This document shows positions 1 to 64,000 of a stretch of DNA of 64,000 nt, piece after piece. Positions within the stretch are counted from its first letter, which is position 1. Every line of letters begins with the position of its first letter. The translations under genes and the position numbers were made by a program. The notes under the pieces are model-generated. The model searched no databases. It saw only the letters and a program-made list of their open reading frames with translations, and was not told the origin of the DNA. The stretch comes from Eubacterium sp. (GTDB taxonomy: Bacteria; Bacillota; Clostridia; Oscillospirales; Acutalibacteraceae). The stretch spans positions 44,048 through 108,047 of the forward strand of contig JAFSTE010000016.1 in the NCBI GenBank assembly GCA_017450645.1, given 5' to 3'.

Positions 1-2190
1 TTTATAAAGGCTCAGAAAATTGAAGAGGACGAGGACGACGAGGATATAAAAATCGTTACCGAGGTAGAGCCTGCGGCGGACGACAAAACAAATGTTGTTC
101 CGCTAATAGGCAAAAAGAAGTTTAAGCTAAACGACAACTCCGACGAAAAAACAAAGCAGGTGATGTTCGTTTCAAGCTCCGACAAGCCCGAGGACGAAAA
201 CGATTTACAGGAAATCCCTACGATTTTTGCAAAGGAACATATCTACGACGGCTACGACACGCCCGACAGCGACGAAGTATCGCCGTACGATGAGATAGGC
301 GTACAGATGACCTTTGAGGGCTTCGACGACAAGATTGAAAGCGTACCCAGAATTGACGAGGAGGTCGCGGAGCAGATTCTGCTCGAGCGCCGTCAGGAAA
401 AGGTCGGCAAGTTCAGGCTGTTCGGCCCCGACGAAACCGACGCGGAGCTCGGCGAAAACAAAGAGGTCAAAGAGGACTATATGAAGGCGAGCGACAAAAG
501 TAAGTTCTTCGCAAGCCTTAAGTCTAAGCGTGCGGCGCTTAAGCTAAAGATGATTGCTACGGCGGTGCTCGCGGTGCCGATGCTGCTTATAACGGTTTTC
601 AGAAACAGTGCGTACTTCCCCGTTTCGCTAAGCTCGCACGGCGGCTACTTTACCTGCGCTATTATTCTTTATATACTGCTGCTCGCGGTTAACTATAATG
701 TAATCGTTCACGGCTTTAACATTAAACACCGACTAAATTACGACTTCCCCATCGCGCTGGTGAGCATACTAATATTTATCCACACTATAGTTTCGGCGTT
801 TTACAACAGCCTTTGGATAGATAACGGCGTGCTTCTTATACTTACGGGCGCGTTCGGGCTGTTTATGTCGCAGCTCGGCAAGAGCCGTATGATGACGAGG
901 ATTATAGATAACTTTAAGTTTATAACCGACACCGAGGAAAAATACACCGTAGAAAATATAACTAACGCGGTTGACGCAGAGATTATAAGCCGCGGACTGC
1001 TCGACGACGAGGAGGAGCCGCTTATCAAAACGAGCGTAAAATGCGACTTCCCGACTAATTTTATGGAGATTTCGTGCAAGCGCGAGGAAGCGTCAAGGAT
1101 AGCTAAGCTGATATTCCCGCTGTCGTTTTTGCTTTCGCTCGTGCTTCTGATTACGCTGGGCATACTCGACAACTTCAACACCGCGATTAATATGTCGCTG
1201 TGCTCGCTCGCAATTACGCTTCCCTGCTGCGTGCTGTATCTCGGCAACACAATGCTTTGTGATGTTTCTGCAAATCTCGACGAATACGGCTCGCGCGTAT
1301 GCGGCTACGAGGGCGCGTTTATGGCTCAGGGCGCTAACGCAATGGTTATGGAAGCCGCGGATTTATTCAGCAAAAACTCCTGCGAAATGCACGGTATTAA
1401 AACCTTTGGCGGCACGCAGGTTGACCAGGCGATTATTCAGGCGGCGGCTGTTATGACGCAGACAAAAAGCCCGCTCGCAAAGGTATTCGACAGCGTAATT
1501 ATAGGTAAGCAGTCAATACTGCCGCCCGTTGAGGGTATTACCTACGAGGATAAAATGGGTACTTCGGCTTGGATTTATAAGCGCAAGGTGCTTGTCGGCA
1601 ACAGAGACCTGCTGCTGCGCCACGGCGTAAATGTACCTAAAGAAAGCTTCGAGCGCAAGTACACAATTAAGGGCAGAAAGGCGCTTTACCTCGCGATAAA
1701 CGGCAACATCGCCGCGATGTTCGTAGTAAGCTACAGCGCCGACCCCAAGCTTAAGCGAGAGCTTAGAAAGCTCGAAAAAAGCGGCATAACTATTATCGTT
1801 AAGAGCTGCGACCCGTATATTAACGAAAAGAGTATTACAAAGCTCTTTAACCTGCCCGAAGGGTTTATAAGGGTTATGAACTACTCGTCCGCAAGGGTGT
1901 ACGACAAGTATTCAAATATGAATGTTGAAAAGTCGCCCGCGTATGTCGTTCATAACGGCTCGGCGCTCGGCTTCGTTTCGGCGATGCGCTCGGCGCAGAT
2001 AATCGTAAGCACGAGAAAGCTAATCGGATTTTTAACCTGCTTCGGCTCGGCAATCGGCTTTGCTACCGTAACGCTGCTGTCCGTACTCGAAGCGTACCAG
2101 AGCATAACGGCGCTTAACATAATAATATTCCAGGCGATATGGAACTTCTTTATCCTGTTAATCGTTAAAATCAGGGGGCTGTCGCTGTGA
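1..2190 (+). CDS. Degenerate P1B-type ATPase-like membrane protein (5' end outside window)
   Basis: The reading frame is open from base 1, so the gene starts upstream; the first ATG in the window is at 163. After an acidic cytoplasmic stretch come eight likely membrane segments arranged 4+2+2, as in heavy-metal P1B ATPases. The sixth-helix CPC-like site reads LPCC. The soluble part keeps nucleotide-domain landmarks (VLVGNRDLL, and a GNIAAMFVV strand), but the phosphorylation motif DKTGT, the TGDN motif and the GDGxNDxP hinge are not found where expected. Inference: a transport-ATPase fold that can no longer form the phospho-enzyme, perhaps a scaffold or sensor. It overlaps the next gene by 3 bases, so the two are translationally coupled. 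No frameshift or stop is visible, so it is probably a maintained pseudoenzyme and not a decaying gene. Confidence 0.7.
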   Translation, partial: FIKAQKIEEDEDDEDIKIVTEVEPAADDKTNVVPLIGKKKFKLNDNSDEKTKQVMFVSSSDKPEDENDLQEIPTIFAKEHIYDGYDTPDSDEVSPYDEIGVQMTFEGFDDKIESVPRIDEEVAEQILLERRQEKVGKFRLFGPDETDAELGENKEVKEDYMKASDKSKFFASLKSKRAALKLKMIATAVLAVPMLLITVFRNSAYFPVSLSSHGGYFTCAIILYILLLAVNYNVIVHGFNIKHRLNYDFPIALVSILIFIHTIVSAFYNSLWIDNGVLLILTGAFGLFMSQLGKSRMMTRIIDNFKFITDTEEKYTVENITNAVDAEIISRGLLDDEEEPLIKTSVKCDFPTNFMEISCKREEASRIAKLIFPLSFLLSLVLLITLGILDNFNTAINMSLCSLAITLPCCVLYLGNTMLCDVSANLDEYGSRVCGYEGAFMAQGANAMVMEAADLFSKNSCEMHGIKTFGGTQVDQAIIQAAAVMTQTKSPLAKVFDSVIIGKQSILPPVEGITYEDKMGTSAWIYKRKVLVGNRDLLLRHGVNVPKESFERKYTIKGRKALYLAINGNIAAMFVVSYSADPKLKRELRKLEKSGITIIVKSCDPYINEKSITKLFNLPEGFIRVMNYSSARVYDKYSNMNVEKSPAYVVHNGSALGFVSAMRSAQIIVSTRKLIGFLTCFGSAIGFATVTLLSVLEAYQSITALNIIIFQAIWNFFILLIVKIRGLSL

Positions 2191-2480
2191 TTAAAAATGT
2201 AAACGCCGCCGGGCTTAAAGAGGCGGTTAAGGGCACGGCGCTTGTGGATTTTTACACCGAAAGCTGCGGCGAATGTAAGGCGCTCGCCGAGGTGCTTAAT
2301 GAAATCGAAGGCGACCTGAAGCTCGATGTGCTGCAATTTAACTGCGCCGAGGATATGGAACTCACCGCCGAGCTTGGCATAATGAGTGTACCGACCCTCG
2401 CGCTGTTTAAAGGCGGCAAAGAAAAATCCCGTCTAATCGGCATCCGCGAAAAAGACGAGATAATTAATATGTTAAAATAA
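2187..2480 (+). CDS. Thioredoxin-like protein
   Basis: This 97-residue protein has the thioredoxin fold pattern: a VDFYTESCGEC active site near residue 25-30 (CxxC with Gly-Glu between the cysteines instead of Gly-Pro) and the cis-proline in SVPTLALFKGG. The GTG start lies inside the stop region of the upstream gene, with GGGGG just before it, so its synthesis is coupled to the P-type-ATPase-like protein. It has no signal peptide and is therefore cytoplasmic. The unusual CGEC pair makes its redox potential uncertain. Pairing with a membrane pseudoenzyme suggests a shared but unknown role. A hairpin terminator follows. Confidence 0.85.
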   Translation: MIKNVNAAGLKEAVKGTALVDFYTESCGECKALAEVLNEIEGDLKLDVLQFNCAEDMELTAELGIMSVPTLALFKGGKEKSRLIGIREKDEIINMLK

Positions 2481-2497
2481 AATAATATATTATATAG

Positions 2498-2533
2498 GCC
2501 ACCGTAAACTAAAATGTCTGCGGTGGCTTTTAT
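2498..2533 (+). terminator. Intrinsic terminator after the thioredoxin-like gene
   Basis: A 7-bp perfect stem (GCCACCG at 2498-2504 with CGGTGGC at 2521-2527) is followed by TTTTATT. It closes the two-gene unit. Confidence 0.75.
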
Positions 2534-2536
2534 TAA

Positions 2537-2626
2537 TGGAAAATTGAGAGTTGAGAATGGAAAATTAATGGAGGGCTCCGCCCTCACCCGATTATAGCGG
2601 GCGATTCGCGAATTGCCCCTACAAAC
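2537..2626. repeat. Intergenic repeat, AATTGAGA/CCCCTACA type
   Basis: This non-coding stretch shares its GGAAAATTGAGAGTTGAGAA opening with 59634-59722 and 48402-48516. It ends in a GGGCGATTCGCGAATTGCCC hairpin followed by CTACA, an ending also seen at 61064-61130. Part of the dispersed repeat family of this window. Confidence 0.6.
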
Positions 2627-2661
2627 AAAAAAGCAGGCTTCTGAGGAAATCCCCGGAAGCC
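2627..2661 (-). terminator. Intrinsic terminator of the lipoprotein gene
   Basis: On the minus strand GGCTTCC...AGAAGCC (bases 2636-2661) is followed by a T run (2627-2632), directly after the lipoprotein stop codon. Confidence 0.7.
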
Positions 2662-2669
2662 TTATGTTT

Positions 2670-3680
2670 TTAATTCGTTTGTATCCATTCTATTTCGGTA
2701 TATCCATTGTCTGAAATAATTTTGTTCCAATCTGAGGACGAAATAGTCTCTGCCTGTTCAAAATCTGTATCGTCGCTGCTGAATATGGTTACCCATTCGC
2801 TGAATCCATCTCCGTCAGCCGTTCCAGATTGAACATCAATGCGTGTAGGAAATTCCTGACCCGACATACAGAAAGGTCCGTCGCTGACGCGATAAACTTT
2901 TTCTGAATAGTTGTCCCCCTGGTAATAGCATCTGAAAATATAACATATTGCTTTGGGGTCATCATCAAATTCAAGAAGATATCCACCGAAACTTTCTAAA
3001 AATTCGCCATTTTCATCGTAATCAACAACATTGTAATATGTCACTCTCGGATTTGATACGCCCTGCAAATCTGATTGATTTTGCAGGAGCTTTTCACCGT
3101 AATCTACAATATAACCGTTAATTGAAGCGCCTGTATTTCCAATAGTAACATCGGCATAAACATATATATCGTCACCGATTTGTGCAAAAGCGTTGTTCAG
3201 GTTTTCTCTGCTTTTAACATCAACCTTATAAAAATAACGAGTTTTGTTTTTAGAATTGTTTTCTACGTTTTTTTGTACAAAACGAAGGGATACAGCAGAC
3301 TCGCCGTCCTTAATTAAATTAAAAACTTCTTTTTCCAGATATTCAGCAAGTTTATCTTCAACCTCGTCGTTTAAATCAGGGTTTAAATCTGTTTTTGCAA
3401 TACGACGGTTGTCAACATACATTTTATAAGTAGATTCCGAATCAACAAGTGTTCCGTGGGCTTCGTTTGGATTTGCATAATAAGATAAGTAGAACATATA
3501 ATTTTTATATGTTAATATATCTTGAACAAAATTTAATTTTCTAAGGCTTTGCTTTGTAGTGGTTTCAACTTTGGTTTTAACCTTGGTGTTTGTATCTTTA
3601 TCACTCTTTGCAGAAGTACAGGCAGAAAAACAAACTATGCACAAACAAACACTAATTAAAATTGCTATTATCCTTTTCAT
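2670..3680 (-). CDS. Secreted lipoprotein of unknown function
   Basis: The 336-residue product has a lipoprotein signal peptide ending in a CFSAC lipobox, so Cys21 should be lipidated and the protein anchored on the outer face of the membrane. A Lys/Thr-rich linker follows, then a mixed alpha/beta domain with no motif I recognise. GGAGGAAAA immediately before the ATG supports the start. It is a single-gene unit with its own terminator. A solute-binding role is possible but nothing in the sequence shows it. Confidence 0.75.
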   Translation of the reverse strand: MKRIIAILISVCLCIVCFSACTSAKSDKDTNTKVKTKVETTTKQSLRKLNFVQDILTYKNYMFYLSYYANPNEAHGTLVDSESTYKMYVDNRRIAKTDLNPDLNDEVEDKLAEYLEKEVFNLIKDGESAVSLRFVQKNVENNSKNKTRYFYKVDVKSRENLNNAFAQIGDDIYVYADVTIGNTGASINGYIVDYGEKLLQNQSDLQGVSNPRVTYYNVVDYDENGEFLESFGGYLLEFDDDPKAICYIFRCYYQGDNYSEKVYRVSDGPFCMSGQEFPTRIDVQSGTADGDGFSEWVTIFSSDDTDFEQAETISSSDWNKIISDNGYTEIEWIQTN

Positions 3681-3716
3681 TTTTCCTCCAAAAATGCGGT
3701 TTTACAAATCATATTA

Positions 3717-3775
3717 TTGTCCGAGCGAAGCGAGTAACCTCAAGCTCACATCTTGTAGCTCATAGCTTGTGGCTA
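3717..3775. repeat. Short repeat with GAGCGAAGCGAG-TAAC core
   Basis: The sequence TTGTCCGAGCGAAGCGAG followed by TAACCTCA and AGCTC/TAGCT runs is closely matched at 25751-25810. The core at 3723-3734 is a mirror-symmetric 12-mer found in at least five intergenic repeats here. Confidence 0.65.
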
Positions 3776-3804
3776 AAAACAGCAGCACCCTGCAAGGTGC
3801 TGCT
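3775..3804 (-). terminator. Intrinsic terminator of the LRR/Big_2 operon
   Basis: AGCAGCACC (3781-3789) pairs with GGTGCTGCT (3796-3804); on the minus strand the stem is followed by a GTTTTT run. Confidence 0.8.
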
Positions 3805-3810
3805 TTGTTT

Positions 3811-5172
3811 TTAGTAATTAGTTTTTAGGAACGCCAAGTCGCGGCCGTTTATTATTCCGTCGTGGTTTACATCAACCGCGTCCTGATAATTTTCGTCGCC
3901 CTCGCGTGCGCCCACAAGGTCGTTAAAGGTGTACGCCCAAACGGTGCCGCACTCGTTATCGCAGCCTACAACTACGATATTATCCTGGAAGGTAACGATT
4001 ACGCGGTGGTGGTCGTCGCGCCATTTAGCGTAAACATCCATATCGCCCTGTACATTATCAAGGCTTTCGCTCCAGCCGTCAAACGCCTTACACTGCGGAA
4101 TATCCAAATCCCCGGGAGCCTGAACAGAGTCGCCCCGGCTTACAACGGATTTAGAAAGCAGCGTAGTTTTTGCCGCGTTAGTGTAAAATCTTACAAGATA
4201 GAAATCCCTTATAACATTAATATTAACCGACATAAGCTCGGCGTCTTCAATACCGACATAGTAATGATATGTAATGCCGTCAAGCATTGTTTCGATATCG
4301 TCGGTAGTAAAGCTGCCCCTCTGGTAGCCGAGGATAGTCATAGTTTCCTCGCCGACAGTGGTAATTTTGTCGATAGAGGTGGATTTAATGTTGCCCTCGT
4401 TTGAGAACGAAACGGGTACGAATACCGCATTATTCTCAGCAAGCGCGGTAGCCTCAATCGTCTGGTTACCGATACGCGAGTCCGTAACATTAGTAAGGCT
4501 TGTGTTAGCCGAGAGGTCGAGCTCTTTAATATGGTTATGGCTGCAGTAGAAGGTGGTAAGCGCCGTATTATTAGAAACATCTATGGTAGTAAGATTATTC
4601 TGATGAACGCGCAAATCCACAAGATTTCTGTTAGCGACAACATTAATGCTGCTGATATTATTTGCGTAACAGAAGAAATACTGAAGCGCGGTGTTATTAG
4701 TAACATTAATCGAGGTAAGCTCGTTATCCTGGCAATAAAGCCTTTGAAGTTGGGTGTTACTGTTAACATTAAGCGTTTCAAGGTTATTACCGTAGCAGTC
4801 AAGCCAGGTGAGCTTAGTGAGCTTAGACACATCAAGCGAGTTAAGACCGATACCGCCTATTCTGAGCGTCCTTAGGTTAGTAAAATACTCTATACCCTTA
4901 AGGTCGGTAATCTTAGCGTCGTCGCCAAGCTCTGCAAGATAACCTGCAACCGAAAACAGCGTTACGCCCGCAGCCTCGTCGTCCGAGAGATAACCGTCGT
5001 TATCTTCGTCGCACACATCCTTAACAATGTATCTGAAATTAGCGTCCGGGAAGTTGACTGCGTTAATAGCAACCGGAGCCGCCCAGGCGATAACTCCCGC
5101 AGCAACGCTCACTGCAACAAGCGTTGCAGCAAGCAGAAGGGATATCAGCTTTTTATTCTTTTTTGCTTTCAT
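3811..5172 (-). CDS. Secreted leucine-rich-repeat protein with dockerin-like C-terminus
   Basis: Of 453 residues, 1-31 form a signal peptide. A calcium-loop-like segment (DEDNDGYLSDDE) at about 53-64 precedes roughly seven 21-residue leucine-rich repeats of the LxCxxNxLxxLDVSxN type (about 95-235). Next comes an InlB/Flg_new-type beta domain with the GW..S...V.GDMDVYAKW signature (about 325-385). The C-terminus ends in one dockerin-like calcium repeat (VDVNHDGIINGRDLAFLK); the preceding half looks eroded (FNDLVGAR). No cohesin or sortase motif is seen. Likely role: surface protein-protein or carbohydrate interaction. Its RBS overlaps the stop codon of the upstream 2177-residue gene, so the two form an operon. 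Confidence 0.8.
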   Translation of the reverse strand: MKAKKNKKLISLLLAATLVAVSVAAGVIAWAAPVAINAVNFPDANFRYIVKDVCDEDNDGYLSDDEAAGVTLFSVAGYLAELGDDAKITDLKGIEYFTNLRTLRIGGIGLNSLDVSKLTKLTWLDCYGNNLETLNVNSNTQLQRLYCQDNELTSINVTNNTALQYFFCYANNISSINVVANRNLVDLRVHQNNLTTIDVSNNTALTTFYCSHNHIKELDLSANTSLTNVTDSRIGNQTIEATALAENNAVFVPVSFSNEGNIKSTSIDKITTVGEETMTILGYQRGSFTTDDIETMLDGITYHYYVGIEDAELMSVNINVIRDFYLVRFYTNAAKTTLLSKSVVSRGDSVQAPGDLDIPQCKAFDGWSESLDNVQGDMDVYAKWRDDHHRVIVTFQDNIVVVGCDNECGTVWAYTFNDLVGAREGDENYQDAVDVNHDGIINGRDLAFLKTNY

Positions 5173-5183
5173 AATATCCCTCC

Positions 5184-8100
5184 TTATGTTGCGATAGTAA
5201 TTGTAATTGATTTAGTAACGGTTGTGTTGTCGTTGTTTGTAATCGTACAGGTTGCGGTAGCTGTGCTCGAGGGACGAAGCTTTCCTCTCGTTGTAAGAGT
5301 TACAAGACCGCTATCGCTGATTTTCATATAATTGCTTGTCAGGCTCCATTCAACGCTCTTCGGTGCATCGGCGTTAGCAGGAGTCGGCGTGTAACCGAGC
5401 TGTAAACCTTCAAAGTTCGAGTAACCCGTACCGTATCCCGACTTTGTTATCTCGCCGCTCGGTACGGCTGTGCCGTCAACGGTGATGGTAAAGTCGGTGA
5501 TATTTATAATCTGGTTAACAAGCGTGATGTTGTAGGTCTTAACAACCTCGTCGTCATAATCGGTAACCGCCGTAAACTTAACCGTCATAGTTGCGGTTGT
5601 AGCCGTCTTGGTAACGGTTGTGGTGTTGCCGCTCGTCTTAACGGTTGCGCCCTTTACATTCTCGAAGCTCAGGCTTGAGGACTTAATCATCGCGCCTTCG
5701 TTCATTGTATATGCAATAGTCGTCTTACCGTCGATTGTTTCATAGGTTCCGCCCGAAGCAATTTCTTTATCGCCTACCGTAATAGTCGGGTCGGGTGCGA
5801 TAAACTCGTGCTCTTCAAGAGCGGTCATAGCTTCGTTAAGGTCGAAGCAGGCAGCGTCAACCTCAGCCTGAGTAGCAAACGCGTTATCAAGCACTGCTTG
5901 CGCCGCTTCGCGCTTAGCCTTAAACGCCATACCCTGAGTATATGCGTAGTCCTTATAATTAATCTGTTCTGCAATAATCACTGCCGCTGCAAGCGCCGTT
6001 GTGTCGCAGGTTGTATACGCTCTTATCGTTGCGGTGTGTCCGCCGTCGTCGGAGGTTGCGGTAATCGTGCACTCGCCGTTGCCGACAAAGGTAACTACGC
6101 CGTTATTGTTAACCGTTGCGATACTCTCGTTAGAGGACTTGTATGAGCAGGTCGATACATACGAGCTCGATACAATTGCGTCGCCGACATTGAGCTTAGG
6201 CTGAAGCGCTACGCTTGTATTCGGTGCGCCGTAAACCAGCTCTTCGTCGAAGGAAATACCGTTAACCGGATACCTCGTAAACGAAACATTTACGCTCGTT
6301 GTATAGGTCGAGCCGTCAAACGCCGTTACCCTTACGGTAATCTTACTTGCCTTAGCGCCGGATACGGTATTTGAAACCATACCGTCGTTTGCAAGTACAG
6401 CCGAGTTTGACGAAATCCACTCAATCGATTCGATAAGCGCGTTAGAAGGCTGGATGTTAAGGTCAAATTCGATTGACGCGCCGGTAAGCGTTGTCGCAGT
6501 CTTGCGGACATAACCCGGGTTCGGTGTAGTTACGCCGTTTTGTCCGTCCTTAACGGTAAGCGTTACAGAGGTCGGGAGGATGTACTCAACAAGACCTTCG
6601 TAAGCTGCGTTAAGCTCTGCAAGATAAGCGTTAACCTCGGTCTGCGAAGCCTTACCCTCTCTTACAACCGCGTCGCTCTCGTCGCACGCTGCGCTGAGCA
6701 CGCCGAGACTCTCTTCCGTATAATGAAGCTCTGCGTCAGCCGCGTTAACGATTGCTCTGTATTGTTCAACCTTGTCAGCAAGAATCTGGAAGTTCGTAAG
6801 AACCTCAACCTGTACGGTTGCCTTCTTACCGCCGTCAAAGGTCTGAGCAGTAACTGTAGCCATACCGGTATCAACGAAGTGAAGCACGCCGTTATTTACG
6901 GTTACAACATTTTCGTCGCTCGATGTCCAGATTATCTCGGTAACATCCGGTGTACCGCTCGCGGAAGCAACATTTGCGTTAACCGTATAGTCGTTATCCG
7001 TAGCATACTTAGTAATGCTCGAGCTCGAAAGCGTAAGTCCCGAAACGGTCTTATCCGCCATTACCACATTAACCGAACGCTTAACCGTTCTTCCGTAAAG
7101 GTCGGTAGCCGTAATAGTTACGGTTATCTTACCTGCCGAGGTCTTTTCGGTAGGAGTAAGGGTAATCTGTGTACCCGAAATACTGCTATCCATCTTTGTT
7201 GCACCCGATACAGACCACGAAAGCGTCTTGTACGAGGTGTTTGCCGGAACTGCGGCAGCGTTAAGAATAATATAGTTGTTATAGTTTGCGTCAGCGTATC
7301 CGCTGGAAATATTAACCGAAAGCGAGTCGCCCGAAACTGTACCGCTTGTGACCATAGAAGGCTTAACGATTGGCGGGTCCTTCCAAGCCTGGAAGGTAAT
7401 GTTAAAGCTGTCGAGGTCAACGAACGGATGAAGCGCAAGCGCAGCGCCCGCCTGTTCAAGAGCGGTTGCAAAGGAGTCAATCTCATCCTGGTCGAGCGTC
7501 ATATCGGTCATAGCTTCCTCAGCCTCGTTATAGGCTTTCTTGAACGCCTGGCCGTATTCGTACTCGTAGTCCATATAGTCGACATCCGCGTATTGCTCAA
7601 GTGCAGCTCTTAGCTGGCTTCTGTCGCCCTCGGTAGAAGCTACGCACTCTGCGGACTTACCGCCGTCGTAGGATACTACGCGGATAATTGTTGAGCCTGC
7701 ACCGACGAAGGATACAAGTCCGTTTTCGTCAACGGTTGCAATGCTTTCGTCGTCGCTCTCCCAGTAATAATCCTGGATAGAAGCTTTATTGATATGCAGA
7801 AGTGAAGTTCCGTCGGGCTGTACCGTACAGTTAAGCTGATAGGTTGTGCCCTTGCTTCCGTAGATATTGTTCTCGGAGAGCTGCATACCCGTTACGGGTG
7901 AGTAAGCAAAGGATACCCATACATAGTCCGAGAACGACCTGCCGAAGTGGTCGGTAACGGTACAGGTAATTCTGCCGTAGCAGGACTTGTTAGCAGTGGG
8001 CTTAGCCTTACCCTCGCTGTCTACCGAGATATCGCTCGTCGAGGATACCCAGTCAACCGTAGCGTAGGAAGCGTTGTTCGGATAAAGTCTTACATTAAGG

Positions 8101-11100
8101 TCAAGCTCAGCGTTCTTATAGCTGAGACCTTCCGAAAGCAGGCTTAAGTCGTACTGATAGAAGTCCGAGGTAGCGCTTCCGTCAAGATAGAGCTCAACGC
8201 CCTGCAGGTCAACATACTTTTTAAGTCCGTTATATGCCGCTTCAAGAGTAGCATACATCGCGTCAACCTGATTTTGCGAGTAGCCCTCGTGTTTTGAAAC
8301 CATAGCCTCAGCCTGAGATTTAGCTGCGGTGTAGGTATCCCATGTGTCGGGATAGTATGACGATTCCTTAAGGTTAAGATCGTTATACTGAGTAATAAGG
8401 TTCTGAAGTGCGTCGTAGTTTGTAACAACATTAACCGCGCACTCTGCGGTAAAGCCGCCGTCGACGGATGTACAGGTGATTACGCAGTCGCCGCCGCGCA
8501 GGAAGTGAACCGTACCGTCGCCGTCAACCGTCGCAATTTCGTCGTCGCTGGTCTCCCACAATACGCTGTTACACGAAGCGCTCGAGATACCCGTAGGCGA
8601 AACGGTCGCAACAAGCTTCTGACTCTCGCCGACCTTGCCGCCGTAAATCTGGTTGGTGTCGAGCGAAAGACCCGTCGCCCTTGTTCTTGCAAACGAGATG
8701 TACGCCTTATCAACAATCGTTCTGCCACTGTAATCCTCTACGATGCAGGTAATTATTGCCGAGCAAGCGCTGTTAGAGGTAGGTGTGCAGACGCCGTTAG
8801 AGTCAACAGAGATTGCGCTCGTGGACGAAGTCCAGTTAATACTGCTGTACATAGCAGCCTTAGGATTAATCTTATAGTCAAAGTCGTAGGAATACTTAGT
8901 GTAGTTAGTAGTAGTGCCTACATCTACTGTAACATGCTTGTTGCCGATATCGGCGCCGTTGGTACCTACGATATCAACCTCGTTAACGCCTACAAATCCG
9001 CCGAGCTTAAAGAACGCCGAAAGCAGATTTTGCGCAGCTGTATCAACAGTCGCCTGAGAAGCCATTTCCTCGTCGTAATATACTGTATAAGCGAGGTCAA
9101 GCTGCTTCATATATTTTTTGTAAAGGTCCTTGTTTTCGCTCGTTCTGAGTATAACCGTATCCTCGCAGAGCTCGATAACCTTTTTAAGATATGTTTTGTC
9201 GGGTCTTACGATAACCCTTGCAGTGCCGGTAATACCGCCGTCAGCGGATACGCAGTAAAGCGTTGCCTCGCCGACATCGTGCGCGGTTACAATACCGTCG
9301 CGGTTGTCGTTAGTATCGGTCTTTACGGTAAAGATAGCCTCGTCGCCCGAATACCAGTTACATTTATAGCACGCGTAAGCGGTCGTGGTCCAGCTGCCTT
9401 CAAGGCCTACCGTATGAGTTACGCCCTTAGTTTCGCCCTTGTCGAGAATAATCGTCTGCTGGTCGATAGTGTTAGAAGTAACATAGTTTCTTGTAACGCA
9501 GACCGTAATAACATTCGACTTAATCTTTCCGTCGTTTGAAACAGCGTAAATGTTAAAGGTGTCCGCAACCTCGTGACCTGCTTTTTGCTTAACCGAAATG
9601 CTGTGAGTATCGTCGCTCGTTTCGGTATTATAATAGCCGTTATCAACAACCCAGTTAAGGTGCTGGTCGGTAGCGTCCGACGGATAAACGGTAGCAGAAA
9701 GATTAGCACCGTTGCCCGCGTAAGCTTCCATAACATTCTTTTTAATCGTTACATACTGGTAATCAACGCCGTTGATTGTAATAGTGTTGTTACGGTTAAT
9801 ATCGCCGTTCGAGGTACCGCCCGTAACATTAATTCGGATATTTTCAACCGGGATACCCGTTCTTACCTCTTTAGTTGCGATATAATTAGAGATTTCGTAG
9901 AAGCTGCCGTTTGCAAGCTCGTAGCCCGTATAAGCCATACAAGCTATAGTGCAGTAGCCGCCGCCCACCGTTTCGTAGTGGCCGTTAGAATAAATCTTAC
10001 CTATGCCGTCGGTAACGGGCGTGCCTTCGTCCGCCCAGGAATAAATCGGCTCGCCGTTTTCGTTCTCGCCGGTTTTCATACCCCATTTAATATACAGGTT
10101 TTCGGCGTTGGCAACACGGCTCGGATAAATCGAGTAGGAATAATCCTCCTGCCCGTCTATCTCTACAATATCGTCGCCGACAATATCAATATGCGAAATA
10201 TATCGTCCCGTTTTACCCGTTACGGTAACGGTAACCGTCTTACTTACATTGTTTGCGGCGGAGGTCGCCGTAATCTCTGCCGTCTGGCTCGAAAGCTGAC
10301 CCAGCGCACCGCCCGAGTCAAGACCCTTGATAACGCCCGTCTGCGGGTCAACGCTCGCAATTTCGGGATGCGAGGAGCTCCAGGTGATGTCGCTCTTGTC
10401 GCCCGCCTCAGGCTCAACATCTATAATCGAAAGCTGGATTTCGCTGCCCTCTCTTACAGTTGCAACGCCGTCGATTTTAAAGTTGGTAATCGGCTGACCC
10501 TGAACAACCTCAAAGGTAATAGAGTCGTTATACGCCATCTGCAATACGATATTTGCGATAATCTCAACAGCCGTAGCGGTAAGCTGAACGGGGTCTGCAG
10601 CGTCGCCCGCGATGTCCTTAATAGCAAACGCCGCGTCAAGCAGACCGGTAAGCACCGTTCTGTTCATATCAACGCCCATATAGTCGATAAGAACGCCCGC
10701 TATCTCGGAGGTGTCAAGCGTGCCCGTATTATCAAGCGCATATACATAGTTAACCATCTTAAGTATAGCCTCGATAACCTCCTCAGAGTCGGGAGAAACA
10801 AGAATAGTTGCCTTACCCGTATTCTTAAAGGTTACAAGACCGCTGTCGTTAACAGTAGCAACAACCTTGCCCTGCGAGAAAATCGAGGACGATTTAACCG
10901 AATATACAACGCCGAACTGAAGTCTTTGCGGAGTTGTAATAGCGTGGAGCTGAACAGTGTTGCCCTTAGCCTGAGTTGTATTGATAGTAGATTTATTTGT
11001 AATATGTGTACCGTTCGGAAGGAAATTAGCGTACCACTCCTCACATCTTGTAACGGTGATGTCGATGTGGTCCTCGGCAAGAAGCTTACCGTCAGACGAA

Positions 11101-11717
11101 AACAGCTGACAGTAAACAGGTGTATTAACCTTGTCAAGATATTCTCTCAGCGAGTCAACGAGCTGACCCTTGTAGGATTCCGCATAATCCGCAAGGGCAG
11201 AGCTTGAGCCTAAAGCGGCCACCATAATCTCAACAATAGCGTCCGAGTCGAGCGAGTCAAGGTTTACATAGTCGTTAAAGAACGCCTTTTCAAATACCGT
11301 ACCCATCGTGCTGCCTATAATCGGGATAGGCTTAACCTCGTTATCAATCCACGACTGAATAACGGCACCCTTTGACGAGTCAAACGCCTTTACCTTACCC
11401 GTCTGGTCCGTATCAACGAGTACCGGGTTTTCGCTGTACCACTTGATGTACGAGTTGTCGGGAGCCTGACAGTCAATGAGCTGATAGGTGTACTGTACCG
11501 TCTTACCCTCGGGTATGTACTCGATATGCTCGGTCTGGCTCTCCTCGTCATCGTAGGTCGGCACCATTGTGTTAGAATCCTTGTAAAAGATTTCTAGTTC
11601 ATAAGCTTCAATTACGCCGTCGCCTGCAAGCGCGGTAAACGCAGGAAGCATACCGCTCACAGCGAGCAGTATCGACAGCACAATGCTTATCCATTTTTTA
11701 CCGATTAGTCTTTTCAT
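5184..11717 (-). CDS. Giant secreted modular protein: Big_2 Ig-like domains and FIVAR helical segments
   Basis: I place the start at the ATG at 11717 (MKRLIGKK), because GGAGGA lies just before it; the upstream ATG at 11738 has no RBS. A signal peptide is followed by several bacterial Ig-like (Big_2) domains, each with the W.SS....ASVD..G.V.....G hallmark. After about residue 840 the protein becomes regular: five modules of about 265 residues, each with one or two Big_2-like domains and a helical FIVAR-like segment. FIVAR-like stretches begin near residues 840, 1100, 1370, 1640 and 1905. There is no LPXTG motif, transmembrane tail or catalytic motif. Inference: an extended adhesin or sugar-binding stalk, first gene of an operon with the LRR protein. 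Confidence 0.85.
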   Translation of the reverse strand: MKRLIGKKWISIVLSILLAVSGMLPAFTALAGDGVIEAYELEIFYKDSNTMVPTYDDEESQTEHIEYIPEGKTVQYTYQLIDCQAPDNSYIKWYSENPVLVDTDQTGKVKAFDSSKGAVIQSWIDNEVKPIPIIGSTMGTVFEKAFFNDYVNLDSLDSDAIVEIMVAALGSSSALADYAESYKGQLVDSLREYLDKVNTPVYCQLFSSDGKLLAEDHIDITVTRCEEWYANFLPNGTHITNKSTINTTQAKGNTVQLHAITTPQRLQFGVVYSVKSSSIFSQGKVVATVNDSGLVTFKNTGKATILVSPDSEEVIEAILKMVNYVYALDNTGTLDTSEIAGVLIDYMGVDMNRTVLTGLLDAAFAIKDIAGDAADPVQLTATAVEIIANIVLQMAYNDSITFEVVQGQPITNFKIDGVATVREGSEIQLSIIDVEPEAGDKSDITWSSSHPEIASVDPQTGVIKGLDSGGALGQLSSQTAEITATSAANNVSKTVTVTVTGKTGRYISHIDIVGDDIVEIDGQEDYSYSIYPSRVANAENLYIKWGMKTGENENGEPIYSWADEGTPVTDGIGKIYSNGHYETVGGGYCTIACMAYTGYELANGSFYEISNYIATKEVRTGIPVENIRINVTGGTSNGDINRNNTITINGVDYQYVTIKKNVMEAYAGNGANLSATVYPSDATDQHLNWVVDNGYYNTETSDDTHSISVKQKAGHEVADTFNIYAVSNDGKIKSNVITVCVTRNYVTSNTIDQQTIILDKGETKGVTHTVGLEGSWTTTAYACYKCNWYSGDEAIFTVKTDTNDNRDGIVTAHDVGEATLYCVSADGGITGTARVIVRPDKTYLKKVIELCEDTVILRTSENKDLYKKYMKQLDLAYTVYYDEEMASQATVDTAAQNLLSAFFKLGGFVGVNEVDIVGTNGADIGNKHVTVDVGTTTNYTKYSYDFDYKINPKAAMYSSINWTSSTSAISVDSNGVCTPTSNSACSAIITCIVEDYSGRTIVDKAYISFARTRATGLSLDTNQIYGGKVGESQKLVATVSPTGISSASCNSVLWETSDDEIATVDGDGTVHFLRGGDCVITCTSVDGGFTAECAVNVVTNYDALQNLITQYNDLNLKESSYYPDTWDTYTAAKSQAEAMVSKHEGYSQNQVDAMYATLEAAYNGLKKYVDLQGVELYLDGSATSDFYQYDLSLLSEGLSYKNAELDLNVRLYPNNASYATVDWVSSTSDISVDSEGKAKPTANKSCYGRITCTVTDHFGRSFSDYVWVSFAYSPVTGMQLSENNIYGSKGTTYQLNCTVQPDGTSLLHINKASIQDYYWESDDESIATVDENGLVSFVGAGSTIIRVVSYDGGKSAECVASTEGDRSQLRAALEQYADVDYMDYEYEYGQAFKKAYNEAEEAMTDMTLDQDEIDSFATALEQAGAALALHPFVDLDSFNITFQAWKDPPIVKPSMVTSGTVSGDSLSVNISSGYADANYNNYIILNAAAVPANTSYKTLSWSVSGATKMDSSISGTQITLTPTEKTSAGKITVTITATDLYGRTVKRSVNVVMADKTVSGLTLSSSSITKYATDNDYTVNANVASASGTPDVTEIIWTSSDENVVTVNNGVLHFVDTGMATVTAQTFDGGKKATVQVEVLTNFQILADKVEQYRAIVNAADAELHYTEESLGVLSAACDESDAVVREGKASQTEVNAYLAELNAAYEGLVEYILPTSVTLTVKDGQNGVTTPNPGYVRKTATTLTGASIEFDLNIQPSNALIESIEWISSNSAVLANDGMVSNTVSGAKASKITVRVTAFDGSTYTTSVNVSFTRYPVNGISFDEELVYGAPNTSVALQPKLNVGDAIVSSSYVSTCSYKSSNESIATVNNNGVVTFVGNGECTITATSDDGGHTATIRAYTTCDTTALAAAVIIAEQINYKDYAYTQGMAFKAKREAAQAVLDNAFATQAEVDAACFDLNEAMTALEEHEFIAPDPTITVGDKEIASGGTYETIDGKTTIAYTMNEGAMIKSSSLSFENVKGATVKTSGNTTTVTKTATTATMTVKFTAVTDYDDEVVKTYNITLVNQIINITDFTITVDGTAVPSGEITKSGYGTGYSNFEGLQLGYTPTPANADAPKSVEWSLTSNYMKISDSGLVTLTTRGKLRPSSTATATCTITNNDNTTVTKSITITIAT

Positions 11718-11994
11718 TTTTTCCTCCGAATCTGCCATATAGGGTTTGCTCTTTAAAAATAAAGATTAAATAATTAAAAATTATTAGTAAAGATACTTTT
11801 ACAATTTTATTATATACCTTTAAATGTCGGCGGTCAAGAAGCGAAAAAGCCGAATTATTGTAAATTGTTACAAAATTTTGAACAAATCCTTGTTTACCAT
11901 TTACAAATTTTGGACATTTTTGCGTGTCTGTAAGGGCTTATTAGACTGAACCTACGGTGGATGTTTATTTTTAGTTTATATTTCATTCATTCTA

Positions 11995-12024
11995 TTGATT
12001 TTAGACCCGTGTTTGCAGTATTAT
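11995..12024 (+). promoter_or_regulatory. Candidate promoter of the XRE/DUF2339 operon
   Basis: TTGATT (11995-12000), an 18-base spacer and TATTAT (12019-12024) lie 29 bases before the chosen start codon. The rest of 11740-12052 is AT-rich with no gene that I can see. Confidence 0.5.
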
Positions 12025-12052
12025 TTAGGTGATAAATCACGAGGTGATGCTA

Positions 12053-13150
12053 ATGGATAATTATGAATTTGCAAAACGCATCTACGAATTGCGAAGCGAA
12101 AAAGGCATATCTCAAAAGGAGCTCGGGGATATGCTGTCGGTTTCTAACAAAGCTGTCAGCAAGTGGGAAAACGGCGAATCAATGCCCAAAACCACAACGC
12201 TTATCAAGCTTGCAGAGATTTTTGACCTTGATATAAACGAGCTTATGGGAGCGCCCGCCAAAAACGAGGATGCTGTCACCGATGAGCTGAAAATTAACGA
12301 GGCGGAGCTTACGCAGCTCAAGGCAGAAAACGCTGCCCTGCGCTCGCGCATAGTTAAAACGGATAAAAAGAAAAAATTTAATACCATTATTGCAATACTG
12401 TTATGTGCTCTGGCAGTTTGCGGGGCAGGATTTTTTGCCTTTTTTGCAGACAGCGCACCGCAGGCGGACAACAAGAGCGTTGCAGACGCTGGTAAGGACG
12501 GCACAAAAATTGTGTTTAGCGGCAAAACCTTTATTCCCGCCACCAAAATGGATAAAGAGCTGTATGGCAATTACGGCTTTGATGACACTAAGTATGCAAA
12601 CTATTTTGACAAAAGCGGCAAGCAAACCAAGGTGTTGGTAAAATGCTCGTCTTATTCGCGCTTTGTTGGGCTTAGCGTCGGCAAAAAAACATATTTGTAT
12701 TCGCAAAAAGACAGCCGCACAGACATTACCATCGCTAATATAAGCGACCTTCACCTTGAATACGGCAAATCCGTTGCGCACGCAAAGGGCGCAGATTATC
12801 GCCCCGATTACGAAAGAGGAATACGGCTGTTCAATATAACCGACCGCTATTATTCGGACTACGACAGCGAAAGTATGAAGCTTATAACGGCGTTCTGCGA
12901 CTTTTACAGCAGCAAAAAGCCTGTTGATGAAAAAGACAGAATTACCGAATTTTACCTCGGTAACGACGCTATCAAGGTTAGCGTTAAGTTTAAAGACGCC
13001 GGCAAAAACCGTGTTTTTGAAGAGGAGCTTGAGCTTGGCGAATTTTTCTTTGACAAAGAGATGAATATGTATTTTTACGACTACACGACCGCGAAATCAT
13101 ACAAGGTCGGAGAGGAGTTGAAAAAGCTTGTCTATATCGAAAACCAGTAA
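12053..13150 (+). CDS. Membrane-anchored XRE-family regulator
   Basis: GAGGTG at 12041-12046 supports the ATG at 12053 (MDNYEFAKRI). Residues 1-65 form a classic XRE helix-turn-helix (KGISQKELGDMLSVSNKAVS...KWENG). A short coiled segment and one membrane helix (about 112-132) come next, then an extracytoplasmic domain of about 225 residues that I do not recognise. The layout resembles one-component membrane-bound regulators in which an outside domain controls a cytoplasmic DNA-binding head. The gene overlaps the DUF2339 gene by 23 bases, so the two are probably expressed together. Confidence 0.8.
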   Translation: MDNYEFAKRIYELRSEKGISQKELGDMLSVSNKAVSKWENGESMPKTTTLIKLAEIFDLDINELMGAPAKNEDAVTDELKINEAELTQLKAENAALRSRIVKTDKKKKFNTIIAILLCALAVCGAGFFAFFADSAPQADNKSVADAGKDGTKIVFSGKTFIPATKMDKELYGNYGFDDTKYANYFDKSGKQTKVLVKCSSYSRFVGLSVGKKTYLYSQKDSRTDITIANISDLHLEYGKSVAHAKGADYRPDYERGIRLFNITDRYYSDYDSESMKLITAFCDFYSSKKPVDEKDRITEFYLGNDAIKVSVKFKDAGKNRVFEEELELGEFFFDKEMNMYFYDYTTAKSYKVGEELKKLVYIENQ

Positions 13151-15695
13151 TATCGACGCTTTGATAGCGCAGCAGGAGGAAATCCTGAAAAGCATAAAGC
13201 AGGAGGCAAAGGCACTTGACAAGGAAAGCCTTGCCGCCGAAAACGAGAAGCTCAGCGCTGCGCTTGAAAGCGAAATTGAAAAAAATAAAGCTCTTGCAGA
13301 CAGCGAGGCAAGCCTCAAAAAAGAGCTTGATTACACCAAAAGCGCGCTGTTTAACAAAATGGCGGACGAAAAGCTTGCAGCTTTCTCTCGCGTGCAAAAG
13401 CGCATTGACGCTGCGTATTACAACGCAAACGACGCTACCGCAAACAAGCTTTACACCTATGAGCTGAACTGCATCAGCAGCATCAACGCAACACAAAAGG
13501 CTATCGAAAATTACGGTGCTGATGAATACAAGGATATATCGAAAAAGCTGTATGAGCTAAGGCGCGAGCTTGACGAAAAGCACCGCAAAATCGAGGAATA
13601 TCGCCGCACGCAGATTAATGCGGCACAGCAGCACAACAACCAAATAGGCGCAGTGCTGCGCGACGAGCCGCTTACCGAAATCGAAAAACGTTCTGCCGAC
13701 GGCAGCAAAAGCCTTGAATCCTTCGTCGGTCTTAACCTGCTGTCAAAGCTCGGCATACTGCTGCTGCTTGTGGGCATTGTAATGCTTGGCAGATTTGCCT
13801 ACACGCATATGAGCGACGTGCTTAAAGGCGTACTGATTTACCTGCTCGGCGGCGTGCTAATCGGCGCGGGCGAGCTGTTCCATAAAAAGGAAAAAACCGT
13901 GTTTTCAAACGCTCTGATAAGCGGCGGCGTGTCCGTTTTGTACGCGGCTACAGCCACCTGCTACTTTGCGTTTAACCTGTTTGACGCGCGCATAACCTTT
14001 ATTGCGTGCATAATTGTAACCGCCTTTTCCATATTCATATCAAATCAGATAAAAAGCTGGATTGTGTGCGCGTTTGCAACAGTGGGCGGATACCTTCCGC
14101 TTGTTGCAGCGTTTATGATAAGCTACGGCAAGGCGGCGTCGGACATCACGTTCCTGCCCGCAGCGTCAGTGTATTTCATTTTGCTTAGCGTAGTTGTTTT
14201 AATCCTTACGCGCAACAAAAAGTGGTATGCCTCACAGTACATCGGCTACGCGTTTCAGATTGCGGCAGTGGGCGGCGTTGCGCGCTGCGCATGGGCTGTA
14301 AAAGACCTACCGGGCTACGGCTACGCGCTTCCGCTTGCGGCGGGCTTTGCAGCGGCTTCATACATTGTTTATCTGATGATGCCCGCTTCAAAAATCATCA
14401 AAAAAACAGAGCTTGACGTGTTTGACACTGTGCTGCTCGGCATAAACACCTTAAGCGGCGCAACCTCCTGTGCGGTAACGCTTTTTAACTGCTTTGCAGA
14501 TGCGCAAAACGGCAACAGAGCAGTAGGTTTTTGCTTTGTGCTTTTTGCGGTTATTTACGCACTGCTCAGCACCGCTGCCACCAGGCGCGAAGGCAAGGGT
14601 GCGTCCCCCGCAAGTGCAATACTTTACACAAGCGTGCTAATCTTTTCAATGCTTGTTGTGCCTTTCCTTTTTGGCTGGAAGTATGCGGGCGCTGCCTGGG
14701 TTATCGAGGGCGCGGCGCTTGCAATAATCAGCATAAAAAAGCGCCTTATCATACCCGAAATCGCAGGGCTTGTGTGTATGGTTCTGTCGCTGTTTCCGTT
14801 CTATTTCTCAGGTGCGGAATACTATAACGGCAGCCCCTATTCGGCGCTTGCAATTATTACATATTGTATAATGATTGTGTGCTTCTGGGCATACACGGTA
14901 ACAGGTCTTTCAAGCGCAAGGGAGCGCCTTGAATACTATGCGGTGTTTGAAATCATTTCCTCTGCCGCAACCTTTGCGTACCTTGTTTATTTGTGGAAAG
15001 CATTTTGCGCTTCACCGCGAATCATCTATTTTTCAGACTTCACGGACACCTGTGTTTATGCGGTTTTCATCCTGATTATCGCACTTGCGCTAAGGGACGG
15101 AATACTCAAAAACAAAATCTCAATCGTGCTGTCTGACATTGTGGGAATTTGCCTGCCGCTTTACACCGTTGTTGCGATTGATATTGTGTATAAATACAGC
15201 GACATCACCAATTATCTCGGCGAAAATGTAAAGATAAAATGGTTTGCGATAATCAATTTGATTTTACTATTTGTAATCAACATTTCGGTTGCGCTGTTCT
15301 TTTCAAACACGCTGTCCCGCGTGATAAAAGAGACCGAAGCGCCCGTGTGGATTTACACCGCGGCAATCTCCGTGCTGGCGCTTGCGGCAATTACGGGCAT
15401 ACTTATGGCGCAGTTCGGCGTGAAGTTTAGCAGCGTTATTATCAGCGGCATTTACATTCTGGTTGCGTGCCTGCTTATCTTTATCGGATTTAAAAAGAGG
15501 TTTTCGGTTGTACGCTCGGGCGGACTGGTGCTCATCCTCGCGGCATTTGCAAAGCTGTGCTTTGCAGACACAAGAGGGCTTGACTCTGCGTGGAAAATCG
15601 CGTCCTACTTCGCCTTTGGCGGCATACTGATACTGATTTCATTTTTCTATCAGCGCTTCACAAAACAGCTTGAAGCAAAATCAAACGGGCAGTAA
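13128..15695 (+). CDS. DUF2339 polytopic membrane protein
   Basis: The 855-residue product starts at a TTG codon (13128), with GGAGAGGAG ten bases upstream, inside the end of the XRE gene. Residues 1-170 are a charged coiled coil. After about residue 195 (GLNLLSKLGILLLLVGIVML) the rest is some 20 or more hydrophobic helices, the layout of DUF2339 (predicted membrane protein) family members. The family's function is not known to me; an envelope-related role is inferred from the membrane regulator partner. A strong terminator follows. Confidence 0.8.
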   Translation: MSISKTSNIDALIAQQEEILKSIKQEAKALDKESLAAENEKLSAALESEIEKNKALADSEASLKKELDYTKSALFNKMADEKLAAFSRVQKRIDAAYYNANDATANKLYTYELNCISSINATQKAIENYGADEYKDISKKLYELRRELDEKHRKIEEYRRTQINAAQQHNNQIGAVLRDEPLTEIEKRSADGSKSLESFVGLNLLSKLGILLLLVGIVMLGRFAYTHMSDVLKGVLIYLLGGVLIGAGELFHKKEKTVFSNALISGGVSVLYAATATCYFAFNLFDARITFIACIIVTAFSIFISNQIKSWIVCAFATVGGYLPLVAAFMISYGKAASDITFLPAASVYFILLSVVVLILTRNKKWYASQYIGYAFQIAAVGGVARCAWAVKDLPGYGYALPLAAGFAAASYIVYLMMPASKIIKKTELDVFDTVLLGINTLSGATSCAVTLFNCFADAQNGNRAVGFCFVLFAVIYALLSTAATRREGKGASPASAILYTSVLIFSMLVVPFLFGWKYAGAAWVIEGAALAIISIKKRLIIPEIAGLVCMVLSLFPFYFSGAEYYNGSPYSALAIITYCIMIVCFWAYTVTGLSSARERLEYYAVFEIISSAATFAYLVYLWKAFCASPRIIYFSDFTDTCVYAVFILIIALALRDGILKNKISIVLSDIVGICLPLYTVVAIDIVYKYSDITNYLGENVKIKWFAIINLILLFVINISVALFFSNTLSRVIKETEAPVWIYTAAISVLALAAITGILMAQFGVKFSSVIISGIYILVACLLIFIGFKKRFSVVRSGGLVLILAAFAKLCFADTRGLDSAWKIASYFAFGGILILISFFYQRFTKQLEAKSNGQ

Positions 15696-15714
15696 GCTGC
15701 CCCAACATCGCAAC

Positions 15715-15752
15715 AAACCGCTTCACTTTTGGGTGAGGCGGTTTGCTTTTTT
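15715..15752 (+). terminator. Intrinsic terminator after the DUF2339 gene
   Basis: A 12-bp stem (15715-15726 with 15732-15743) is followed by GCTTTTTT. Confidence 0.9.
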
Positions 15753-15792
15753 GACACAAATGTTAACAATGTATAAATAATTCGTTATTTGG

Positions 15793-15821
15793 TTGATTTT
15801 ACTGCTCATTTGTTCTATTAT
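15793..15821 (+). promoter_or_regulatory. Candidate promoter
   Basis: TTGATT (15793-15798), a 17-base spacer and TATTAT (15816-15821) lie just ahead of the small membrane protein gene. Confidence 0.6.
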
Positions 15822-15841
15822 GTAAAATGAGGGGGAGTTTT

Positions 15842-16321
15842 ATGGATTACGATGCTAAGACTATATTCCAGACAGCATTAAAGATGACATTTATCATCTT
15901 AATTTCAAATCTTGTAACTTATGTAATTTCGCTTTCCGCGGTGCACAGCTCACTTAAAGAATGGATGATTGTGTTTATCTGCGGAATAATGTACTGCGTC
16001 CTGCTGTACGCGCTTGAAAGACTGTTTAAGGTGTATGTGGGACGGCTGTTTATCATTATCGCGATTGTTCTGGCGGCATTTTTGTTCGCTTCGTCATTTC
16101 TTACGATACTCTTTGAGGTTGAGGAGTCGGTATTCGTTGACTGGTACACGCGATTCTTCTACTTCCCGCATATCTGCAGCAGATTAATGCTCAAGCTGCT
16201 TGATTTAAAGCATAATATTCCCGGCGCTGTAATCTTTTCGCTTGCAAGCGCAACCGCGCCGTTTTTGGTTATGGCGATAAGCAGCGTCCGCCACGGCTAC
16301 CGTGACTACGAAGAAGATTAA
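15842..16321 (+). CDS. Small four-helix membrane protein of unknown function
   Basis: The start at 15842 (MDYDAKTIF) has GGGGGAG six bases upstream; the in-frame ATG at 15827 does not. The 159-residue product has about four membrane helices and an acidic tail (DYEED). I do not recognise a family. It is a single-gene unit between two terminators, convergent with the BspA-like gene. Confidence 0.7.
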   Translation: MDYDAKTIFQTALKMTFIILISNLVTYVISLSAVHSSLKEWMIVFICGIMYCVLLYALERLFKVYVGRLFIIIAIVLAAFLFASSFLTILFEVEESVFVDWYTRFFYFPHICSRLMLKLLDLKHNIPGAVIFSLASATAPFLVMAISSVRHGYRDYEED

Positions 16322-16376
16322 ACACTTTTAACTTTGACCTAATCACTTTGGCCTTAATTCTTTGGCCTTTAAATAA

Positions 16377-16404
16377 CAAAACGCTCCCGATTGGGAGCGT
16401 TTTG
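16377..16404. terminator. Bidirectional terminator
   Basis: An 8-10 bp stem around ACGCTCCC/GGGAGCGT (16381-16400) has a GATT loop, A residues on the left and T residues on the right. It sits between two convergent genes and abuts the BspA-like stop codon. Confidence 0.8.
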
Positions 16405-18669
16405 TTATTTTACTTTAACCGTAACCGTAACGGTTTTTGTTTTGGACAAATAGGTTTTTGTGCCCGCTGCCTTAACTTTTATTTTAAGCTTGTAGGTTCC
16501 TTTTTTAAGACCCTTTTTAACGGTAATCTTGCCTGCCTTGCTAACCTTAAAATACTTTTTAAAGCTCTTTTTGCCCTTCTTTGCAGAGGTAAGCGAGTAC
16601 GTTACCTTGCCCTTTGCGTTTTTAACGGTAATAGCGTTTTTGCGCTTTATGGTCTGCGACTTCTTTTTAAGCTTTTTATACTTAACGGTTTTTGTTTTAC
16701 CCTTTGCAGTAAGGGTGTTTTTCTTTTTATTAAACGTCTTTGTGTATTTTCTGCCGCAGCCGTCGCAGGTGTATGTTTTTGTATAGGTTTTGGTTGTTGT
16801 TTTGGTTATCTTACTCGTGTAGTGCCTGTGCAGCTTTTTCCACTTGCGGTTTGTGTTGTGGATTATTATTGGTACAACCTCGTTGTTGCAGCAGGCGGTT
16901 ATTGTAAAGTTGTCGCTTGCTCCGCTAAACGCCATATCACCAAGCGAGGTAACGCCGTCGGGGATGTAAATGCTCTTTAAGCTCGTGCAGTTGTAAAACG
17001 CATAATCACCTATAGTTGTAACGCCTTCGGGAATGGTTACACTTTCAAGATTTGTGCATCCCATAAACATCCCCATATCAACGGTGGTAAAATGGCTTGG
17101 AATGGTAAAGCTCTTAAGGCTTGTGCATCCGTCGAAAGCGCCTATGCCAAAGCTTGATAAGCCCTTGCAGCCCGTTACACTTTCAAGGCTGGTGCATCCG
17201 CTAAAGGCAAATGAAATCATTGTTGTTACGTTGCTTGGTATATGTATTGTTTTTAAGCTTGTGCATTTATTAAACACATTCGGACCAATCGTTGTAACGC
17301 CGCTGCCGATTTCAAAGTTTGTTATACCCGAGCACTTGCTGAATGCGTGAGAATCAATACTTGTTACGTTATCGGGAATTACAACGCTTGTAAGGAGCTC
17401 GCATTTTTCAAATGCAAACTGACCTATGCTTAGAACGCCGCTGCCTATTGTTAAGCTTGTTGCGCCTGAACAAGCATCAAAGCAACCAAGCGGAATGCTT
17501 TGAACACTGTCGGGGATAACAATGTCTGTCCATCCCTCGCAGCCAAAGAAGGCATAATCGCCCAACGTGGTTACGGTGTTCGGCAGCTCAATGCTTTCAA
17601 GCTTTGCACAGCCATAAAATGCAAGGTCGCTGATAGCGGTTACACCGTCGGGTACGGTGTAGCTTGTGTCCGTTTTGCCCACAGCGTATTTAACCAATAC
17701 AGTTTTATCTTTGCTGTAAAGCACGTTGTCATCTGCGGTAAAGCTTTCGTTATTCTCGCTTACGGTTATCTCTCTTAAATACTCACAGCGCTGAAATGCG
17801 TCTTCGCCGATTTTTGCAACGCCGCTGCCGATTGATAACGTACGCATCAGGCATTTACGCAGTGAATATGCGCCAATGCTTGTTACGCCATCCTCAATAT
17901 ATGTGTGAAGCACTTTGTCATAATGAAATGTCGAAATCGGGCTGCCGTTGTCTGCGGTGTCGTAATCATACATATCGCCGATACCGCTGATATACAAATT
18001 GTTGTTGCCTACAACATAGGCAACGTTTTCGCCGCAAAAGCCTGATTCTGACCGCGGGTGGATTGTTGCCTTTTTATTTGGGTCGGTTGAGGTAAAAATG
18101 TCGTTGCCCGTTGCGTGAATGCTAACGCTGTCCCAGCTGCTTTCTGTGCCGGTAAAATATACATCTTTAAGTTTGTTACAGCTTGCAAATGCGGAATTGC
18201 CTATGCTTGCCAAGCCTGCTTGCAGGGTAATACGCTCTAAGTTGCCGCAGTGATAAAAGGTGGAGTCAAAAATATCCACAATGTTATTGGGAATTACAAC
18301 GCTTTTAAGCGCATAGCAGTTAGAAAACGCAGCCTCGCCAATGCTCTCAACACTTTCGGGGATTGAAACAACAGCAATTTTTGCACAAAGGTGAAACGCG
18401 TGTGCGCCGATACCCTTAACGCCGCTTTCAATCTTAACCGACTTAATATTCAGATTTTGATAAAACGGGGATTTGTTTGATGAGGCGTCATAGTCGTTCA
18501 TAGCGCCTGTACCGCTGATAACAAGCTCACCTGTTGACTCGTCAAACGTGTAGCTTACGTTAACGCCGCAGGTACCGCTTGCGTCCAATGCGCTTGCCGA
18601 AAACGGCAGTGCGCAAAGCGCCGTGACCACCATAACTAATGATAAAATAAGCGACAGTGATTTTTTCAT
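16405..18669 (-). CDS. BspA-like leucine-rich-repeat surface protein with lysine-rich tail
   Basis: The 754-residue product has a signal peptide (1-27) and two blocks of LRR_5 (BspA/Treponema pallidum type) repeats of about 23 residues with the pattern IG..AF..C..L..V.IP..V..I; I count about 15 repeats in all. A CxxC-type cysteine pair (CDGCGRKYTKTF) leads into a C-terminal 100-residue beta domain extremely rich in Lys and Thr. The charge suggests electrostatic binding to teichoic acid or another wall polymer, which is inference. BspA-type repeats in other bacteria bind host or matrix proteins. RBS AAGGAG precedes the ATG. Confidence 0.85.
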   Translation of the reverse strand: MKKSLSLILSLVMVVTALCALPFSASALDASGTCGVNVSYTFDESTGELVISGTGAMNDYDASSNKSPFYQNLNIKSVKIESGVKGIGAHAFHLCAKIAVVSIPESVESIGEAAFSNCYALKSVVIPNNIVDIFDSTFYHCGNLERITLQAGLASIGNSAFASCNKLKDVYFTGTESSWDSVSIHATGNDIFTSTDPNKKATIHPRSESGFCGENVAYVVGNNNLYISGIGDMYDYDTADNGSPISTFHYDKVLHTYIEDGVTSIGAYSLRKCLMRTLSIGSGVAKIGEDAFQRCEYLREITVSENNESFTADDNVLYSKDKTVLVKYAVGKTDTSYTVPDGVTAISDLAFYGCAKLESIELPNTVTTLGDYAFFGCEGWTDIVIPDSVQSIPLGCFDACSGATSLTIGSGVLSIGQFAFEKCELLTSVVIPDNVTSIDSHAFSKCSGITNFEIGSGVTTIGPNVFNKCTSLKTIHIPSNVTTMISFAFSGCTSLESVTGCKGLSSFGIGAFDGCTSLKSFTIPSHFTTVDMGMFMGCTNLESVTIPEGVTTIGDYAFYNCTSLKSIYIPDGVTSLGDMAFSGASDNFTITACCNNEVVPIIIHNTNRKWKKLHRHYTSKITKTTTKTYTKTYTCDGCGRKYTKTFNKKKNTLTAKGKTKTVKYKKLKKKSQTIKRKNAITVKNAKGKVTYSLTSAKKGKKSFKKYFKVSKAGKITVKKGLKKGTYKLKIKVKAAGTKTYLSKTKTVTVTVKVK

Positions 18670-18718
18670 AAATTGCTCCTTTTTAATTAATGATGTTTAT
18701 AGTCGTATTTACAATACA

Positions 18719-18747
18719 ATAGTATCATTTTGTATATAATTAGTCAA
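18719..18747 (-). promoter_or_regulatory. Promoter of the BspA-like gene
   Basis: On the minus strand TTGACT (18742-18747), 17 bases, then TACTAT (18719-18724). The -35 box touches the T run of the terminator of the upstream PAS gene. Confidence 0.65.
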
Positions 18748-18782
18748 GAAAAACAGAGCTGCCTCGTTTAAGACAGCCCTGT
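18747..18782 (-). terminator. Intrinsic terminator of the PAS gene
   Basis: The imperfect stem ACAGGGCTGTC / AGGCAGCTCTGT within 18753-18782 is followed on the minus strand by a T-rich run. Confidence 0.7.
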
Positions 18783-18783
18783 A

Positions 18784-19899
18784 TTATATATCAAACGTTT
18801 CTTCGCTTTTCAGCTGGGTTACATCCATAAGCGAGCCTATGGTTACCTTTCGTCCGTTTTCGCGCTCGACTATACGGCGTCTGTCGGAGACGATAATGTG
18901 GCGTCCGCTCTTTGTTCGTATAGTGTAAATCGCCTTTGCGACATTAGAATCCTTAGACGAAGTTATCAGCGAGTGGCGCGCAACCGGAACCTCGCGCTCG
19001 AGCATAAGATTAGTTAAATCCCCGCCGAAATCCTCGAAAAGCTCGGTGCGTGAAAAGCCGATAAACTTCATAAAATCGCTTGATACAACATCGAGTATAA
19101 ACGGCGCGTCAAAATCGGCGGTAAACAGCGCGCCGGGCAGGTTTTTGAACACTCTTATGAGCAAATCGCGCTCCTCGTCAGCGTCCTCCTCGGCGCGTTT
19201 AACCGCGTTGATATCCGAAAAAATCGCGTGAAAAATCGGACTTCCGTCGGTGTCATAGCGGTGAAATCCCGCAAGGAATTTGCACCACACATATTCGTCC
19301 TTATGGGTAATAACCCTTATTTCCATATCTATAGGTTTTTTAGTCGCGAGCGCCTTGCCGACAGCCTGAAAAACCTCGCTTTTGTCGCCGTTATAAATAA
19401 GGTCGTCGAGCTTGTGAAGATGCTCTTTATACAGCTTTTTCTGCGTGCCGAAAAGCCTGCAGCAAGCCTCGTTAAGATACAGCGCCTCGAACTCCATATC
19501 GCTCGTTACCTTAAACAGACACACGCCCGCGTTTACAAGGTCGATAAGGGCGTTCATTTCGTCCGCGCGCGTCTTTAGCGCCTGGCTCATTTTTTGCGAA
19601 CGGCTGACATCAACAAGCGTTAATCGGCACAAAGTTGTACCTTTAATATTACTGCCTGTACAATAAACATAAATATTTTTGCCGTTTTTATCCTCTATGT
19701 AAAAATCCAGATAAACATACGGAGAGTCTTTTTTGTTAAGCACGCGCCTTACATTCTCTCTGTTTTTCGGATTAATTATATCGTTTAAATATAGCTTTCC
19801 CTGCTTGATTTTTGAGGGGTGCACCCCCGTAAACTCGGAAAAATGGTTGTCGCAGCTGACGACCTTAAGGTTATCGGCTTTGTCAACCTCGCAGTTCAT
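18784..19899 (-). CDS. Triple-PAS sensor protein without an output domain
   Basis: Three PAS-like domains follow one another at about 1-105, 115-240 and 245-365; each ends with the typical (I/V)xDVTxxK-like strand (LVDVSRSQK, FSDINAVKR, LMDVTQLKS). No GGDEF, kinase, HTH or membrane segment follows, so it probably works by binding a partner. The first ATG (19899) falls inside the first beta strand: in-frame codons upstream still read like PAS sequence (DFEVEF before the Met), but there is no ATG, GTG or TTG there. The true start may be a rare codon after AGAAGG near 19949-19954, downstream of the promoter. Confidence 0.75.
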   Translation of the reverse strand: MNCEVDKADNLKVVSCDNHFSEFTGVHPSKIKQGKLYLNDIINPKNRENVRRVLNKKDSPYVYLDFYIEDKNGKNIYVYCTGSNIKGTTLCRLTLVDVSRSQKMSQALKTRADEMNALIDLVNAGVCLFKVTSDMEFEALYLNEACCRLFGTQKKLYKEHLHKLDDLIYNGDKSEVFQAVGKALATKKPIDMEIRVITHKDEYVWCKFLAGFHRYDTDGSPIFHAIFSDINAVKRAEEDADEERDLLIRVFKNLPGALFTADFDAPFILDVVSSDFMKFIGFSRTELFEDFGGDLTNLMLEREVPVARHSLITSSKDSNVAKAIYTIRTKSGRHIIVSDRRRIVERENGRKVTIGSLMDVTQLKSEETFDI

Positions 19900-19971
19900 A
19901 AACTCAACTTCAAAGTCCGAATTGTCAAAATCGCCCGTTTTTGTCGCCTTCTTTCGTGTGATTATAAATGG

Positions 19972-20000
19972 ATTATACCATATATTTATGAAAAAGTCAG
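19972..20000 (-). promoter_or_regulatory. Candidate promoter of the triple-PAS gene
   Basis: On the minus strand CTGACT (19995-20000), a 17-base spacer and a consensus TATAAT (19972-19977). Confidence 0.6.
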
Positions 20001-20051
20001 CAGGGTGATTACACTTTTAATAAATTCTTAAATATTAATGCGCTTAATTCC

Positions 20052-20080
20052 TTGATAACCATAAATATTTATGATATTAT
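20052..20080 (+). promoter_or_regulatory. Candidate promoter of purL
   Basis: TTGATA (20052-20057), a 17-base spacer and TATTAT (20075-20080), with the purL RBS 20 bases downstream. No purine riboswitch or PurR box was recognised. Confidence 0.6.
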
Positions 20081-20112
20081 ATAGCAGATAATAAAAACCA
20101 AGGAGAACTGGT

Positions 20113-23100
20113 ATGGCTAAGGTTTATCGTGTTTATGTCGAAAAGAAAAAGGGTAACGACATTGAAGCGGGTCACACGCTCGCTGATTTAAGGAACAATG
20201 TCGGCATCACCGCGCTTGAGGAGCTGAGGATTATCAACCGCTACGACGCTCAGGGGCTCAGCGACGAGGAGTTCGAGAGCGCTAAGCGTAATGTTTTTTC
20301 CGAGGCAAATCTTGACAATGTTTATGACGAGGTAAAGTTTGATACCGGCTGGAAATACTTTGCAACCGAGTATCTGCCCGGTCAGTACGACCAGCGCGCA
20401 GACAGCGCGGCGCAGTGTATTCAGCTGCTCACCGCGGGCGAAATGCCTACGGTAGCATCGGCTAAAATCGTTGCGGTTAAAGGCGATATCACCGACGAGG
20501 AATTTAGAAAAATTAAGTCGTACATCATTAACCCCGTCGAGTCGCGCGAGGCTTCAATGGAGCTTCCCGAGTCGCTCGACATAAAATCCGACGTGCCCGA
20601 CGACATTATCCGCATTAACGGCTTTATCGCTATGAGCGACGACGAAATTGCTTCTTACCACGGCGAAATGGGCTTTGCTATGAGCGTCGGCGACCTTTGC
20701 TGGGTGCGCGATTACTTTAAAAACGACGAACACAGAGAGCCTACCCTTACCGAGCTTAAGGTTATAGACACCTATTGGAGCGACCACTGCCGCCACACCA
20801 CCTTTGCAACCCAGCTTGACGAAATAAAAATTGACGAGGGCAAGTACTCGCAGGCAATCGAGCAGGCTCTTAAAGAATACTTTGAGGTAAGAAACGAGCT
20901 TTATGCAAACCGCAAGGACAAGCTCGTATGCCTTATGGATATGGCATGCATAGGCACAAAGGCGCTTAAAAAATGGGGCTACGTTGACGACCTTGACGAG
21001 AGCGAGGAAATCAACGCCTGCTCAATCAACGCCGAGGTAGAAATCGACGGCAAGGTTGAGCCGTGGCTCATTCAGTTTAAAAACGAAACGCACAATCACC
21101 CCACCGAAATCGAGCCCTTCGGCGGCGCGGCAACCTGCCTCGGCGGTGCAATCCGCGACCCGCTTTCGGGCAGAGCTTATGTTTATCAGGCAATGCGCGT
21201 AACAGGCTCGGGCGACCCGACCACCGCTTTTGAGGACACGCTCCCCGCTAAACTTCCTCAGAGCAAAATTACCACCGGCGCGGCGCAGGGTTATTCGTCC
21301 TACGGTAACCAAATCGGTCTTGCGACCGGTCAGGTAGTCGAGCTTTACGACGAGGGTTATGTTGCAAAGCGTATGGAAATCGGCGCTGTAATCGGCGCTT
21401 CACCTAAGAAAAATGTTATCCGCGAGGTACCGCAGAAGGGCGATGTAATCGTGCTTCTCGGCGGTCGCACCGGTCGTGACGGCTGCGGCGGCGCAACGGG
21501 TTCGTCCAAGGCGCACAACTCGCAGTCTATCGAAACCTGCGGTGCTGAAGTTCAAAAAGGTAACCCGCCTACCGAGCGTAAAATTCAGCGTCTTTTCCGC
21601 AAAACCGAGGTTGCGCAGATGATTAAAAGGTGCAACGACTTCGGCGCGGGCGGCGTAAGCGTTGCTATCGGCGAGCTTGCGGACGGACTTAAGATAAATC
21701 TCGACCTTGTTCCTAAGAAGTACGACGGTCTTGACGGCACGGAGCTTGCAATCTCCGAGTCGCAGGAGAGAATGGCTGTTGTAATCGACAAGGGCGATGT
21801 GGATAAATTTACCGCGCTCGCAAACGCGGAAAACCTTGAAGCTACTGTAGTTGCAACGGTTACAAGCGACAACAGACTCGAGATGACCTGGCGCGGCGAC
21901 AAGATTGTTGACCTCAGCCGTGACTTCCTTAACACCAACGGCGTTGTTCAGCACGCTAAGGCTGAAATCGGCGCAATCGGCGACGACTGCTACAGAACGA
22001 GCGTACCCGCAGCGCTTGAGGGTATGACGAACTCAGAAGCGCTTAAGGCTAACCTTTCACGCCTTGAGGTATGCTCTCAAAAGGGACTTGTGGAGCGCTT
22101 TGACTCGTCAATCGGCGCGGCGACGGTGCTTATGCCGTACGCCGGCAAATATCAGCTGACACCCGAGGACGCGATGGTCGCAAAGGTACCGCTCGAAAAG
22201 GGCGAAACCGACACCGCAACCGTAATGTCCTACGGCTTTATACCTAAGCTTTCACGCTGGTCACCTTTCCACTCGGCAGCGTTCGCCGTTACCGAGTCGC
22301 TTGCAAAGCTCGCAAGCGTGGGCTGCGACCCGTCAAAAGCAAGACTCACCTTCCAGGAATATTTTGAAAGACTCGGCGACACCCCGTCACGCTGGGGTAA
22401 GCCTGCCGCTGCACTGCTCGGCGCACTGTCCGCGCAGCTTGGCTACAAAACGCCTTCAATCGGCGGTAAGGACAGTATGAGCGGCTCTTTTAACGAGCTT
22501 GATGTTCCGCCGACCCTCGTATCCTTTGCAGTGGGTATGAGCAAAGCTTCAAAGACTGTTTCGGCTAAATTCAAGAAAACTGGCAGCACCGTTAAGCTCC
22601 TCCCCGTACCCGTTGACGAGAACAGCGGACTGCCCGATTACGAAAAGACTATGGCGCTTATGATGAGCGTTTACGAGGGCGTAAGAAACGGAAAAATTCT
22701 TGCCGCAAGCGTTGTTAAAGAGGGCGGCGCGGCTGCCTGCGTATGCAAGATGGCGTTCGGCGACAAGCTCGGCTTCACCTTCGCGCAAAACCTCAGCGCG
22801 CAGACTCTGTTTGCTCCGCAGCAGGGCGCTTTCGTTGTAGAACTTGACGACGAAAACGACTTTGACGGCGTTACGCTCGGTACGACCAACGACAACGCGG
22901 TATTCATTATCGACGGCGAAATCCACACCTGCGACGACCTTATCGACGAGTGGACAAAGAAGCTCGAGGGCGTGTTCCCGACAGACTCGGGCAAGCTTGC
23001 AAAAATGCCCGAGGAAGCTCCGCTTTACAAGGAGCGCTCAATCTTTGTAGCTAAGAACAAGGTCGCAAAGCCTAAGGTATTTATCCCCGCGTTCCCCGGT

Positions 23101-23865
23101 ACGAACTGCGAGGTCGACACCGCAAGAGCTTTCGAAAAAGCGGGCGCAGAGGCGTCAATCCTTGTTGTTAACAACCTTTCAAGCGCGGCTATTAACGACA
23201 CAATCGACAAAATGGTTGCCGAGATTGAAAGCAGCCAGATTGTTATGCTTCCCGGCGGATTTTCGGGCGGTGACGAGCCGGAGGGCTCGGGCAAATTTAT
23301 CGCCACAACCTTCCGCAACCCGAGGGTAAGCGAGGCTGTAACCAGGCTTCTTAACAACCGCGACGGTCTTATGCTCGGTATCTGCAACGGCTTCCAGGCG
23401 CTTATTAAGCTCGGTCTTGTGCCTTACGGCAAAATTGTTGACACTAAAGCCGACGACCCGACGCTTACCTTTAACACTATCGGCCGCCATATTTCGCAGA
23501 TGGCTTACACCCGCGTCACAAGCGTTAAATCGCCTTGGTTCAGCTCGGTTAACGCAGGCGATGTTTTCGCCGTTCCGATTAGCCACGGCGAGGGCAGATT
23601 TGTCGCAAACGACGAGGTTATGAAGAAGCTTATCGCAAACGGTCAGGTAGCAACGCAGTACGTCAATCTTGACGGCGAGGTATGCGACAATATGCCGTTT
23701 AACCCCAACGGCTCGGTATGCGCGGTAGAGGGTATTACCTCCCCCGACGGCAGGGTTCTCGGCAAGATGGGACACTGCGAGAGAAAGGGCAACGAGCTTT
23801 ATAAAAATGTTCCGTTTGAAAAGGATATGAAGCTCTTTGAAAGCGGCGTTAACTACTTTAAATAA
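20113..23865 (+). CDS. purL: Phosphoribosylformylglycinamidine synthase, single-chain (PurL with fused glutaminase)
   Basis: This enzyme converts FGAR, glutamine and ATP to FGAM in step four of purine synthesis. At 1250 residues it is the long single-chain type: an N-terminal PurS-like part, two AIR-synthase-like halves (the HNHPTEIEPFGGAATCLGG motif near residue 325, GGKDSMSG near 785) and a C-terminal class I glutaminase. The glutaminase shows FPGTNCEVDTARA near 995, the nucleophile Cys in LGICNGFQ near 1090, and the His-Glu pair in PISHGEGRF near 1158. RBS AAGGAG precedes the ATG. It stands alone, with no other pur gene in the window, and ends at a terminator. Confidence 0.97.
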   Translation: MAKVYRVYVEKKKGNDIEAGHTLADLRNNVGITALEELRIINRYDAQGLSDEEFESAKRNVFSEANLDNVYDEVKFDTGWKYFATEYLPGQYDQRADSAAQCIQLLTAGEMPTVASAKIVAVKGDITDEEFRKIKSYIINPVESREASMELPESLDIKSDVPDDIIRINGFIAMSDDEIASYHGEMGFAMSVGDLCWVRDYFKNDEHREPTLTELKVIDTYWSDHCRHTTFATQLDEIKIDEGKYSQAIEQALKEYFEVRNELYANRKDKLVCLMDMACIGTKALKKWGYVDDLDESEEINACSINAEVEIDGKVEPWLIQFKNETHNHPTEIEPFGGAATCLGGAIRDPLSGRAYVYQAMRVTGSGDPTTAFEDTLPAKLPQSKITTGAAQGYSSYGNQIGLATGQVVELYDEGYVAKRMEIGAVIGASPKKNVIREVPQKGDVIVLLGGRTGRDGCGGATGSSKAHNSQSIETCGAEVQKGNPPTERKIQRLFRKTEVAQMIKRCNDFGAGGVSVAIGELADGLKINLDLVPKKYDGLDGTELAISESQERMAVVIDKGDVDKFTALANAENLEATVVATVTSDNRLEMTWRGDKIVDLSRDFLNTNGVVQHAKAEIGAIGDDCYRTSVPAALEGMTNSEALKANLSRLEVCSQKGLVERFDSSIGAATVLMPYAGKYQLTPEDAMVAKVPLEKGETDTATVMSYGFIPKLSRWSPFHSAAFAVTESLAKLASVGCDPSKARLTFQEYFERLGDTPSRWGKPAAALLGALSAQLGYKTPSIGGKDSMSGSFNELDVPPTLVSFAVGMSKASKTVSAKFKKTGSTVKLLPVPVDENSGLPDYEKTMALMMSVYEGVRNGKILAASVVKEGGAAACVCKMAFGDKLGFTFAQNLSAQTLFAPQQGAFVVELDDENDFDGVTLGTTNDNAVFIIDGEIHTCDDLIDEWTKKLEGVFPTDSGKLAKMPEEAPLYKERSIFVAKNKVAKPKVFIPAFPGTNCEVDTARAFEKAGAEASILVVNNLSSAAINDTIDKMVAEIESSQIVMLPGGFSGGDEPEGSGKFIATTFRNPRVSEAVTRLLNNRDGLMLGICNGFQALIKLGLVPYGKIVDTKADDPTLTFNTIGRHISQMAYTRVTSVKSPWFSSVNAGDVFAVPISHGEGRFVANDEVMKKLIANGQVATQYVNLDGEVCDNMPFNPNGSVCAVEGITSPDGRVLGKMGHCERKGNELYKNVPFEKDMKLFESGVNYFK

Positions 23866-23877
23866 TCAGATAACACA

Positions 23878-23907
23878 AAAGCTGTCTTGAAAAAGGCAGC
23901 TTTTTCA
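23878..23907 (+). terminator. Intrinsic terminator of purL
   Basis: The stem AAAAGCTGTCTT / AAGGCAGCTTTT around a GAAA loop runs into TTTTTC. Confidence 0.8.
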
Positions 23908-23950
23908 TACATATATACTTTTAATTATATATTTATACAATATATATAAG

Positions 23951-23979
23951 TTGCTAATTAGACATTTATATGTTAGAAT
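23951..23979 (+). promoter_or_regulatory. Candidate promoter
   Basis: TTGCTA (23951-23956), a 17-base spacer and TAGAAT (23974-23979), upstream of the 554-residue membrane protein gene. Confidence 0.5.
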
Positions 23980-24025
23980 AGATAGGAGTGTTAATATATC
24001 TTGTGGTATGTAAGGAGGTGACAAA

Positions 24026-25690
24026 ATGAAAAACTACAATTACTTTGACGATGATGAGTCCGTCGACAAGGTGCTTGCCGAGGTGCGTAACCGCTCGCGT
24101 ATTCAAAGCGAGGAAGAAAAAAAGCACGACAGGCGCGAGGTCGTTTATGCGATTAAGGATTTTAATAAAAACCGCGGCGACTCGGTACAACGCGGCGCTG
24201 GGAACTTTAGTCCGCGCTCGCGCAGAAAGTCGTTCGACATAAAAAATCCGATTGACATCATCGAGCACGAAAACCTGCTGCACAAAAAGACTATTTTGCG
24301 CGCAATGCTTTTAGTGTTTATAATGTTTTTCATTTGCGTTATCGCTGTCACCATCCACTCGATACGCCAGGATAATAAGGATAACACGCGCTTTAACGCC
24401 GACGCGGGCGTTATCTGCGCACAGTATTCCACGCGTTACGGCAACTGCAACTACGAAGCTCTTTACAACAAGTACACCATAAAGGGCTACCGTATGAAGG
24501 GGCTTTGCTATTTAAGAGAAATCGACTTTAATAACGACGGCGACAGCGAGCTGCTTATGGTGTTCCGCGACAGCGGCACATACTATGTCGAGGTCTGGGG
24601 CTATAACGGCGACAAGGAGTTTGTCACCCTGTTCCACGAAAAAACCGCCCAAAGAAAAAAGAAAACCCACGATGCATGGGTTACTCTATACAAGAAAAAC
24701 AAAAAGTATTATGTCGGCACTCATTCAAAGAAGGACTTGTCCGAGGTTAAGCTGTACGGCTTAAAGGGCGACGAGTTTGAGGAAAAGTACAGCTGTACCT
24801 ACGACAAGAAAAAAGAAGAATTTACGATTAAAAACAAGGTCGACGACACCTCGTTCGAGCGCGTTATGCTATCCGTAATTTCGGGCAGAAAGGCGGTAAC
24901 GTATGTCGAAGACGTGTCAAAGCTGATTAACACCTTCTCCGCTGCAAGCGACAAGGCGGTTAAAAGCGAGGCTATCGGCAAGAGTATGAACAGCGCCTAC
25001 TATTCGATAGTCGAGGATTATAACCAGCGCTACGGCAAGGCGAAGTATGTCGAAAAGAACGGCAGAGCCTATGTTAAGGGACTTGCGGTAGTTGATTTAA
25101 TCGACTTTAACGACGACGGAAAGGACGAGCTGCTTATAATTTACCGTAAATCGGTTAAGGGCAGAACTACCGACTACAACGGCATTTATGTTCCCACCTC
25201 TACCGACAGGTATTATATCGAGATTTACCGTTATACCGGCTCAGGCGCGTCGCTGGCGTACAAGAACGAGGGTATATCGAACTCGCTTAATAACGAATAC
25301 GACAGGTACTATATCATTAAGACCGACAACGGCAAGTCGTTCTATTGCCAGAATACCTTCTCCACCGAGAGCTACGGCAATATCGTAAGCGCGGCGTCCA
25401 CGATGCTAAGGATGAAAAAGACCTCGTTTGTACCGATGTACTCGTCCTCGTATTACACCGAATACGGCTACACCGAGTACCAGATTGACGACCGCGAGAT
25501 TTATAACGCCTCGGCGTTTGAGCAGGCGGGCTATAAAATTCCGTTGTTTAACGGCAGCAACAAGTACGACCACGACCTGTTCACCGTAACCTACCTTCAG
25601 CGCAAGCTAAAGAACAACGACGATGTTAAAGGCAGAGTTACAAAAACCCAAAAAACAATCAAAAAGCTTAACCCGTCATATTCGGGATAA
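24026..25690 (+). CDS. Membrane-anchored protein with two DxNxDG repeat domains
   Basis: RBS GGAGGTG precedes the ATG. Residues 1-90 are charged and cytoplasmic, 91-112 form one membrane helix, and the rest is extracytoplasmic. Two related domains each carry an FG-GAP/VCBS-like, probably calcium-binding motif: REIDFNNDGDSELLMVF near 170 and VDLIDFNDDGKDELLIIY near 358. Each is preceded by a segment beginning Y(S/N)xRYG. The protein therefore looks like an internal duplication. I do not know the function; outside-facing beta domains of this type often bind ligands or partner proteins. Confidence 0.75.
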   Translation: MKNYNYFDDDESVDKVLAEVRNRSRIQSEEEKKHDRREVVYAIKDFNKNRGDSVQRGAGNFSPRSRRKSFDIKNPIDIIEHENLLHKKTILRAMLLVFIMFFICVIAVTIHSIRQDNKDNTRFNADAGVICAQYSTRYGNCNYEALYNKYTIKGYRMKGLCYLREIDFNNDGDSELLMVFRDSGTYYVEVWGYNGDKEFVTLFHEKTAQRKKKTHDAWVTLYKKNKKYYVGTHSKKDLSEVKLYGLKGDEFEEKYSCTYDKKKEEFTIKNKVDDTSFERVMLSVISGRKAVTYVEDVSKLINTFSAASDKAVKSEAIGKSMNSAYYSIVEDYNQRYGKAKYVEKNGRAYVKGLAVVDLIDFNDDGKDELLIIYRKSVKGRTTDYNGIYVPTSTDRYYIEIYRYTGSGASLAYKNEGISNSLNNEYDRYYIIKTDNGKSFYCQNTFSTESYGNIVSAASTMLRMKKTSFVPMYSSSYYTEYGYTEYQIDDREIYNASAFEQAGYKIPLFNGSNKYDHDLFTVTYLQRKLKNNDDVKGRVTKTQKTIKKLNPSYSG

Positions 25691-25718
25691 AAAAGAAGGA
25701 GCGCAAGCTCCTTCTTTT
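25691..25718 (+). terminator. Intrinsic terminator
   Basis: A 12-bp perfect stem (25691-25702 with 25707-25718, GCAA loop) ends in TTTT. Confidence 0.85.
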
Positions 25719-25810
25719 AGCTTTAAGCTTTAAGTGTTAAGTTTTAAGCTTATTGTCCGAGCGCAGCGAGTAACCTCAGGCTCATAGCTCTGAGCTCTAA
25801 GCTCTAAGCT
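25719..25810. repeat. AAGCTTTAAG-type repeat with GAGCGCAGCGAG-TAAC core
   Basis: Several overlapping TTAAGCTT/AGCTCTAAGCT words flank TTGTCCGAGCGCAGCGAG followed by TAACCTCAGGCTCA. The same arrangement occurs at 3717-3775. Confidence 0.6.
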
Positions 25811-25814
25811 AAAT

Positions 25815-25840
25815 AAAAACGGGATGTCAAAAGACATCCC
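25815..25840 (-). terminator. Intrinsic terminator of pduL
   Basis: GGGATGTC (25821-25828) pairs with GACATCCC (25833-25840), followed on the minus strand by GTTTTTA. Confidence 0.85.
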
Positions 25841-25846
25841 AAGTTT

Positions 25847-26425
25847 TTATTTAACAATCGTTCCCATTGTGTTAGGCGCCATACCTGCTGCGTTAGCCTC
25901 GTCGGTATCGATATGCATAGCAAGCGCGTAGCTGTCAGATACGCGAACAACAACATCGCCGAAGGTAAGGTTTCTGCCGTTTGAGGTCGGGATTTCAACG
26001 CTTACGATTTCGCCGTTTGTAAGTCCCATCTCCTCAGCGTCCTTAGTGGTTGCGTGGATATGACGCTTAGCGGCGATAACGCCCTGGGTAAGCTCTACCT
26101 CGCCTGCAGGACCAACGAGCTTACAAGCGCCCGAGCCCTCAACATCGCCCGACTCCCTTACAGGAGCGCTTACGCCGATTGAACGAGCGTCTGTGAGCGA
26201 AATCTCTACCTGAGTGTCAGGTCTTACGGGACCGAGAATAGAAACTGCGGGGAACTCGCTTTTGCTGCCCACAACTCTTACTCTCTCTTCACAAGCGTAC
26301 TGGCCCGGCTGAGAAAGCATCTTCTTTACAGTGAGCTCATAGCCCTTACCGAAAAGTGTTTCAAGGTCTTTTTGTGATACATGCACGTGACGTGCAGAAA
26401 TTTCAACAACTACTTGATTTGACAT
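25847..26425 (-). CDS. pduL: Phosphate propanoyltransferase PduL-type phosphotransacylase
   Basis: The 192-residue product shows the zinc-binding histidine motifs of PduL: ARHVHVS near residue 13 and AAKRHIHA near 118. PduL enzymes interchange acyl-CoA and acyl-phosphate (acetyl or propanoyl) and replace Pta in many Clostridia. No microcompartment shell gene is nearby and there is no N-terminal encapsulation extension, so it is probably a soluble housekeeping phosphotransacylase. GGAGGATAATTAA before the ATG supports the start. Confidence 0.93.
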   Translation of the reverse strand: MSNQVVVEISARHVHVSQKDLETLFGKGYELTVKKMLSQPGQYACEERVRVVGSKSEFPAVSILGPVRPDTQVEISLTDARSIGVSAPVRESGDVEGSGACKLVGPAGEVELTQGVIAAKRHIHATTKDAEEMGLTNGEIVSVEIPTSNGRNLTFGDVVVRVSDSYALAMHIDTDEANAAGMAPNTMGTIVK

Positions 26426-26506
26426 TTAATTATCCTCCAAAAATTAATACTATAATATTTTAATACAATCGCCGTTGTTTTTCAACAGTTAATTTGATAT
26501 AATTTG

Positions 26507-26736
26507 TTTGAGCGAAGCGAGTAACTGATTTGGCGCCCCTGCTAAGGGGAGATTCCCCACAGTGTGGGGAAATGTCACCGCAGGTGACAAAAGGGACGGC
26601 TCCTGTAGGAGCTGGTGCAAAGCACCTGAGGGGTGGTCAATGCCTTTTAAGATGTGTTGTTTAAAGGCTACTTAATCTAAACGACCATCCCTCCACCACT
26701 TCGTGGTCCCCCTCCCTTTAGCAAGGGAGGCAATAA
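26507..26736. repeat. Full-length 230-bp hairpin-rich intergenic repeat (copy 1)
   Basis: The element opens with the GAGCGAAGCGAG core (26510-26521) and ends with CTCCCTTTAGCAAGGGAGG and CAATAA (about 26712-26736). In between are small palindromes: CCCCTGCTAAGGGG, CCCCACAGTGTGGGG, GTCACCGCAGGTGAC, GCTCCTGTAGGAGC, CCACTTCGTGG. Inverted copies lie at 62533-62766 and 63779-64000 and a diverged one at 56757-56960. It fills most of the 328-base gap before the glycosylase gene and stops just before that gene's RBS. Confidence 0.85.
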
Positions 26737-26753
26737 AGATAGGAGATTATAAA

Positions 26754-27317
26754 ATGACTTTAGACGAACTTGAAGTAAAATGCAAAACCTGTACTAACTG
26801 CGCGCTGTGCGAGGGCAGGACTAATCTTGTATTCGGCGTCGGCAAAAAGGACGCCGACATTATGCTTATCGGCGAAGGACCGGGCGAAAACGAGGATTTG
26901 CAGGGCGAGCCCTTTGTCGGCAGAAGCGGCAAGCTTCTCGATAAATTCCTCGAAAGCATCGACCTTTCGCGAAACAAAAATGTTTATATCGCAAATATGG
27001 TTAAATGTCGCCCGCCGCACAACCGCGACCCCAAGCCCGAGGAGCAGGAGATGTGCATTAAGTGGCTGCGCGAGCAGTTTAAGATAATAAGACCTAAAAT
27101 AATTATCTGCGTCGGCAGAATATCGGCGCAGAAGCTCATATCCCCCGACTTCAGGGTAACTAAGCAGCACGGCGAATTTATAGAAAAAAACGGCGTATTA
27201 ATGATGGGCACCTACCACCCCGCCGCAATACTCAGAAACCCGAATAACAAGGAGCAGGCGTTCGCCGACTGGCTCAAAGTCCGCGACAAAATTGAAGAGC
27301 TGGGAATTGAAATATAA
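26754..27317 (+). CDS. Family 4 uracil-DNA glycosylase (4Fe-4S)
   Basis: The start is the ATG at 26754 with AGGAG upstream. The 187-residue enzyme removes uracil from DNA. It has the family 4 signatures: active-site motif GEGPGENEDLQGEPFVGRSG (residues about 41-60), the second motif HPAAILRNP near 160, and four cysteines suited to a 4Fe-4S cluster (a CxxC pair at residues 13-16, one in KCRPPHNRDP, one in EMCIKW). The enzyme belongs to base-excision repair. The gene sits between the 230-bp repeat and the tRNA-Gly gene. Confidence 0.93.
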   Translation: MTLDELEVKCKTCTNCALCEGRTNLVFGVGKKDADIMLIGEGPGENEDLQGEPFVGRSGKLLDKFLESIDLSRNKNVYIANMVKCRPPHNRDPKPEEQEMCIKWLREQFKIIRPKIIICVGRISAQKLISPDFRVTKQHGEFIEKNGVLMMGTYHPAAILRNPNNKEQAFADWLKVRDKIEELGIEI

Positions 27318-27324
27318 AAAACTC

Positions 27325-27353
27325 TTGACAAATCCGCAAAGTGTATGTATAAT
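27325..27353 (+). promoter_or_regulatory. Consensus promoter of tRNA-Gly
   Basis: A perfect TTGACA (27325-27330), exactly 17 bases, and a perfect TATAAT (27348-27353), 13 bases before the tRNA. Confidence 0.9.
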
Positions 27354-27366
27354 ACATTTTGCAAAT

Positions 27367-27442
27367 GCGGATTTAGCTCATCCGGTAGAGCGTCACCTTG
27401 CCAAGGTGAAGGTAGCGAGTTCGAGTCTCGTAATCCGCTCCA
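27367..27442 (+). tRNA. tRNA-Gly (anticodon GCC)
   Basis: The cloverleaf folds cleanly: acceptor GCGGATT/AATCCGC, D-arm GCTC...GAGC, anticodon stem TCACC/GGTGA with loop TTGCCAA (anticodon GCC at 27400-27402), and a T-arm GCGAG/CTCGT (closed by a G-T pair) around TTCGAGT. A discriminator T and an encoded CCA follow. It is a single-gene transcript with its own terminator. Confidence 0.96.
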
Positions 27443-27445
27443 AAA

Positions 27446-27476
27446 AAACAGTACCGAAAGGTGCTGTTTTTCTTTT
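27446..27476 (+). terminator. Intrinsic terminator of tRNA-Gly
   Basis: The stem AAAACAGTACC / GGTGCTGTTTT (27446-27470, one G-T pair) is followed by TCTTTTTC. Confidence 0.85.
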
Positions 27477-27601
27477 TCTCAGCACTGATTATTAATTGAC
27501 TTGTGCCTTGTACAAGCCCTCTACACAATATACGCTATATTTACAAGATATATGTTTTTTGGTACAATATAAGTTAGCGTTATAAGAAAGGAGTGCCTTA
27601 T

Positions 27602-28618
27602 ATGAACTACCGTATTTTACCGCTTGGTGAGCTATGGAGCGAGGGTATGTTCAGCGTGCCGAGCGTAGTTACAAGTAAATATCTGCGCCTTGCAAGCGAT
27701 TTTCAGATAAAGGCGCTTCTTTTAATACTGTCAAAAAACGGATGCGCCGACTCTGCCGAGGTTTCCAAGGCGCTCGGCGTACCCGAGAGCGAGGTATGCG
27801 AGCTGCTTAGCTTCTGGGTTGAGGAGGGCGTTTTGTGCGACGGCGAATCAACAGCTGCGCCCGCGCCCGCAGAAAAAAAGGAACCCGAAAAGGCAAAGGT
27901 CGAAAAAGCCGAGCCAACACCCGCAAAGCAGCTTGAAAGCGTACCCGTACCCACCTACTCGACCTCGGATATCGTAGAAATACTTACTAATAACGAGGAG
28001 CTGTTAGACCTTATTAACACCGCGCAGGAGGTTTTGTCGAGCACGCTTAGCCATCACGAAAAGTCGCTAATTATAAATATGTACAGCTACTACGGGCTGC
28101 CCGGCGAGGTTGTGCTGACTATTTTACAATACTGTCAGTCAAAGCGCGAAAAGGGGCTGTCAATAGGCAACTCCTACATAGCCGCTATGGCGAAAAACTG
28201 GAGCGAGGAGGGTATAAACACCCTTGCCCTCGCCGACGAGAAGCTAAAGGAGCTTGAGGTCAGCGACAAGAAGTGGAACGAGGTTGTTGAGCTAAGCGGC
28301 ATACGCCACAAGCGCCCCACCCAGAAGCAGCGCGAAATGGTCACAAGCTGGTACAACAATTTCAGCAGCGAAATGATTGAGCTTGCGTGCGACGCTATGA
28401 GGGAAAACGCGGAGCGCCCGTCGCTGAAATATGTAAACAAGGTGCTTACAAACTGGCAAAAAAAGAATATTAAAACGCCCGAGGATGTAGAAAAGGACAA
28501 CCAGAAGCACAGAGAAAAGAAAGAGAGCAAAAACCCGTCAAAGCTCGAGGGCAAGCCCTCTTTTGACATAGACGAGCTACAGAAAAAGGCGTTAATGAAC
28601 GATAATTTTGACATTTAG
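27602..28618 (+). CDS. DnaD-domain replication initiation protein
   Basis: The ATG at 27602 has AAAGGAG eight bases upstream. Residues 1-80 resemble the winged-helix N-terminal domain of DnaD/DnaB proteins. A Glu/Pro/Ala-rich linker (85-115) and DnaD-type helical domains follow (about 120-215 and 235-300, with LYxWYNxx-like YVNKVLTNW near 280). In Firmicutes these proteins help load the replicative helicase at origins and restart sites. The DnaI/DnaC-like loader gene begins 10 bases downstream, so the pair forms a primosome operon. Confidence 0.85.
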   Translation: MNYRILPLGELWSEGMFSVPSVVTSKYLRLASDFQIKALLLILSKNGCADSAEVSKALGVPESEVCELLSFWVEEGVLCDGESTAAPAPAEKKEPEKAKVEKAEPTPAKQLESVPVPTYSTSDIVEILTNNEELLDLINTAQEVLSSTLSHHEKSLIINMYSYYGLPGEVVLTILQYCQSKREKGLSIGNSYIAAMAKNWSEEGINTLALADEKLKELEVSDKKWNEVVELSGIRHKRPTQKQREMVTSWYNNFSSEMIELACDAMRENAERPSLKYVNKVLTNWQKKNIKTPEDVEKDNQKHREKKESKNPSKLEGKPSFDIDELQKKALMNDNFDI

Positions 28619-28627
28619 GAGTAGACT

Positions 28628-29596
28628 ATGCCCTATAACAAAAGCATATATTTAAAGGCTGAGCACATACTTACAAAGCGCAGAAACGACGCTGAGGCAG
28701 AGGCGAAAATCAGAGCTGACGAAATAAAATTAAATTTGCCCGAGGTTGACGAAATCCAGGGCGAGCTGTCTAAAATCGGGCTTGAAATCTCGACGCTGTT
28801 TTTCTATAACGGAAACGCCGAGGAAAAGGTGCTCGAACTAAGAAGCAAAAGCAAGGCGCTTGTCGCAAAGCGCTCCGAAATACTTAGAAAAAACGGCTAC
28901 GACGAGGACGCTATGACACCCGACTACATATGCCCCGTCTGCTGCGACAAGGGCTTTATAAATAACCGTATATGTCAGTGTCACCGCCAGCTGCTAAAGG
29001 ATTTAATGAAGGAGGAGGTGCGAAAGCACGCCCCTCTTGACGACTGTAAATTCGATAATTTTGACACCGAAAAGTATTCTGACGAACCCGACGAAAACGG
29101 AATTATTCCGCGCCAAAGGGCAGAAAAAATACTCGATTCCTGCAGAAAATACGCGCAGAATTTTAACAAAAACAGTAAAAATCTACTGCTTCTCGGTATG
29201 ACGGGACTCGGCAAGACGCACCTTTCGCTCGCTATTGCGAATGTTGTAATTAACCGCGGCTACAGCGTGTGCTACGGCACGAGCCAGAACATCTGCGAGG
29301 ATTTGCAAAACGAGCAGTTCGGCAGAGGCGACGACGCTTTTTACACTAAAAGAGGCGTGCTTGACTGCGACCTTTTAATTATCGACGACCTCGGAACAGA
29401 GGTGGAAAACCAGTACTCTATCGCAACGCTGTATAACATAATTAACAGCCGTATTCTCTCTAAAAAGCCTACCGTTATCAACACAAATTACGATTTTTCG
29501 GAGCTTCTTGGCAAATACGACCAGCGCATTACAAGCCGCCTTACCGGCGAGTACACGGTTATGCAGATTTTAGGAAAGGATATCAGGAACAGCTGA
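28628..29596 (+). CDS. DnaI/DnaC-type helicase loader ATPase
   Basis: The 322-residue protein has an N-terminal helical part, a zinc-binding cluster (CPVCCDKG...CQC, about 102-118) and a C-terminal AAA+ domain. The AAA+ domain shows Walker A GMTGLGKTH near 196, Walker B LLIIDDLG near 256, sensor-1 INTN near 286 and an Arg pair in ITSRL. This matches Bacillus DnaI-type loaders, which place the DnaB/DnaC helicase on DNA. Its stop codon overlaps the next start by one base. Confidence 0.9.
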   Translation: MPYNKSIYLKAEHILTKRRNDAEAEAKIRADEIKLNLPEVDEIQGELSKIGLEISTLFFYNGNAEEKVLELRSKSKALVAKRSEILRKNGYDEDAMTPDYICPVCCDKGFINNRICQCHRQLLKDLMKEEVRKHAPLDDCKFDNFDTEKYSDEPDENGIIPRQRAEKILDSCRKYAQNFNKNSKNLLLLGMTGLGKTHLSLAIANVVINRGYSVCYGTSQNICEDLQNEQFGRGDDAFYTKRGVLDCDLLIIDDLGTEVENQYSIATLYNIINSRILSKKPTVINTNYDFSELLGKYDQRITSRLTGEYTVMQILGKDIRNS

Positions 29597-30045
29597 TGGG
29601 AGAAAGAGCTAACAAAGCATACGATTTATTCACGAGCGGTTGCAACTGTTCTCAGGCGGTATTTATTGCGTTTTGCGACAAATACGGCATAGATAACGAC
29701 ACCGCGATGAAGCTCGCCGCGTCCTTCGGCGGCGGTATGGGCAGAAGCCGCGAGGTTTGCGGCGCGGTAAGCGGAATGCTGCTGGTATGCGGTATGGAAA
29801 CGGGCACCGCCGACACCTCGGACCAGGCGCAAAAGGCGGAGAATTACAGAATTTCACGCGTGCTTATGGAGCGATTTAAGGAGGAAAACGGCTCAATTTA
29901 CTGCCGCGAGCTCCTCGGGCTTACAAAAGCGGAAGCAAGCCCCGTTCCCGAAGCGCGCACCGAAAAGTATTATAAAAAACGCCCCTGCGCAGAAATAGTA
30001 AAATGCGCAGCACAAATACTGGAGGACGAGTTATTTGAATTGTAA
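29596..30045 (+). CDS. C_GCAxxG_C_C family redox/metal protein
   Basis: The 149-residue protein carries the family pattern: a first cysteine pair (SGCNCSQAV), then GGGMGRSREVCGAVSG, then the C-terminal cysteines in YCRELLG and RPCAEIVKCAAQIL. The biochemical role of this family is not established; the spaced cysteines suggest metal or cluster binding or thiol chemistry. The ATG overlaps the helicase-loader stop (TGATG), so it is translationally coupled, though the link with replication is probably only transcriptional. Confidence 0.88.
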   Translation: MGERANKAYDLFTSGCNCSQAVFIAFCDKYGIDNDTAMKLAASFGGGMGRSREVCGAVSGMLLVCGMETGTADTSDQAQKAENYRISRVLMERFKEENGSIYCRELLGLTKAEASPVPEARTEKYYKKRPCAEIVKCAAQILEDELFEL

Positions 30046-30147
30046 ATTATGAATTGAGGTTACTCGCTTCGCTCAAAAATACAATCAGGTGTGGGCAACG
30101 CCCACCCTTAATTCATAATTAATAATTAATCATTCATAATTGTATTA
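30046..30147. repeat. Intergenic repeat with AATTATGAATT arms and inverted GAGCGAAGCGAG core
   Basis: AAATTATGAATTG on the left and AATTCATAATTAAT on the right form imperfect inverted arms. In between are GTTACTCGCTTCGCTC (30059-30074) and the hairpin GGTGTGGGCAACGCCCACC. The arms are shared with 60487-60668. Confidence 0.7.
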
Positions 30148-30172
30148 AGCAGGAGTCAGCTGACTCCTGCTT
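30148..30172 (-). terminator. Terminator of the S1-domain gene
   Basis: AGCAGGAGTCA pairs with TGACTCCTGCT around GC, adjacent to the minus-strand stop codon. The T run after it on the minus strand is weak. Confidence 0.6.
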
Positions 30173-31090
30173 TTAAAATACGGTTTCTATTAACTTTTCC
30201 GAGCACTCGGGCGAGTAGCGAAACGCGTTAATCTTGCCCTCGGTTATGTAATATTTAAGCGGCACAACGGCGCTGTCGGAAAACGAGTCAACGATTACGA
30301 GCTTTACCTTCATTTTTTCGGGGATAATGGATTTAATAAATACCGAAACGCGCTGCCCCGCCTCGAACTTGGGGTTAGACTCGGCAAGCCCCGCGAGGTT
30401 AGGCGCAAGCTCCACAAAAATCCCGTAGCTCTCTACGCTCCTTACAACGCCCTTAACCGTTTCGCCGACGGTGAATTCGGCTGCGTTTTGCTCCCATGTG
30501 CCGAGCAGCTCCTTAAGCGTAAAGGTCAGCTTACCGTCCTCGCGTTTTCTAAGTGCGCAGCGAAGCAACTGACCCTCTTTAAGCCTTTCGCGCGGGTGGC
30601 TTATGCGCGACACGGACAGCATATCAATAGGTATAAGGCTGTTTATGCCCGCGCCTATGTCGATAAACGCCCCGAAGCCCTCAAGCCGCGTAACGCGCGC
30701 GGAGATAATATCGCCGGGGCTAAGCGAGTCGATATACTCCTTTTTACAGTTGTACTGCACCAGTCGGCGCGACAAAACAATCTCTCTTTTACCGCTGTCG
30801 TTACGCCTGAAACCGATTACCTTAAAGCATACAAAACGCCCCACCTTAGAGATAAGCGCAATATCCCTTACCTCGCCCTCGAGCACGCCCAGAGCGCCCT
30901 CGCTGCGGTAAATAATACCAACAAAGCCGCCGAGGTCGATATGCAGATTATGCTCCCTGTCGCACATAATTACGCGCCCTTCGTAGACCTGACCGGTACG
31001 GATTGCCTCTTTAACCTCGTCAAAGCTTTTAAAATTCGCAAGCAGCTTATCGTTAACGCCCTCGGGAAAATATTTCAACTTAATCATCAT
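30173..31090 (-). CDS. Protein with three S1 RNA-binding domains
   Basis: Three S1/OB folds are readable at about 33-105 (EGRVIMCDREHNLHIDLGGFVGII), 120-200 (GDIISARVTRLEGFGAFIDIGAGINSLIP) and 212-275 (GETVKGVVRSVESYGIFVELAPNLAGL), followed by a 30-residue tail. It is likely an RNA-binding translation or RNA-turnover factor related to ribosomal protein S1. It is shorter than true S1 and has no IspH fusion. Two ATGs (31090 and 31087) follow AAAGG closely; the choice between them is uncertain. Confidence 0.85.
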   Translation of the reverse strand: MMIKLKYFPEGVNDKLLANFKSFDEVKEAIRTGQVYEGRVIMCDREHNLHIDLGGFVGIIYRSEGALGVLEGEVRDIALISKVGRFVCFKVIGFRRNDSGKREIVLSRRLVQYNCKKEYIDSLSPGDIISARVTRLEGFGAFIDIGAGINSLIPIDMLSVSRISHPRERLKEGQLLRCALRKREDGKLTFTLKELLGTWEQNAAEFTVGETVKGVVRSVESYGIFVELAPNLAGLAESNPKFEAGQRVSVFIKSIIPEKMKVKLVIVDSFSDSAVVPLKYYITEGKINAFRYSPECSEKLIETVF

Positions 31091-31137
31091 CCTTTGATAT
31101 TAGTAATTAATTATATGAGCTAAAATCACTAATTATG

Positions 31138-31166
31138 TTGATAATACCAAAATATGGTGCTATAAT
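31138..31166 (+). promoter_or_regulatory. Promoter of the DUF951-prfA operon
   Basis: TTGATA (31138-31143), a 17-base spacer and a consensus TATAAT (31161-31166) lie 30 bases before the DUF951 start. Confidence 0.75.
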
Positions 31167-31195
31167 ATATAAGATTATAATTAAGGAAAGATATT

Positions 31196-31369
31196 ATGGA
31201 TGTAAAAGTGGGCGACCGCCTTATTATGAAAAAAGCGCACCCCTGCGGCAACAAGGAATTTGAAGTGCTGAGAATAGGCGTTGACTTTAAAATCCGCTGC
31301 ACCGGCTGCGGCAGAGAGGTTATGGTCGCAAGAAATAAGATAGAGAAAAATATAAAAAGCATACTATAG
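31196..31369 (+). CDS. Small DUF951 (YyzM-like) protein
   Basis: This 57-codon gene starts at ATG 31196 with AAGGAAAG upstream and stops at TAG 31367-31369. The product begins MDVKVGDRLIMKKAHPCG and contains IRCTGCGREVMV, the DUF951 pattern of a small beta fold with three cysteines (PCG and CTGC). Function is unknown; the family is widespread in Firmicutes and may bind nucleic acid. prfA starts nine bases later, so it leads the prfA operon. Confidence 0.9.
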   Translation: MDVKVGDRLIMKKAHPCGNKEFEVLRIGVDFKIRCTGCGREVMVARNKIEKNIKSIL

Positions 31370-31378
31370 GAGATTACT

Positions 31379-32452
31379 ATGTTTGATAAGCTTCTTCAGG
31401 TTGAGGAAAGGTTTAACGAGGTAAGCGAGCTTGTATGTCAGAGCGAGGTTATTGCCGATATGGAGCAGTACACTAAGCTTATGCGCGAAATGAAGCAGCT
31501 CACCCCCGTTGTTGAAAAATTCAGAGAGTATAAAACTGCAAAAAGCACATACGAGGAGTCTAAGGAAATGCTCGGCGACTCGTCCTTGGACGATGATTTT
31601 GCCGAGATGGTAAAGGACGAGTTTGAACAGAGCAAAGAGGATATAGACAGAATAAGCGAGGAGCTTAAAATCCTTCTTCTCCCGCGCGACCCTAACGACG
31701 ACAAAAATGTTATTATCGAAATTCGCGGCGGCGCAGGCGGCGAGGAGAGCGCACTTTTTGCGGGCGTGCTGTACAGAATGTACACTATGTACGCCGAAAC
31801 TAAGGGCTTTAAGTGCGAGGTGCTCAGCGCAAGCGAAACAGGGCTCGGCGGATTTAAGGAAATCAGCTTTTCGGTCGACGGCGACGGAGCGTATTCGCGC
31901 TTTAAGTTCGAGTCGGGCGTTCACCGCGTTCAGCGCGTGCCCGAAACCGAGAGTCAGGGCAGAATTCACACCTCGACCACCACGGTTGCGGTACTTCCCG
32001 AAGCAGAGGAAGTCGATTTTGAGCTTAACGACAAGGATTTACAGATTGACACCTTCCGCTCCAGCGGCGCAGGTGGTCAGCACATTAACAAGACCTCGTC
32101 CGCTATCCGTATAACGCATATCCCGACGGGTACGGTAGTCGAATGTCAGGACGAGAGAAGCCAGCATAAAAACAAGGAAAAGGCGCTTAAGGTACTTCGC
32201 GCAAGGCTTTACGACGCCGAAAAGGCTAAGCACGACGCCGAGATTGCGGGCGAGCGCAAGGCGCAGGTAGGTACGGGCGACAGAAGCGAAAGAATACGCA
32301 CCTACAACTACCCGCAGGGCAGAGTAAGCGACCACAGAATTAACCTTACGCTCTACAAGCTTGAGCAGATTTTAAACGGCGACCTTGACGAGCTTATCGA
32401 CGCATTGATTACAGCCGATACCGCCGAAAAGCTAAAGGCGTCGCAGGAATAA
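31379..32452 (+). CDS. prfA: Peptide chain release factor 1
   Basis: RF1 reads UAA/UAG stops and releases the nascent chain. The 357-residue product has the codon-recognition tripeptide PET ([12 protein letters not shown], near 187; PxT class) and the catalytic GGQ loop ([16 protein letters not shown], near 228). AGGAG precedes the ATG. No prmC methyltransferase gene follows directly; the next gene is the TsaC/Sua5-CoaE fusion, 3 bases downstream. Confidence 0.97.
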
Positions 32453-32455
32453 AAA

Positions 32456-34024
32456 ATGAAAACACAAATACTTTCCACCAAAACGGAAGATATTAAAAAA
32501 GCGGCAGAGATTATTAAAAGCGGCGGTCTTGTTGCGTTCCCGACCGAGACGGTTTACGGGCTCGGCGCAAACGCGCTGAACGAAGACGCGGTAAAAAGTA
32601 TTTTTAAGGCTAAGGGCAGACCGAGCGACAACCCGCTGATAATACATGTTGCCGACAAGGGCGACATAACGCCGCTTGTAAAAGAGGTCACGCCGAAGGC
32701 AAAGGCGCTGATTGACGCGTTTTTCCCCGCCCCGCTTACTATTATTTTGCAAAAATCAAATATCGTGCCAAACGCCACAAGCGGCGGGCTTGACACGGTG
32801 GCAGTGCGTATGCCGAAAAACGAGGTTGCGCGCGAGCTTATCCGCCAAAGCGGCTGCGTTATAGCGGCGCCGAGCGCCAACACAAGCGGGCTGCCGTCGC
32901 CGACAAAGGCTAAGTATGTTATCGACGATATGCTCGGCAAGGTCGACGCGATTATCGACGGCGGCGACTGCGAGGTAGGCGTTGAGTCTACGGTTATAAC
33001 GCTTGCAGGCGACACCCCGACTATTCTGCGCCCCGGCGCTGTTACAAAAGAAATGCTCGAAGCGGTTATCGGCGAGGTTGAAATCTCCCCTGCCGTTCTG
33101 AACGAGCTCGACAAAGACGAAACCGCGGCGTCACCGGGTATGAAGTACAAGCACTACGCGCCTAAGGCGAGGGTTATGCTCGTAAATGCCGATAAAGAAA
33201 GCTACGAGCGCTTTGTAAACGCTAAAGCTAACGCGTTTGCGCTATGCTTTGACGACGACAATGTAACAATACCGCACATAACTTTCGGCAAGGAGAGCGA
33301 CGGCGAGAGTCAGGCAAAGGAGCTGTTCGACGCTTTAAGACAGCTTGACGCGCTCGGCGCAAAGCGGGTTTACGCCCGACTTCCCGAAAAAGACGGCGTA
33401 TCAATGGCGGTGTATAACAGGCTCATAAGAGCAGCCGCGTTTAATATAATCGACCTTAAAAAGCCCTTTACCATAGGGCTTACGGGCGGCAGCGGAACGG
33501 GCAAGAGCCACATTTGCAAGTACCTCAAAACGCTCGGGTTTAACATTATCGACAGCGATTTGGTAGCGCGCGAGGTTGTAAAAAAAGGCTCTGCGCTTTT
33601 AACAGAGCTTCAGGCGGCGTTCGGCGACGACATAGTTAAGGACGGCGAGCTCGACCGCAGGCTGCTTGCAGGAAGAGCTTTCGAAACGAAAGAGCAGACC
33701 GCTAAGCTAAACGCGATTATGCACCCCGCGATTATAAAAAGGTGCGAGGAGATGGCTGACGGGCTTTGCGTGCTCGACGCGCCGCAGCTTTTTGAAGCGG
33801 GCGCGCAGGATAAATGCTATAAAATTATCGCCGTTACCGCAGGCACCGACACAAGAGTAGAACGCATATGCAAGCGCGACGGCATTACAAAAGAGCAGGC
33901 GCTGCAGCGCATTAACGCTCAGTTTGACAACGGGTATTACGCTGAGCACAGCGATTATGTAATACAAAACGACGGACAGGACATCAAGATACAGATTGAC
34001 CGTATTATTGATGAAATAATATAG
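32456..34024 (+). CDS. Fusion: threonylcarbamoyl-AMP synthase (TsaC/Sua5) and dephospho-CoA kinase (CoaE)
   Basis: One uninterrupted 522-codon frame holds two enzymes. Residues 1-205 form the YrdC/Sua5 core (GGLVAFPTETVYGLGANA, KGRPSDNPLIIHV, SAPSANTSG-like APSANTSG), which makes threonylcarbamoyl-AMP for tRNA t6A. Residues about 215-330 match the Sua5 C-terminal domain (SPGMKYKHYAPKA; AAFNI at the end). From about 338 the sequence is CoaE: P-loop GLTGGSGTGKS, then DSDLVAREV, HPAII, and RINAQ, for the last step of CoA synthesis. Sua5 next to prfA is a common order in Firmicutes; fusion to CoaE is not one I know. Confidence 0.92.
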   Translation: MKTQILSTKTEDIKKAAEIIKSGGLVAFPTETVYGLGANALNEDAVKSIFKAKGRPSDNPLIIHVADKGDITPLVKEVTPKAKALIDAFFPAPLTIILQKSNIVPNATSGGLDTVAVRMPKNEVARELIRQSGCVIAAPSANTSGLPSPTKAKYVIDDMLGKVDAIIDGGDCEVGVESTVITLAGDTPTILRPGAVTKEMLEAVIGEVEISPAVLNELDKDETAASPGMKYKHYAPKARVMLVNADKESYERFVNAKANAFALCFDDDNVTIPHITFGKESDGESQAKELFDALRQLDALGAKRVYARLPEKDGVSMAVYNRLIRAAAFNIIDLKKPFTIGLTGGSGTGKSHICKYLKTLGFNIIDSDLVAREVVKKGSALLTELQAAFGDDIVKDGELDRRLLAGRAFETKEQTAKLNAIMHPAIIKRCEEMADGLCVLDAPQLFEAGAQDKCYKIIAVTAGTDTRVERICKRDGITKEQALQRINAQFDNGYYAEHSDYVIQNDGQDIKIQIDRIIDEII

Positions 34025-34039
34025 AAAGGTTATGTTATT

Positions 34040-35440
34040 ATGGGTGAAAAAGCAAAGCAGTTAAAAGAGCTGTTATTTAACAAAAAAGAGAACGCTTATG
34101 ATGTATTAAGCGAGGAGGAGCTCGCAATCTGTAACGAATTTTGCGAGGGCTACAAGGAGTTCCTCGGAGAGTGTAAAACCGAGCGCGAGGTTGCTCAGTG
34201 GGTTGAAAACCTTGCAAGGAACAACGGTTTCGTTAAGTTTGAGGAATTCGGCGACCCGCTCGAAGCGGGCGACAAGGTGTTCTACGCAAACCGCGGCAAA
34301 GCGATTATCCTTTGCGTAAAGGGCAAGAGGAGCATCAAGGACGGCGTAAGGATTTCTGCGGCGCATATCGACTCGCCGAGAATTGACCTTAAGCAGTGCC
34401 CCGTATTTGAGCAGGACGGTCTCGGCTACTTTAAAACCCACTACTACGGCGGTATTAAAAAGTATCAGTGGACAGCTATTCCGCTTTCGCTCCACGGCAG
34501 AATCTGCAAAAACGACGGCAGTTTTGTTGATGTAAGACTCGGCGAAGAGGAGGGCGAGCCTAAGTTCGTAATAACCGACCTGCTTCCGCATCTCGATAAA
34601 GAGCAGATGCAGCGCAAAGCGGACGACATCGTGCAGGGCGAGGAGCTTAATGTGTTAATCGGCTCGCGTCCGTTTAAGGACGACGACGAGAGCGAAAAAA
34701 TAAAGCTCAATCTTCTGTCGCTGCTTTACGAAAAATACGGCGTTGTGGAAAGGGATTTCCTCTCCGCAGAGCTTGAGCTTGTACCCGCGTTTACGGTCGA
34801 CGACATCGGCTTCGACCGCTCGCTCATCGGCGGCTACGGCCACGACGACAGGGTTTGCTCCTATCCCGCGCTTCAGGCTATTCTCGACATCGACGAGGCG
34901 CCCGAATACACCGCGATTACTATCCTTACCGACAAAGAGGAAATCGGCTCCGACGGCAACACGGGACTTAATTCCGCTTACCTCAGGTACTTTATCGAGG
35001 ATTTGGCAAGGCTTGAGGGCTACGACGGAAGAGATGTACTCAGGAATTCAAAATGTCTTTCTGCCGATGTTAACGCGGCGTTCGACCCGACCTGGCCCGC
35101 ACCGTTTGAAAAGAGCAACGCAAGCTTTATCAACGGCGGCGTTTGCGTAACTAAGTTTACCGGCCACGGCGGAAAGTACTCCACCTCCGACGCTTCGGCT
35201 GAGTTTGTAAGCTGGGTTAAGGCGCTGCTCGAGGAAAACGGCGTACTGTGGCAGAGCGGCGAACTCGGCAAGGTTGACGCAGGCGGCGGCGGAACGGTCG
35301 CTATGTATATCGCAAACCTCGATGTAGACACTATTGATGTCGGCGTGCCGGTACTTTCGATGCACTCTCCGTACGAGGTCGTTGCAAAAACAGATGTATA
35401 TTATGCGTACAAGGCATTCTTTACATTCTTTACAAAATAA
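34040..35440 (+). CDS. apeB: M18 family aminopeptidase
   Basis: The 466-residue protein belongs to the M18 family of zinc aminopeptidases, which form large tetrahedral dodecamers and trim N-terminal residues from peptides. Metal ligands and catalytic residues are readable: AAHIDSPR near 112, GYGHDDR near 272, TDKEEIGSDGN near 312, SADVNAAFDP near 344, and MHSPYEV near 440. AAAGG lies before the ATG and a long hairpin follows. The gene symbol is by family similarity. Confidence 0.92.
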   Translation: MGEKAKQLKELLFNKKENAYDVLSEEELAICNEFCEGYKEFLGECKTEREVAQWVENLARNNGFVKFEEFGDPLEAGDKVFYANRGKAIILCVKGKRSIKDGVRISAAHIDSPRIDLKQCPVFEQDGLGYFKTHYYGGIKKYQWTAIPLSLHGRICKNDGSFVDVRLGEEEGEPKFVITDLLPHLDKEQMQRKADDIVQGEELNVLIGSRPFKDDDESEKIKLNLLSLLYEKYGVVERDFLSAELELVPAFTVDDIGFDRSLIGGYGHDDRVCSYPALQAILDIDEAPEYTAITILTDKEEIGSDGNTGLNSAYLRYFIEDLARLEGYDGRDVLRNSKCLSADVNAAFDPTWPAPFEKSNASFINGGVCVTKFTGHGGKYSTSDASAEFVSWVKALLEENGVLWQSGELGKVDAGGGGTVAMYIANLDVDTIDVGVPVLSMHSPYEVVAKTDVYYAYKAFFTFFTK

Positions 35441-35498
35441 AAAAAGAGGACGGTTGGGGCACCCTACGGAAATAGGGTGCCCCTTGTCCTCTTTTTAT
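35441..35498. terminator. Long bidirectional terminator
   Basis: AAAAAGAGGAC...GTCCTCTTTTT encloses an inner stem GGGGCACCCT/AGGGTGCCCC. It lies between convergent genes, with A/T runs on both sides. Confidence 0.9.
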
Positions 35499-35506
35499 TA
35501 TACTTA

Positions 35507-37453
35507 TTATGAAATATTCTTAATAAGCTTTAGTATGTTTTTACCGTTTTCGTAGCGGTACTCGAAGTCGTCGGCGGTGTTAAAGGTTATGAATTTACCG
35601 AGTCCGCCAACGGTGTGGTTATGGTCGTAGGTTTCGATATCAAGCAGATTTTTCGTAGGGTCGTACTCGACACCGCTATCCTCAAAGGTAATCTCCACCC
35701 TGTCGCTCGCCTCGACCTTAAAGGTAACATCGCCTACAGAACCGGGGTACGAATACGAACAGATGTTAACAAAAATCTCCTCCGCCATAAGCTTTAAGTT
35801 CCACTTGTCGTCAAACGACAAATCGGGTATCGCGTCAATAACTTCGTTAATCTGTGTCAGCTGCTCGACCTCGGATTTAAGGTTCAGGATTTTGCCGTAG
35901 CAATTATCCACAACCAGAGTCAGCATAGTTATATCGTCGCTCTGAAGCGCACCGTTTGCAAAATCGTTTACGGCTTTAAGCACATCTTTAATTATAGCCT
36001 TTTTGTTGCCGTCGATATGCTCGGCGAGAATTTGCTCGAGCCGTTTTGTCGTCAGCAGCTCGCCGTCCTTATTCTGAGCCTCGTTAACGCCGTCGGTATA
36101 AACAAACAGTGCGTCGTCCGCCTTAAGAGTTATCTCCTCCTGCTCATAGGTTATGTCGGGGAAAATGCCCGCAGCCATACCGTGAGCGCCCTCGAGAGTT
36201 ATAAGCTTATCGGAAATCAGATACGGCGGATTATGACCTACATTTGTGTAGGTCAGTTTTTTAGTTTCGGGGTTATATTTTGCAACAAACGCAGTAATGA
36301 ACAGCTTTTTAGGATTATTTTCACAAAGCGTGTTATTAAACGCCTCAGCCGTTTTTGCGGGCGTCATACCGAGCTTTAAGTAAATTTTAAGCAGCGTAAT
36401 TGCTCGCGCCATAAACAGCGAAGCCGAAACTCCCTTGCCCGACACATCCGCGACGGCAAAACAGATTTCGCCGTTTTCAAGCACCTGATAGTCGTACATA
36501 TCGCCGCCGACCTCTTTAGCGGGAAGCATATACGCTTCGATATTAACATAGCGGTTATCAAAATCGTCGGGAGCTAACAGTCCGAGCTGGATATTCTTTG
36601 CGATATTAAGCTCAGCCTCTCTTATATGCTTTTCGCGGTTGAGGGACTCGATATCCTCGATATAACGGTTTATCTCGTTAGTCATACTGTTATAGGCAGC
36701 AGCCATTCGGCTGAACTCAAGGCTGCCTTTTTCCTCAATCTTTTCGGAGGCTTCCTTGCGCTCGGAAACAAACCTGTTCATTTTTGTGCTTATTTCACGC
36801 GCAGGCTTCGACACGATTCTATATACTGCATACGAGAACGACAGAATGATTGTAACCATAAAGAACAGCGTAAGTCCGAACACGAGCGCAAACGACGAGT
36901 TAAGGTCCTTAACAACATCCGAAATAGTTTTTTCAACGCCGACAAGACGGGTGTTCGTCGGGTCGGTATGAAGTTTTTTGTAACAAATAAGGGAGTTGCC
37001 GAACTTGTTGTTTACCCTCGTTGTCTTAGGTGTGTTTTCGTTCTTTAGCGCCTCAAACATCTGTGGCTTTAGCTTACCGGTTACAACAACGCCGGTGTAC
37101 CTTGTTTTTTTAGCTTCGTTAGTGGCGTCCTCGCCGAAGCCGATAGCAAGATACTTTTCGCTCTGCTGCGCTTCGTCAACTTCTATTACATAGATATACG
37201 GCGCGTCGAGACTAAGGCAAAGCCTGCTTAGCTCCTCGCTGCACTGCTGAGCCTGCTGCGCGTCGTCGAGGTCGTATTTGGATACCGCATCCTCTATTAC
37301 ATGGGCATATTTTTCAATATCGCCGTAACAATGCTCGTATGTATGGTTAGAAACAGTCGCGTATGCCAGCGCCATAATAACAGTTTCGGCAATAATAACT
37401 ACAACCAGCTGGGATAACGCAACATTCCAGAAAATAGAAAATCTTTTTTTCAT
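35507..37453 (-). CDS. Membrane SpoIIE-type phosphatase with HAMP and RsbW-like kinase domain
   Basis: Two membrane helices (about 12-32 and 188-210) enclose an outside sensor domain. A HAMP linker (211-265), a PP2C/SpoIIE phosphatase (about 295-505) and a GHKL ATPase (about 515-645) follow. The phosphatase metal motifs are intact: EVGGDMYDY, VADVSGKGVSASLFMA, YTDGVNEAQ and SDDITMLTL. The ATPase has an N-box (AEEIFVNICSYSY), EDSG and a GGLGKF box, as in anti-sigma kinases. Inference: it sets the phosphorylation of the STAS protein encoded two genes upstream, so phosphatase and kinase act on the same antagonist. It is the last gene of the STAS-NRPS operon, with no sigma factor in the window. 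Confidence 0.9.
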   Translation of the reverse strand: MKKRFSIFWNVALSQLVVVIIAETVIMALAYATVSNHTYEHCYGDIEKYAHVIEDAVSKYDLDDAQQAQQCSEELSRLCLSLDAPYIYVIEVDEAQQSEKYLAIGFGEDATNEAKKTRYTGVVVTGKLKPQMFEALKNENTPKTTRVNNKFGNSLICYKKLHTDPTNTRLVGVEKTISDVVKDLNSSFALVFGLTLFFMVTIILSFSYAVYRIVSKPAREISTKMNRFVSERKEASEKIEEKGSLEFSRMAAAYNSMTNEINRYIEDIESLNREKHIREAELNIAKNIQLGLLAPDDFDNRYVNIEAYMLPAKEVGGDMYDYQVLENGEICFAVADVSGKGVSASLFMARAITLLKIYLKLGMTPAKTAEAFNNTLCENNPKKLFITAFVAKYNPETKKLTYTNVGHNPPYLISDKLITLEGAHGMAAGIFPDITYEQEEITLKADDALFVYTDGVNEAQNKDGELLTTKRLEQILAEHIDGNKKAIIKDVLKAVNDFANGALQSDDITMLTLVVDNCYGKILNLKSEVEQLTQINEVIDAIPDLSFDDKWNLKLMAEEIFVNICSYSYPGSVGDVTFKVEASDRVEITFEDSGVEYDPTKNLLDIETYDHNHTVGGLGKFITFNTADDFEYRYENGKNILKLIKNIS

Positions 37454-37474
37454 AATTGATTATCTCTCAACGGT

Positions 37475-37507
37475 ACAGCCGTTATATTTTAGCGATATAA
37501 CGGCTGT
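37475..37507 (-). promoter_or_regulatory. Stem-loop between the synthetase and phosphatase genes
   Basis: A perfect 12-bp inverted repeat (37475-37486 with 37496-37507, 9-base loop) lies in the 90-base gap. On the coding (minus) strand no T run follows, so it is more likely an RNA-processing or attenuating hairpin than a terminator; the plus-strand T run would only stop antisense RNA. Confidence 0.55.
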
Positions 37508-37543
37508 AATTTTTTCGGAGTTCTGCACGCTGCAGGGTTAAGG

Positions 37544-40500
37544 CTATCTGTTAAGATTATCCTTTTCAAAGAACCTGAAGCCGCGCAGTACATTAATAAA
37601 GTCGTCGACATATCTGTCGTTACTTGCGTTCCAGAAAAAGTCCATCCTTGCAAGAATCTGGGTTGTATAATGCGAGTCGCAGGGCAGCGTAATAACCTTC
37701 TTGCCGTGCGCCATATTCATATAGGCGGTCATACTCGAAAGGATAGCCGCCTTATCCGGATTTTGCTGAGCCTCGTTAAGCTCCTTAGCGAACACCTCGT
37801 CGTCAACAAAGCGGATATTCATACCGTTTTCGTTCATACGGCGGATAATATCGCCGAGCGGAAGCGTATGGTTATTAACCGCGTTGAACAGGCGACACTT
37901 AACGGGCGTGCGCGCTAACTTAAGGAACGCCGCGCAGGAGGTGTCAATCGGTCCCATACAAACCTGATTTTCTATCATACTGTACGGGAAGCAGCCGAGC
38001 ATACTGTATGAACGCAGCCTGCCCATAAAGTTATTAGTAAGGAAGTTAATCTGGAACTCGCCGTCGGACTCTCTCGCAGCAAGCGTACCTACGCGGATAA
38101 TCTTAGCGTCAAGTCCTCTTTCGGCAACGGCTTCGAGCACCATTCTCTCCGCCATTAACTTAGACGAAATGTACTTATTATCAAGTCCCTGACCGAAGTA
38201 AAGCGACTGCTCGTCGAGCGACTGCCTTAACAGCTTAGTGTCCTCGGTAGCTGTACCCGAAACGGAAACGGTTGAGAAATGAACAAGTCTTGCGCCCGTT
38301 TTTTCGCACAGCTTAGCGCAGTTAACGGCGCCGCCGACATTAATATCCTCTATGTCCGTACCGCTTGAAAAATGCTTAACATTTGCCGCGCAGTTAAAGA
38401 CGGTATTAATCGGCTCGTTTTCGTATCTTTCAAAGGACTTGTAATCCGTAACATCTCCCTCGAAAACAACTACTCTTTCGTTAATATCTTTTTCGTACCT
38501 GTCGTCGAAATAGTAGTACATCATATTCTGAATACGGTCCTTGGCGCTGTCGAACTTGCCCTTACGGAGCATACAGTACGCGGTACCCTTTTCCTCTTTA
38601 AGATACTGAGCGAGAAGGTGCGCGCCCATGTAACCCGTAGCGCCCGTAATCAGAACATTACCTATATCGTATAACTCGCCTTCGCGGAAGGAGTCGACAG
38701 TGTTTTCTTTAAGGATACTGTCAATCGCGGAATAATCGTAATTATCAAAGTCAAACAGTCCATTGTCGTTCTGGCTCTCGTCCTTATTGAATAACGCAGC
38801 CAGCGCTCTGGGCGTGTTACATTTAAAGATATCGCCGTATGTTATATCGAACCCGTTTTCCGAAGCGTCGAGCACTACCGATGTAACGATAAGCGAGGTG
38901 CCGCCGATTTCAAAGAAATTGTCGGTTGCGCCGACCTTGTCGAGCTTAAGCACCTTTTTAAACGAGTTACAGAAAAATTCTTCCGTTGCGTTCGCGGGCG
39001 CAACATACTCACCGAGCGATACCGGAACGGGCTCGGGCAGATGCTTAATATCGGTTTTACCGTTAGCGGTCATAGGAAGCTCGTTCATCTGGAGATAAGC
39101 GGTAGGCACCATATAATGGGTAAGGTGCTGCTTAAGCTCGTCGCGAAGCGCGTCGATATCCACCTGATGGTCGGCGGTAAAGTAAGCGCAGAGATTCTCC
39201 TGGCCGTTAAGCTTACGGATGGTAACGGCTACCTTTTTAATACCCGGCTGTACGGCGATAAGTCCCTCAATTTCGCCAAGCTCAATTCTAAGACCTCTTA
39301 GCTTAACCTGGTTATCGAGTCTGCCGAGGATAAGAACATAACCGTCCTTGTCCCACTTGGTGTAGTCGCCCGAGCGGTAGGTTTCGGCGCCGTTATATGT
39401 AATAAACGACTGAGCTGTTTTTTCGGGCAGGTTTTTATAGCCCTTTGCAACGCCTATACCGCTGATATAAAGCTCGCCGATTACGCCGAACGGAGCGAGG
39501 TCGCCGAATTTATCAACGATATATTCGCGGTAGTTGAAAAGCGGTTTTCCGACATGGATATACTCGGCGTCGTTAAGCACTGCAGCGTTTGACGAAACGG
39601 TAATCTCGGTCGGTCCGTAGGTGTTTATAATAACCGCGTCTTTAGCGCAATCTCTTATGCTGTTTCTCAGCGACAGCGGATACGCTTCGCCGCCGCAAAG
39701 CACAAGGCTGCATTTTGAAAGCGCCTGCCTGAACGGCTCGTACTCCATATACTGAGAAATTCTCGAAGGAGTACCGTTGATACAGTCAGCGCCGTGCTTT
39801 TCCATAAGCTCGGCGAGCGCTCTCGGGTCGTTCATTTCGTCCTCGGCGGTAAACACAAGAGTCTTACCGTGGCAAAGCGACGCGGTATGCTCCTTAAACG
39901 ACATATCAAACGAAACCGTCGTAACCGAAATATATGTGCTTACACGGTTTACGATATTATTAATAATAGTATTTGTCTTGTCGTCGGTTAAATAGCTGCA
40001 AATACCGCGATGGCGCAGCATAACACCCTTAGGCTTACCCGTAGAGCCGGAGGTGTAAATCATATACGAAAGCTCCGTATCGCTCATTTCAACCGACGGG
40101 TTTCGGGTATTATCGCCCTTAAGAATATCGTCTACATTAATTACCTTGTCAGCGGGATAATTAGCGATATTGTCCTCGGTCGTGATAATAAACGCCGCTT
40201 CGCTGTCCTCGATAATATGATTAATTCTGTCGGCGGGATACTGCGGGTCGCAGGGAATAAACGCAGCGCCCGACTTATTAACGCCGAACATACAGCTAAA
40301 GTAATAAGTCCTTCTCGGCAAAAGGAGAGCTATGCTGTCCCCTACCTTAATGCCTTTACTGATAAGATTATTTGCAACGATATTTGCATTTTCGTTAAGC
40401 TCTTTATAGGTTAGAGCGCCGTCCTTTGCAATAACGGCGGTCTTGTCCGCGTTTTTATCAGCCGAAGCCTCGAACATTTTATGCAAAAGAGTATAGGGTA

Positions 40501-43471
40501 AATCCTCTTTAATCGAGGTAACGCTGAACTTTTCGAGCATATCCACCTGGTTTTGAGGCAGAGCCGAAGCGTCCCTGACGGTTTTAACCTCGCTTTGGGA
40601 GAGCAGGGTTAAGGTATGTTTAATCTGCTCGGCAAAGCCCTGAATAACCGTATCGTCAAACAGCTCGGACGAATACTGAACCATAAAGGTGAGCTTGTCG
40701 CCCGTTTTACGGATAACGACGCTTATATCCCTGCTCATTTTCTGAAGCGGAACATAAAGCTCTATGCTGATGCCGTCCTGCTCGCATACGGGCGGATACC
40801 ACATATAATTAAGGCTGACGTCAAAAATAGGATTACGGCTTTCGTCGCGCTGTTTAACAAACTCGCCGACTACTTCCTCAAACGGAAGCGACGCGCCGTA
40901 GGTAACATTTCTGACCGCATTAGCGGAGTCGGTTATAAAGTCGCTAAGCTCGGCAGTTCTTACGGGCTTAACGCGAACGGGAGCAGTGTTAACGAACATA
41001 CCGATAATGTTCTCGCCGCCGTTTGGTCGCATATTAGTAGGAATACCAAGCACAACGTCCTCGGAGGTCGTGTATTTTCCGAGTATCATAGATACGGCAG
41101 AAAAGATAAGCTCAAATTCCGTAACCTCATATTTTCTCGCCGTTTTATTAAGCGCGTCAACCGCCTCGCCCTCAAAAACGAAGTCGATTTGTCTGTCGGA
41201 GAGCGGGTGCACCTTAGGGCGCTTGCCTTTAAGCGGCATATCGTTTACGGGTATGCCGTCGGCAAAAAGCTCGCGGTAGAAAGCCATTCCGCGTTCGGAT
41301 TTATCCTCGGCGTCGTAGATGTCCGAAAGGTCGAGCTCCGCGGTATTAATCTCTTTTTTACAAAGTGCGTCGGACAGCTCTTTAACAAATGTTGCCGACG
41401 AGCCGCCGTCAAAAGCGATATGGTGTATCGCCATATGCAGAATATGATTTGCGTCGCCGATTTCGTAAACGGTAGGTCTTACGGGGATACCCTTGTTAAG
41501 ATTAAAGGGCTGTGCATAGTTATCGATAATCTCTATAACCTCGTCACGGCTTTTAGCCTGCTTAACCTCGATTTCGGGGAGCTTGTCGGTAAGAATTCTA
41601 ACCGGCAGACCGTTATCCTCGCCGTAATAGGAGCAAAACGCCTCGTGCGCCTTAAATACGGTGCACAGCGCCTCTTTAATCGAAGCGGTGTCGCTGCCGT
41701 TGATAATTGCCGCTACATTAAGGTTATAAACGGTGGAATTTTCGTCGAGCTTCTGCTCGAGATACATACCCCTTTCAAACGGGGTAAGCGGATAAATTCT
41801 CGGCTTTTTCGCCTTTTTAACGAGCGTTTTCTTCGACGCCTTCTGAATAAGCTGCCTTTCAATCATACGGGGAGTTTTGCCCGCAAAGATATCCGAGGTG
41901 CTGATTTTATAAAGCGTGCACTCGCTCGCCGCCATAGCGCATTTAATCGAGTCGCCGCCGAGTGCAAAGAAGTCGTCGTCCACGCCGACATTTTCAACCG
42001 AAAGCACCTTTTCAAACGCTTTACAAATCGCTTTTTGCATATCGGTTTCGGGCGCGATATAGTTGTTTTTAAAGCTCGAAGCCTCAGGCGGCACAAGCGC
42101 GCTTCTGTCGAGCTTGCCGTTAGTGTTTACGGGGAGCTTGTCGAGCTTAACGAAAAACGACGGTATCATATACGACGGCAGCTTTTTAGCGATTTCGCGC
42201 TTAATTTCGTCTGCGTCGGTCGCGTCCTTTTCAACATAGTACGCAACAAGATACACCTGACCGTACTGGTTGGTGAAATCCTTTATCGCAGCGTCAAAAA
42301 CGCCGTCCGCCGCTTTAATTACGGTTTCAATCTCGCTCGGCTCAACGCGCTGGCCGTTAATTTTAACCATCCAGTCCATACGGTTAAGGAAGATAATATT
42401 ACCGTCCTCGCCGAGCTTAACAATATCGCCCGTGCGCAGCATATTTTCAAATCCGTCCTTATCGTAAAACGGGTTTGGCACAAAGGTTTTTGCGCTCTGC
42501 TCGGGCAGGTTAAGATACTCGGAGGCAAAGCGACCTGTAAGGCAAAGCTCGCCCTCCTGCGCCTGGTTGCCGTCCTCGTCAAGAATATAGGTATTAACCT
42601 CGCCGATACCTTTTCCGATAGGCGTGTTGCTGTACTTTTTGTCGAGCTTGAAGGCAAGAGTTCCGGCGCACTCCGACTGACCGTACATAACGGTTATCTC
42701 AAAGTCCTCGCTGTATGTGTCCGACACTCTTTCGCTGCCGGTATATACCGTTTTAAGAGAGTTGCCCTTTTGCTTAAACACCTTAAGCATTTTGGGGCTT
42801 ATAAAGATATGGTTAATCTCGTTATCATCGATAAAATCAGCCAGCAGTACCGGGTCGCGCATAACATCAAGCGGCATAATATAGCCCGTCGCGCAAATAG
42901 TAAGCGGCATAAAAATATCGTGTACCGATACTACGAACGAAAACGGCGCAGCAAGTGCCGTACGGCTTCCCTGAGGTAAATCGAAATACTCGTTATATCT
43001 GAAAACCGCGTCGCTGATACTGCCGTGAGTGTGCAAAACGCCCTTGGGCTTGCCCGTCGAGCCGGAGGTGTAAATCAAAAGCGCAGGTGCGCCGTCCTCG
43101 GCGTCGGTTTCGCCCGTAAAGGTTTCCTCCTTTTCGATAGCGCGAATGAATTTTTCGTCAATAACCGCCTTAGCGTTACAGTCCGAGCGTATGGAGTTAA
43201 GGCGCTCCTCGGGATAAGTTGTCAATAGCGGAGCAAAAGCCGCACCCGCAAGCCATACGCCGTACATAGCGGCGATATATTCCTTATTTCTCGGCAGCTC
43301 AATGGTAACGAAATCGCCTTTGCCAACGCCGAGACGGCTGAGCTTAGCTGCGATTTTTCGCGCATAAGAATCAAACTGCGAAAAGGTAAAGCCGCTTTTA
43401 GTATCGCGTATTACGGTAAAATCGGGAAAGCGCTTTATATTTTCGCTTATTTTTAGAGTCAGCTTACTCAT
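37544..43471 (-). CDS. Nonribosomal peptide synthetase, A-T-C-A-T-R
   Basis: The 1975-residue synthetase reads as adenylation 1 (1-485; YTSGSTGKPKG near 134, YGQSE near 260), carrier 1 (FFALGGDS near 502), condensation (585-1000; HHIAFDG near 682), adenylation 2 (1035-1510; YTSGSTGKPKG near 1138, NTYGPTE), carrier 2 (FFEIGGTS near 1519) and a terminal NAD(P)H reductase (GATGYMG near 1610; YISSK near 1764). The product should be a two-unit chain released as an aldehyde or alcohol. In adenylation 1 the Asp that binds the alpha-amino group is replaced by Val (FSFVVS against FDMS in adenylation 2), so unit 1 may be a non-amino carboxylic acid. Known R-terminated gut-Clostridia synthetases make reactive peptide aldehydes or pyrazinones. 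Confidence 0.93.
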   Translation of the reverse strand: MSKLTLKISENIKRFPDFTVIRDTKSGFTFSQFDSYARKIAAKLSRLGVGKGDFVTIELPRNKEYIAAMYGVWLAGAAFAPLLTTYPEERLNSIRSDCNAKAVIDEKFIRAIEKEETFTGETDAEDGAPALLIYTSGSTGKPKGVLHTHGSISDAVFRYNEYFDLPQGSRTALAAPFSFVVSVHDIFMPLTICATGYIMPLDVMRDPVLLADFIDDNEINHIFISPKMLKVFKQKGNSLKTVYTGSERVSDTYSEDFEITVMYGQSECAGTLAFKLDKKYSNTPIGKGIGEVNTYILDEDGNQAQEGELCLTGRFASEYLNLPEQSAKTFVPNPFYDKDGFENMLRTGDIVKLGEDGNIIFLNRMDWMVKINGQRVEPSEIETVIKAADGVFDAAIKDFTNQYGQVYLVAYYVEKDATDADEIKREIAKKLPSYMIPSFFVKLDKLPVNTNGKLDRSALVPPEASSFKNNYIAPETDMQKAICKAFEKVLSVENVGVDDDFFALGGDSIKCAMAASECTLYKISTSDIFAGKTPRMIERQLIQKASKKTLVKKAKKPRIYPLTPFERGMYLEQKLDENSTVYNLNVAAIINGSDTASIKEALCTVFKAHEAFCSYYGEDNGLPVRILTDKLPEIEVKQAKSRDEVIEIIDNYAQPFNLNKGIPVRPTVYEIGDANHILHMAIHHIAFDGGSSATFVKELSDALCKKEINTAELDLSDIYDAEDKSERGMAFYRELFADGIPVNDMPLKGKRPKVHPLSDRQIDFVFEGEAVDALNKTARKYEVTEFELIFSAVSMILGKYTTSEDVVLGIPTNMRPNGGENIIGMFVNTAPVRVKPVRTAELSDFITDSANAVRNVTYGASLPFEEVVGEFVKQRDESRNPIFDVSLNYMWYPPVCEQDGISIELYVPLQKMSRDISVVIRKTGDKLTFMVQYSSELFDDTVIQGFAEQIKHTLTLLSQSEVKTVRDASALPQNQVDMLEKFSVTSIKEDLPYTLLHKMFEASADKNADKTAVIAKDGALTYKELNENANIVANNLISKGIKVGDSIALLLPRRTYYFSCMFGVNKSGAAFIPCDPQYPADRINHIIEDSEAAFIITTEDNIANYPADKVINVDDILKGDNTRNPSVEMSDTELSYMIYTSGSTGKPKGVMLRHRGICSYLTDDKTNTIINNIVNRVSTYISVTTVSFDMSFKEHTASLCHGKTLVFTAEDEMNDPRALAELMEKHGADCINGTPSRISQYMEYEPFRQALSKCSLVLCGGEAYPLSLRNSIRDCAKDAVIINTYGPTEITVSSNAAVLNDAEYIHVGKPLFNYREYIVDKFGDLAPFGVIGELYISGIGVAKGYKNLPEKTAQSFITYNGAETYRSGDYTKWDKDGYVLILGRLDNQVKLRGLRIELGEIEGLIAVQPGIKKVAVTIRKLNGQENLCAYFTADHQVDIDALRDELKQHLTHYMVPTAYLQMNELPMTANGKTDIKHLPEPVPVSLGEYVAPANATEEFFCNSFKKVLKLDKVGATDNFFEIGGTSLIVTSVVLDASENGFDITYGDIFKCNTPRALAALFNKDESQNDNGLFDFDNYDYSAIDSILKENTVDSFREGELYDIGNVLITGATGYMGAHLLAQYLKEEKGTAYCMLRKGKFDSAKDRIQNMMYYYFDDRYEKDINERVVVFEGDVTDYKSFERYENEPINTVFNCAANVKHFSSGTDIEDINVGGAVNCAKLCEKTGARLVHFSTVSVSGTATEDTKLLRQSLDEQSLYFGQGLDNKYISSKLMAERMVLEAVAERGLDAKIIRVGTLAARESDGEFQINFLTNNFMGRLRSYSMLGCFPYSMIENQVCMGPIDTSCAAFLKLARTPVKCRLFNAVNNHTLPLGDIIRRMNENGMNIRFVDDEVFAKELNEAQQNPDKAAILSSMTAYMNMAHGKKVITLPCDSHYTTQILARMDFFWNASNDRYVDDFINVLRGFRFFEKDNLNR

Positions 43472-43482
43472 AAATTTCTCCT

Positions 43483-43776
43483 TTACTCAAACACCAAAAC
43501 TCTGTCAAAGCCGGTCATACTCAGCAACTGCATTACATTTTTAGAAACATTTTTAAGAGAAAATCTGTCTGCTCCGACAGTCTGGTGTGCCTGGATAATA
43601 ACGCGGATACCGGCGGACGAAACATAGTCAACCTCCGCCATATCAAGCACGAGCTTTTCGTGCTCGCTGCAAGCCTCGTTTACAGCGCTTTCAAGCTCTC
43701 CGGAAGTGAGGGTATCAATTCTGCCCTCGGGTATCAGGGTACATGTGTTGCCGTTAATTTCCTTTTTGATTTCCAT
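43483..43776 (-). CDS. STAS-domain anti-sigma factor antagonist
   Basis: The start is the ATG at 43776 (MEIKKE) with GGAGGG upstream. The 97-residue single-domain protein matches RsbV/SpoIIAA: KLVLDMAEVDYVSSAGIRVI holds the phosphorylatable serine (near residue 55) in the DYVSSAG loop. In partner switching the unphosphorylated form captures the anti-sigma kinase. Its stop codon overlaps the RBS of the synthetase gene, so the two are tightly coupled. The phosphatase/kinase two genes downstream is its obvious partner. Confidence 0.93.
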   Translation of the reverse strand: MEIKKEINGNTCTLIPEGRIDTLTSGELESAVNEACSEHEKLVLDMAEVDYVSSAGIRVIIQAHQTVGADRFSLKNVSKNVMQLLSMTGFDRVLVFE

Positions 43777-43804
43777 AATAATTCCCTCCAAACAAAATTT
43801 TATA

Positions 43805-43995
43805 TCAGAATTCAAGTTCCTTTTTCTCAAACAGCTTAACGGATAGTATCAGCGGAAGTACGATATATCCAAGCCGTTTTTACCGATAAGACCGTAAATA
43901 TCGCCTTTTTTTACGGTCATATCAATGCTTTTAAGCACTAAATTTTTGCCGTAGCTTTTTGAAATACCTTTTAGGCTGATTAATTCTTCGCTCAT
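43805..43995 (-). pseudogene. Remnant of an ABC transporter: ATPase start joined to permease end
   Basis: After GGAGGATTT, an ATG at 43995 opens a frame that reads like an ABC-type ATPase (LISLKGISKSYGKNLVLKSI) and breaks off in the Walker A motif at GLIGKNG, giving a 48-residue product ending at 43849. From about 43873 a different frame reads like the end of an ABC-2 type permease (LGYIVLPLILSVKLFEKKEL) to a stop at 43805. Inference: one deletion removed most of the ATPase gene and most of the permease gene. It lies directly before the STAS gene and downstream of ugd. Confidence 0.75.
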
Positions 43996-44013
43996 AAATC
44001 CTCCTATACGCTT

Positions 44014-45246
44014 TTAATCCCTTTTGAACACATCTCTTGTATAAACTTTATCTTTTACATCGTCAAGGATTGAATCATAGCGGTTTGCTATAATCGAATC
44101 CGAACGCTTTTTAAATTCGTCAAGGTTGTTTACAACCTTAGAACCGAAAAATGTTGTGCCGTCGGGGAGGGTCGGCTCGTAAATAATTACAGTAGCACCG
44201 CGCGATTTAATTCTTTTCATAACGCCCTGAATTGAGCTCTGTCTGAAATTATCGCTGTTGCTCTTCATTGTAAGCCTGTACACGCCTATCGTTATCGGGT
44301 GTTCGGCGTTGACATCGTATGTGCTGTTTTGTGAGTAATAACCCGCCTTTTCAAGCACTCTGTCGGCGATAAAATCCTTTCGCGTACGGTTAGAGTCAAC
44401 AATCGCCGAAATCATATTCTGCGGAACATCGTCATAGTTTGCCAGCAGCTGACGCGTATCTTTAGGCAGGCAGTAGCCGCCGTAACCGAAGGACGGATTA
44501 TTATAGTGGTTGCCGATACGAGTATCAAGGCAAACGCCGTTAATAATCTGCTGAGTGTCAAGCCCTTTAATCTCGGCATAGGTGTCAAGCTCGTTAAAAA
44601 ACGCAACGCGAAGCGCAAGGTAGGTGTTTGCAAAAAGCTTTACCGCTTCCGCTTCGGTAAATCCCATAATAAGCGTTTCGATATTCTCTTTTATCGCGCC
44701 CTGCTGTAAAAGCTGTATAAACTTTTCGGCAGCGTCAACGAGCCTTTTATCGTTTAAATCCGTACCTACAATAATTCTCGACGGATAAAGGTTGTCGTAA
44801 AGCGCCTTGCTCTCGCGTAAAAATTCGGGGCTGAACAAAATATTCGCGTTTCCCGTAGAGCGTCTAATCTGTTCGGTGTAGCCAACGGGGATTGTACTTT
44901 TAATTACAATTATCGCGTCGGGGTTAACGCTCGTTACGCAGTCGATAACCGACTCCACCGCCGAGGTGTCAAAAAAGTTTCTCTTGTTGTCGTAATCTGT
45001 CGGCGCGGCTACGATAACATATTCCGCGTCGCGGTACGCGTCCTCGGAGTCGGTAGTAGCAACTAAGTTAAGCTCCTTTTCGCTAAGATATTTTTCGATA
45101 TAATCGTCCTGAATGGGCGACTTTTTACTGTTAATTAATTCAACCTTTTCGGGTATTATGTCAACCGCCTTAACCTCGTTATTCTGGGCTAAAAGCACTG
45201 CCATCGACAAGCCGACATAACCCGTTCCTGCAACTGCTATTTTCAT
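44014..45246 (-). CDS. ugd: Nucleotide-sugar (UDP-glucose 6-) dehydrogenase
   Basis: The 410-residue enzyme oxidises a UDP-hexose, most likely UDP-glucose to UDP-glucuronate, a precursor of surface polysaccharide. Visible features are the N-terminal Rossmann [10 protein letters not shown], the [10 protein letters not shown] and FSPEFLRES motifs, and the catalytic Cys in [11 protein letters not shown] near 258. An epimerase-like remnant lies just upstream, which suggests that the ancestral locus made UDP-galacturonate. It is complete, lies in line with the STAS-NRPS operon and may be cotranscribed. Confidence 0.92.
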
Positions 45247-45258
45247 AAGAACACTTCC

Positions 45259-45624
45259 TTAAACCTTATAATAATCCTTATACCACTCGGCAAAATTCCT
45301 TAGTCCCGTTCTGAGCGAGGTTGATGGCTTGTAGCCGAAATCGCGCTCAAGCGCCGAGGTGTCGGCGTATGTTACGGGAACATCGCCGGGCTGCATGGGA
45401 ACAAAATACAGTGAGGTGTCAATGAACATAGCAAGCGCGAGCTTACGCATTTCAAAAACACTCCACAAAACATCGGTAGCATAAAACGCAAGAACGCTTA
45501 TCAGGAAGTTTCTGAAAGCGCTCCATTTAGTATTACTGAAGTCAGCTCCGCGTTTAGTAAAGATATCAAAATTTTCGATTAACAAAATCGCTATAGCGAG
45601 TATGTCTATTGCACAGTAATACAT
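45259..45624 (-). pseudogene. Chimeric remnant: sensor membrane domain joined to sugar-nucleotide epimerase end
   Basis: The frame starts best at ATG 45624 ([10 protein letters not shown]; an upstream ATG is at 45678). Residues 1-75 resemble the N-terminal membrane sensor found ahead of GGDEF domains in Clostridia (YATDVLW...DTSLYF). Then, in frame, the last 45 residues match the C-terminus of NAD-dependent UDP-glucuronate epimerases ([20 protein letters not shown]...). Neither catalytic part exists. A deletion running from inside one gene to the end of the next explains it; the in-frame join could still be translated. Confidence 0.75.
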
Positions 45625-45793
45625 ATTATTTCTCTTCTCCGCCCTGATTTTTATTAAAACTGTGCATTCTTTTATCAAATTTACGCTTAACGGTTGAAAA
45701 ACGACAAAAGTAGTACTATTTATTATAATATCATAAAATATAAATTAGTACAATATAACAAATATAACGAATTATATAAAAGAGGTTTAGTAA

Positions 45794-46149
45794 ATGTCTA
45801 CAAAAAACAATGCTATATCCTTAAGGTCCATATATATTTTAATAGTTGTGGGTGCGGTGCTGCTCGCCGGCCTTATGCTCTACTCAACCGCGTATCTTTC
45901 TTCAAGCTACAGGGCCTTAACGGAAAACACTATCGCGCTGCGTAAGGCGTCGCTCGAGCTTATGGATGTTGAGGGCTTCAACGACTGGGATATTGATGTT
46001 ACGACGACCTCTTGCAGGAGTATGTGGAAATCAATCAGTCGATTGAAATCAACGCCGAGTACACCATAGCTTAAACTAACTCGACAACGGATAAGATTTA
46101 TGACATAAGACAGCTTATCCGCCAGACAAACAGCAAAATATTTAAGTAA
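45794..46149 (+). pseudogene. Frameshifted sensor-protein remnant
   Basis: After AAAGAGG, an ATG at 45794 gives a one-helix N-terminus typical of membrane sensor proteins (RSIYILIVVGAVLL, then a helical RKASLELMD). From about 45964 the sequence appears to be a different protein tail. It is readable only if a base is restored near 46000 (YDDLLQEYVEINQSIEINAE) and is then broken by a TAA at 46072-46074 before running to a stop at 46149. I do not recognise the tail. The actual frame ends at 46069. Confidence 0.6.
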
Positions 46150-46152
46150 TAT

Positions 46153-46189
46153 AAAAAACGGGCATTAAGTAATCTTAATGCTCGTTTTT
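46153..46189. terminator. Bidirectional terminator
   Basis: AAAAACGGGCATTAA / TTAATGCTCGTTTTT form a long stem between the sensor remnant and sleB. Confidence 0.85.
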
Positions 46190-46202
46190 ATTATGCTAAA
46201 CG

Positions 46203-46904
46203 CTATATACAAAAGCGGTGGCTGCCTATGACCTTAATAACCGTACGGCTCAGCATCCAGGCGTTACTTGTTTTTGCGGGGTTGTAATAGTAAAGCGCTC
46301 CGCCGGTCGGGTCCCAGCCGTTCATAGCGTCCTGCGCGGCACGCTTAGCCGAGTCGGCAACGGGCGCGTACCAGTTAGAGTCGTACACACACGAAAACGC
46401 GCCGTTCTGGTACACTACGCCACTTATTGAGTCGGGGAAGGACGGGCTTGCAACACGGTTAAGCACTACCGCGCCTACCGCAACCTGACCCTCGTAGCTT
46501 TCGCCGCGCGCCTCGGCGGAAATCACCTTAGCAAGCAGGTTTACCTCCTCGGTGGTGTACTTAGTCGTGTTCGGGGTCGAGGAGCCGCCGAGCCCGAGGT
46601 ACAAGAGCGTCTGCTTACCCGCGATACCGTCAACGGTTATGCCGCAGTTGCGCTGAAAGGCGGTGACTGCGTTTTTAGTCTGAGTACCGTAAATGCCGTC
46701 AATCGCGCCCTTGTAGTAGCCAAGGCTCTTTAGCTTTTGCTGAATACTCTTAACCTCGCTTCCCGTCGAGCCGTAGCGGCTCAGGGCGTACACGCTCTCC
46801 TCCTTAAAGCAGGTTTCCCACACTCCCCACGAAGCGCCGCCGACACCCGTGATAATAAGGATTGCAATTAAAATATCAAGTACAGTTCGTTTTGTCTTAG
46901 TCAT
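46203..46904 (-). CDS. sleB: Spore cortex-lytic enzyme SleB
   Basis: The 233-residue protein has an N-terminal membrane/signal helix (8-28), a peptidoglycan-binding domain (about 40-105, GSEVKSIQQKLKSLGYY) and a C-terminal SleB/CwlJ hydrolase domain (about 118-232) with the AKVISAEARGESYEGQ motif holding the catalytic Glu. SleB is a lytic transglycosylase that cuts cortex peptidoglycan during germination. No ypeB gene is adjacent; a small membrane protein gene precedes it by 9 bases instead. Confidence 0.92.
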   Translation of the reverse strand: MTKTKRTVLDILIAILIITGVGGASWGVWETCFKEESVYALSRYGSTGSEVKSIQQKLKSLGYYKGAIDGIYGTQTKNAVTAFQRNCGITVDGIAGKQTLLYLGLGGSSTPNTTKYTTEEVNLLAKVISAEARGESYEGQVAVGAVVLNRVASPSFPDSISGVVYQNGAFSCVYDSNWYAPVADSAKRAAQDAMNGWDPTGGALYYYNPAKTSNAWMLSRTVIKVIGSHRFCI

Positions 46905-46913
46905 AATATCCCC

Positions 46914-47180
46914 CTAAATAATTGTTGAAAGAATTATCGCCGTTGCCACGCCCGCGCCGATCCCGAAAATAACATAAACCGCGTTCATAACAATATCCTT
47001 TTTACTCTTTTTTGTTTTAGGCGGCTTTTTTACCTCGGCGGCAATTTTTTCCGCTTCTTTTTTAAGCTGTTTTTCGCTTTTGATTTCACAGTCGCCGCTG
47101 ACAAAGAATAAAATTTTGTCGAAATACGGTGACTCGGGGTTGGTAACCTCTAAAATTTGTCTGTTAATTCCTTTAATCAT
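46914..47180 (-). CDS. Small membrane protein upstream of sleB, unknown function
   Basis: The ATG at 47180 (MIKGINRQILEV) has AAAGG at a good distance; the in-frame ATGs at 47189 and 47207 are alternatives. The 88-residue product has a conserved-looking first half (TNPESPYFDKILFFV), a lysine-rich linker and one C-terminal helix. It is probably tail-anchored and cotranscribed with sleB. No family recognised. Confidence 0.65.
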   Translation of the reverse strand: MIKGINRQILEVTNPESPYFDKILFFVSGDCEIKSEKQLKKEAEKIAAEVKKPPKTKKSKKDIVMNAVYVIFGIGAGVATAIILSTII

Positions 47181-47335
47181 TTGTTTCATACCTTTCAAAT
47201 TATACAAATAGTGTTTACCGCAGGTAAAAAATTATGCAAAAACCACTGCCTTGATTTTTGTGAAATATGAGAAGAAATTTATACTTGACAAGCATCTTTA
47301 ATAACACTTCGTAATAAAAATACTTTAACCACCAT

Positions 47336-47467
47336 TGTTCAAAACTCGGTGCAAAATGTTCAAAACATAGCCAAAAAAGGCTATAAATAAGGGATTTTTC
47401 AATGTTCAAAACCTGTTTATTCATAATTTATGTGTAGTTTTGAACATTTTACACATAGTTTTCAACA
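47336..47467. promoter_or_regulatory. Cluster of five TGTTCAAAAC boxes
   Basis: Three direct copies of TGTTCAAAAC (47336-47345, 47357-47366, 47403-47412) are followed by two inverted copies (47437-47446; 47458-47467 with one mismatch). The first two and the last two are both 21 bases apart. They lie between the sleB unit and ogg, in a 366-base gap (47208-47573) with no convincing gene. They may be regulator binding sites. Confidence 0.5.
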
Positions 47468-47573
47468 TTACAATTATGTAATCTTTTTTTGTGTAATTTG
47501 CTATTTTTCACTTTCCCTATTGACAAATTAATGTTATAATTATCTGTATAATGACAGAATTCGAGGTTATTCT

Positions 47574-48401
47574 ATGAAGGTTAAACAGGTTGGCGAAAAT
47601 ATAGTCGTAAACGGTGTCGAATGTCTGGATTTGGAGCTCACTCTCGACTGCGGTCAGGCTTTCAGGTGGGAAAAACAAGCGGACGGCTCGTTTTCGGGCG
47701 TTGCCGGAGGTCATTTTTTAAACATTTCGAAAAATGACGGCGGCGACCTCGTGTTTAAAAACACCACTATGGACAGCTTTGACGGTTTTTTTAAAAATTA
47801 TTTCGATTTGGATAAAGATTATAAAAAAATCTGCGACACCTTAAAAGAGGATGACCTGCTTCGCTCCACGATAGACGAATACTACGGTATCCGCATACTT
47901 AATCAGGAGTCGTGGGAGGCGCTATGCTCGTTCGTAATAAGCCAGCAAAACAATATAAAGCGCATTAAGCTCATAATCTCACGCCTTTGTAAAGCGTACG
48001 GCGACGAGGTGGCTGAGGGTTGGTACTCCTTCCCGTCGGCAGAAAGGCTGAGCGCGCTCAGCGTAGAGGATTTCGAGGCGCTCGGCTGCGGCTACAGGGC
48101 AAAATACCTCGAAAAGCTGTCTAAGGATGTAGCCGGCGGAAAAATCGACCTTGAAAAAATAAAAGCCCTTCCTCTCGACGACGCGAGGAAAGAGCTTCTT
48201 AACATTTACGGAGTCGGCATTAAGGTCGCCAACTGCGCGCTGCTGTTCGGTTTTCAGTTTTACGAGGCGTTTCCGGTTGATGTATGGATGAAACGCGTTA
48301 TGGAATACTACCCCGACGGTCTGCCCGAATGCTTCAAGGGCTACGAGGGCATAGCACAGCAGTATCTGTTCCACTGGGCAAGGAACAACCTGAAGAATTG
48401 A
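47574..48401 (+). CDS. ogg: 8-oxoguanine DNA glycosylase (OGG family)
   Basis: The 275-residue enzyme removes 8-oxoguanine from DNA. It has the OGG N-terminal domain (TLDCGQAFRW near residue 25; the FxxYFDLDxDY-like block near 82) and a helix-hairpin-helix domain with catalytic Lys in IYGVGIKVANCALLFG near 215 and the catalytic Asp in FPVDVWMKR near 233. GAGG-like GAGGTTATT precedes the ATG. TTGACA at 47520 and TATAAT at 47547 lie upstream but with a 21-base spacer. Confidence 0.93.
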   Translation: MKVKQVGENIVVNGVECLDLELTLDCGQAFRWEKQADGSFSGVAGGHFLNISKNDGGDLVFKNTTMDSFDGFFKNYFDLDKDYKKICDTLKEDDLLRSTIDEYYGIRILNQESWEALCSFVISQQNNIKRIKLIISRLCKAYGDEVAEGWYSFPSAERLSALSVEDFEALGCGYRAKYLEKLSKDVAGGKIDLEKIKALPLDDARKELLNIYGVGIKVANCALLFGFQFYEAFPVDVWMKRVMEYYPDGLPECFKGYEGIAQQYLFHWARNNLKN

Positions 48402-48516
48402 GAATGTAGAATGGAGAATGTAGAATTTAGGGCGGGACACCCGCACCCGATTATATAATTGTATGAGCGAAGCGAGTAACCAAAATTCTCAATTCTCAAT
48501 TTTCAATTTTCAATTC
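48402..48516. repeat. AATTGAGAATG/CAATTCTCAATT inverted-arm repeat with GAGCGAAGCGAG core
   Basis: Left arm GAATTGAGAATGTAGAATGG, core with GGCGGGACACCCGC and GAGCGAAGCGAG-TAACC (48465-48480), and right arm with repeated CAATTCTCAATTTTCAATT. The same arms occur at 59634-59722 and 2537-2626. Confidence 0.7.
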
Positions 48517-49238
48517 TATTCAAGGTTTCCGGTCAGGAGCATTATTGCACTCAGGGCTGCTACGGGTGCGGTCTGGGTACGCAGGATGCGCTTTCCGAGC
48601 GTTGCTACCTTAGCTCCGCTCTGCTTTATCAGCTCAACCTCGTCCTCGTCAAATCCGCCCTCGGGTCCTATGTAGATAGAAACGCTTTTCGTTTCGGGCA
48701 CAATAAGGCTCTTCAGCGGCTCACCGCCGCCCTCGTAAAAGAGGATTTTAACCTCGCTGTCGTCCGCGCTAACCGCCTGCTTAAGCGTCACCTGAGCCGA
48801 TATTTCGGGGATAATGCCGCGTCCGCTCTGCTGTGCGGCTTCGAGTGCTATTTTTGAATAGCGCTCGTTTTTTCTTTTTGCGCTCTTGTCGTCGGGACGG
48901 CTTACGCACCTTTTTGTCAGAGTCGGCACAATCCTTACCGCGCCGAGCTCGGTACATTTTTGTATAATATCCTCAAGCTTACTGCCCTTCGGCACGCCCT
49001 GATAAATTGTAACGGCACAGGTAGGCTCGCTGTCGTTTGCCTGTTTGTAGCAAACTTCAAGGCTTGCATAGTCTTTGCCGATATCGTTAATTATACAGCC
49101 GTAGTCCGTACCCTGTGCGTCGGTAACGGTGAGCATATCGCCCTTTTTCATCCTAAGGGATTTAATGATATGGCGATACTCCTCGCCCTCAAGCACAATA
49201 TTTTTATCGGGAATATAATCTATAAACAGTTTTTGCAT
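48516..49238 (-). CDS. rsmE: 16S rRNA m3U1498 methyltransferase RsmE
   Basis: The start is the ATG at 49238 (MQKLFIDY), with AGGA upstream next to the stop of the metal-ATPase gene. The 240-residue SPOUT methyltransferase has an N-terminal PUA-like domain (EGEEYRHIIKSLRMKKGD) and the knot motifs YIGPEGGFDEDE near 187 and LGKRILRTQTAPVAALS near 214. It methylates U1498 of 16S rRNA. It is the last gene of the arsR-ATPase transcript. Confidence 0.94.
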   Translation of the reverse strand: MQKLFIDYIPDKNIVLEGEEYRHIIKSLRMKKGDMLTVTDAQGTDYGCIINDIGKDYASLEVCYKQANDSEPTCAVTIYQGVPKGSKLEDIIQKCTELGAVRIVPTLTKRCVSRPDDKSAKRKNERYSKIALEAAQQSGRGIIPEISAQVTLKQAVSADDSEVKILFYEGGGEPLKSLIVPETKSVSIYIGPEGGFDEDEVELIKQSGAKVATLGKRILRTQTAPVAALSAIMLLTGNLE

Positions 49239-49240
49239 AA

Positions 49241-50203
49241 TTATTTTATCCTGAGCGTTCTCAGGGAATTGAGCACCGCAAGCCCTGCGATACCCACATC
49301 CGAAAACGCCGCTACCCACATAGGCAGCTCCTTTTCAAGAAATACCGCAAGCACAAACACAACCGCCTTAATCAAAAGCGCGATATACACATTTTCTCTT
49401 GCGATAAAGACCGCTTTTTTCGCCGCCTTTTTTGCAAAGGCAATTCCTTCGTCGTCCTTAGCGATAACGCCCTGGGTGCTGCCGGTTTTATACAGCGACT
49501 CGAGCGCGTGCGAATGGTAAATATATACGCCCTTTCGCGTACAGGAATCTATAGCGCACGAAAAGCTGAGCGGTACGCTGATAACTATAGCGCACGGGCA
49601 TCCGATAACGAGCACCGAAAATCCGCGATAAAGCCATTCCTTCCACTCGCCGCCGAGGAATAACGGCGGGATAAGTATTACAAGCGCCGCAAGCAGACAG
49701 ATAACCGGCGTGTAGAACTTAGCGAACTTAGCTATAAAGCTCTCGGTTTCGCCGCCCTCGTTAATATGGTCGTGGCCCGCCTCACTCTTTTCGTGGGTAC
49801 GGATTGCCTTTTTACTCTTTGACAGCGCAAGGCCGTGTATAAATTCGCCCACCGCGTAAAGCAGCATAACGGCGCAGCCCTCGTCGTACTCCTTAATGAT
49901 AAGCGCGCCCACCGACGCGATAGTAATCATAAGGCACTCGTTAAAAATATTCTTAGATAGGATATCCTCTACCGCGTTTTTAATAACGCCGAAGCCGACA
50001 GCTACATACGAAATACCGAAGCACACAAGCGACAGGTACTCGTTTACTTTAAGCACATCGTCGAATATAAAGCCGAGCGCTAAAAAGAAGGCGGAAATAA
50101 GGATTTTTGTAAGCTCTTCGCCCTTAGTCGCCTCAAAATTTTCGTGATTATGGGCGTGGTCGTGCGAGTGATGATGTTCGTGGGCGTGACTATGTTCTGA
50201 CAT
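49241..50203 (-). CDS. P1B-type Zn/Cd ATPase lacking its catalytic domains
   Basis: The start is the ATG at 50203 (MSEHSH) with GAGGAG upstream. The 320-residue product has a histidine-rich metal-binding N-terminus, six membrane helices with the CPC site (VIGCPCAIVIS) and the usual post-CPC segment (YHSHALESLYKT). It then jumps straight to the sequence that normally follows the phosphorylation domain (VIAKDDEGIAFAKK) and the last two helices (MWVAAFSDVGIAGLAVLNSLR). DKTGT, the nucleotide domain and GDGxND are absent, about 280-300 residues short of the family. The join is in frame. It cannot pump by ATP; it may still bind metal. Confidence 0.85.
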   Translation of the reverse strand: MSEHSHAHEHHHSHDHAHNHENFEATKGEELTKILISAFFLALGFIFDDVLKVNEYLSLVCFGISYVAVGFGVIKNAVEDILSKNIFNECLMITIASVGALIIKEYDEGCAVMLLYAVGEFIHGLALSKSKKAIRTHEKSEAGHDHINEGGETESFIAKFAKFYTPVICLLAALVILIPPLFLGGEWKEWLYRGFSVLVIGCPCAIVISVPLSFSCAIDSCTRKGVYIYHSHALESLYKTGSTQGVIAKDDEGIAFAKKAAKKAVFIARENVYIALLIKAVVFVLAVFLEKELPMWVAAFSDVGIAGLAVLNSLRTLRIK

Positions 50204-50208
50204 ATGTA

Positions 50209-50490
50209 TCACTCCTCTATATGCTCAATCGCCATATTAATTATCGTTTTAACATGGTCGTCCGCGAGCGAGTAAATCATCTTTTTGCCGTCGCGCCTGC
50301 ATTTTACAAGATGCGTTTGCTTAAGCGCCCTGAGCTGATGCGAAACGGCGGTCTGAGTCGCGCCGATTTTTTCCACAATCTGGGTCACATTAAGCTCGCT
50401 TTCAAAAAGCGTAAGCAAAATTTTAATTCTTGTCGGGTCGGAGAACATTTTAAACAGCTCCGCCATATCATATATTTCTTCTTCGAGCAT
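50209..50490 (-). CDS. ArsR/SmtB-family metal-responsive repressor
   Basis: The ATG at 50490 (MLEEEIYDMAEL) follows GAGGTG. The 93-residue winged-helix protein has the ArsR recognition segment (LNVTQIVEKIGATQTAVSHQLRALKQTHLV). C-terminal Asp/His residues (ADDHVKTIINMAIEHIEE) fit the alpha-5 zinc site of CzrA/SmtB types (DxxH...HxxE). It should repress its own operon with the ATPase and release on zinc or a similar metal. Its stop codon sits inside the RBS of the ATPase gene. Confidence 0.93.
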   Translation of the reverse strand: MLEEEIYDMAELFKMFSDPTRIKILLTLFESELNVTQIVEKIGATQTAVSHQLRALKQTHLVKCRRDGKKMIYSLADDHVKTIINMAIEHIEE

Positions 50491-50505
50491 AATACACCTC
50501 GTTTT

Positions 50506-50535
50506 ATTCATATGATTCATATGAATCATATGAAT
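50506..50535 (-). promoter_or_regulatory. Perfect 30-bp palindromic operator for the ArsR-family repressor
   Basis: Bases 50506-50535 are identical to their own reverse complement and are built from CATATGA/TCATATG words, the type bound by ArsR/SmtB repressors. They lie between the promoter and the arsR start. Confidence 0.85.
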
Positions 50536-50552
50536 GGTTTTTACAAATGTGT

Positions 50553-50581
50553 ATTATAGTATTATATTTTTTGTTTGTCAA
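50553..50581 (-). promoter_or_regulatory. Consensus promoter of the arsR operon
   Basis: On the minus strand, perfect TTGACA (50576-50581), 17 bases, perfect TATAAT (50553-50558). The palindrome starts 17 bases further downstream. Confidence 0.9.
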
Positions 50582-50601
50582 CAAAAAATATAAATTCGGA
50601 A

Positions 50602-51018
50602 TTAATAAAATACATCTACTCTTCCCGCCTCGTTTACGGTAATAAGCGAGAGGTCGGCGATATTGTAATTATGTTCGTTTAAAAAATCGGCAAGGCGCTT
50701 TTCGGTAAAGCCGACGCAATTAAGTCTGTCGGGGTAAAGCACCCCGTTTTCAAACACGGCGTAGCTTATTCCCTCGCGTATCGGAGCGAAGTTAAAATCC
50801 TTTGGGTTAAGTCCTCGTTTTTGCGGACGCGGAAGGACGCTTACGCTGCCGTCGGTTTCGAGCACCGCGCAGTCGATATCCGCAAGGTTAAAGTATCCGC
50901 GCTTTCTTGCGTGCGACATAAGCTCGTCGACGCTAAGGCTGCACCTGTTTAACGCGTTATAATCTATCCTGCCCTCGCGCATTAAAACGACGGGGCTTTT
51001 TCTCTTTTTGCTTAACAT
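50602..51018 (-). CDS. Stand-alone DUF421/YetF C-terminal domain protein
   Basis: The 138-residue protein matches the cytoplasmic part of DUF421 (YetF) membrane proteins: SPVVLMREGRIDYNALNRC, then LSVDELMSHARKRGYFNLADIDCAVLETDGSVSV. Typical members have two or three N-terminal membrane helices before this domain; here the gene starts at the domain boundary and the upstream frame is not hydrophobic. It may be a soluble stand-alone version or a truncated gene. Function unknown. Confidence 0.75.
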   Translation of the reverse strand: MLSKKRKSPVVLMREGRIDYNALNRCSLSVDELMSHARKRGYFNLADIDCAVLETDGSVSVLPRPQKRGLNPKDFNFAPIREGISYAVFENGVLYPDRLNCVGFTEKRLADFLNEHNYNIADLSLITVNEAGRVDVFY

Positions 51019-51062
51019 ATAATCACCGTTTTTATTATGTGTCGCGACCGATAAAATATGAT

Positions 51063-51091
51063 TTGCAAAAGCATATAATAAATGATATAAT
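51063..51091 (+). promoter_or_regulatory. Promoter of the CDF-like/phosphoesterase operon
   Basis: TTGCAA (51063-51068), a 17-base spacer and a consensus TATAAT (51086-51091). Confidence 0.75.
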
Positions 51092-51120
51092 ATTTTTATA
51101 CTATATATAAGAGGTTAAAA

Positions 51121-51723
51121 ATGAAACGGTATAATTACACCGCCGCTTTTTTGGTAATCGGGGTAAACTTAGCGCTTTTTGCAGTAAAGCTATATGTGTC
51201 GCTGGCGTCATTTTCGCTAACGGTTTACTGCGACGCTGTTAATAATTTTTTTGATATTTTTTCGGGAATTATTGCGTTTTTGGGTTTTTATCTCGGCTAC
51301 CGTTCGCTTGCGGTTAATAAGGAGCGGGCGCAGAGCCTTGCGACATTTATTATAAGCGTGTTTATTATGCTGGGCGGCGTGTTTTTTATATACCGCGGAC
51401 TTGACAGGCTGATGTATCCTGTTAAAACCTCTTACACTAATAAATATGTCACGCTGATTGCCGCTACGGTTTTAGTAAAAATTGTACTCGGCGCAGTGCT
51501 TTTAGTGTTTAACAAAAAGGCTCCGTCGGGTATTACGCGGGCGCTTGCAACGGACAGTATTCTCGACTGCGGCGTTACGGCGTTTACGCTAATCAGCATT
51601 TTTGTTGTATCAAAAATTAATATCGCCGCGGACGCGTACTTTGCGTTTTTATGCGGCGGTGCAATAACGGTATCCGCCGTTAAAAATATTGTTAAAGAAA
51701 CCAAATTTTTAATTACTGAATAG
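51121..51723 (+). CDS. Cation-diffusion-facilitator-like membrane protein, short form
   Basis: The 200-residue protein has six membrane helices in CDF order, with metal-site-like acidic pairs in helix 2 (YCDAVNNFFD) and helix 5 (ATDSILDCGV), matching the DxxxD patterns of zinc/manganese exporters. The cytoplasmic C-terminal domain of about 90 residues found in most CDF proteins is missing. Substrate unknown. Its stop codon overlaps the RBS of the phosphoesterase gene. Confidence 0.75.
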   Translation: MKRYNYTAAFLVIGVNLALFAVKLYVSLASFSLTVYCDAVNNFFDIFSGIIAFLGFYLGYRSLAVNKERAQSLATFIISVFIMLGGVFFIYRGLDRLMYPVKTSYTNKYVTLIAATVLVKIVLGAVLLVFNKKAPSGITRALATDSILDCGVTAFTLISIFVVSKINIAADAYFAFLCGGAITVSAVKNIVKETKFLITE

Positions 51724-51732
51724 GAGGATGTT

Positions 51733-53064
51733 ATGCCTGCAGAAGTAGATTTGAAAACAAGTAAAAAGAAAAACAAAAAGCAAAAAAAAGAAAAGGTTAA
51801 AAAAACACCTAAACAAAAGTTTTTTACCTTTTTAAAGGTTATTCTTGTAATCATTTTAATTATCGGACTTATCGCGGGCGTGATTGCGATACTCAACTTC
51901 ACGAGCGTTAAGGCTAACCAGAAATTTGTTGACGATATGATTGAGCCGGTTAAGTACGAGGAGCAGCTCGAGCCCACGCTCGACGACAACGGACGCTATA
52001 CCTTTACCTGCGACAGAGAGTTTAAGGTGCTTCAGATTACCGACGTACATATCGGCGGCGGCGTGCTGTCGTCCGACAACGACAATATGGCGCTCAACGC
52101 CGTTGCGGCTATGATTACCGCCGAGAAGCCCGACCTTGTAGTAGTTACGGGCGATGTCGCATACCCCGTTCCTTACTCGTCGCTGTCGTTTAATAACAAG
52201 ATGAGCGCTAAGCTTTTTGCAAATATGATGGAAAAGCTCGGCGTGTACTGGTGTTTAGCATTCGGCAATCACGACACCGAGATTTATTCGTACTACGACA
52301 GAAAAGCTATATCCTCGATGTATCAGAACAAAGAGGCTTACCCGCACTGCCTGCTTCAAAGCGGACCCGACGACGTTGACGGCGAGGGCAACTATGTAAT
52401 AAATGTCAAAAACTCCGACGGCGCAATCACACAGAGCCTGTTTGTGTTTGACTCGCACTCCTACACCGACGGCGACTACTTCGGCATCAAGTGGAAGTAT
52501 GACTGCATTCACGAAAAGCAGGTTGAGTGGTACAAGAACACCGTTGCAGAGCTCACCAAGGAAAACGGCGGCACTCAGCCAAAGTCACTCGCGTTCTTCC
52601 ACATTCCGCCGCAGGAAATGCGCGACGCGTTTGAGGAATACACAAAAGCCGGAAATAAGGACACCGAAAATGTTAAGTACAAATACGGCAAAATCGCCGA
52701 GGGCGGTCAGATAATCTGTTGCAGCAACTATAACTACGGCATATTCGACGCGTTTGCCGCAAACGGCACGCAGGGCGTGTTCTTCGGCCACGACCACCTC
52801 AACAATATGTCGCTTAACTACAAGGGCGTTCAGCTGACCTACGGTATGTCAATTGACTACCTCGCATACAGCGGTATCAACAAGTTCGGCTTGCAGAGAG
52901 GTTGCACACCGATTACTATCTACACCGACGGCACCTTTGATAATATGCAGGAAAATTATTATCAGGACAAATATGTATCTGTAAAAGAAAAAGAGCCCGT
53001 AGACCTTGAAAACGAGATGTCGGATGTTACCGGCGGCGTAAGTAATCCGCTTGCAGAAGATTAA
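51733..53064 (+). CDS. Membrane-anchored calcineurin-like metallophosphoesterase
   Basis: The 443-residue protein has a very lysine-rich cytoplasmic start, one membrane helix (about 33-55) and an outside metallophosphoesterase domain. The metal motifs are complete: ITDVHIGGG near 102, VTGDVAYP near 137, FGNHDTE near 176, FFHIPPQ near 288 and FGHDHLNN near 350. Likely substrates are extracytoplasmic phosphoesters; none can be named from sequence. GGAGG precedes the ATG. Confidence 0.9.
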   Translation: MPAEVDLKTSKKKNKKQKKEKVKKTPKQKFFTFLKVILVIILIIGLIAGVIAILNFTSVKANQKFVDDMIEPVKYEEQLEPTLDDNGRYTFTCDREFKVLQITDVHIGGGVLSSDNDNMALNAVAAMITAEKPDLVVVTGDVAYPVPYSSLSFNNKMSAKLFANMMEKLGVYWCLAFGNHDTEIYSYYDRKAISSMYQNKEAYPHCLLQSGPDDVDGEGNYVINVKNSDGAITQSLFVFDSHSYTDGDYFGIKWKYDCIHEKQVEWYKNTVAELTKENGGTQPKSLAFFHIPPQEMRDAFEEYTKAGNKDTENVKYKYGKIAEGGQIICCSNYNYGIFDAFAANGTQGVFFGHDHLNNMSLNYKGVQLTYGMSIDYLAYSGINKFGLQRGCTPITIYTDGTFDNMQENYYQDKYVSVKEKEPVDLENEMSDVTGGVSNPLAED

Positions 53065-53114
53065 AACGCTATTAATAATTAATTTATAAACAATAATAAG
53101 TAAAGGAGAGATTT

Positions 53115-54416
53115 ATGAAAAAAACATTAGCTTTGATTATGGCATTGGTAATGCTTGTCAGCGTTGCACCGGCTACGGCTTATGCCGCACAAGACAACGA
53201 AGCATACTATCAGGATATGCTTTTGCGCGGCTTGGCTGATAAGGATTACACTAAAAAAACCAAAAAGTACGACGGTTATCATTTTAAAGTCGGTACACAA
53301 GCAGTTTGGAAATGCACGCTTTACACGCTAACCGCAACCGTTACCAAGGTTAAGGGTAATATTGCAACCTTTAAAGTGACCTTTGACACCAATATTCCGT
53401 ACCAGTACCTGCAAACTACGGGCTGGAACGATTACGAGGTTAAGGCGGTTACAAACAAAGGCTCAAAGTCATACCGCCCGAGCGAAAAATCAAGTATGAC
53501 CTTTAAGGTTGATACTTCCAAATCCGACGGACTTGCGTTTACCTCTAAATCGGGTATGCAGTTTGTTGAAATTATCGTAAGCAAGAACGAAAGAAATTCC
53601 GTATTTGTTTATTCGGACAATCCATACGAGGCGGCTATAGAGGAATTTGCAAACAGCAGCGACAGACGCAGCGTTTATCCCGGCGGCGGTTACTTTAACG
53701 AGTTTGAAATTTACGACACATGGGCGCTCGGCTATTACACAAAATCCAAATATAAATTAAATAAAAACTCTTATAGTGTAACTAAAAAATCTATCACTCT
53801 CGGAACATACGCGTTTAAGTCCACAATTAAGTACAGAAAAAAGGGTGCTAAAAAGTGGAAACAAAAATCCTTTGGTAAAAACAAAAAGATTGTATTAAAG
53901 GGACTTAAGGCAAATACAACCTATCAGATTCAGCCGCTTTGTAAGATTTATTACACCGACCCCGAAACTAACAAGAAAATGTATGTTCTCGACACAGCCG
54001 GCAGTACCTTTACGCTGACCACCGTTATTAACAAAAAGCCGCAGATTAAATCGGTTAAAGTTTCTAACATTAAATACGGCAAAACGACTATTGACGGATA
54101 TTGGGAAACTGATGGCGACTGGCACCCGACGGAAACATTTAACACCGCATACTACACCATAAAGGTTAAGGTTAAAAACGTACCCAAAAAGGCAAAGGGC
54201 TTAAGGCTTAAATTAGGCGGAGCGTATTACTACGCAAAGGGTAACAAAAAAACCTACACCATTAAGGTAGGCAGTCGTGCAAGAAAAAAGATTAAGGGCA
54301 AAAAGGTTTCTGCACAGTTTGCATGGGCAAGCAACACCATTAACAAGTCGCCCGTTGGAATCAGCCCCTCAAAAACTGTTAAGTTTAAAATAAAAAAAGG
54401 TACTACCAAGTACTAA
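53115..54416 (+). CDS. Secreted lysine-rich protein with FN3-like domain
   Basis: RBS AAAGGAGAG precedes the ATG. A signal peptide (1-25, cutting after TAYAA) leads an unrecognised alpha/beta region. At about 215-305 lies an FN3-like segment (KSTIKYRKKGAKKWKQKSF, then LKGLKANTTYQIQPL). A second basic beta domain closes the protein and ends in KKGTTKY. Strong positive charge suggests binding to wall polymers (inference). It converges on a second surface gene with a related basic FN3 domain. Confidence 0.75.
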   Translation: MKKTLALIMALVMLVSVAPATAYAAQDNEAYYQDMLLRGLADKDYTKKTKKYDGYHFKVGTQAVWKCTLYTLTATVTKVKGNIATFKVTFDTNIPYQYLQTTGWNDYEVKAVTNKGSKSYRPSEKSSMTFKVDTSKSDGLAFTSKSGMQFVEIIVSKNERNSVFVYSDNPYEAAIEEFANSSDRRSVYPGGGYFNEFEIYDTWALGYYTKSKYKLNKNSYSVTKKSITLGTYAFKSTIKYRKKGAKKWKQKSFGKNKKIVLKGLKANTTYQIQPLCKIYYTDPETNKKMYVLDTAGSTFTLTTVINKKPQIKSVKVSNIKYGKTTIDGYWETDGDWHPTETFNTAYYTIKVKVKNVPKKAKGLRLKLGGAYYYAKGNKKTYTIKVGSRARKKIKGKKVSAQFAWASNTINKSPVGISPSKTVKFKIKKGTTKY

Positions 54417-54418
54417 TA

Positions 54419-54457
54419 AAAAAACACTGCGTTGGGATGTCCTAACGCAGTATTTTT
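54419..54457. terminator. Bidirectional terminator
   Basis: AAAAAACACTGCGTT...AACGCAGTATTTTTT between the two convergent surface-protein genes. Confidence 0.9.
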
Positions 54458-54460
54458 TGT

Positions 54461-55591
54461 TTAAACATATTTTTCTATTGAAGTAACGCTGCCGCTGAAC
54501 TTTTCGATAATACCGAAATTACCTCTGTTTCTGATAATTCTCGGCATCTTGCTGCCCTCAACATAGAACTCAACGATGTCCTTGTTGTTTACGGCGTACT
54601 GATGTCTGCTGTCTGTGTGGCGGTCTGCCTTCTGGTCACAGAGGATTACATCAATAGCGGTACCGGTTGAGAATGTAATTCTGTACTTCGTACCGATTCT
54701 GGTGCCGTAGTATGAGCCGAGCGCTACGCAGTAGCAGCCGTCTACCATACGGATACCTGTTTCGGGGTCTGTATAACACTCCTCTGAGTTAAGGAGTCTG
54801 TACTGCGGCGAATTCCTTGCGGTAACTGCGGTGTAGTAAGCGTATGTCTTAGTCTTACCGCTTACGCTCGGAAGTCCCATCTTAAGCAGCGTCTTAGCTG
54901 ACTTAGCTTTAGAAGAGCTTGACTTAGTAGTCTTTTTACCGTTTTTCTTTTTAGAAACTACGGTCTTTACCTTGTAGGTGTACTTAGTAGCACCCGCAAG
55001 CTTTTTGTCGGTATAGCTTCTCTTTTTAGAAGAAACAGTAGCAATCTTTTTATACTTTTTGCCGGCTGTCTTTCTGTAAATCTTAACCTTGGCACCCTTC
55101 TGGATGTTCTTAAGACCAAGCTTAATTGAAGTACCGTTTACTTTTTTAATAGATACAACAGGCTTTTTAACATCTGTTGTGAACTTCTTAATGCCGAGAA
55201 GCTCGTCGGTTGCTGCGTTGAACACGCTGAACTTATAAGCTGTATTAGGCTTAAGACCTACGAGCTTAAGCTCGGTGTTCGGAGTAGTGAGATATTCGTC
55301 CCATCTCTTTTTTAATACATTATACTTGCAGATTCTGTAGCTGATGCAAAGCTCTTCGCTTTTAAAAGTAAGCTTTGCGCTTTCTGCCTTAACATTAGAA
55401 ACCTTAAAGGTAAAACCGTTAGATTTCCTGTTGACATCATTTAATGAAGAAATAATATCAAATTCGTTCTGAACCTCAGTAGCAACACTATCCTGATTAT
55501 TCGGCTCTGCAGCTAAGGCAATTATTGCTCCGCTGAAGCAACAAATAGCAGCCATTATTACAGAAATTGTTTTAATCTTAAAATTACTGAT
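54461..55591 (-). CDS. Secreted FN3-containing protein with a C-terminal beta-barrel-like domain; probable non-ATG start
   Basis: The first ATG (55555) falls in the middle of a signal peptide; in-frame codons upstream supply the missing basic n-region (SNFKIKTISVI). A strong AAGGAG lies at 55601-55606, and the in-frame ATC at 55591 is nine bases from it, so the start is probably a rare Ile codon (ATA at 55597 is an alternative). The mature protein has two FN3-like, lysine-rich domains (about 45-215). A C-terminal domain of about 110 residues with VDGCYCVALGSYYGTRIGTK resembles double-psi-barrel wall-associated domains. Function unknown. Confidence 0.65.
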   Translation of the reverse strand: MSNFKIKTISVIMAAICCFSGAIIALAAEPNNQDSVATEVQNEFDIISSLNDVNRKSNGFTFKVSNVKAESAKLTFKSEELCISYRICKYNVLKKRWDEYLTTPNTELKLVGLKPNTAYKFSVFNAATDELLGIKKFTTDVKKPVVSIKKVNGTSIKLGLKNIQKGAKVKIYRKTAGKKYKKIATVSSKKRSYTDKKLAGATKYTYKVKTVVSKKKNGKKTTKSSSSKAKSAKTLLKMGLPSVSGKTKTYAYYTAVTARNSPQYRLLNSEECYTDPETGIRMVDGCYCVALGSYYGTRIGTKYRITFSTGTAIDVILCDQKADRHTDSRHQYAVNNKDIVEFYVEGSKMPRIIRNRGNFGIIEKFSGSVTSIEKYV

Positions 55592-55837
55592 AGTTATTAA
55601 CTCCTTTGTAAATATTTTGTTACCGATTTGTAACGGTTAGAGGTATAACATATTTTTTTACCTTTGTCAAATTTTTTGCTATATTAATAGACTAATCTGC
55701 GCTATTATGTCTATTTTGCAAAAATTTTACATTACACATAGCCGATTTTGTAAACATAAAAAGTCGAAAAAACGGCGTTTTTAATACATATGTTCGTATA
55801 ACATCTATATTTTGGTGCTCACAGAGGTACATTTTGC

Positions 55838-55865
55838 TTGACAAATACATCATATAGAATATAAT
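55838..55865 (+). promoter_or_regulatory. Promoter of the FMN riboswitch-ribU transcript
   Basis: Perfect TTGACA (55838-55843), a 16-base spacer and perfect TATAAT (55860-55865). The stretch 55607-55837 is AT-rich with no gene that I can see. Confidence 0.88.
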
Positions 55866-55881
55866 AGTAATGCAAAATATT

Positions 55882-56053
55882 TCGGGGCGAGGTGAAATTC
55901 CTCACCGGTGGTTAATGCAAATAGTAATAATGTAAACAATTATTTATACTGTTTGTAATAAAGTCCACGACTCCCTGCAAAAATCAGGGACTGATACGGT
56001 GAAATTCCGTAACCGACGGTAATTGCGCGAGCATAAGTCCGGATGAGAGAAAT
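55882..56053 (+). ncRNA. FMN riboswitch (RFN element)
   Basis: All conserved RFN blocks are readable in order: GGGGCGAGGTGAAATTCC, CTCACCGGTGGT, AGTCCACGA with a GACTCCCTG...CAGGGACTG variable stem, GATACGGTGAAATTCCG, TAACCGACGGT and AGTCCGGATGAGAGAA. It binds FMN, and the terminator at 56079-56107 is its likely off-switch. It controls ribU. Confidence 0.97.
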
Positions 56054-56078
56054 AATATTGTATTTTAATGTGCAATAT

Positions 56079-56107
56079 GCCCCCCGAAATAACGGGGGGC
56101 TTTTTTT
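56079..56107 (+). terminator. Riboswitch expression-platform terminator
   Basis: GCCCCCCG (56079-56086) pairs with CGGGGGGC (56093-56100), then seven T. It ends 36 bases before the ribU start, as expected for transcriptional control. Confidence 0.93.
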
Positions 56108-56143
56108 CGCCGATATTTTGTAATAAATTTTTGGAGGAAAACA

Positions 56144-56752
56144 ATGCAACAATCAAAAACAAAGAAATTAAGCGTCCGCCTTATAGCGGGCTGCGGTATG
56201 TTAAGCGCGGTGGCATTTGTGCTGCAGCTTTTAGAGTTCCCGCTGCCTATGCTGATACCCGATTTTATTAAGCTCGACTTTTCGGACTTGCCCGAGCTTA
56301 TCGGCGCGTTTGCGTACGGTCCGGTTGCGGGAATTATAATAGCGCTTGTAAAAAACCTTCTGCACGCGCTGCTTGCAACGCACTCGTTCGGAATAGGCGA
56401 GCTGTCTAACTTTATACTCGGCGCTGTATTTTCGGGCGTGGCAGGTCTGCTGTACAAAAAGGATAAAACAAAAAAGGGCGCTTTTATCGCAGGCTTAATC
56501 GCGTCGCTCGTTATGGCGGCGGTAAGCTATGTGTCAAACCTGTTTGTCGTGTACCCCGTTTATTACAACTTTATGCCGAAGGATGTAATTATCAACGCGT
56601 ATAAGTCAATCCTTTCGTTCGTAGACAGTATCGAAATATCGCTGTTAGTGTTTAATGTACCGTTTACATTTATTAAGGGCTTAATCTGCGTCGGAATATC
56701 AATGATAATTTATAAACCGCTCAGCCCGATATTGCACGGAAAAAGAGAATAA
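56144..56752 (+). CDS. ribU: Riboflavin ECF transporter S component
   Basis: The 202-residue protein has about five to six membrane helices and the RibU features: LIAGCGMLSAVAFVLQLLEFPLP near the N-terminus, IKLDFSDLPELIGAFAYGPVAG near 41, and a KNLLHAL segment. It captures riboflavin and works with a shared ECF energising module that is not in this window. GGAGG lies upstream. Control by the FMN riboswitch confirms the substrate. Confidence 0.95.
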   Translation: MQQSKTKKLSVRLIAGCGMLSAVAFVLQLLEFPLPMLIPDFIKLDFSDLPELIGAFAYGPVAGIIIALVKNLLHALLATHSFGIGELSNFILGAVFSGVAGLLYKKDKTKKGAFIAGLIASLVMAAVSYVSNLFVVYPVYYNFMPKDVIINAYKSILSFVDSIEISLLVFNVPFTFIKGLICVGISMIIYKPLSPILHGKRE

Positions 56753-56756
56753 TATT

Positions 56757-56960
56757 GATTGAACCGCAGGTGAGAATCTTCTTTGCGCCCCTTGTCAAAG
56801 GGGAGAGGACCACGAAGTGGCGAGGGGATAGTCACTGCGGTTTTAAATTATGTTTAAATAAAAAGACCATCCCTCCACCGCCAGCGAAATCCTTTTGTCA
56901 CCTGCGGTGACATTTCCCTTAATAAGGGAATCACTCTCCCTTTAGCAAGGGAGGCAATAA
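56757..56960. repeat. Hairpin-rich intergenic repeat (copy 2, diverged)
   Basis: It shares CGCCCCTTGTCAAAGGGG, CCACGAAGTGG, GACCATCCCTCCACC, GTCACCTGCGGTGAC and the terminal CTCCCTTTAGCAAGGGAGG with copy 1, but the interior is rearranged. It ends just before the promoter at 56964. Confidence 0.75.
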
Positions 56961-56963
56961 GGT

Positions 56964-56992
56964 TTGACTAATTTAGTATATTATGATAAAAT
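56964..56992 (+). promoter_or_regulatory. Promoter of the FAD oxidoreductase gene
   Basis: TTGACT (56964-56969), 17 bases, TAAAAT (56987-56992), abutting the repeat. Confidence 0.65.
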
Positions 56993-57023
56993 ATTAATTT
57001 AGTCAGTATTAAAGAGGTAATAT

Positions 57024-58580
57024 ATGAAAAAAGCAATAATTGTCGGTGCGGGACCCGCAGGTCTTACCGCCGCATATGAGCTACTTGAAAAAAGCGACGA
57101 ATATCAGGTTACTGTATTCGAGGAGAGCGATATCCTCGGCGGTATTTCCAAAACCGTTGAGCACAACGGCAACCGTATGGATATGGGCGGCCACCGCTTT
57201 TTTTCAAAGGTTGACGAGGTCAACAAATGGTGGGAAAAGATGATGCCCTCGCAGGGCGCTCCCTCGTTTGACGACATAAAGCTTAATAAAACCGTAACGC
57301 TTAAAGAGGGCGGCGCAGACCCCGAGCAGACCGACAGGGTTATGCTTAAAAGACACCGCCTGTCGCGCATATTCTTTAAGGGTAAGTTTTTCGACTATCC
57401 TATTTCGCTTAAGCCCGAAACGATTAAAAATATGGGCGTTACAACTACGGCGAAGGTCGGCGTAAGCTATATGGCGAGTATGGCGCACAAAAGGGACGAG
57501 GACTCGCTCGAAAACTTTTATATAAACCGCTTCGGCAAAGAGCTTTACTCGATGTTCTTTGAGCATTACACCGAAAACCTCTGGGGCAGACACCCGCGCG
57601 ACATCTCGGCTGAGTGGGGCGCTCAAAGGGTTAAGGGTCTGTCCATTACGGCGGTTTTGCGCGATGTGGCGCAAAAGGCGTTTAAAAAGGATAACCGCAA
57701 GGTCGAAACCTCGCTTATCGAGGAATTTTCGTATCCTAAACTCGGTCCCGGTCAGCTTTGGGAGCTTACGGGCGAAGAGGTTGAAAAAATGGGCGGAACA
57801 ATCCTTAAAAACTCGCGCGTGGTTGAGATTATTAAGGACGACAGTAATAACATCACCGGCGTTGTTTACGAAAACGACGGCAATAAGGTCAAAGAGGACT
57901 GCGATATTCTGATATCCTCTATGCCGCTTAAGGACCTTGTCGGCGATATGAACGGCGTGCCCGAAAACATCGGCGCGATTGCGGCGGGGCTTCCCTACAG
58001 GGATTATATGACCGTCGGCGTGCTTGTGCCGAGCCTTAAGCTAAAAAACGAAACCGACATCAAAACCCTCGGCGCGTATGTGCCGGACGACTGGGTTTAT
58101 GTTCACGACAGACGCGTTAAGATGGGCCGCTTCCAGATTTATAACAACTGGTCGCCGTATCTTGTTAAGGACGCGCAAAACACCGTTTGGCTCGGGCTTG
58201 AATACTTTTGTAACGAGGGCGACGAGCTTTGGAATATGGACGACGAGGATTTTGCAAATCTTGCGTTTTCCGAAATGGTGACAGTCGGTCTTATCGGTAG
58301 CGTTAGTGAAGTACTCGACCACCATGTCGAGCGCGTTAAAAAGGCGTACCCCGCTTACTTTGACACCTATGACAAAATTGACGAGCTTCGCGCGTACCTC
58401 GACACTATACCTAATCTCTACTGCGTGGGCAGAAACGGTCAGCACAGGTATAACAACCTCGACCACTCGATGTGCACCTCGTTTGAGGCGGTTAAAAACA
58501 TACTCAGCGGAAAAACGGACAAGTCTAACATCTGGTCGGTTAACACCGAAAAGGAGTATCACGAGGGCGAGGGGAAGTAA
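57024..58580 (+). CDS. FAD-dependent oxidoreductase (UDP-galactopyranose mutase/protoporphyrinogen oxidase-like)
   Basis: The 518-residue flavoprotein starts with a dinucleotide-binding motif ([17 protein letters not shown]), an acidic strand end ([17 protein letters not shown]) and GGHRFFSK, followed by the [18 protein letters not shown] block and a C-terminal FAD site ([19 protein letters not shown]). These features place it with the NAD(P)-binding, UGM-like amine-oxidase superfamily, where members act on surface-sugar precursors, quinones or carotenoids. The substrate cannot be named. It stands alone behind its own promoter. Confidence 0.85.
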
Positions 58581-58661
58581 AAACTTCTTGCTATTCATAT
58601 AAATATAGTTTATAATATATCTAATGGGCATTGCCCAAATACATAAATAGGAGAATTAATT

Positions 58662-59603
58662 ATGCCACTTGTTACTACTACCGAAATGTTTAAAAAGGCA
58701 TATGAAGGCGGCTATGCAATCGGCGCTTTCAATGTAAACAATATGGAGATTGTTCAGGGCATCACAAGAGCTGCTAAAAAGCTCGAGGCTCCCGTTATTC
58801 TTCAGTGCTCCTCAGGCGCAAGGAAATACGCTTCTCACGATTACCTTGTAGCTATGGTAAAGGCTGCTGTCGAGGAAACAGGACTTCCGATAGCTCTTCA
58901 CCTTGACCACGGTCCTGACTTTGAGACCTGCAAGAGCTGTATCGACGGCGGTTTCACATCTGTTATGATTGACGGCTCGTCACTTCCTTACGAGGAGAAT
59001 GTTGCTCTTACTAAAAAGGTTGTTGAGTACGCACACGCTCACGGCGTTGTTGTTGAGGGTGAGCTCGGTACTCTCGCAGGCGTTGAGGACGACGTTGTTG
59101 TTGAGGCAGGTAACGAATCTTACACAAGACCCGAAGAGGTTTACGACTTTGCAACACGCACAGGTTGCGACTCGCTTGCTATCGCAATCGGCACAAGCCA
59201 CGGCGCGTATAAGTTTAAGCCCGGCCAGAAGCCACAGCTTCGCTTTGATATTCTTGAAGAGGTTGCTAAGCAGCTTCCCGAGTTCCCGATTGTACTTCAC
59301 GGCGCAAGCTCTGTAAATCAGGAGCACATTAAGATTATTAACGAGTTCGGCGGCGAAATGCCCGACGCAATCGGTATCCCCGAGGATATGCTGCGCAAGG
59401 CTGCTTCAATGGCTGTATGTAAGGTTAATGTTGACTCGGATATCCGTATCGCTATGACCGCAGCGCTCAGAAAGCACTTTGCTGAGAACCCGACGCACTT
59501 CGACCCGCGTCAGTATCTCACCCCTGCAAGAAACCTTATCGAAGAGGTTGTTGCACATAAGATTGATGTGGTATTCGGTTCATCAGACCACGCGTTTGAT
59601 TAA
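58662..59603 (+). CDS. fba: Class II fructose-bisphosphate aldolase
   Basis: The 313-residue zinc enzyme splits fructose 1,6-bisphosphate in glycolysis. Zinc and catalytic motifs are present: LHLDHGPDFETC near 85, MIDGSSLPYEEN near 104, VEGELGTLAG near 130, GTSHGAYKF near 178, VLHGASSV near 208 and KVNVDSDIR near 249. AGGAG lies before the ATG. Codon choice is more biased than in its neighbours, fitting high expression. A strong terminator follows. Confidence 0.95.
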   Translation: MPLVTTTEMFKKAYEGGYAIGAFNVNNMEIVQGITRAAKKLEAPVILQCSSGARKYASHDYLVAMVKAAVEETGLPIALHLDHGPDFETCKSCIDGGFTSVMIDGSSLPYEENVALTKKVVEYAHAHGVVVEGELGTLAGVEDDVVVEAGNESYTRPEEVYDFATRTGCDSLAIAIGTSHGAYKFKPGQKPQLRFDILEEVAKQLPEFPIVLHGASSVNQEHIKIINEFGGEMPDAIGIPEDMLRKAASMAVCKVNVDSDIRIAMTAALRKHFAENPTHFDPRQYLTPARNLIEEVVAHKIDVVFGSSDHAFD

Positions 59604-59633
59604 AAAAATGCTGTCTTTTGACAGCATTTTTTT
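59604..59633 (+). terminator. Intrinsic terminator of fba
   Basis: AAAATGCTGTC / GACAGCATTTT around TTTG, then a T run. Confidence 0.9.
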
Positions 59634-59722
59634 AATTGAGAATTGAGAGTTGAGAATGGAAAATTTTGGGTGCGGGCAGCGCCCGCCCTTAATTCTCAAT
59701 TCTACATTCTCAATTTTCAATT
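59634..59722. repeat. AATTGAGAATTGAGA inverted-arm repeat
   Basis: Left arm AATTGAGAATTGAGAGTTGA, central hairpin GGGTGCGGGCAGCGCCCGCCC, right arm AATTCTCAATTCTACATTCT. It matches 48402-48516 and the start of 2537-2626, but lacks the GAGCGAAGCGAG core. Confidence 0.75.
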
Positions 59723-59729
59723 TTTATGT

Positions 59730-59759
59730 AAAAAGACAGCCCAAATGGGCTGTCTTTTT
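59730..59759 (-). terminator. Terminator of the small basic protein gene
   Basis: AAAAAGACAGCCC / GGGCTGTCTTTTT (59730-59759) works on both strands and overlaps the minus-strand stop codon. Confidence 0.8.
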
Positions 59760-59937
59760 ACATAAACGATGTTACGGTGTCGACCACATCCGCGATTTTG
59801 GATGCGGTTTTTTTAATTGTTTTTTTAGTGGCGGTGGCGCTCATACTTTTTGTGCCTGCCGCCATTGTCAGCGCCGAGCATACCGCGAGCACGCCGCCAA
59901 CACCTTTAAGAACATTTTTTGCTGTATTCATTTTCAT
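59758..59937 (-). CDS. Small membrane-associated protein, unknown function
   Basis: The ATG at 59937 (MKMNTAKNVLKG) has GGAGG nine bases upstream. The 59-residue product has a glycine-rich hydrophobic stretch (GVGGVLAVCSALTMAAG) and a basic, Thr/Lys-rich second half (TKKTIKKTASKIADVVD). Strong RBS and its own terminator support a real gene. No function assigned. Confidence 0.7.
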   Translation of the reverse strand: MKMNTAKNVLKGVGGVLAVCSALTMAAGTKSMSATATKKTIKKTASKIADVVDTVTSFM

Positions 59938-60015
59938 AATTTTTCCTCCAAAAATCAATTACCTTACGGCAATAATATTGTTTGATTTTTAAGGAATAAT
60001 AATATTGAAAAATTA

Positions 60016-60486
60016 TTACAGCTCTTTGATTTTTTGACCTTTTATTTTAAAAAGATTTGACGAAAATTCGATACCGTACGCAACGCCGTCGTCGAACAGC
60101 TCGAGCAGCGGAATAAGCACGAATCTGCGCTCAGCATAGCGCGGGTGCGGAACGGTAAGATTATCGGTATTAATACTGTTATCCTCGGCTAAAATCAAGT
60201 CAAGGTCGAGTATTCTCGGACCGTTTTTAAACTCTCTTATCCTCCCGAATCCCGCTTCGATACCAAGACATACACCTAAAATTTCGTTAGGCGTAAGCGT
60301 TGACTCGATTTCGACCACGCTGTTATAAAAGCTGTCCTGCTCTGCGTATCCAACAGGCTCGGTTTCGTAGATTTTAGAGGTACGGATTACCTCGATTTTC
60401 GGCACAAGCGCCAGCGCCTTGTACGCGTTTTCAATATTCTCTTTTCTGTCACCGATATTGGTTCCGATAGATATAATGTATTTCAT
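60016..60486 (-). CDS. folK: 6-hydroxymethyl-7,8-dihydropterin pyrophosphokinase
   Basis: The 156-residue kinase transfers pyrophosphate to hydroxymethyl-dihydropterin in folate synthesis. Signatures: ISIGTNIGDRKENI at the start, SKIYETEPVGYAEQDSFYN near 37, and GPRILDLDLIL near 88 (magnesium-binding Asp pair), then VPHPRYAERRFVL. It is separated from folB by a 180-base repeat but lies in the same orientation as the rest of the folate cluster. Confidence 0.95.
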   Translation of the reverse strand: MKYIISIGTNIGDRKENIENAYKALALVPKIEVIRTSKIYETEPVGYAEQDSFYNSVVEIESTLTPNEILGVCLGIEAGFGRIREFKNGPRILDLDLILAEDNSINTDNLTVPHPRYAERRFVLIPLLELFDDGVAYGIEFSSNLFKIKGQKIKEL

Positions 60487-60668
60487 ATTCTTGCAATTTA
60501 ATTATGAATTAAGAATTATTAATTATGAATTGCGGTTACTCGCTACGCTCAAACAATAATTATATAATGGGTACGGGCGATTCCCCTGCTAGGGGAAATG
60601 TCCGCTTGCGGACAAAAGGGTCTGGCGCCCGCTCCAAGGGGAGCCCGTCATTAATTCATAATTTATCG
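60487..60668. repeat. Composite intergenic repeat between folB and folK
   Basis: Outer arms TTAATTATGAATT and AATTCATAATT enclose a variant GTTACTCGCTACGCTC core (60535-60550). An internal part resembles the long repeat: CCCCTGCTAGGGG, GTCCGCTTGCGGAC, AAAGGG, GGCGCCCGCTCC. It looks like one repeat lodged inside or fused to another. Confidence 0.7.
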
Positions 60669-60669
60669 T

Positions 60670-61044
60670 TTATAATTTATAATTCAATTTGCTTCTGCTA
60701 ATAGCCACCGCCATATACTCAAAGTCTGCTTTTACGGGAGCTTCGGGCTTTTTGACGGTAATGTCAACCCTTGTTATATCTTTAAACTCGTCGAGCACTG
60801 CGTCAGCGACCGCCTGCGCCGCGCGCTCGATTAAATCAAAGCTCTGAGAGGTAAACGCGCGTCTTACAGTCTTAGTTACCTTAGCGTAGCTGACAGTGTC
60901 GTCAAGGTCGTCGCTGTAGCAGGCTTTTGTAATATTTACATAATAGTCAAGGTCTATAAAAAAGTTCTGGCCGTTTTCCTTTTCCTCGGGGTTAACGCCG
61001 TGATAGGCAAAGAGCTTTAAATTTTTAATAGTAATTTTATCCAT
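60670..61044 (-). CDS. folB: Dihydroneopterin aldolase
   Basis: The start is the ATG at 61044 (MDKITIKNL) after GGTGAT; 61056 is an alternative. The 124-residue enzyme converts dihydroneopterin to hydroxymethyl-dihydropterin. Family marks are LKLFAYHGVNPEEKENGQNF near 8-27, DTVSYAKV near 49, and the ERAAQAVADAVL and VKKPEAPV segments. It lies between folP and folK. Confidence 0.94.
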   Translation of the reverse strand: MDKITIKNLKLFAYHGVNPEEKENGQNFFIDLDYYVNITKACYSDDLDDTVSYAKVTKTVRRAFTSQSFDLIERAAQAVADAVLDEFKDITRVDITVKKPEAPVKADFEYMAVAISRSKLNYKL

Positions 61045-61063
61045 AATAATCACCAATCTTTAT

Positions 61064-61130
61064 TGCCTGCCGGCAATCGAAAAATCCGCTTGATTTTTCG
61101 CGGGACGCCGAGGACGTCGTCCCCTACACA
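61064..61130. repeat. Hairpin-rich repeat between folP and folB
   Basis: Three consecutive hairpins (ATTGCCTGCCGGCAAT, CGAAAAATCC...GATTTTTCG, GGGACGCCGAGGACGTCGTCCC) end in CCCCTACACAA, close to the end of the repeat at 2537-2626. Confidence 0.6.
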
Positions 61131-61930
61131 AATTGAAATCTTTTGATTTCATCCGCTGTTCTTATGCCCTGAATTTCGTTTTTTACATCGTGCAGGCGGA
61201 TGATGTTTGCGCCGCCGAGAATTGCCGCCGTGTCGGCTGCTATATTGCCGTACACGCGCTCTTTAGGATTATCCTGCTTTGAGGACGCGCCGATAACGCG
61301 CTTTCGGCTAACGCCGAGCAGTAGCGGATATCCGCTTTTTTTATACGCCTTAACATTTGCGATAAGCTCTAAGTTCTGTTCGTAGCTTTTGCCGAAGCCG
61401 ATACCCATATCAAAGCAAAGCTGCTCTTTTTTTATGCCGTTTTCGGTGCAGAATTCCTCAGCCTTGTCAAAAAATGCCTTAACCTCGTTCACCGAACCGC
61501 TGCCGGAGTGCATAATCACCCAGCCCGCGCCGCTGTTTTTGACAAGCTGCGCCATATCGTCATTAAGCGTTCCGCTTACATCGTTAATTATGTCTGCGCC
61601 CGCTTCAAGCGCTTTTTTTGCAACAAAGGGGAAATATGTGTCGACGGATATAGGAAGCGCTGTTTTACCTCTTAAAGCCGAAATAACGCCCTCTAAACGC
61701 TCCCACTCCTCCTCGGGAGTAATTTCGCAGTAGTTCGGGCGTGTGGACTGAGCGCCGAGGTCGATAATATCCGCGCCCTCTTTTTCAAGCCGAAGCGCGT
61801 GCTCAACAGCCGAGTCGGCGTTAAAATAGCTTCCGCCGTCCGAAAACGAGTCGGGCGTGACGTTAACAATGCCCATAATCAGCGTGCGCGTGCCGTATTC
61901 AATTTTTTTATTATTACATAACCAATACAT
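61124..61930 (-). CDS. folP: Dihydropteroate synthase
   Basis: The 268-residue TIM-barrel enzyme joins hydroxymethyl-dihydropterin pyrophosphate to p-aminobenzoate and is the sulfonamide target. Signatures: IMGIVNVTPDSFSDGG near 18-33, DLGAQSTRPN near 57, ISVDTYFPFVAKKAL near 95, INDVSG near 115 and LLGVSRKRVIG near 200. It begins one base after the folE stop codon, so the two are coupled. Confidence 0.95.
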   Translation of the reverse strand: MYWLCNNKKIEYGTRTLIMGIVNVTPDSFSDGGSYFNADSAVEHALRLEKEGADIIDLGAQSTRPNYCEITPEEEWERLEGVISALRGKTALPISVDTYFPFVAKKALEAGADIINDVSGTLNDDMAQLVKNSGAGWVIMHSGSGSVNEVKAFFDKAEEFCTENGIKKEQLCFDMGIGFGKSYEQNLELIANVKAYKKSGYPLLLGVSRKRVIGASSKQDNPKERVYGNIAADTAAILGGANIIRLHDVKNEIQGIRTADEIKRFQFV

Positions 61931-61931
61931 A

Positions 61932-62501
61932 TTACTTTGTTAAAAGTGACAGCACCTCGCTGCGTGAGCGCTGGTCGGTACGCATAATACCGCGAAGGGC
62001 AGAGGTCTGGGTTTTTGCGCCGAAAGCCTTTGCGCCGCGGATTGACATACACATATGCTCCGCCTCGATAATTACCGCAACGCCGCGCGGAGAAAGATTA
62101 TCGTTTAAAAAGTCCGCAATATCGTGAGTAAGTCGCTCCTGCACCTGCGGCTTTTTTGCAAAATTATCCACAATCCGCGCGAGCTTTGACAGCCCGATAA
62201 TCTTGTTGTCGCTGGGTATGTACGCGATGTGCGCCTTACCGACAAAGGGCAAAAGGTGATGCTCGCACATCGACGAAAACGGAATGTCGCGAACTATTAC
62301 CATCTCGTCGTTAGACTTTTCGTCGAACATTTTAAGGTGCTGCTTAGGGTCCTCGTCAAGACCCGAGAACATCTCCTCGTACATATTCGCAACGCGCCTT
62401 GGCGTTTCGACTAAACCGCCCCTGTCGGGGTCTTCACCGACTGCGGTTAAAATATCGTAAACCGCTTTTTCAATTATCTTTTTATTTTCTTCCGAAATCA
62501 T
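61932..62501 (-). CDS. folE: GTP cyclohydrolase I
   Basis: The 189-residue enzyme makes dihydroneopterin triphosphate from GTP, the first step of folate synthesis. The zinc site (MCEHHLLPF, with the second Cys in HMCMSIRG), [12 protein letters not shown] and QVQERLT are intact. GAGGTAATT lies before the ATG. It is the first gene of folE-folP-folB-folK; there is no evident riboswitch, and a repeat fills the upstream gap. Confidence 0.96.
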
Positions 62502-62532
62502 AATTACCTCATAAAATTTTTAATTAAACCTG

Positions 62533-62766
62533 TTTGCCTCCCTTGCTAAAGGGAGGTGGCTGCGAAGCAGTCGGAGGGATGGTCGTATAGTTTAAGTAGT
62601 CTTTAAGCAATACCTCTTAAAAGGCATTGACCATCCCCTCTGTCACTTCGTGACATCTCCTACAAGAGCCGTCCCTTTTGTCACCTGCGGTGACATTTCC
62701 CCACACTGTGGGTAATCTCCCCTTTGACAAGGGGCGCCAAATCAGTTACTCGCCTGTGGCTCAAAC
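62533..62766. repeat. Full-length hairpin-rich intergenic repeat (copy 3, inverted)
   Basis: Begins GCCTCCCTTGCTAAAGGGAG and ends GTTACTCGCCTGTGGCTC, the reverse orientation of copy 1 (26507-26736). It carries the same GTCACCTGCGGTGAC, CCCCACACTGTGGG and CCCCTTTGACAAGGGG hairpins. It fills the gap between folE and the LCP-like gene. Confidence 0.85.
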
Positions 62767-62768
62767 AA

Positions 62769-63692
62769 CTATTTATTGAAATAACCCTTAATATCCTTAA
62801 CCGAATTTTGGGTTAAGACATTACTTTTATATTCGCAAAGCGCGCTGTATACCGTAATTTCGTTATTCAGCTTACAGAACACATATAACGAGTCCTTATT
62901 ATTCTCAAAATTCCTTACGGTTATATTAGTTACGGACGATTTTACAAATAATCTGAATAACGCTTCGCTGTCCTCGTAATTTTCCTCGTTAAAAAGACTT
63001 GTGAGTGCATATAAAGCCGTTTCGTTAACTAAGGCGTAATTCTTCTTTTCTTCGGTATAATACCTTAAAAGATTACTCAGAGCGCGCGAATCCACATTTT
63101 GCTCGCCGTCGCCGATATGAAGCGAGTATTTATCGTCGTCCTTGCCGCCGGAGAAGTTAATCTCCTTTTCAACGGGAAGAATAAACGAGCCGAGCTTTGA
63201 AACAAAATCTACAAAGGACGAATTATCGAAATCCGCAAAATAATCTATCTCAAACCCGAAATACTCCGTAAGCTTAGTCTGAAGCGAAGCACCTCCGCCG
63301 TCGAGGTAAATATCGTTAATGCTTTTATCTTTAATTTTCATTTTTGGCGACAGGGCGCAAACCTTGTACGCCTTAGAGCTTTTGTCCGCCTGGATAAGTA
63401 AAGCGTAGTGGATAGTAGTCTTTTCGTCATCCGTTTCAAATATCAAAAAGTTTGTTTTACCCTCGATTTTAGGTAAATTTTCCTCTACCACATTATTTTC
63501 ACTTACCGTAACCTCGCCCTTACCGAAAAATTCCGCAACCGACGAGTATTTATGCGATAGTAAAATAACAAAAGCTATTGTAAATAAAACTATTATAATA
63601 AGCAGAATATGAAGTATAAGCGCTTCTCTGCTGCTTTTATAATTTGACTTCGGGATATATATGTCCCCGCGATTTTTAAAAAGCTTCATCAT
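62769..63692 (-). CDS. LytR-CpsA-Psr (LCP)-like membrane protein
   Basis: GGAGG precedes two adjacent ATGs (63692, 63689). The 307-residue protein has a short basic cytoplasmic start, one membrane helix (about 27-50) and an outside domain. This domain follows LCP order: NFLIFETDD, YALLIQADKSSKAYKVCALSP, then LDGGGASLQTKLTEYFGFEIDYFADFD and FVDFVSKLG. LCP enzymes attach wall polymers to peptidoglycan. The usual arginine after the central strand (SIPRD-type) reads SPKMK here, so catalysis is doubtful. It is flanked by two direct copies of the long repeat. Confidence 0.75.
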   Translation of the reverse strand: MMKLFKNRGDIYIPKSNYKSSREALILHILLIIIVLFTIAFVILLSHKYSSVAEFFGKGEVTVSENNVVEENLPKIEGKTNFLIFETDDEKTTIHYALLIQADKSSKAYKVCALSPKMKIKDKSINDIYLDGGGASLQTKLTEYFGFEIDYFADFDNSSFVDFVSKLGSFILPVEKEINFSGGKDDDKYSLHIGDGEQNVDSRALSNLLRYYTEEKKNYALVNETALYALTSLFNEENYEDSEALFRLFVKSSVTNITVRNFENNKDSLYVFCKLNNEITVYSALCEYKSNVLTQNSVKDIKGYFNK

Positions 63693-63778
63693 GCCCTCCA
63701 GAATAATATGTAATTATTATATATTATAAAAAAGTAAAGTGCAATAAAATTATGAATTAATAATTATTAAACCTTATA

Positions 63779-64000
63779 GCCTCCCTTGCTAAAGGGAGGT
63801 GGCTGCGAAGCAGTCGGAGGGATGGTCGTATAGTTTAAGTAGTCTTTAAACAACACATTTTAAAAGGCATTGACCACCCCTCAGTCTCGTCCAAACATAT
63901 TATGTGTTCGGAGCATTTTGCAAGCAAAATACTAATGAACACTCCATATGTTTCTCCTCTCCCCAAAAAATCTAACGATTTTTCGGGGTCCCCGTTTGGA
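63779..64000. repeat. Hairpin-rich intergenic repeat (copy 4), continuing past the window
   Basis: The first 125 bases are nearly identical to copy 3 in the same direction. After CCACCCCTCAG it departs into other hairpins (GCATTTTGCAAGCAAAATAC; a CCCCAAAAAATC...GATTTTTCGGGG stem), so the interior differs or carries an insertion. The window ends inside it. Confidence 0.75.

Follow-up and report, generated by a model that had tools for sequence, protein, structure and literature searches.

We found a partner-switching set, consisting of a STAS-domain antagonist, a SpoIIE-type phosphatase and an RsbW-type kinase, around a nonribosomal peptide synthetase (NRPS) in the window, i.e., the whole stretch of 64,000 nucleotides of a Eubacterium sp. 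analysed here. The description of these genes as a sigma-less switching set around a small-molecule synthetase, given in an earlier note, is supported, and the arrangement recurs across many Clostridia. The chances are roughly even that they represent a conserved and exchangeable cassette in which the partner-switching set controls the synthesis or export of a small molecule without a dedicated sigma factor. Many ruminant-gut bacteria have such switch genes, a device known mainly from transcriptional control, clustered with a synthetase and often with an exporter to which part of the switch is fused, suggesting that the switch may control directly the making or exporting of the molecule.

The apparent operon of the window

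The three genes are all on the minus strand and form one apparent operon, in the order STAS antagonist, NRPS, SpoIIE/RsbW membrane protein. Rechecked coordinates and Pfam matches agree with the order previously given, and place phosphatase, kinase, STAS protein and enzyme within one predicted operon (by order, spacing and strand):

43483..43776, minus strand: STAS-domain protein resembling anti-sigma-factor antagonists, 97 aa (PF01740, 55 bits)
37544..43471, minus strand: NRPS, 1975 aa, A-T-C-A-T-R (Pfam; first T domain by motif)
42092..43444, minus strand: A1 adenylation domain, Val replacing the Asp that binds the alpha-amino group (alignment to LgrA A1)
40541..41800, minus strand: condensation domain, HHxxxDG motif present (PF00668)
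39032..40474, minus strand: A2 adenylation domain of alpha-amino-acid type, code DMKN[LM]GTVSK (alignment)
38792..38974, minus strand: second carrier (T) domain (PF00550)
37937..38650, minus strand: thioester reductase (R) release domain (PF07993, 117 bits)
37474..37508, no strand assigned: 15-bp hairpin between the NRPS and SpoIIE genes, T-run on the plus-strand side only (pattern scan)
35507..37453, minus strand: 648-aa protein with a membrane sensor, a weak HAMP, a SpoIIE phosphatase and an RsbW-type kinase (Pfam)
35915..36475, minus strand: SpoIIE (PP2C-type) phosphatase domain, residues 327-513 (PF07228, 161 bits)
35519..35875, minus strand: RsbW-type HATPase domain (HATPase_c_2), residues 527-645 (PF13581, 49 bits)
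35447..35465, minus strand: terminator-like hairpin just 3' of the SpoIIE gene, oriented with the operon (consensus match)

The STAS gene starts with the ATG at 43776 and its stop codon, which ends at 43483, lies 11 bases from the ATG of the NRPS and overlaps the ribosome-binding site of the latter, as had been claimed (TAAAGGAG). The gap between the NRPS and SpoIIE genes is 90 bp. A terminator and independent promoters separating the three genes, named earlier as evidence that would count against the arrangement, were not seen on the coding strand in the pattern scan. Terminator calls are consensus matches, of which there were 15 against 11.8 expected by shuffling, and co-transcription is therefore no more than likely.

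The STAS protein scores 58.7 bits with TIGR00377 of NCBIfam, above the cut-off of 53.45, and all 70 STAS proteins that were aligned keep its phospho-acceptor Ser, the position of which we assume from SpoIIAA. The membrane protein had been described as combining sensor, HAMP, SpoIIE and RsbW-like kinase. The SpoIIE and RsbW parts of this description stand; the HAMP match is weak (20 bits vs a Pfam cut-off of 25), and the remaining N-terminal part matched no family at its cut-off in the profile search. Five aspartates of the phosphatase (D318, D336, D454, D506 and D507), presumably the acidic metal ligands, are conserved in 44-45 of the 45 aligned homologues. The N, G1 and G2 boxes of a GHKL kinase are present in nearly the same numbers of the 45 aligned proteins (N in 44, E in 45, DxG in 44, GxG in 45), and the RsbW-type domain of the window protein gives a weak match to RsbW 6m36 (E 0.0022).

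In the NRPS, Pfam delimits two AMP-binding stretches, one Condensation domain, one PP-binding stretch and a NAD_binding_4 reductase; the first T domain was placed by its [LM]GGDSI motif only. At the position of the alpha-amino Asp (Asp235), A1 has V or I in all 66 full-length rows, 62 of which are distinct. The same number of aligned rows (66/66) keep the condensation motif HHIA[FI]DG, the YxxxK of the R domain and, save for the L/M alternative, an identical A2 code, the positions of which were mapped by known motifs. From these features we infer that the product is a small reduced molecule: A1 would select a variable acid lacking an alpha-amino group and A2 one constant amino acid, and the NRPS would couple the two and release the product reductively as an aldehyde or alcohol. 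NRPSs producing dipeptide aldehydes in the gut were reportedly the subject of a paper in Cell in 2017.

Recurrence of the neighbourhood

Among the best 80 of 310 relatives, a STAS or SpoIIE gene lies within 6 kb in 30 of the 35 well-flanked orthologous loci (6 kb or more of sequence on each side), and both lie there in 26; grouping at 90% NRPS identity gave 26 of 31 groups. Counts of loci are not phylogenetically independent. The set comprised 81 loci including the window, after L021 and L023 were dropped as the same places as L058 and L094, and 46 were excluded from the 35 for short flanks or a partial NRPS. Five loci have neither gene within 6 kb (L048, L054, L069, L084 and L105). One of these, L069, has SpoIIE::RsbW and STAS genes slightly outside this distance, and two others, L084 and L105, are added when fusions of a MATE exporter with an RsbW-like domain (MATE::RsbW) are also counted, which gives 32 of the 35 loci from the same relatives. 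In contrast, of 32 regions taken as controls around other NRPS genes of the reductase type, only 2 contained STAS or SpoIIE genes (both genes in one, a lone SpoIIE in the other). These controls came from 44 reductase matches in frames of at least 1000 aa, 8 of which had already been collected and 4 of which, very long, were omitted; one of the 32, L209, yielded no NRPS by script. The neighbourhood is thus real and beyond chance. It is not a general property of reductase-type NRPSs, an explanation we rejected because 31 of the 32 controls lack the STAS and SpoIIE pair.

The earlier note had asked whether the order recurs in other Clostridia or is unique to this assembly. The arrangement occurs in many of them: L088 shares the order of the window and others permute the same genes. 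In 18 loci that we compared, the orders are permuted and the regulators are 24-47% identical to those of the window, whereas the NRPSs are 63-85% identical; regulators as low as 24% alike stand beside synthetases 72% alike. Two other types of NRPS are also found with such regulators, C-A-T-C-A-T-R with STAS and SpoIIE::RsbW (L223) and C-A-T-R with STAS, SpoIIE and RsbW (L024). Two loci are from isolates: Ruminococcus sp. FC2018 (L098) encodes consecutively the NRPS, MATE::RsbW, SpoIIE::RsbW, PGA_cap and STAS, and Pseudobutyrivibrio sp. ACV-2 (L105) encodes the NRPS and MATE::RsbW.

The genes of the window could also be chance neighbours or passengers of a genomic island. They lie in a block that is missing from the equivalent site of three congeners (of the 14 stretches from other congeners that include the M18 peptidase gene, 3 have the empty site and 11 an early contig end or no adjacent window gene). 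This explanation is nevertheless largely refuted, and we give it almost no weight, given the conservation across loci, the near absence of the pair from the controls, and the clusters of genomes G007 and G001, which have other gene orders and are on a different contig from the window's neighbour gene.

Other partner-switch clusters in these genomes contain lipid-lysyltransferase-like, GNAT and STAS::APH genes. Targets of such switches therefore vary, and the switch of the window might govern another process (e.g., the envelope or cyclic-di-GMP), the NRPS being merely co-transcribed with it. The repeated pairing with differing NRPS types, regulators and gene orders argues against this reading, which we regard as distinctly improbable.

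Sigma factors and exporters as possible targets of the switch

In four genomes carrying such clusters, we found only two strong SigB/F/G-type sigma factors per genome, the next-best matches being at about 130-138 bits, and in each genome one of the two belongs to its own STAS-kinase-sigma (spoIIA-like) set. The NRPS genes of the same four genomes have no sigma70_r2 match within 20 kb. A dedicated cognate sigma factor as the target of the switch was thus not found in these genomes, one of which (G000) is 87% complete and could be missing a sigma factor. When G000 alone was scanned with NCBIfam, its sigma factors were SigF-like and SigG-like; it has six STAS-domain matches. A Sigma-B-type operon was rejected because no SigB-like factor was found in the genomes searched.

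Under classical switching, the STAS protein would release a sigma factor, whether SigF, SigG or an unseen one, for transcription of the NRPS operon and of further genes. The protein families are indeed those of SpoIIAA/SpoIIAB/SpoIIE and RsbV/RsbW/RsbU, and since SigF-like and SigG-like factors exist, the STAS protein could work through SpoIIAB and SigF, or by cross-talk to SigG. Yet this has to be set against the small sigma factor inventory, with one of the two already in a spoIIA-like set, the several STAS-domain matches of G000, the lack of sigma70_r2 near the NRPS, the fusion of an RsbW-like domain to an exporter and the presence of the same kinds of genes in an archaeon. That archaeon is not known to have bacterial sigma factors. 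We consider classical switching unlikely. Among the three readings of the earlier note, a switch that sets a sigma factor has the weakest support, because of the two factors per genome and the archaeal case.

The exporter fusion suggests another target. In 41 of 64 loci from the best 80 of 310 relatives, MATE::RsbW is encoded less than 400 bp 3' of the NRPS (counted by BLAST clustering, with some of the sequences truncated where contigs end). Its RsbW-like domain retains the N-box Glu in all 41 aligned copies, but the first Gly of the ATP-binding G2 box in none, as against 45 of 45 in SpoIIE::RsbW. The fused domain might be receiving rather than ATP-using, although the loss of one Gly does not prove that of ATP binding.

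In a class-wide sample, partner-switch genes are near 18 of 30 MATE::RsbW genes and 1 of 20 plain MATE genes among the matches listed (17 and 1 with a tighter distance limit), the 30 including two that are not full fusions by the domain rule (L174 and L177) and the 20 being a non-random upper part of the list, several with stretches shortened by contig ends. A general property of MATE genes was rejected on the strength of that single plain MATE gene in 20. The other 12 of the 30 fusions listed have no partner-switch gene inside the distance limit, and five NRPS-MATE::RsbW neighbourhoods (L156-L160) have no STAS or SpoIIE across the stretches read, so the fused domain may function without a local switch. 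The fusion occurs in at least about two dozen of the 391 sampled genomes of the class, among the matches listed. Because it accompanies the NRPS in many relatives, export is a leading candidate target. The operon of the window, unlike those of many relatives, has no MATE::RsbW beside the NRPS, and the genome has a distant one on contig 28. Our literature search found no paper on the fusion, which is weak evidence given its thin coverage of subscription journals.

The sensor, synthetase and exporter occur together at many loci, and the fused RsbW domain is positioned where transport could be reported. A feedback loop might thus exist in which the product, or its export by MATE, is the signal for the SpoIIE sensor or the MATE-fused domain, by autoinduction or as a flux sensor. 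However, the SpoIIE proteins of the window and of the L029 type are 24% identical overall, with no shared N-terminal family found, despite the same A2 code, which makes a common ligand doubtful. We consider such a loop unlikely.

Proposed mechanism and related systems

In the cassette reading that we prefer, an external signal would act on the membrane SpoIIE::RsbW protein, the RsbW domain of which would phosphorylate the STAS protein and the SpoIIE domain of which would dephosphorylate it. Unphosphorylated STAS would then bind a non-sigma partner and switch production on. Where MATE::RsbW follows the NRPS, its RsbW-like domain would be the likeliest partner, acting by export gating or transport feedback; in the window, the partner might be the NRPS itself or the distant fusion. 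We infer the phosphorylation, the binding partner, the effect on export or synthesis and the product from the gene set, its conservation, the fusions, the motifs kept or lost and the sigma factor inventory. Should the exporter or synthetase be what the switch acts on, partner switching would be a direct control of chemical output, beyond transcription, MATE::RsbW would be an exporter that carries its own receiver for the phospho-switch, and one would understand why an archaeon without bacterial sigma factors keeps the same kinds of genes beside an NRPS. The isolates FC2018 and ACV-2 make this hypothesis testable. More tentatively, and with slightly less than even confidence, we suggest that the sigma-free partner switch could be a general post-translational controller in gut Clostridia, and perhaps methanogens, in which STAS proteins dock on the RsbW domains of MATE exporters, with related STAS/RsbW-APH-like kinase fusions, and an outside signal is coupled to the release of NRPS aldehydes.

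The system had been proposed as a candidate for an undescribed one. It is not wholly undescribed, because a similar neighbourhood (mru0066-mru0071) was reported in 2010 in the archaeon Methanobrevibacter ruminantium M1 (PLoS One, PMC2812497). Parts of that paper describe an NRPS with an anti-sigma factor antagonist, two serine phosphatases and a MatE efflux protein, and suggest sensing, regulated NRPS expression and export. That NRPS has two modules, ending in a thioester reductase according to the legend of Fig. S8 and a thioesterase according to the text, and differs from ours in being archaeal and in beginning with a condensation domain; the window differs in lacking an adjacent MATE and in having phosphatase and kinase fused (PMC2812497). 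Passages of PMC6694145, PMC8241843 and PMC8406330 do not contain the arrangement.

Precedents exist for the regulatory part. In the sections consulted of PMC8457831, SiaABCD of Pseudomonas aeruginosa has a phosphatase, a kinase, a STAS-like protein and the target enzyme in one operon, and SiaC, the STAS-like protein, activates the enzyme SiaD by direct binding, with no sigma factor. There, however, the enzyme is a diguanylate cyclase instead of an NRPS, SiaC is a DUF1987 protein, and kinase and phosphatase are separate instead of fused (PMC8457831). SypE of Vibrio fischeri resembles the window protein in combining an RsbW-like kinase and a PP2C in one protein, with the STAS protein SypA as substrate and a reported post-transcriptional effect, but has a receiver domain in place of a membrane sensor, and no synthetase (excerpts of PMC8256260 and PMC12826045).

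On the side of the synthetase, the closest likeness is to AusA, the aureusimine/phevalin (pyrazinone) NRPS of Staphylococcus, the NCBIfam family of which (NF047350) covers the window protein almost entirely (residues 11-1961). Both have the A-T-C-A-T-R layout. The AusA type requires two A domains of alpha-amino-acid type and A1 of the window lacks the corresponding Asp; for this reason, and because the score of 1008 bits falls short of the family's cut-off of 2500, we rejected AusA membership. We know of no AusA beside a partner switch. A Staphylococcus epidermidis plasmid encodes a protein, labelled simply as an NRPS, whose full-length identity to that of the window is 28.8%. Indigoidine is also an NRPS product. 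In Vogesella indigofera its output is affected by TciR, an RsbW-like domain protein that differs from ours in being a receiver-RsbW response regulator, in a system that, according to part of PMC12826045, works with no RsbV homologue.

Gene set and its recurrence among relatives

An earlier note described a nonribosomal peptide synthetase (NRPS) embedded in a partner-switching operon, i.e., one encoding a STAS antagonist, a kinase and a SpoIIE phosphatase. Gene calls and Pfam matches bear out this three-gene description, and the STAS stop codon does overlap the ribosome-binding site of the NRPS (:: denotes a fusion in one protein).

43483-43776, minus strand: STAS antagonist, its stop within the 3' end TAAAGGAG
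37544-43471, minus strand: NRPS
35507-37453, minus strand: SpoIIE::RsbW membrane protein

The NRPS has the layout A-T-C-A-T-R (adenylation, carrier, condensation, reductase): Pfam matches cover two AMP-binding domains, a single condensation domain, the second of the carriers and an NAD_binding_4 reductase; the first carrier is recognized by its [LM]GGDSI motif alone, which 66/66 full-length rows contain. The last protein combines an N-terminal part without assigned family, a weak HAMP match (20 bits against a cut-off of 25), a SpoIIE phosphatase and an RsbW-type ATPase domain. A pattern scan of the coding strand, by consensus matching only, found no terminator-like site between the three genes and one 3' of the last. 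A single match to the ACPS family (phosphopantetheinyl transferases) was found in the window's genome, on a different contig.

A scan of genome contigs with an alignment of three NRPSs yielded 310 relatives; we kept the best 80 (81 loci with the window). Most of these 80 are titled as uncultured Clostridia, and many of the titles name ruminants; the few isolates include Ruminococcus sp. FC2018 (L098), Pseudobutyrivibrio sp. ACV-2 (L105) and Lachnospiraceae bacterium AC2029 (L069). In 35 of the 81 loci, the NRPS is near-complete and flanked by 6 kb or more on either side; among these 35, a STAS gene lies within 6 kb in 28, a SpoIIE gene in 28, both in 26 and at least one in 30; two (L084, L105) have neither but encode MATE::RsbW, a MATE exporter with a C-terminal RsbW-like domain, and in three (L048, L054, L069) none of the three was found within 6 kb. 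With these 35 loci grouped at 90% NRPS identity, STAS or SpoIIE accompanies the NRPS in 26 of 31 groups and both do in 22.

The order of the genes varies. STAS is directly upstream of the NRPS, on the same strand, in 19/63 loci of this set, and the window's order, STAS-NRPS-SpoIIE::RsbW, recurs in L088 and is thus not confined to the window. Other orders are SpoIIE::RsbW-STAS-NRPS (L058, L074), STAS-SpoIIE::RsbW-NRPS (L094) and NRPS-MATE::RsbW-SpoIIE::RsbW-PGA_cap-STAS (e.g., L029, L098), and the switch genes are divergent from the NRPS in L061, L070, L072 and L104. The PGA_cap (CapA-like) protein (e.g., L029:19503-20696) is a frequent neighbour, in 29 loci by clustering, with three members scanned.

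As a control, we searched 391 sampled genomes of the class for reductase-type NRPSs; 44 reductase matches were listed in frames of at least 1000 aa, and 32 fetched regions plus eight further ones were examined. The 32 comprise one with STAS and SpoIIE (L223: STAS, SpoIIE::RsbW and a C-A-T-C-A-T-R NRPS, consecutive), one with a lone SpoIIE 4.4 kb from the NRPS (L216), 29 with neither and one in which the script found no NRPS. L154 has a reductase-type NRPS with STAS and SpoIIE::RsbW, L153 has this pair 3.6 kb away on the far side of the NRPS (stretch L203), and neither gene was seen near the NRPS in L156-L160. The pair thus accompanies 4/40 examined regions (the window, L154, L153, L223), in a sample uncorrected for shared ancestry.

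The exporter fusion and the product

A family of about 577 aa follows the NRPS within 400 bp in 41, and within 30 bp in 36, of the 64 loci (best 80 of 310 plus the window) whose 3' flank spans 300 bp or more. All five members scanned (L029, L105, L107, L108, L153) match Pfam MatE and HATPase_c_2, the latter under the cut-off in L108. In a profile of the C-terminal half, the first part matches solved MATE transporters (E to 8e-8) and the last part matches RsbW (E 0.006) and SpoIIAB (E 0.6-0.8) weakly. Partner-switch genes lie within about 6.7 kb of 18/30 MATE::RsbW genes versus 1/20 plain MATE genes (Fisher p ~7e-5; 17/30 versus 1/20 at about 4.2 kb), again uncorrected for shared ancestry. Seven of these 30 adjoin an NRPS (L153, L154, L156-L160); the MATE::RsbW genes at L171:6077-7678 and L180:2041-4293 instead have a GH3-type and an ATP-grasp protein as neighbours.

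The MATE-fused domains (41 aligned: 39 from NRPS loci, plus L107 and L108) keep the N-box Glu and the G1 Asp in 41/41 and the first G2-box glycine in 0/41, whereas the G2 GxG is present in 45/45 aligned SpoIIE::RsbW proteins. This difference suggests an active kinase in the SpoIIE-fused domain and an altered domain, possibly a receiving one, on the MATE side.

At code positions mapped by motifs, the Asp for the alpha-amino group is absent from the first adenylation domain in 66/66 rows (62 distinct sequences; position checked on an LgrA alignment) and present in the second in 66/66. The ten-residue code is variable in the first and constant, except for L/M, in the second. The product is expected to combine one constant amino acid with a variable acyl group, from acids that lack an alpha-amino group, and to leave the enzyme as an aldehyde or alcohol; unlike that of AusA, a pyrazinone, it need not form one.

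The target of the switch

The earlier note's view of a switch lacking its sigma factor agrees with the inventory of four genomes (the window's, 87% complete; the congener G007, G001 and G038, 95-97%): no dedicated sigma factor was found in them, and the 20 kb on either side of the NRPS contain no sigma70_r2 match. The SigB/SigF/SigG model has two strong matches in each (255-265 and 206-226 bits), followed by matches of 130-138 bits that we take to be SigA. The lower strong match adjoins STAS and HATPase_c_2 matches in all four, as in spoIIA. In the window's genome, NCBIfam, applied to all of them but a 382-aa one, assigns the strong matches as SigG-like and SigF-like and the others as SigE-, SigK- and SigH-like plus two ECF types; this genome also has six STAS-domain matches and several partner-switch sets. 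Archaea are not known to have bacterial sigma factors. The gene neighbourhood is already known from one archaeon, M. ruminantium, in which an NRPS was noted in 2010 with two serine phosphatases, an anti-sigma antagonist and a MatE protein (a passage of PMC2812497); a passage of PMC8241843 suggests a bacterial origin for archaeal NRPSs. Taken together, the sigma inventory, the empty surroundings, the six STAS matches and the archaeal gene set make a sigma factor the less likely target; some cross-talk to SigF may nonetheless occur. The gene set would fit a sigma-free switch, SiaABCD-like or SypE-like by analogy, whose candidate targets are the NRPS and, in many relatives, also the MATE::RsbW exporter.

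The window's genome and G007 carry second clusters of STAS, LPG_synthase_C, MATE::RsbW, GNAT and SpoIIE with RsbW (L107:5893-11973, L108:5562-11579). STAS also occurs in fusion with a small-molecule kinase domain of the APH type (L108:13883-15013, L151:7321-8526), with an extra C-terminal RsbW domain in STAS::APH::RsbW (L163:7142-8701, L165:9452-11038). These clusters and fusions suggest that, in the sampled Clostridia, switches of this kind are more widely coupled to enzymes and transporters. A partial literature search found no account of how the gene set is conserved in Clostridia, of a MATE::RsbW fusion or of regulators being exchanged.

Exchange of regulators and genomic setting

Between the window and G007 (L058), SpoIIE::RsbW is 42% identical and the NRPS 85%; between the window and L029, the values are 24% for the SpoIIE protein and 72% for the NRPS, and no shared N-terminal family was found in these two SpoIIE proteins. 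The two identities correlate over 37 loci (Spearman 0.50), and regulator replacement is therefore occasional, not constant. Judged from these comparisons, the NRPS retains a partner switch of some kind, but which one varies between loci.

In the congeners G006, G007 and G002, the M18 peptidase gene, the window's upstream neighbour, is followed within 0.6-2.1 kb by genes orthologous to those of the window beyond about 46.2 kb. The block at about 35460-46100 is missing between matching flanking genes in these 3/14 congeners (the remaining 11 give no information on the site or have another arrangement) and was thus either inserted in the window's genome or lost from the three. In G007 and G001, the NRPS and the M18 gene are on different contigs. 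The block also includes:

44014-45246: UDP-glucose/GDP-mannose dehydrogenase gene
45259-45678: short frame

Between this dehydrogenase gene and STAS, a 48-codon frame (43849-43995, minus strand), without a Pfam match, resembles, by eye, the beginning of an ABC ATPase gene and abuts, in another frame, what appear to be the final 22 codons of an ABC permease gene; the junction looks like a deletion scar. At 32456-34024 (plus strand), a 522-aa protein joins a Sua5/YrdC threonylcarbamoyl-AMP synthase to the dephospho-CoA kinase CoaE.
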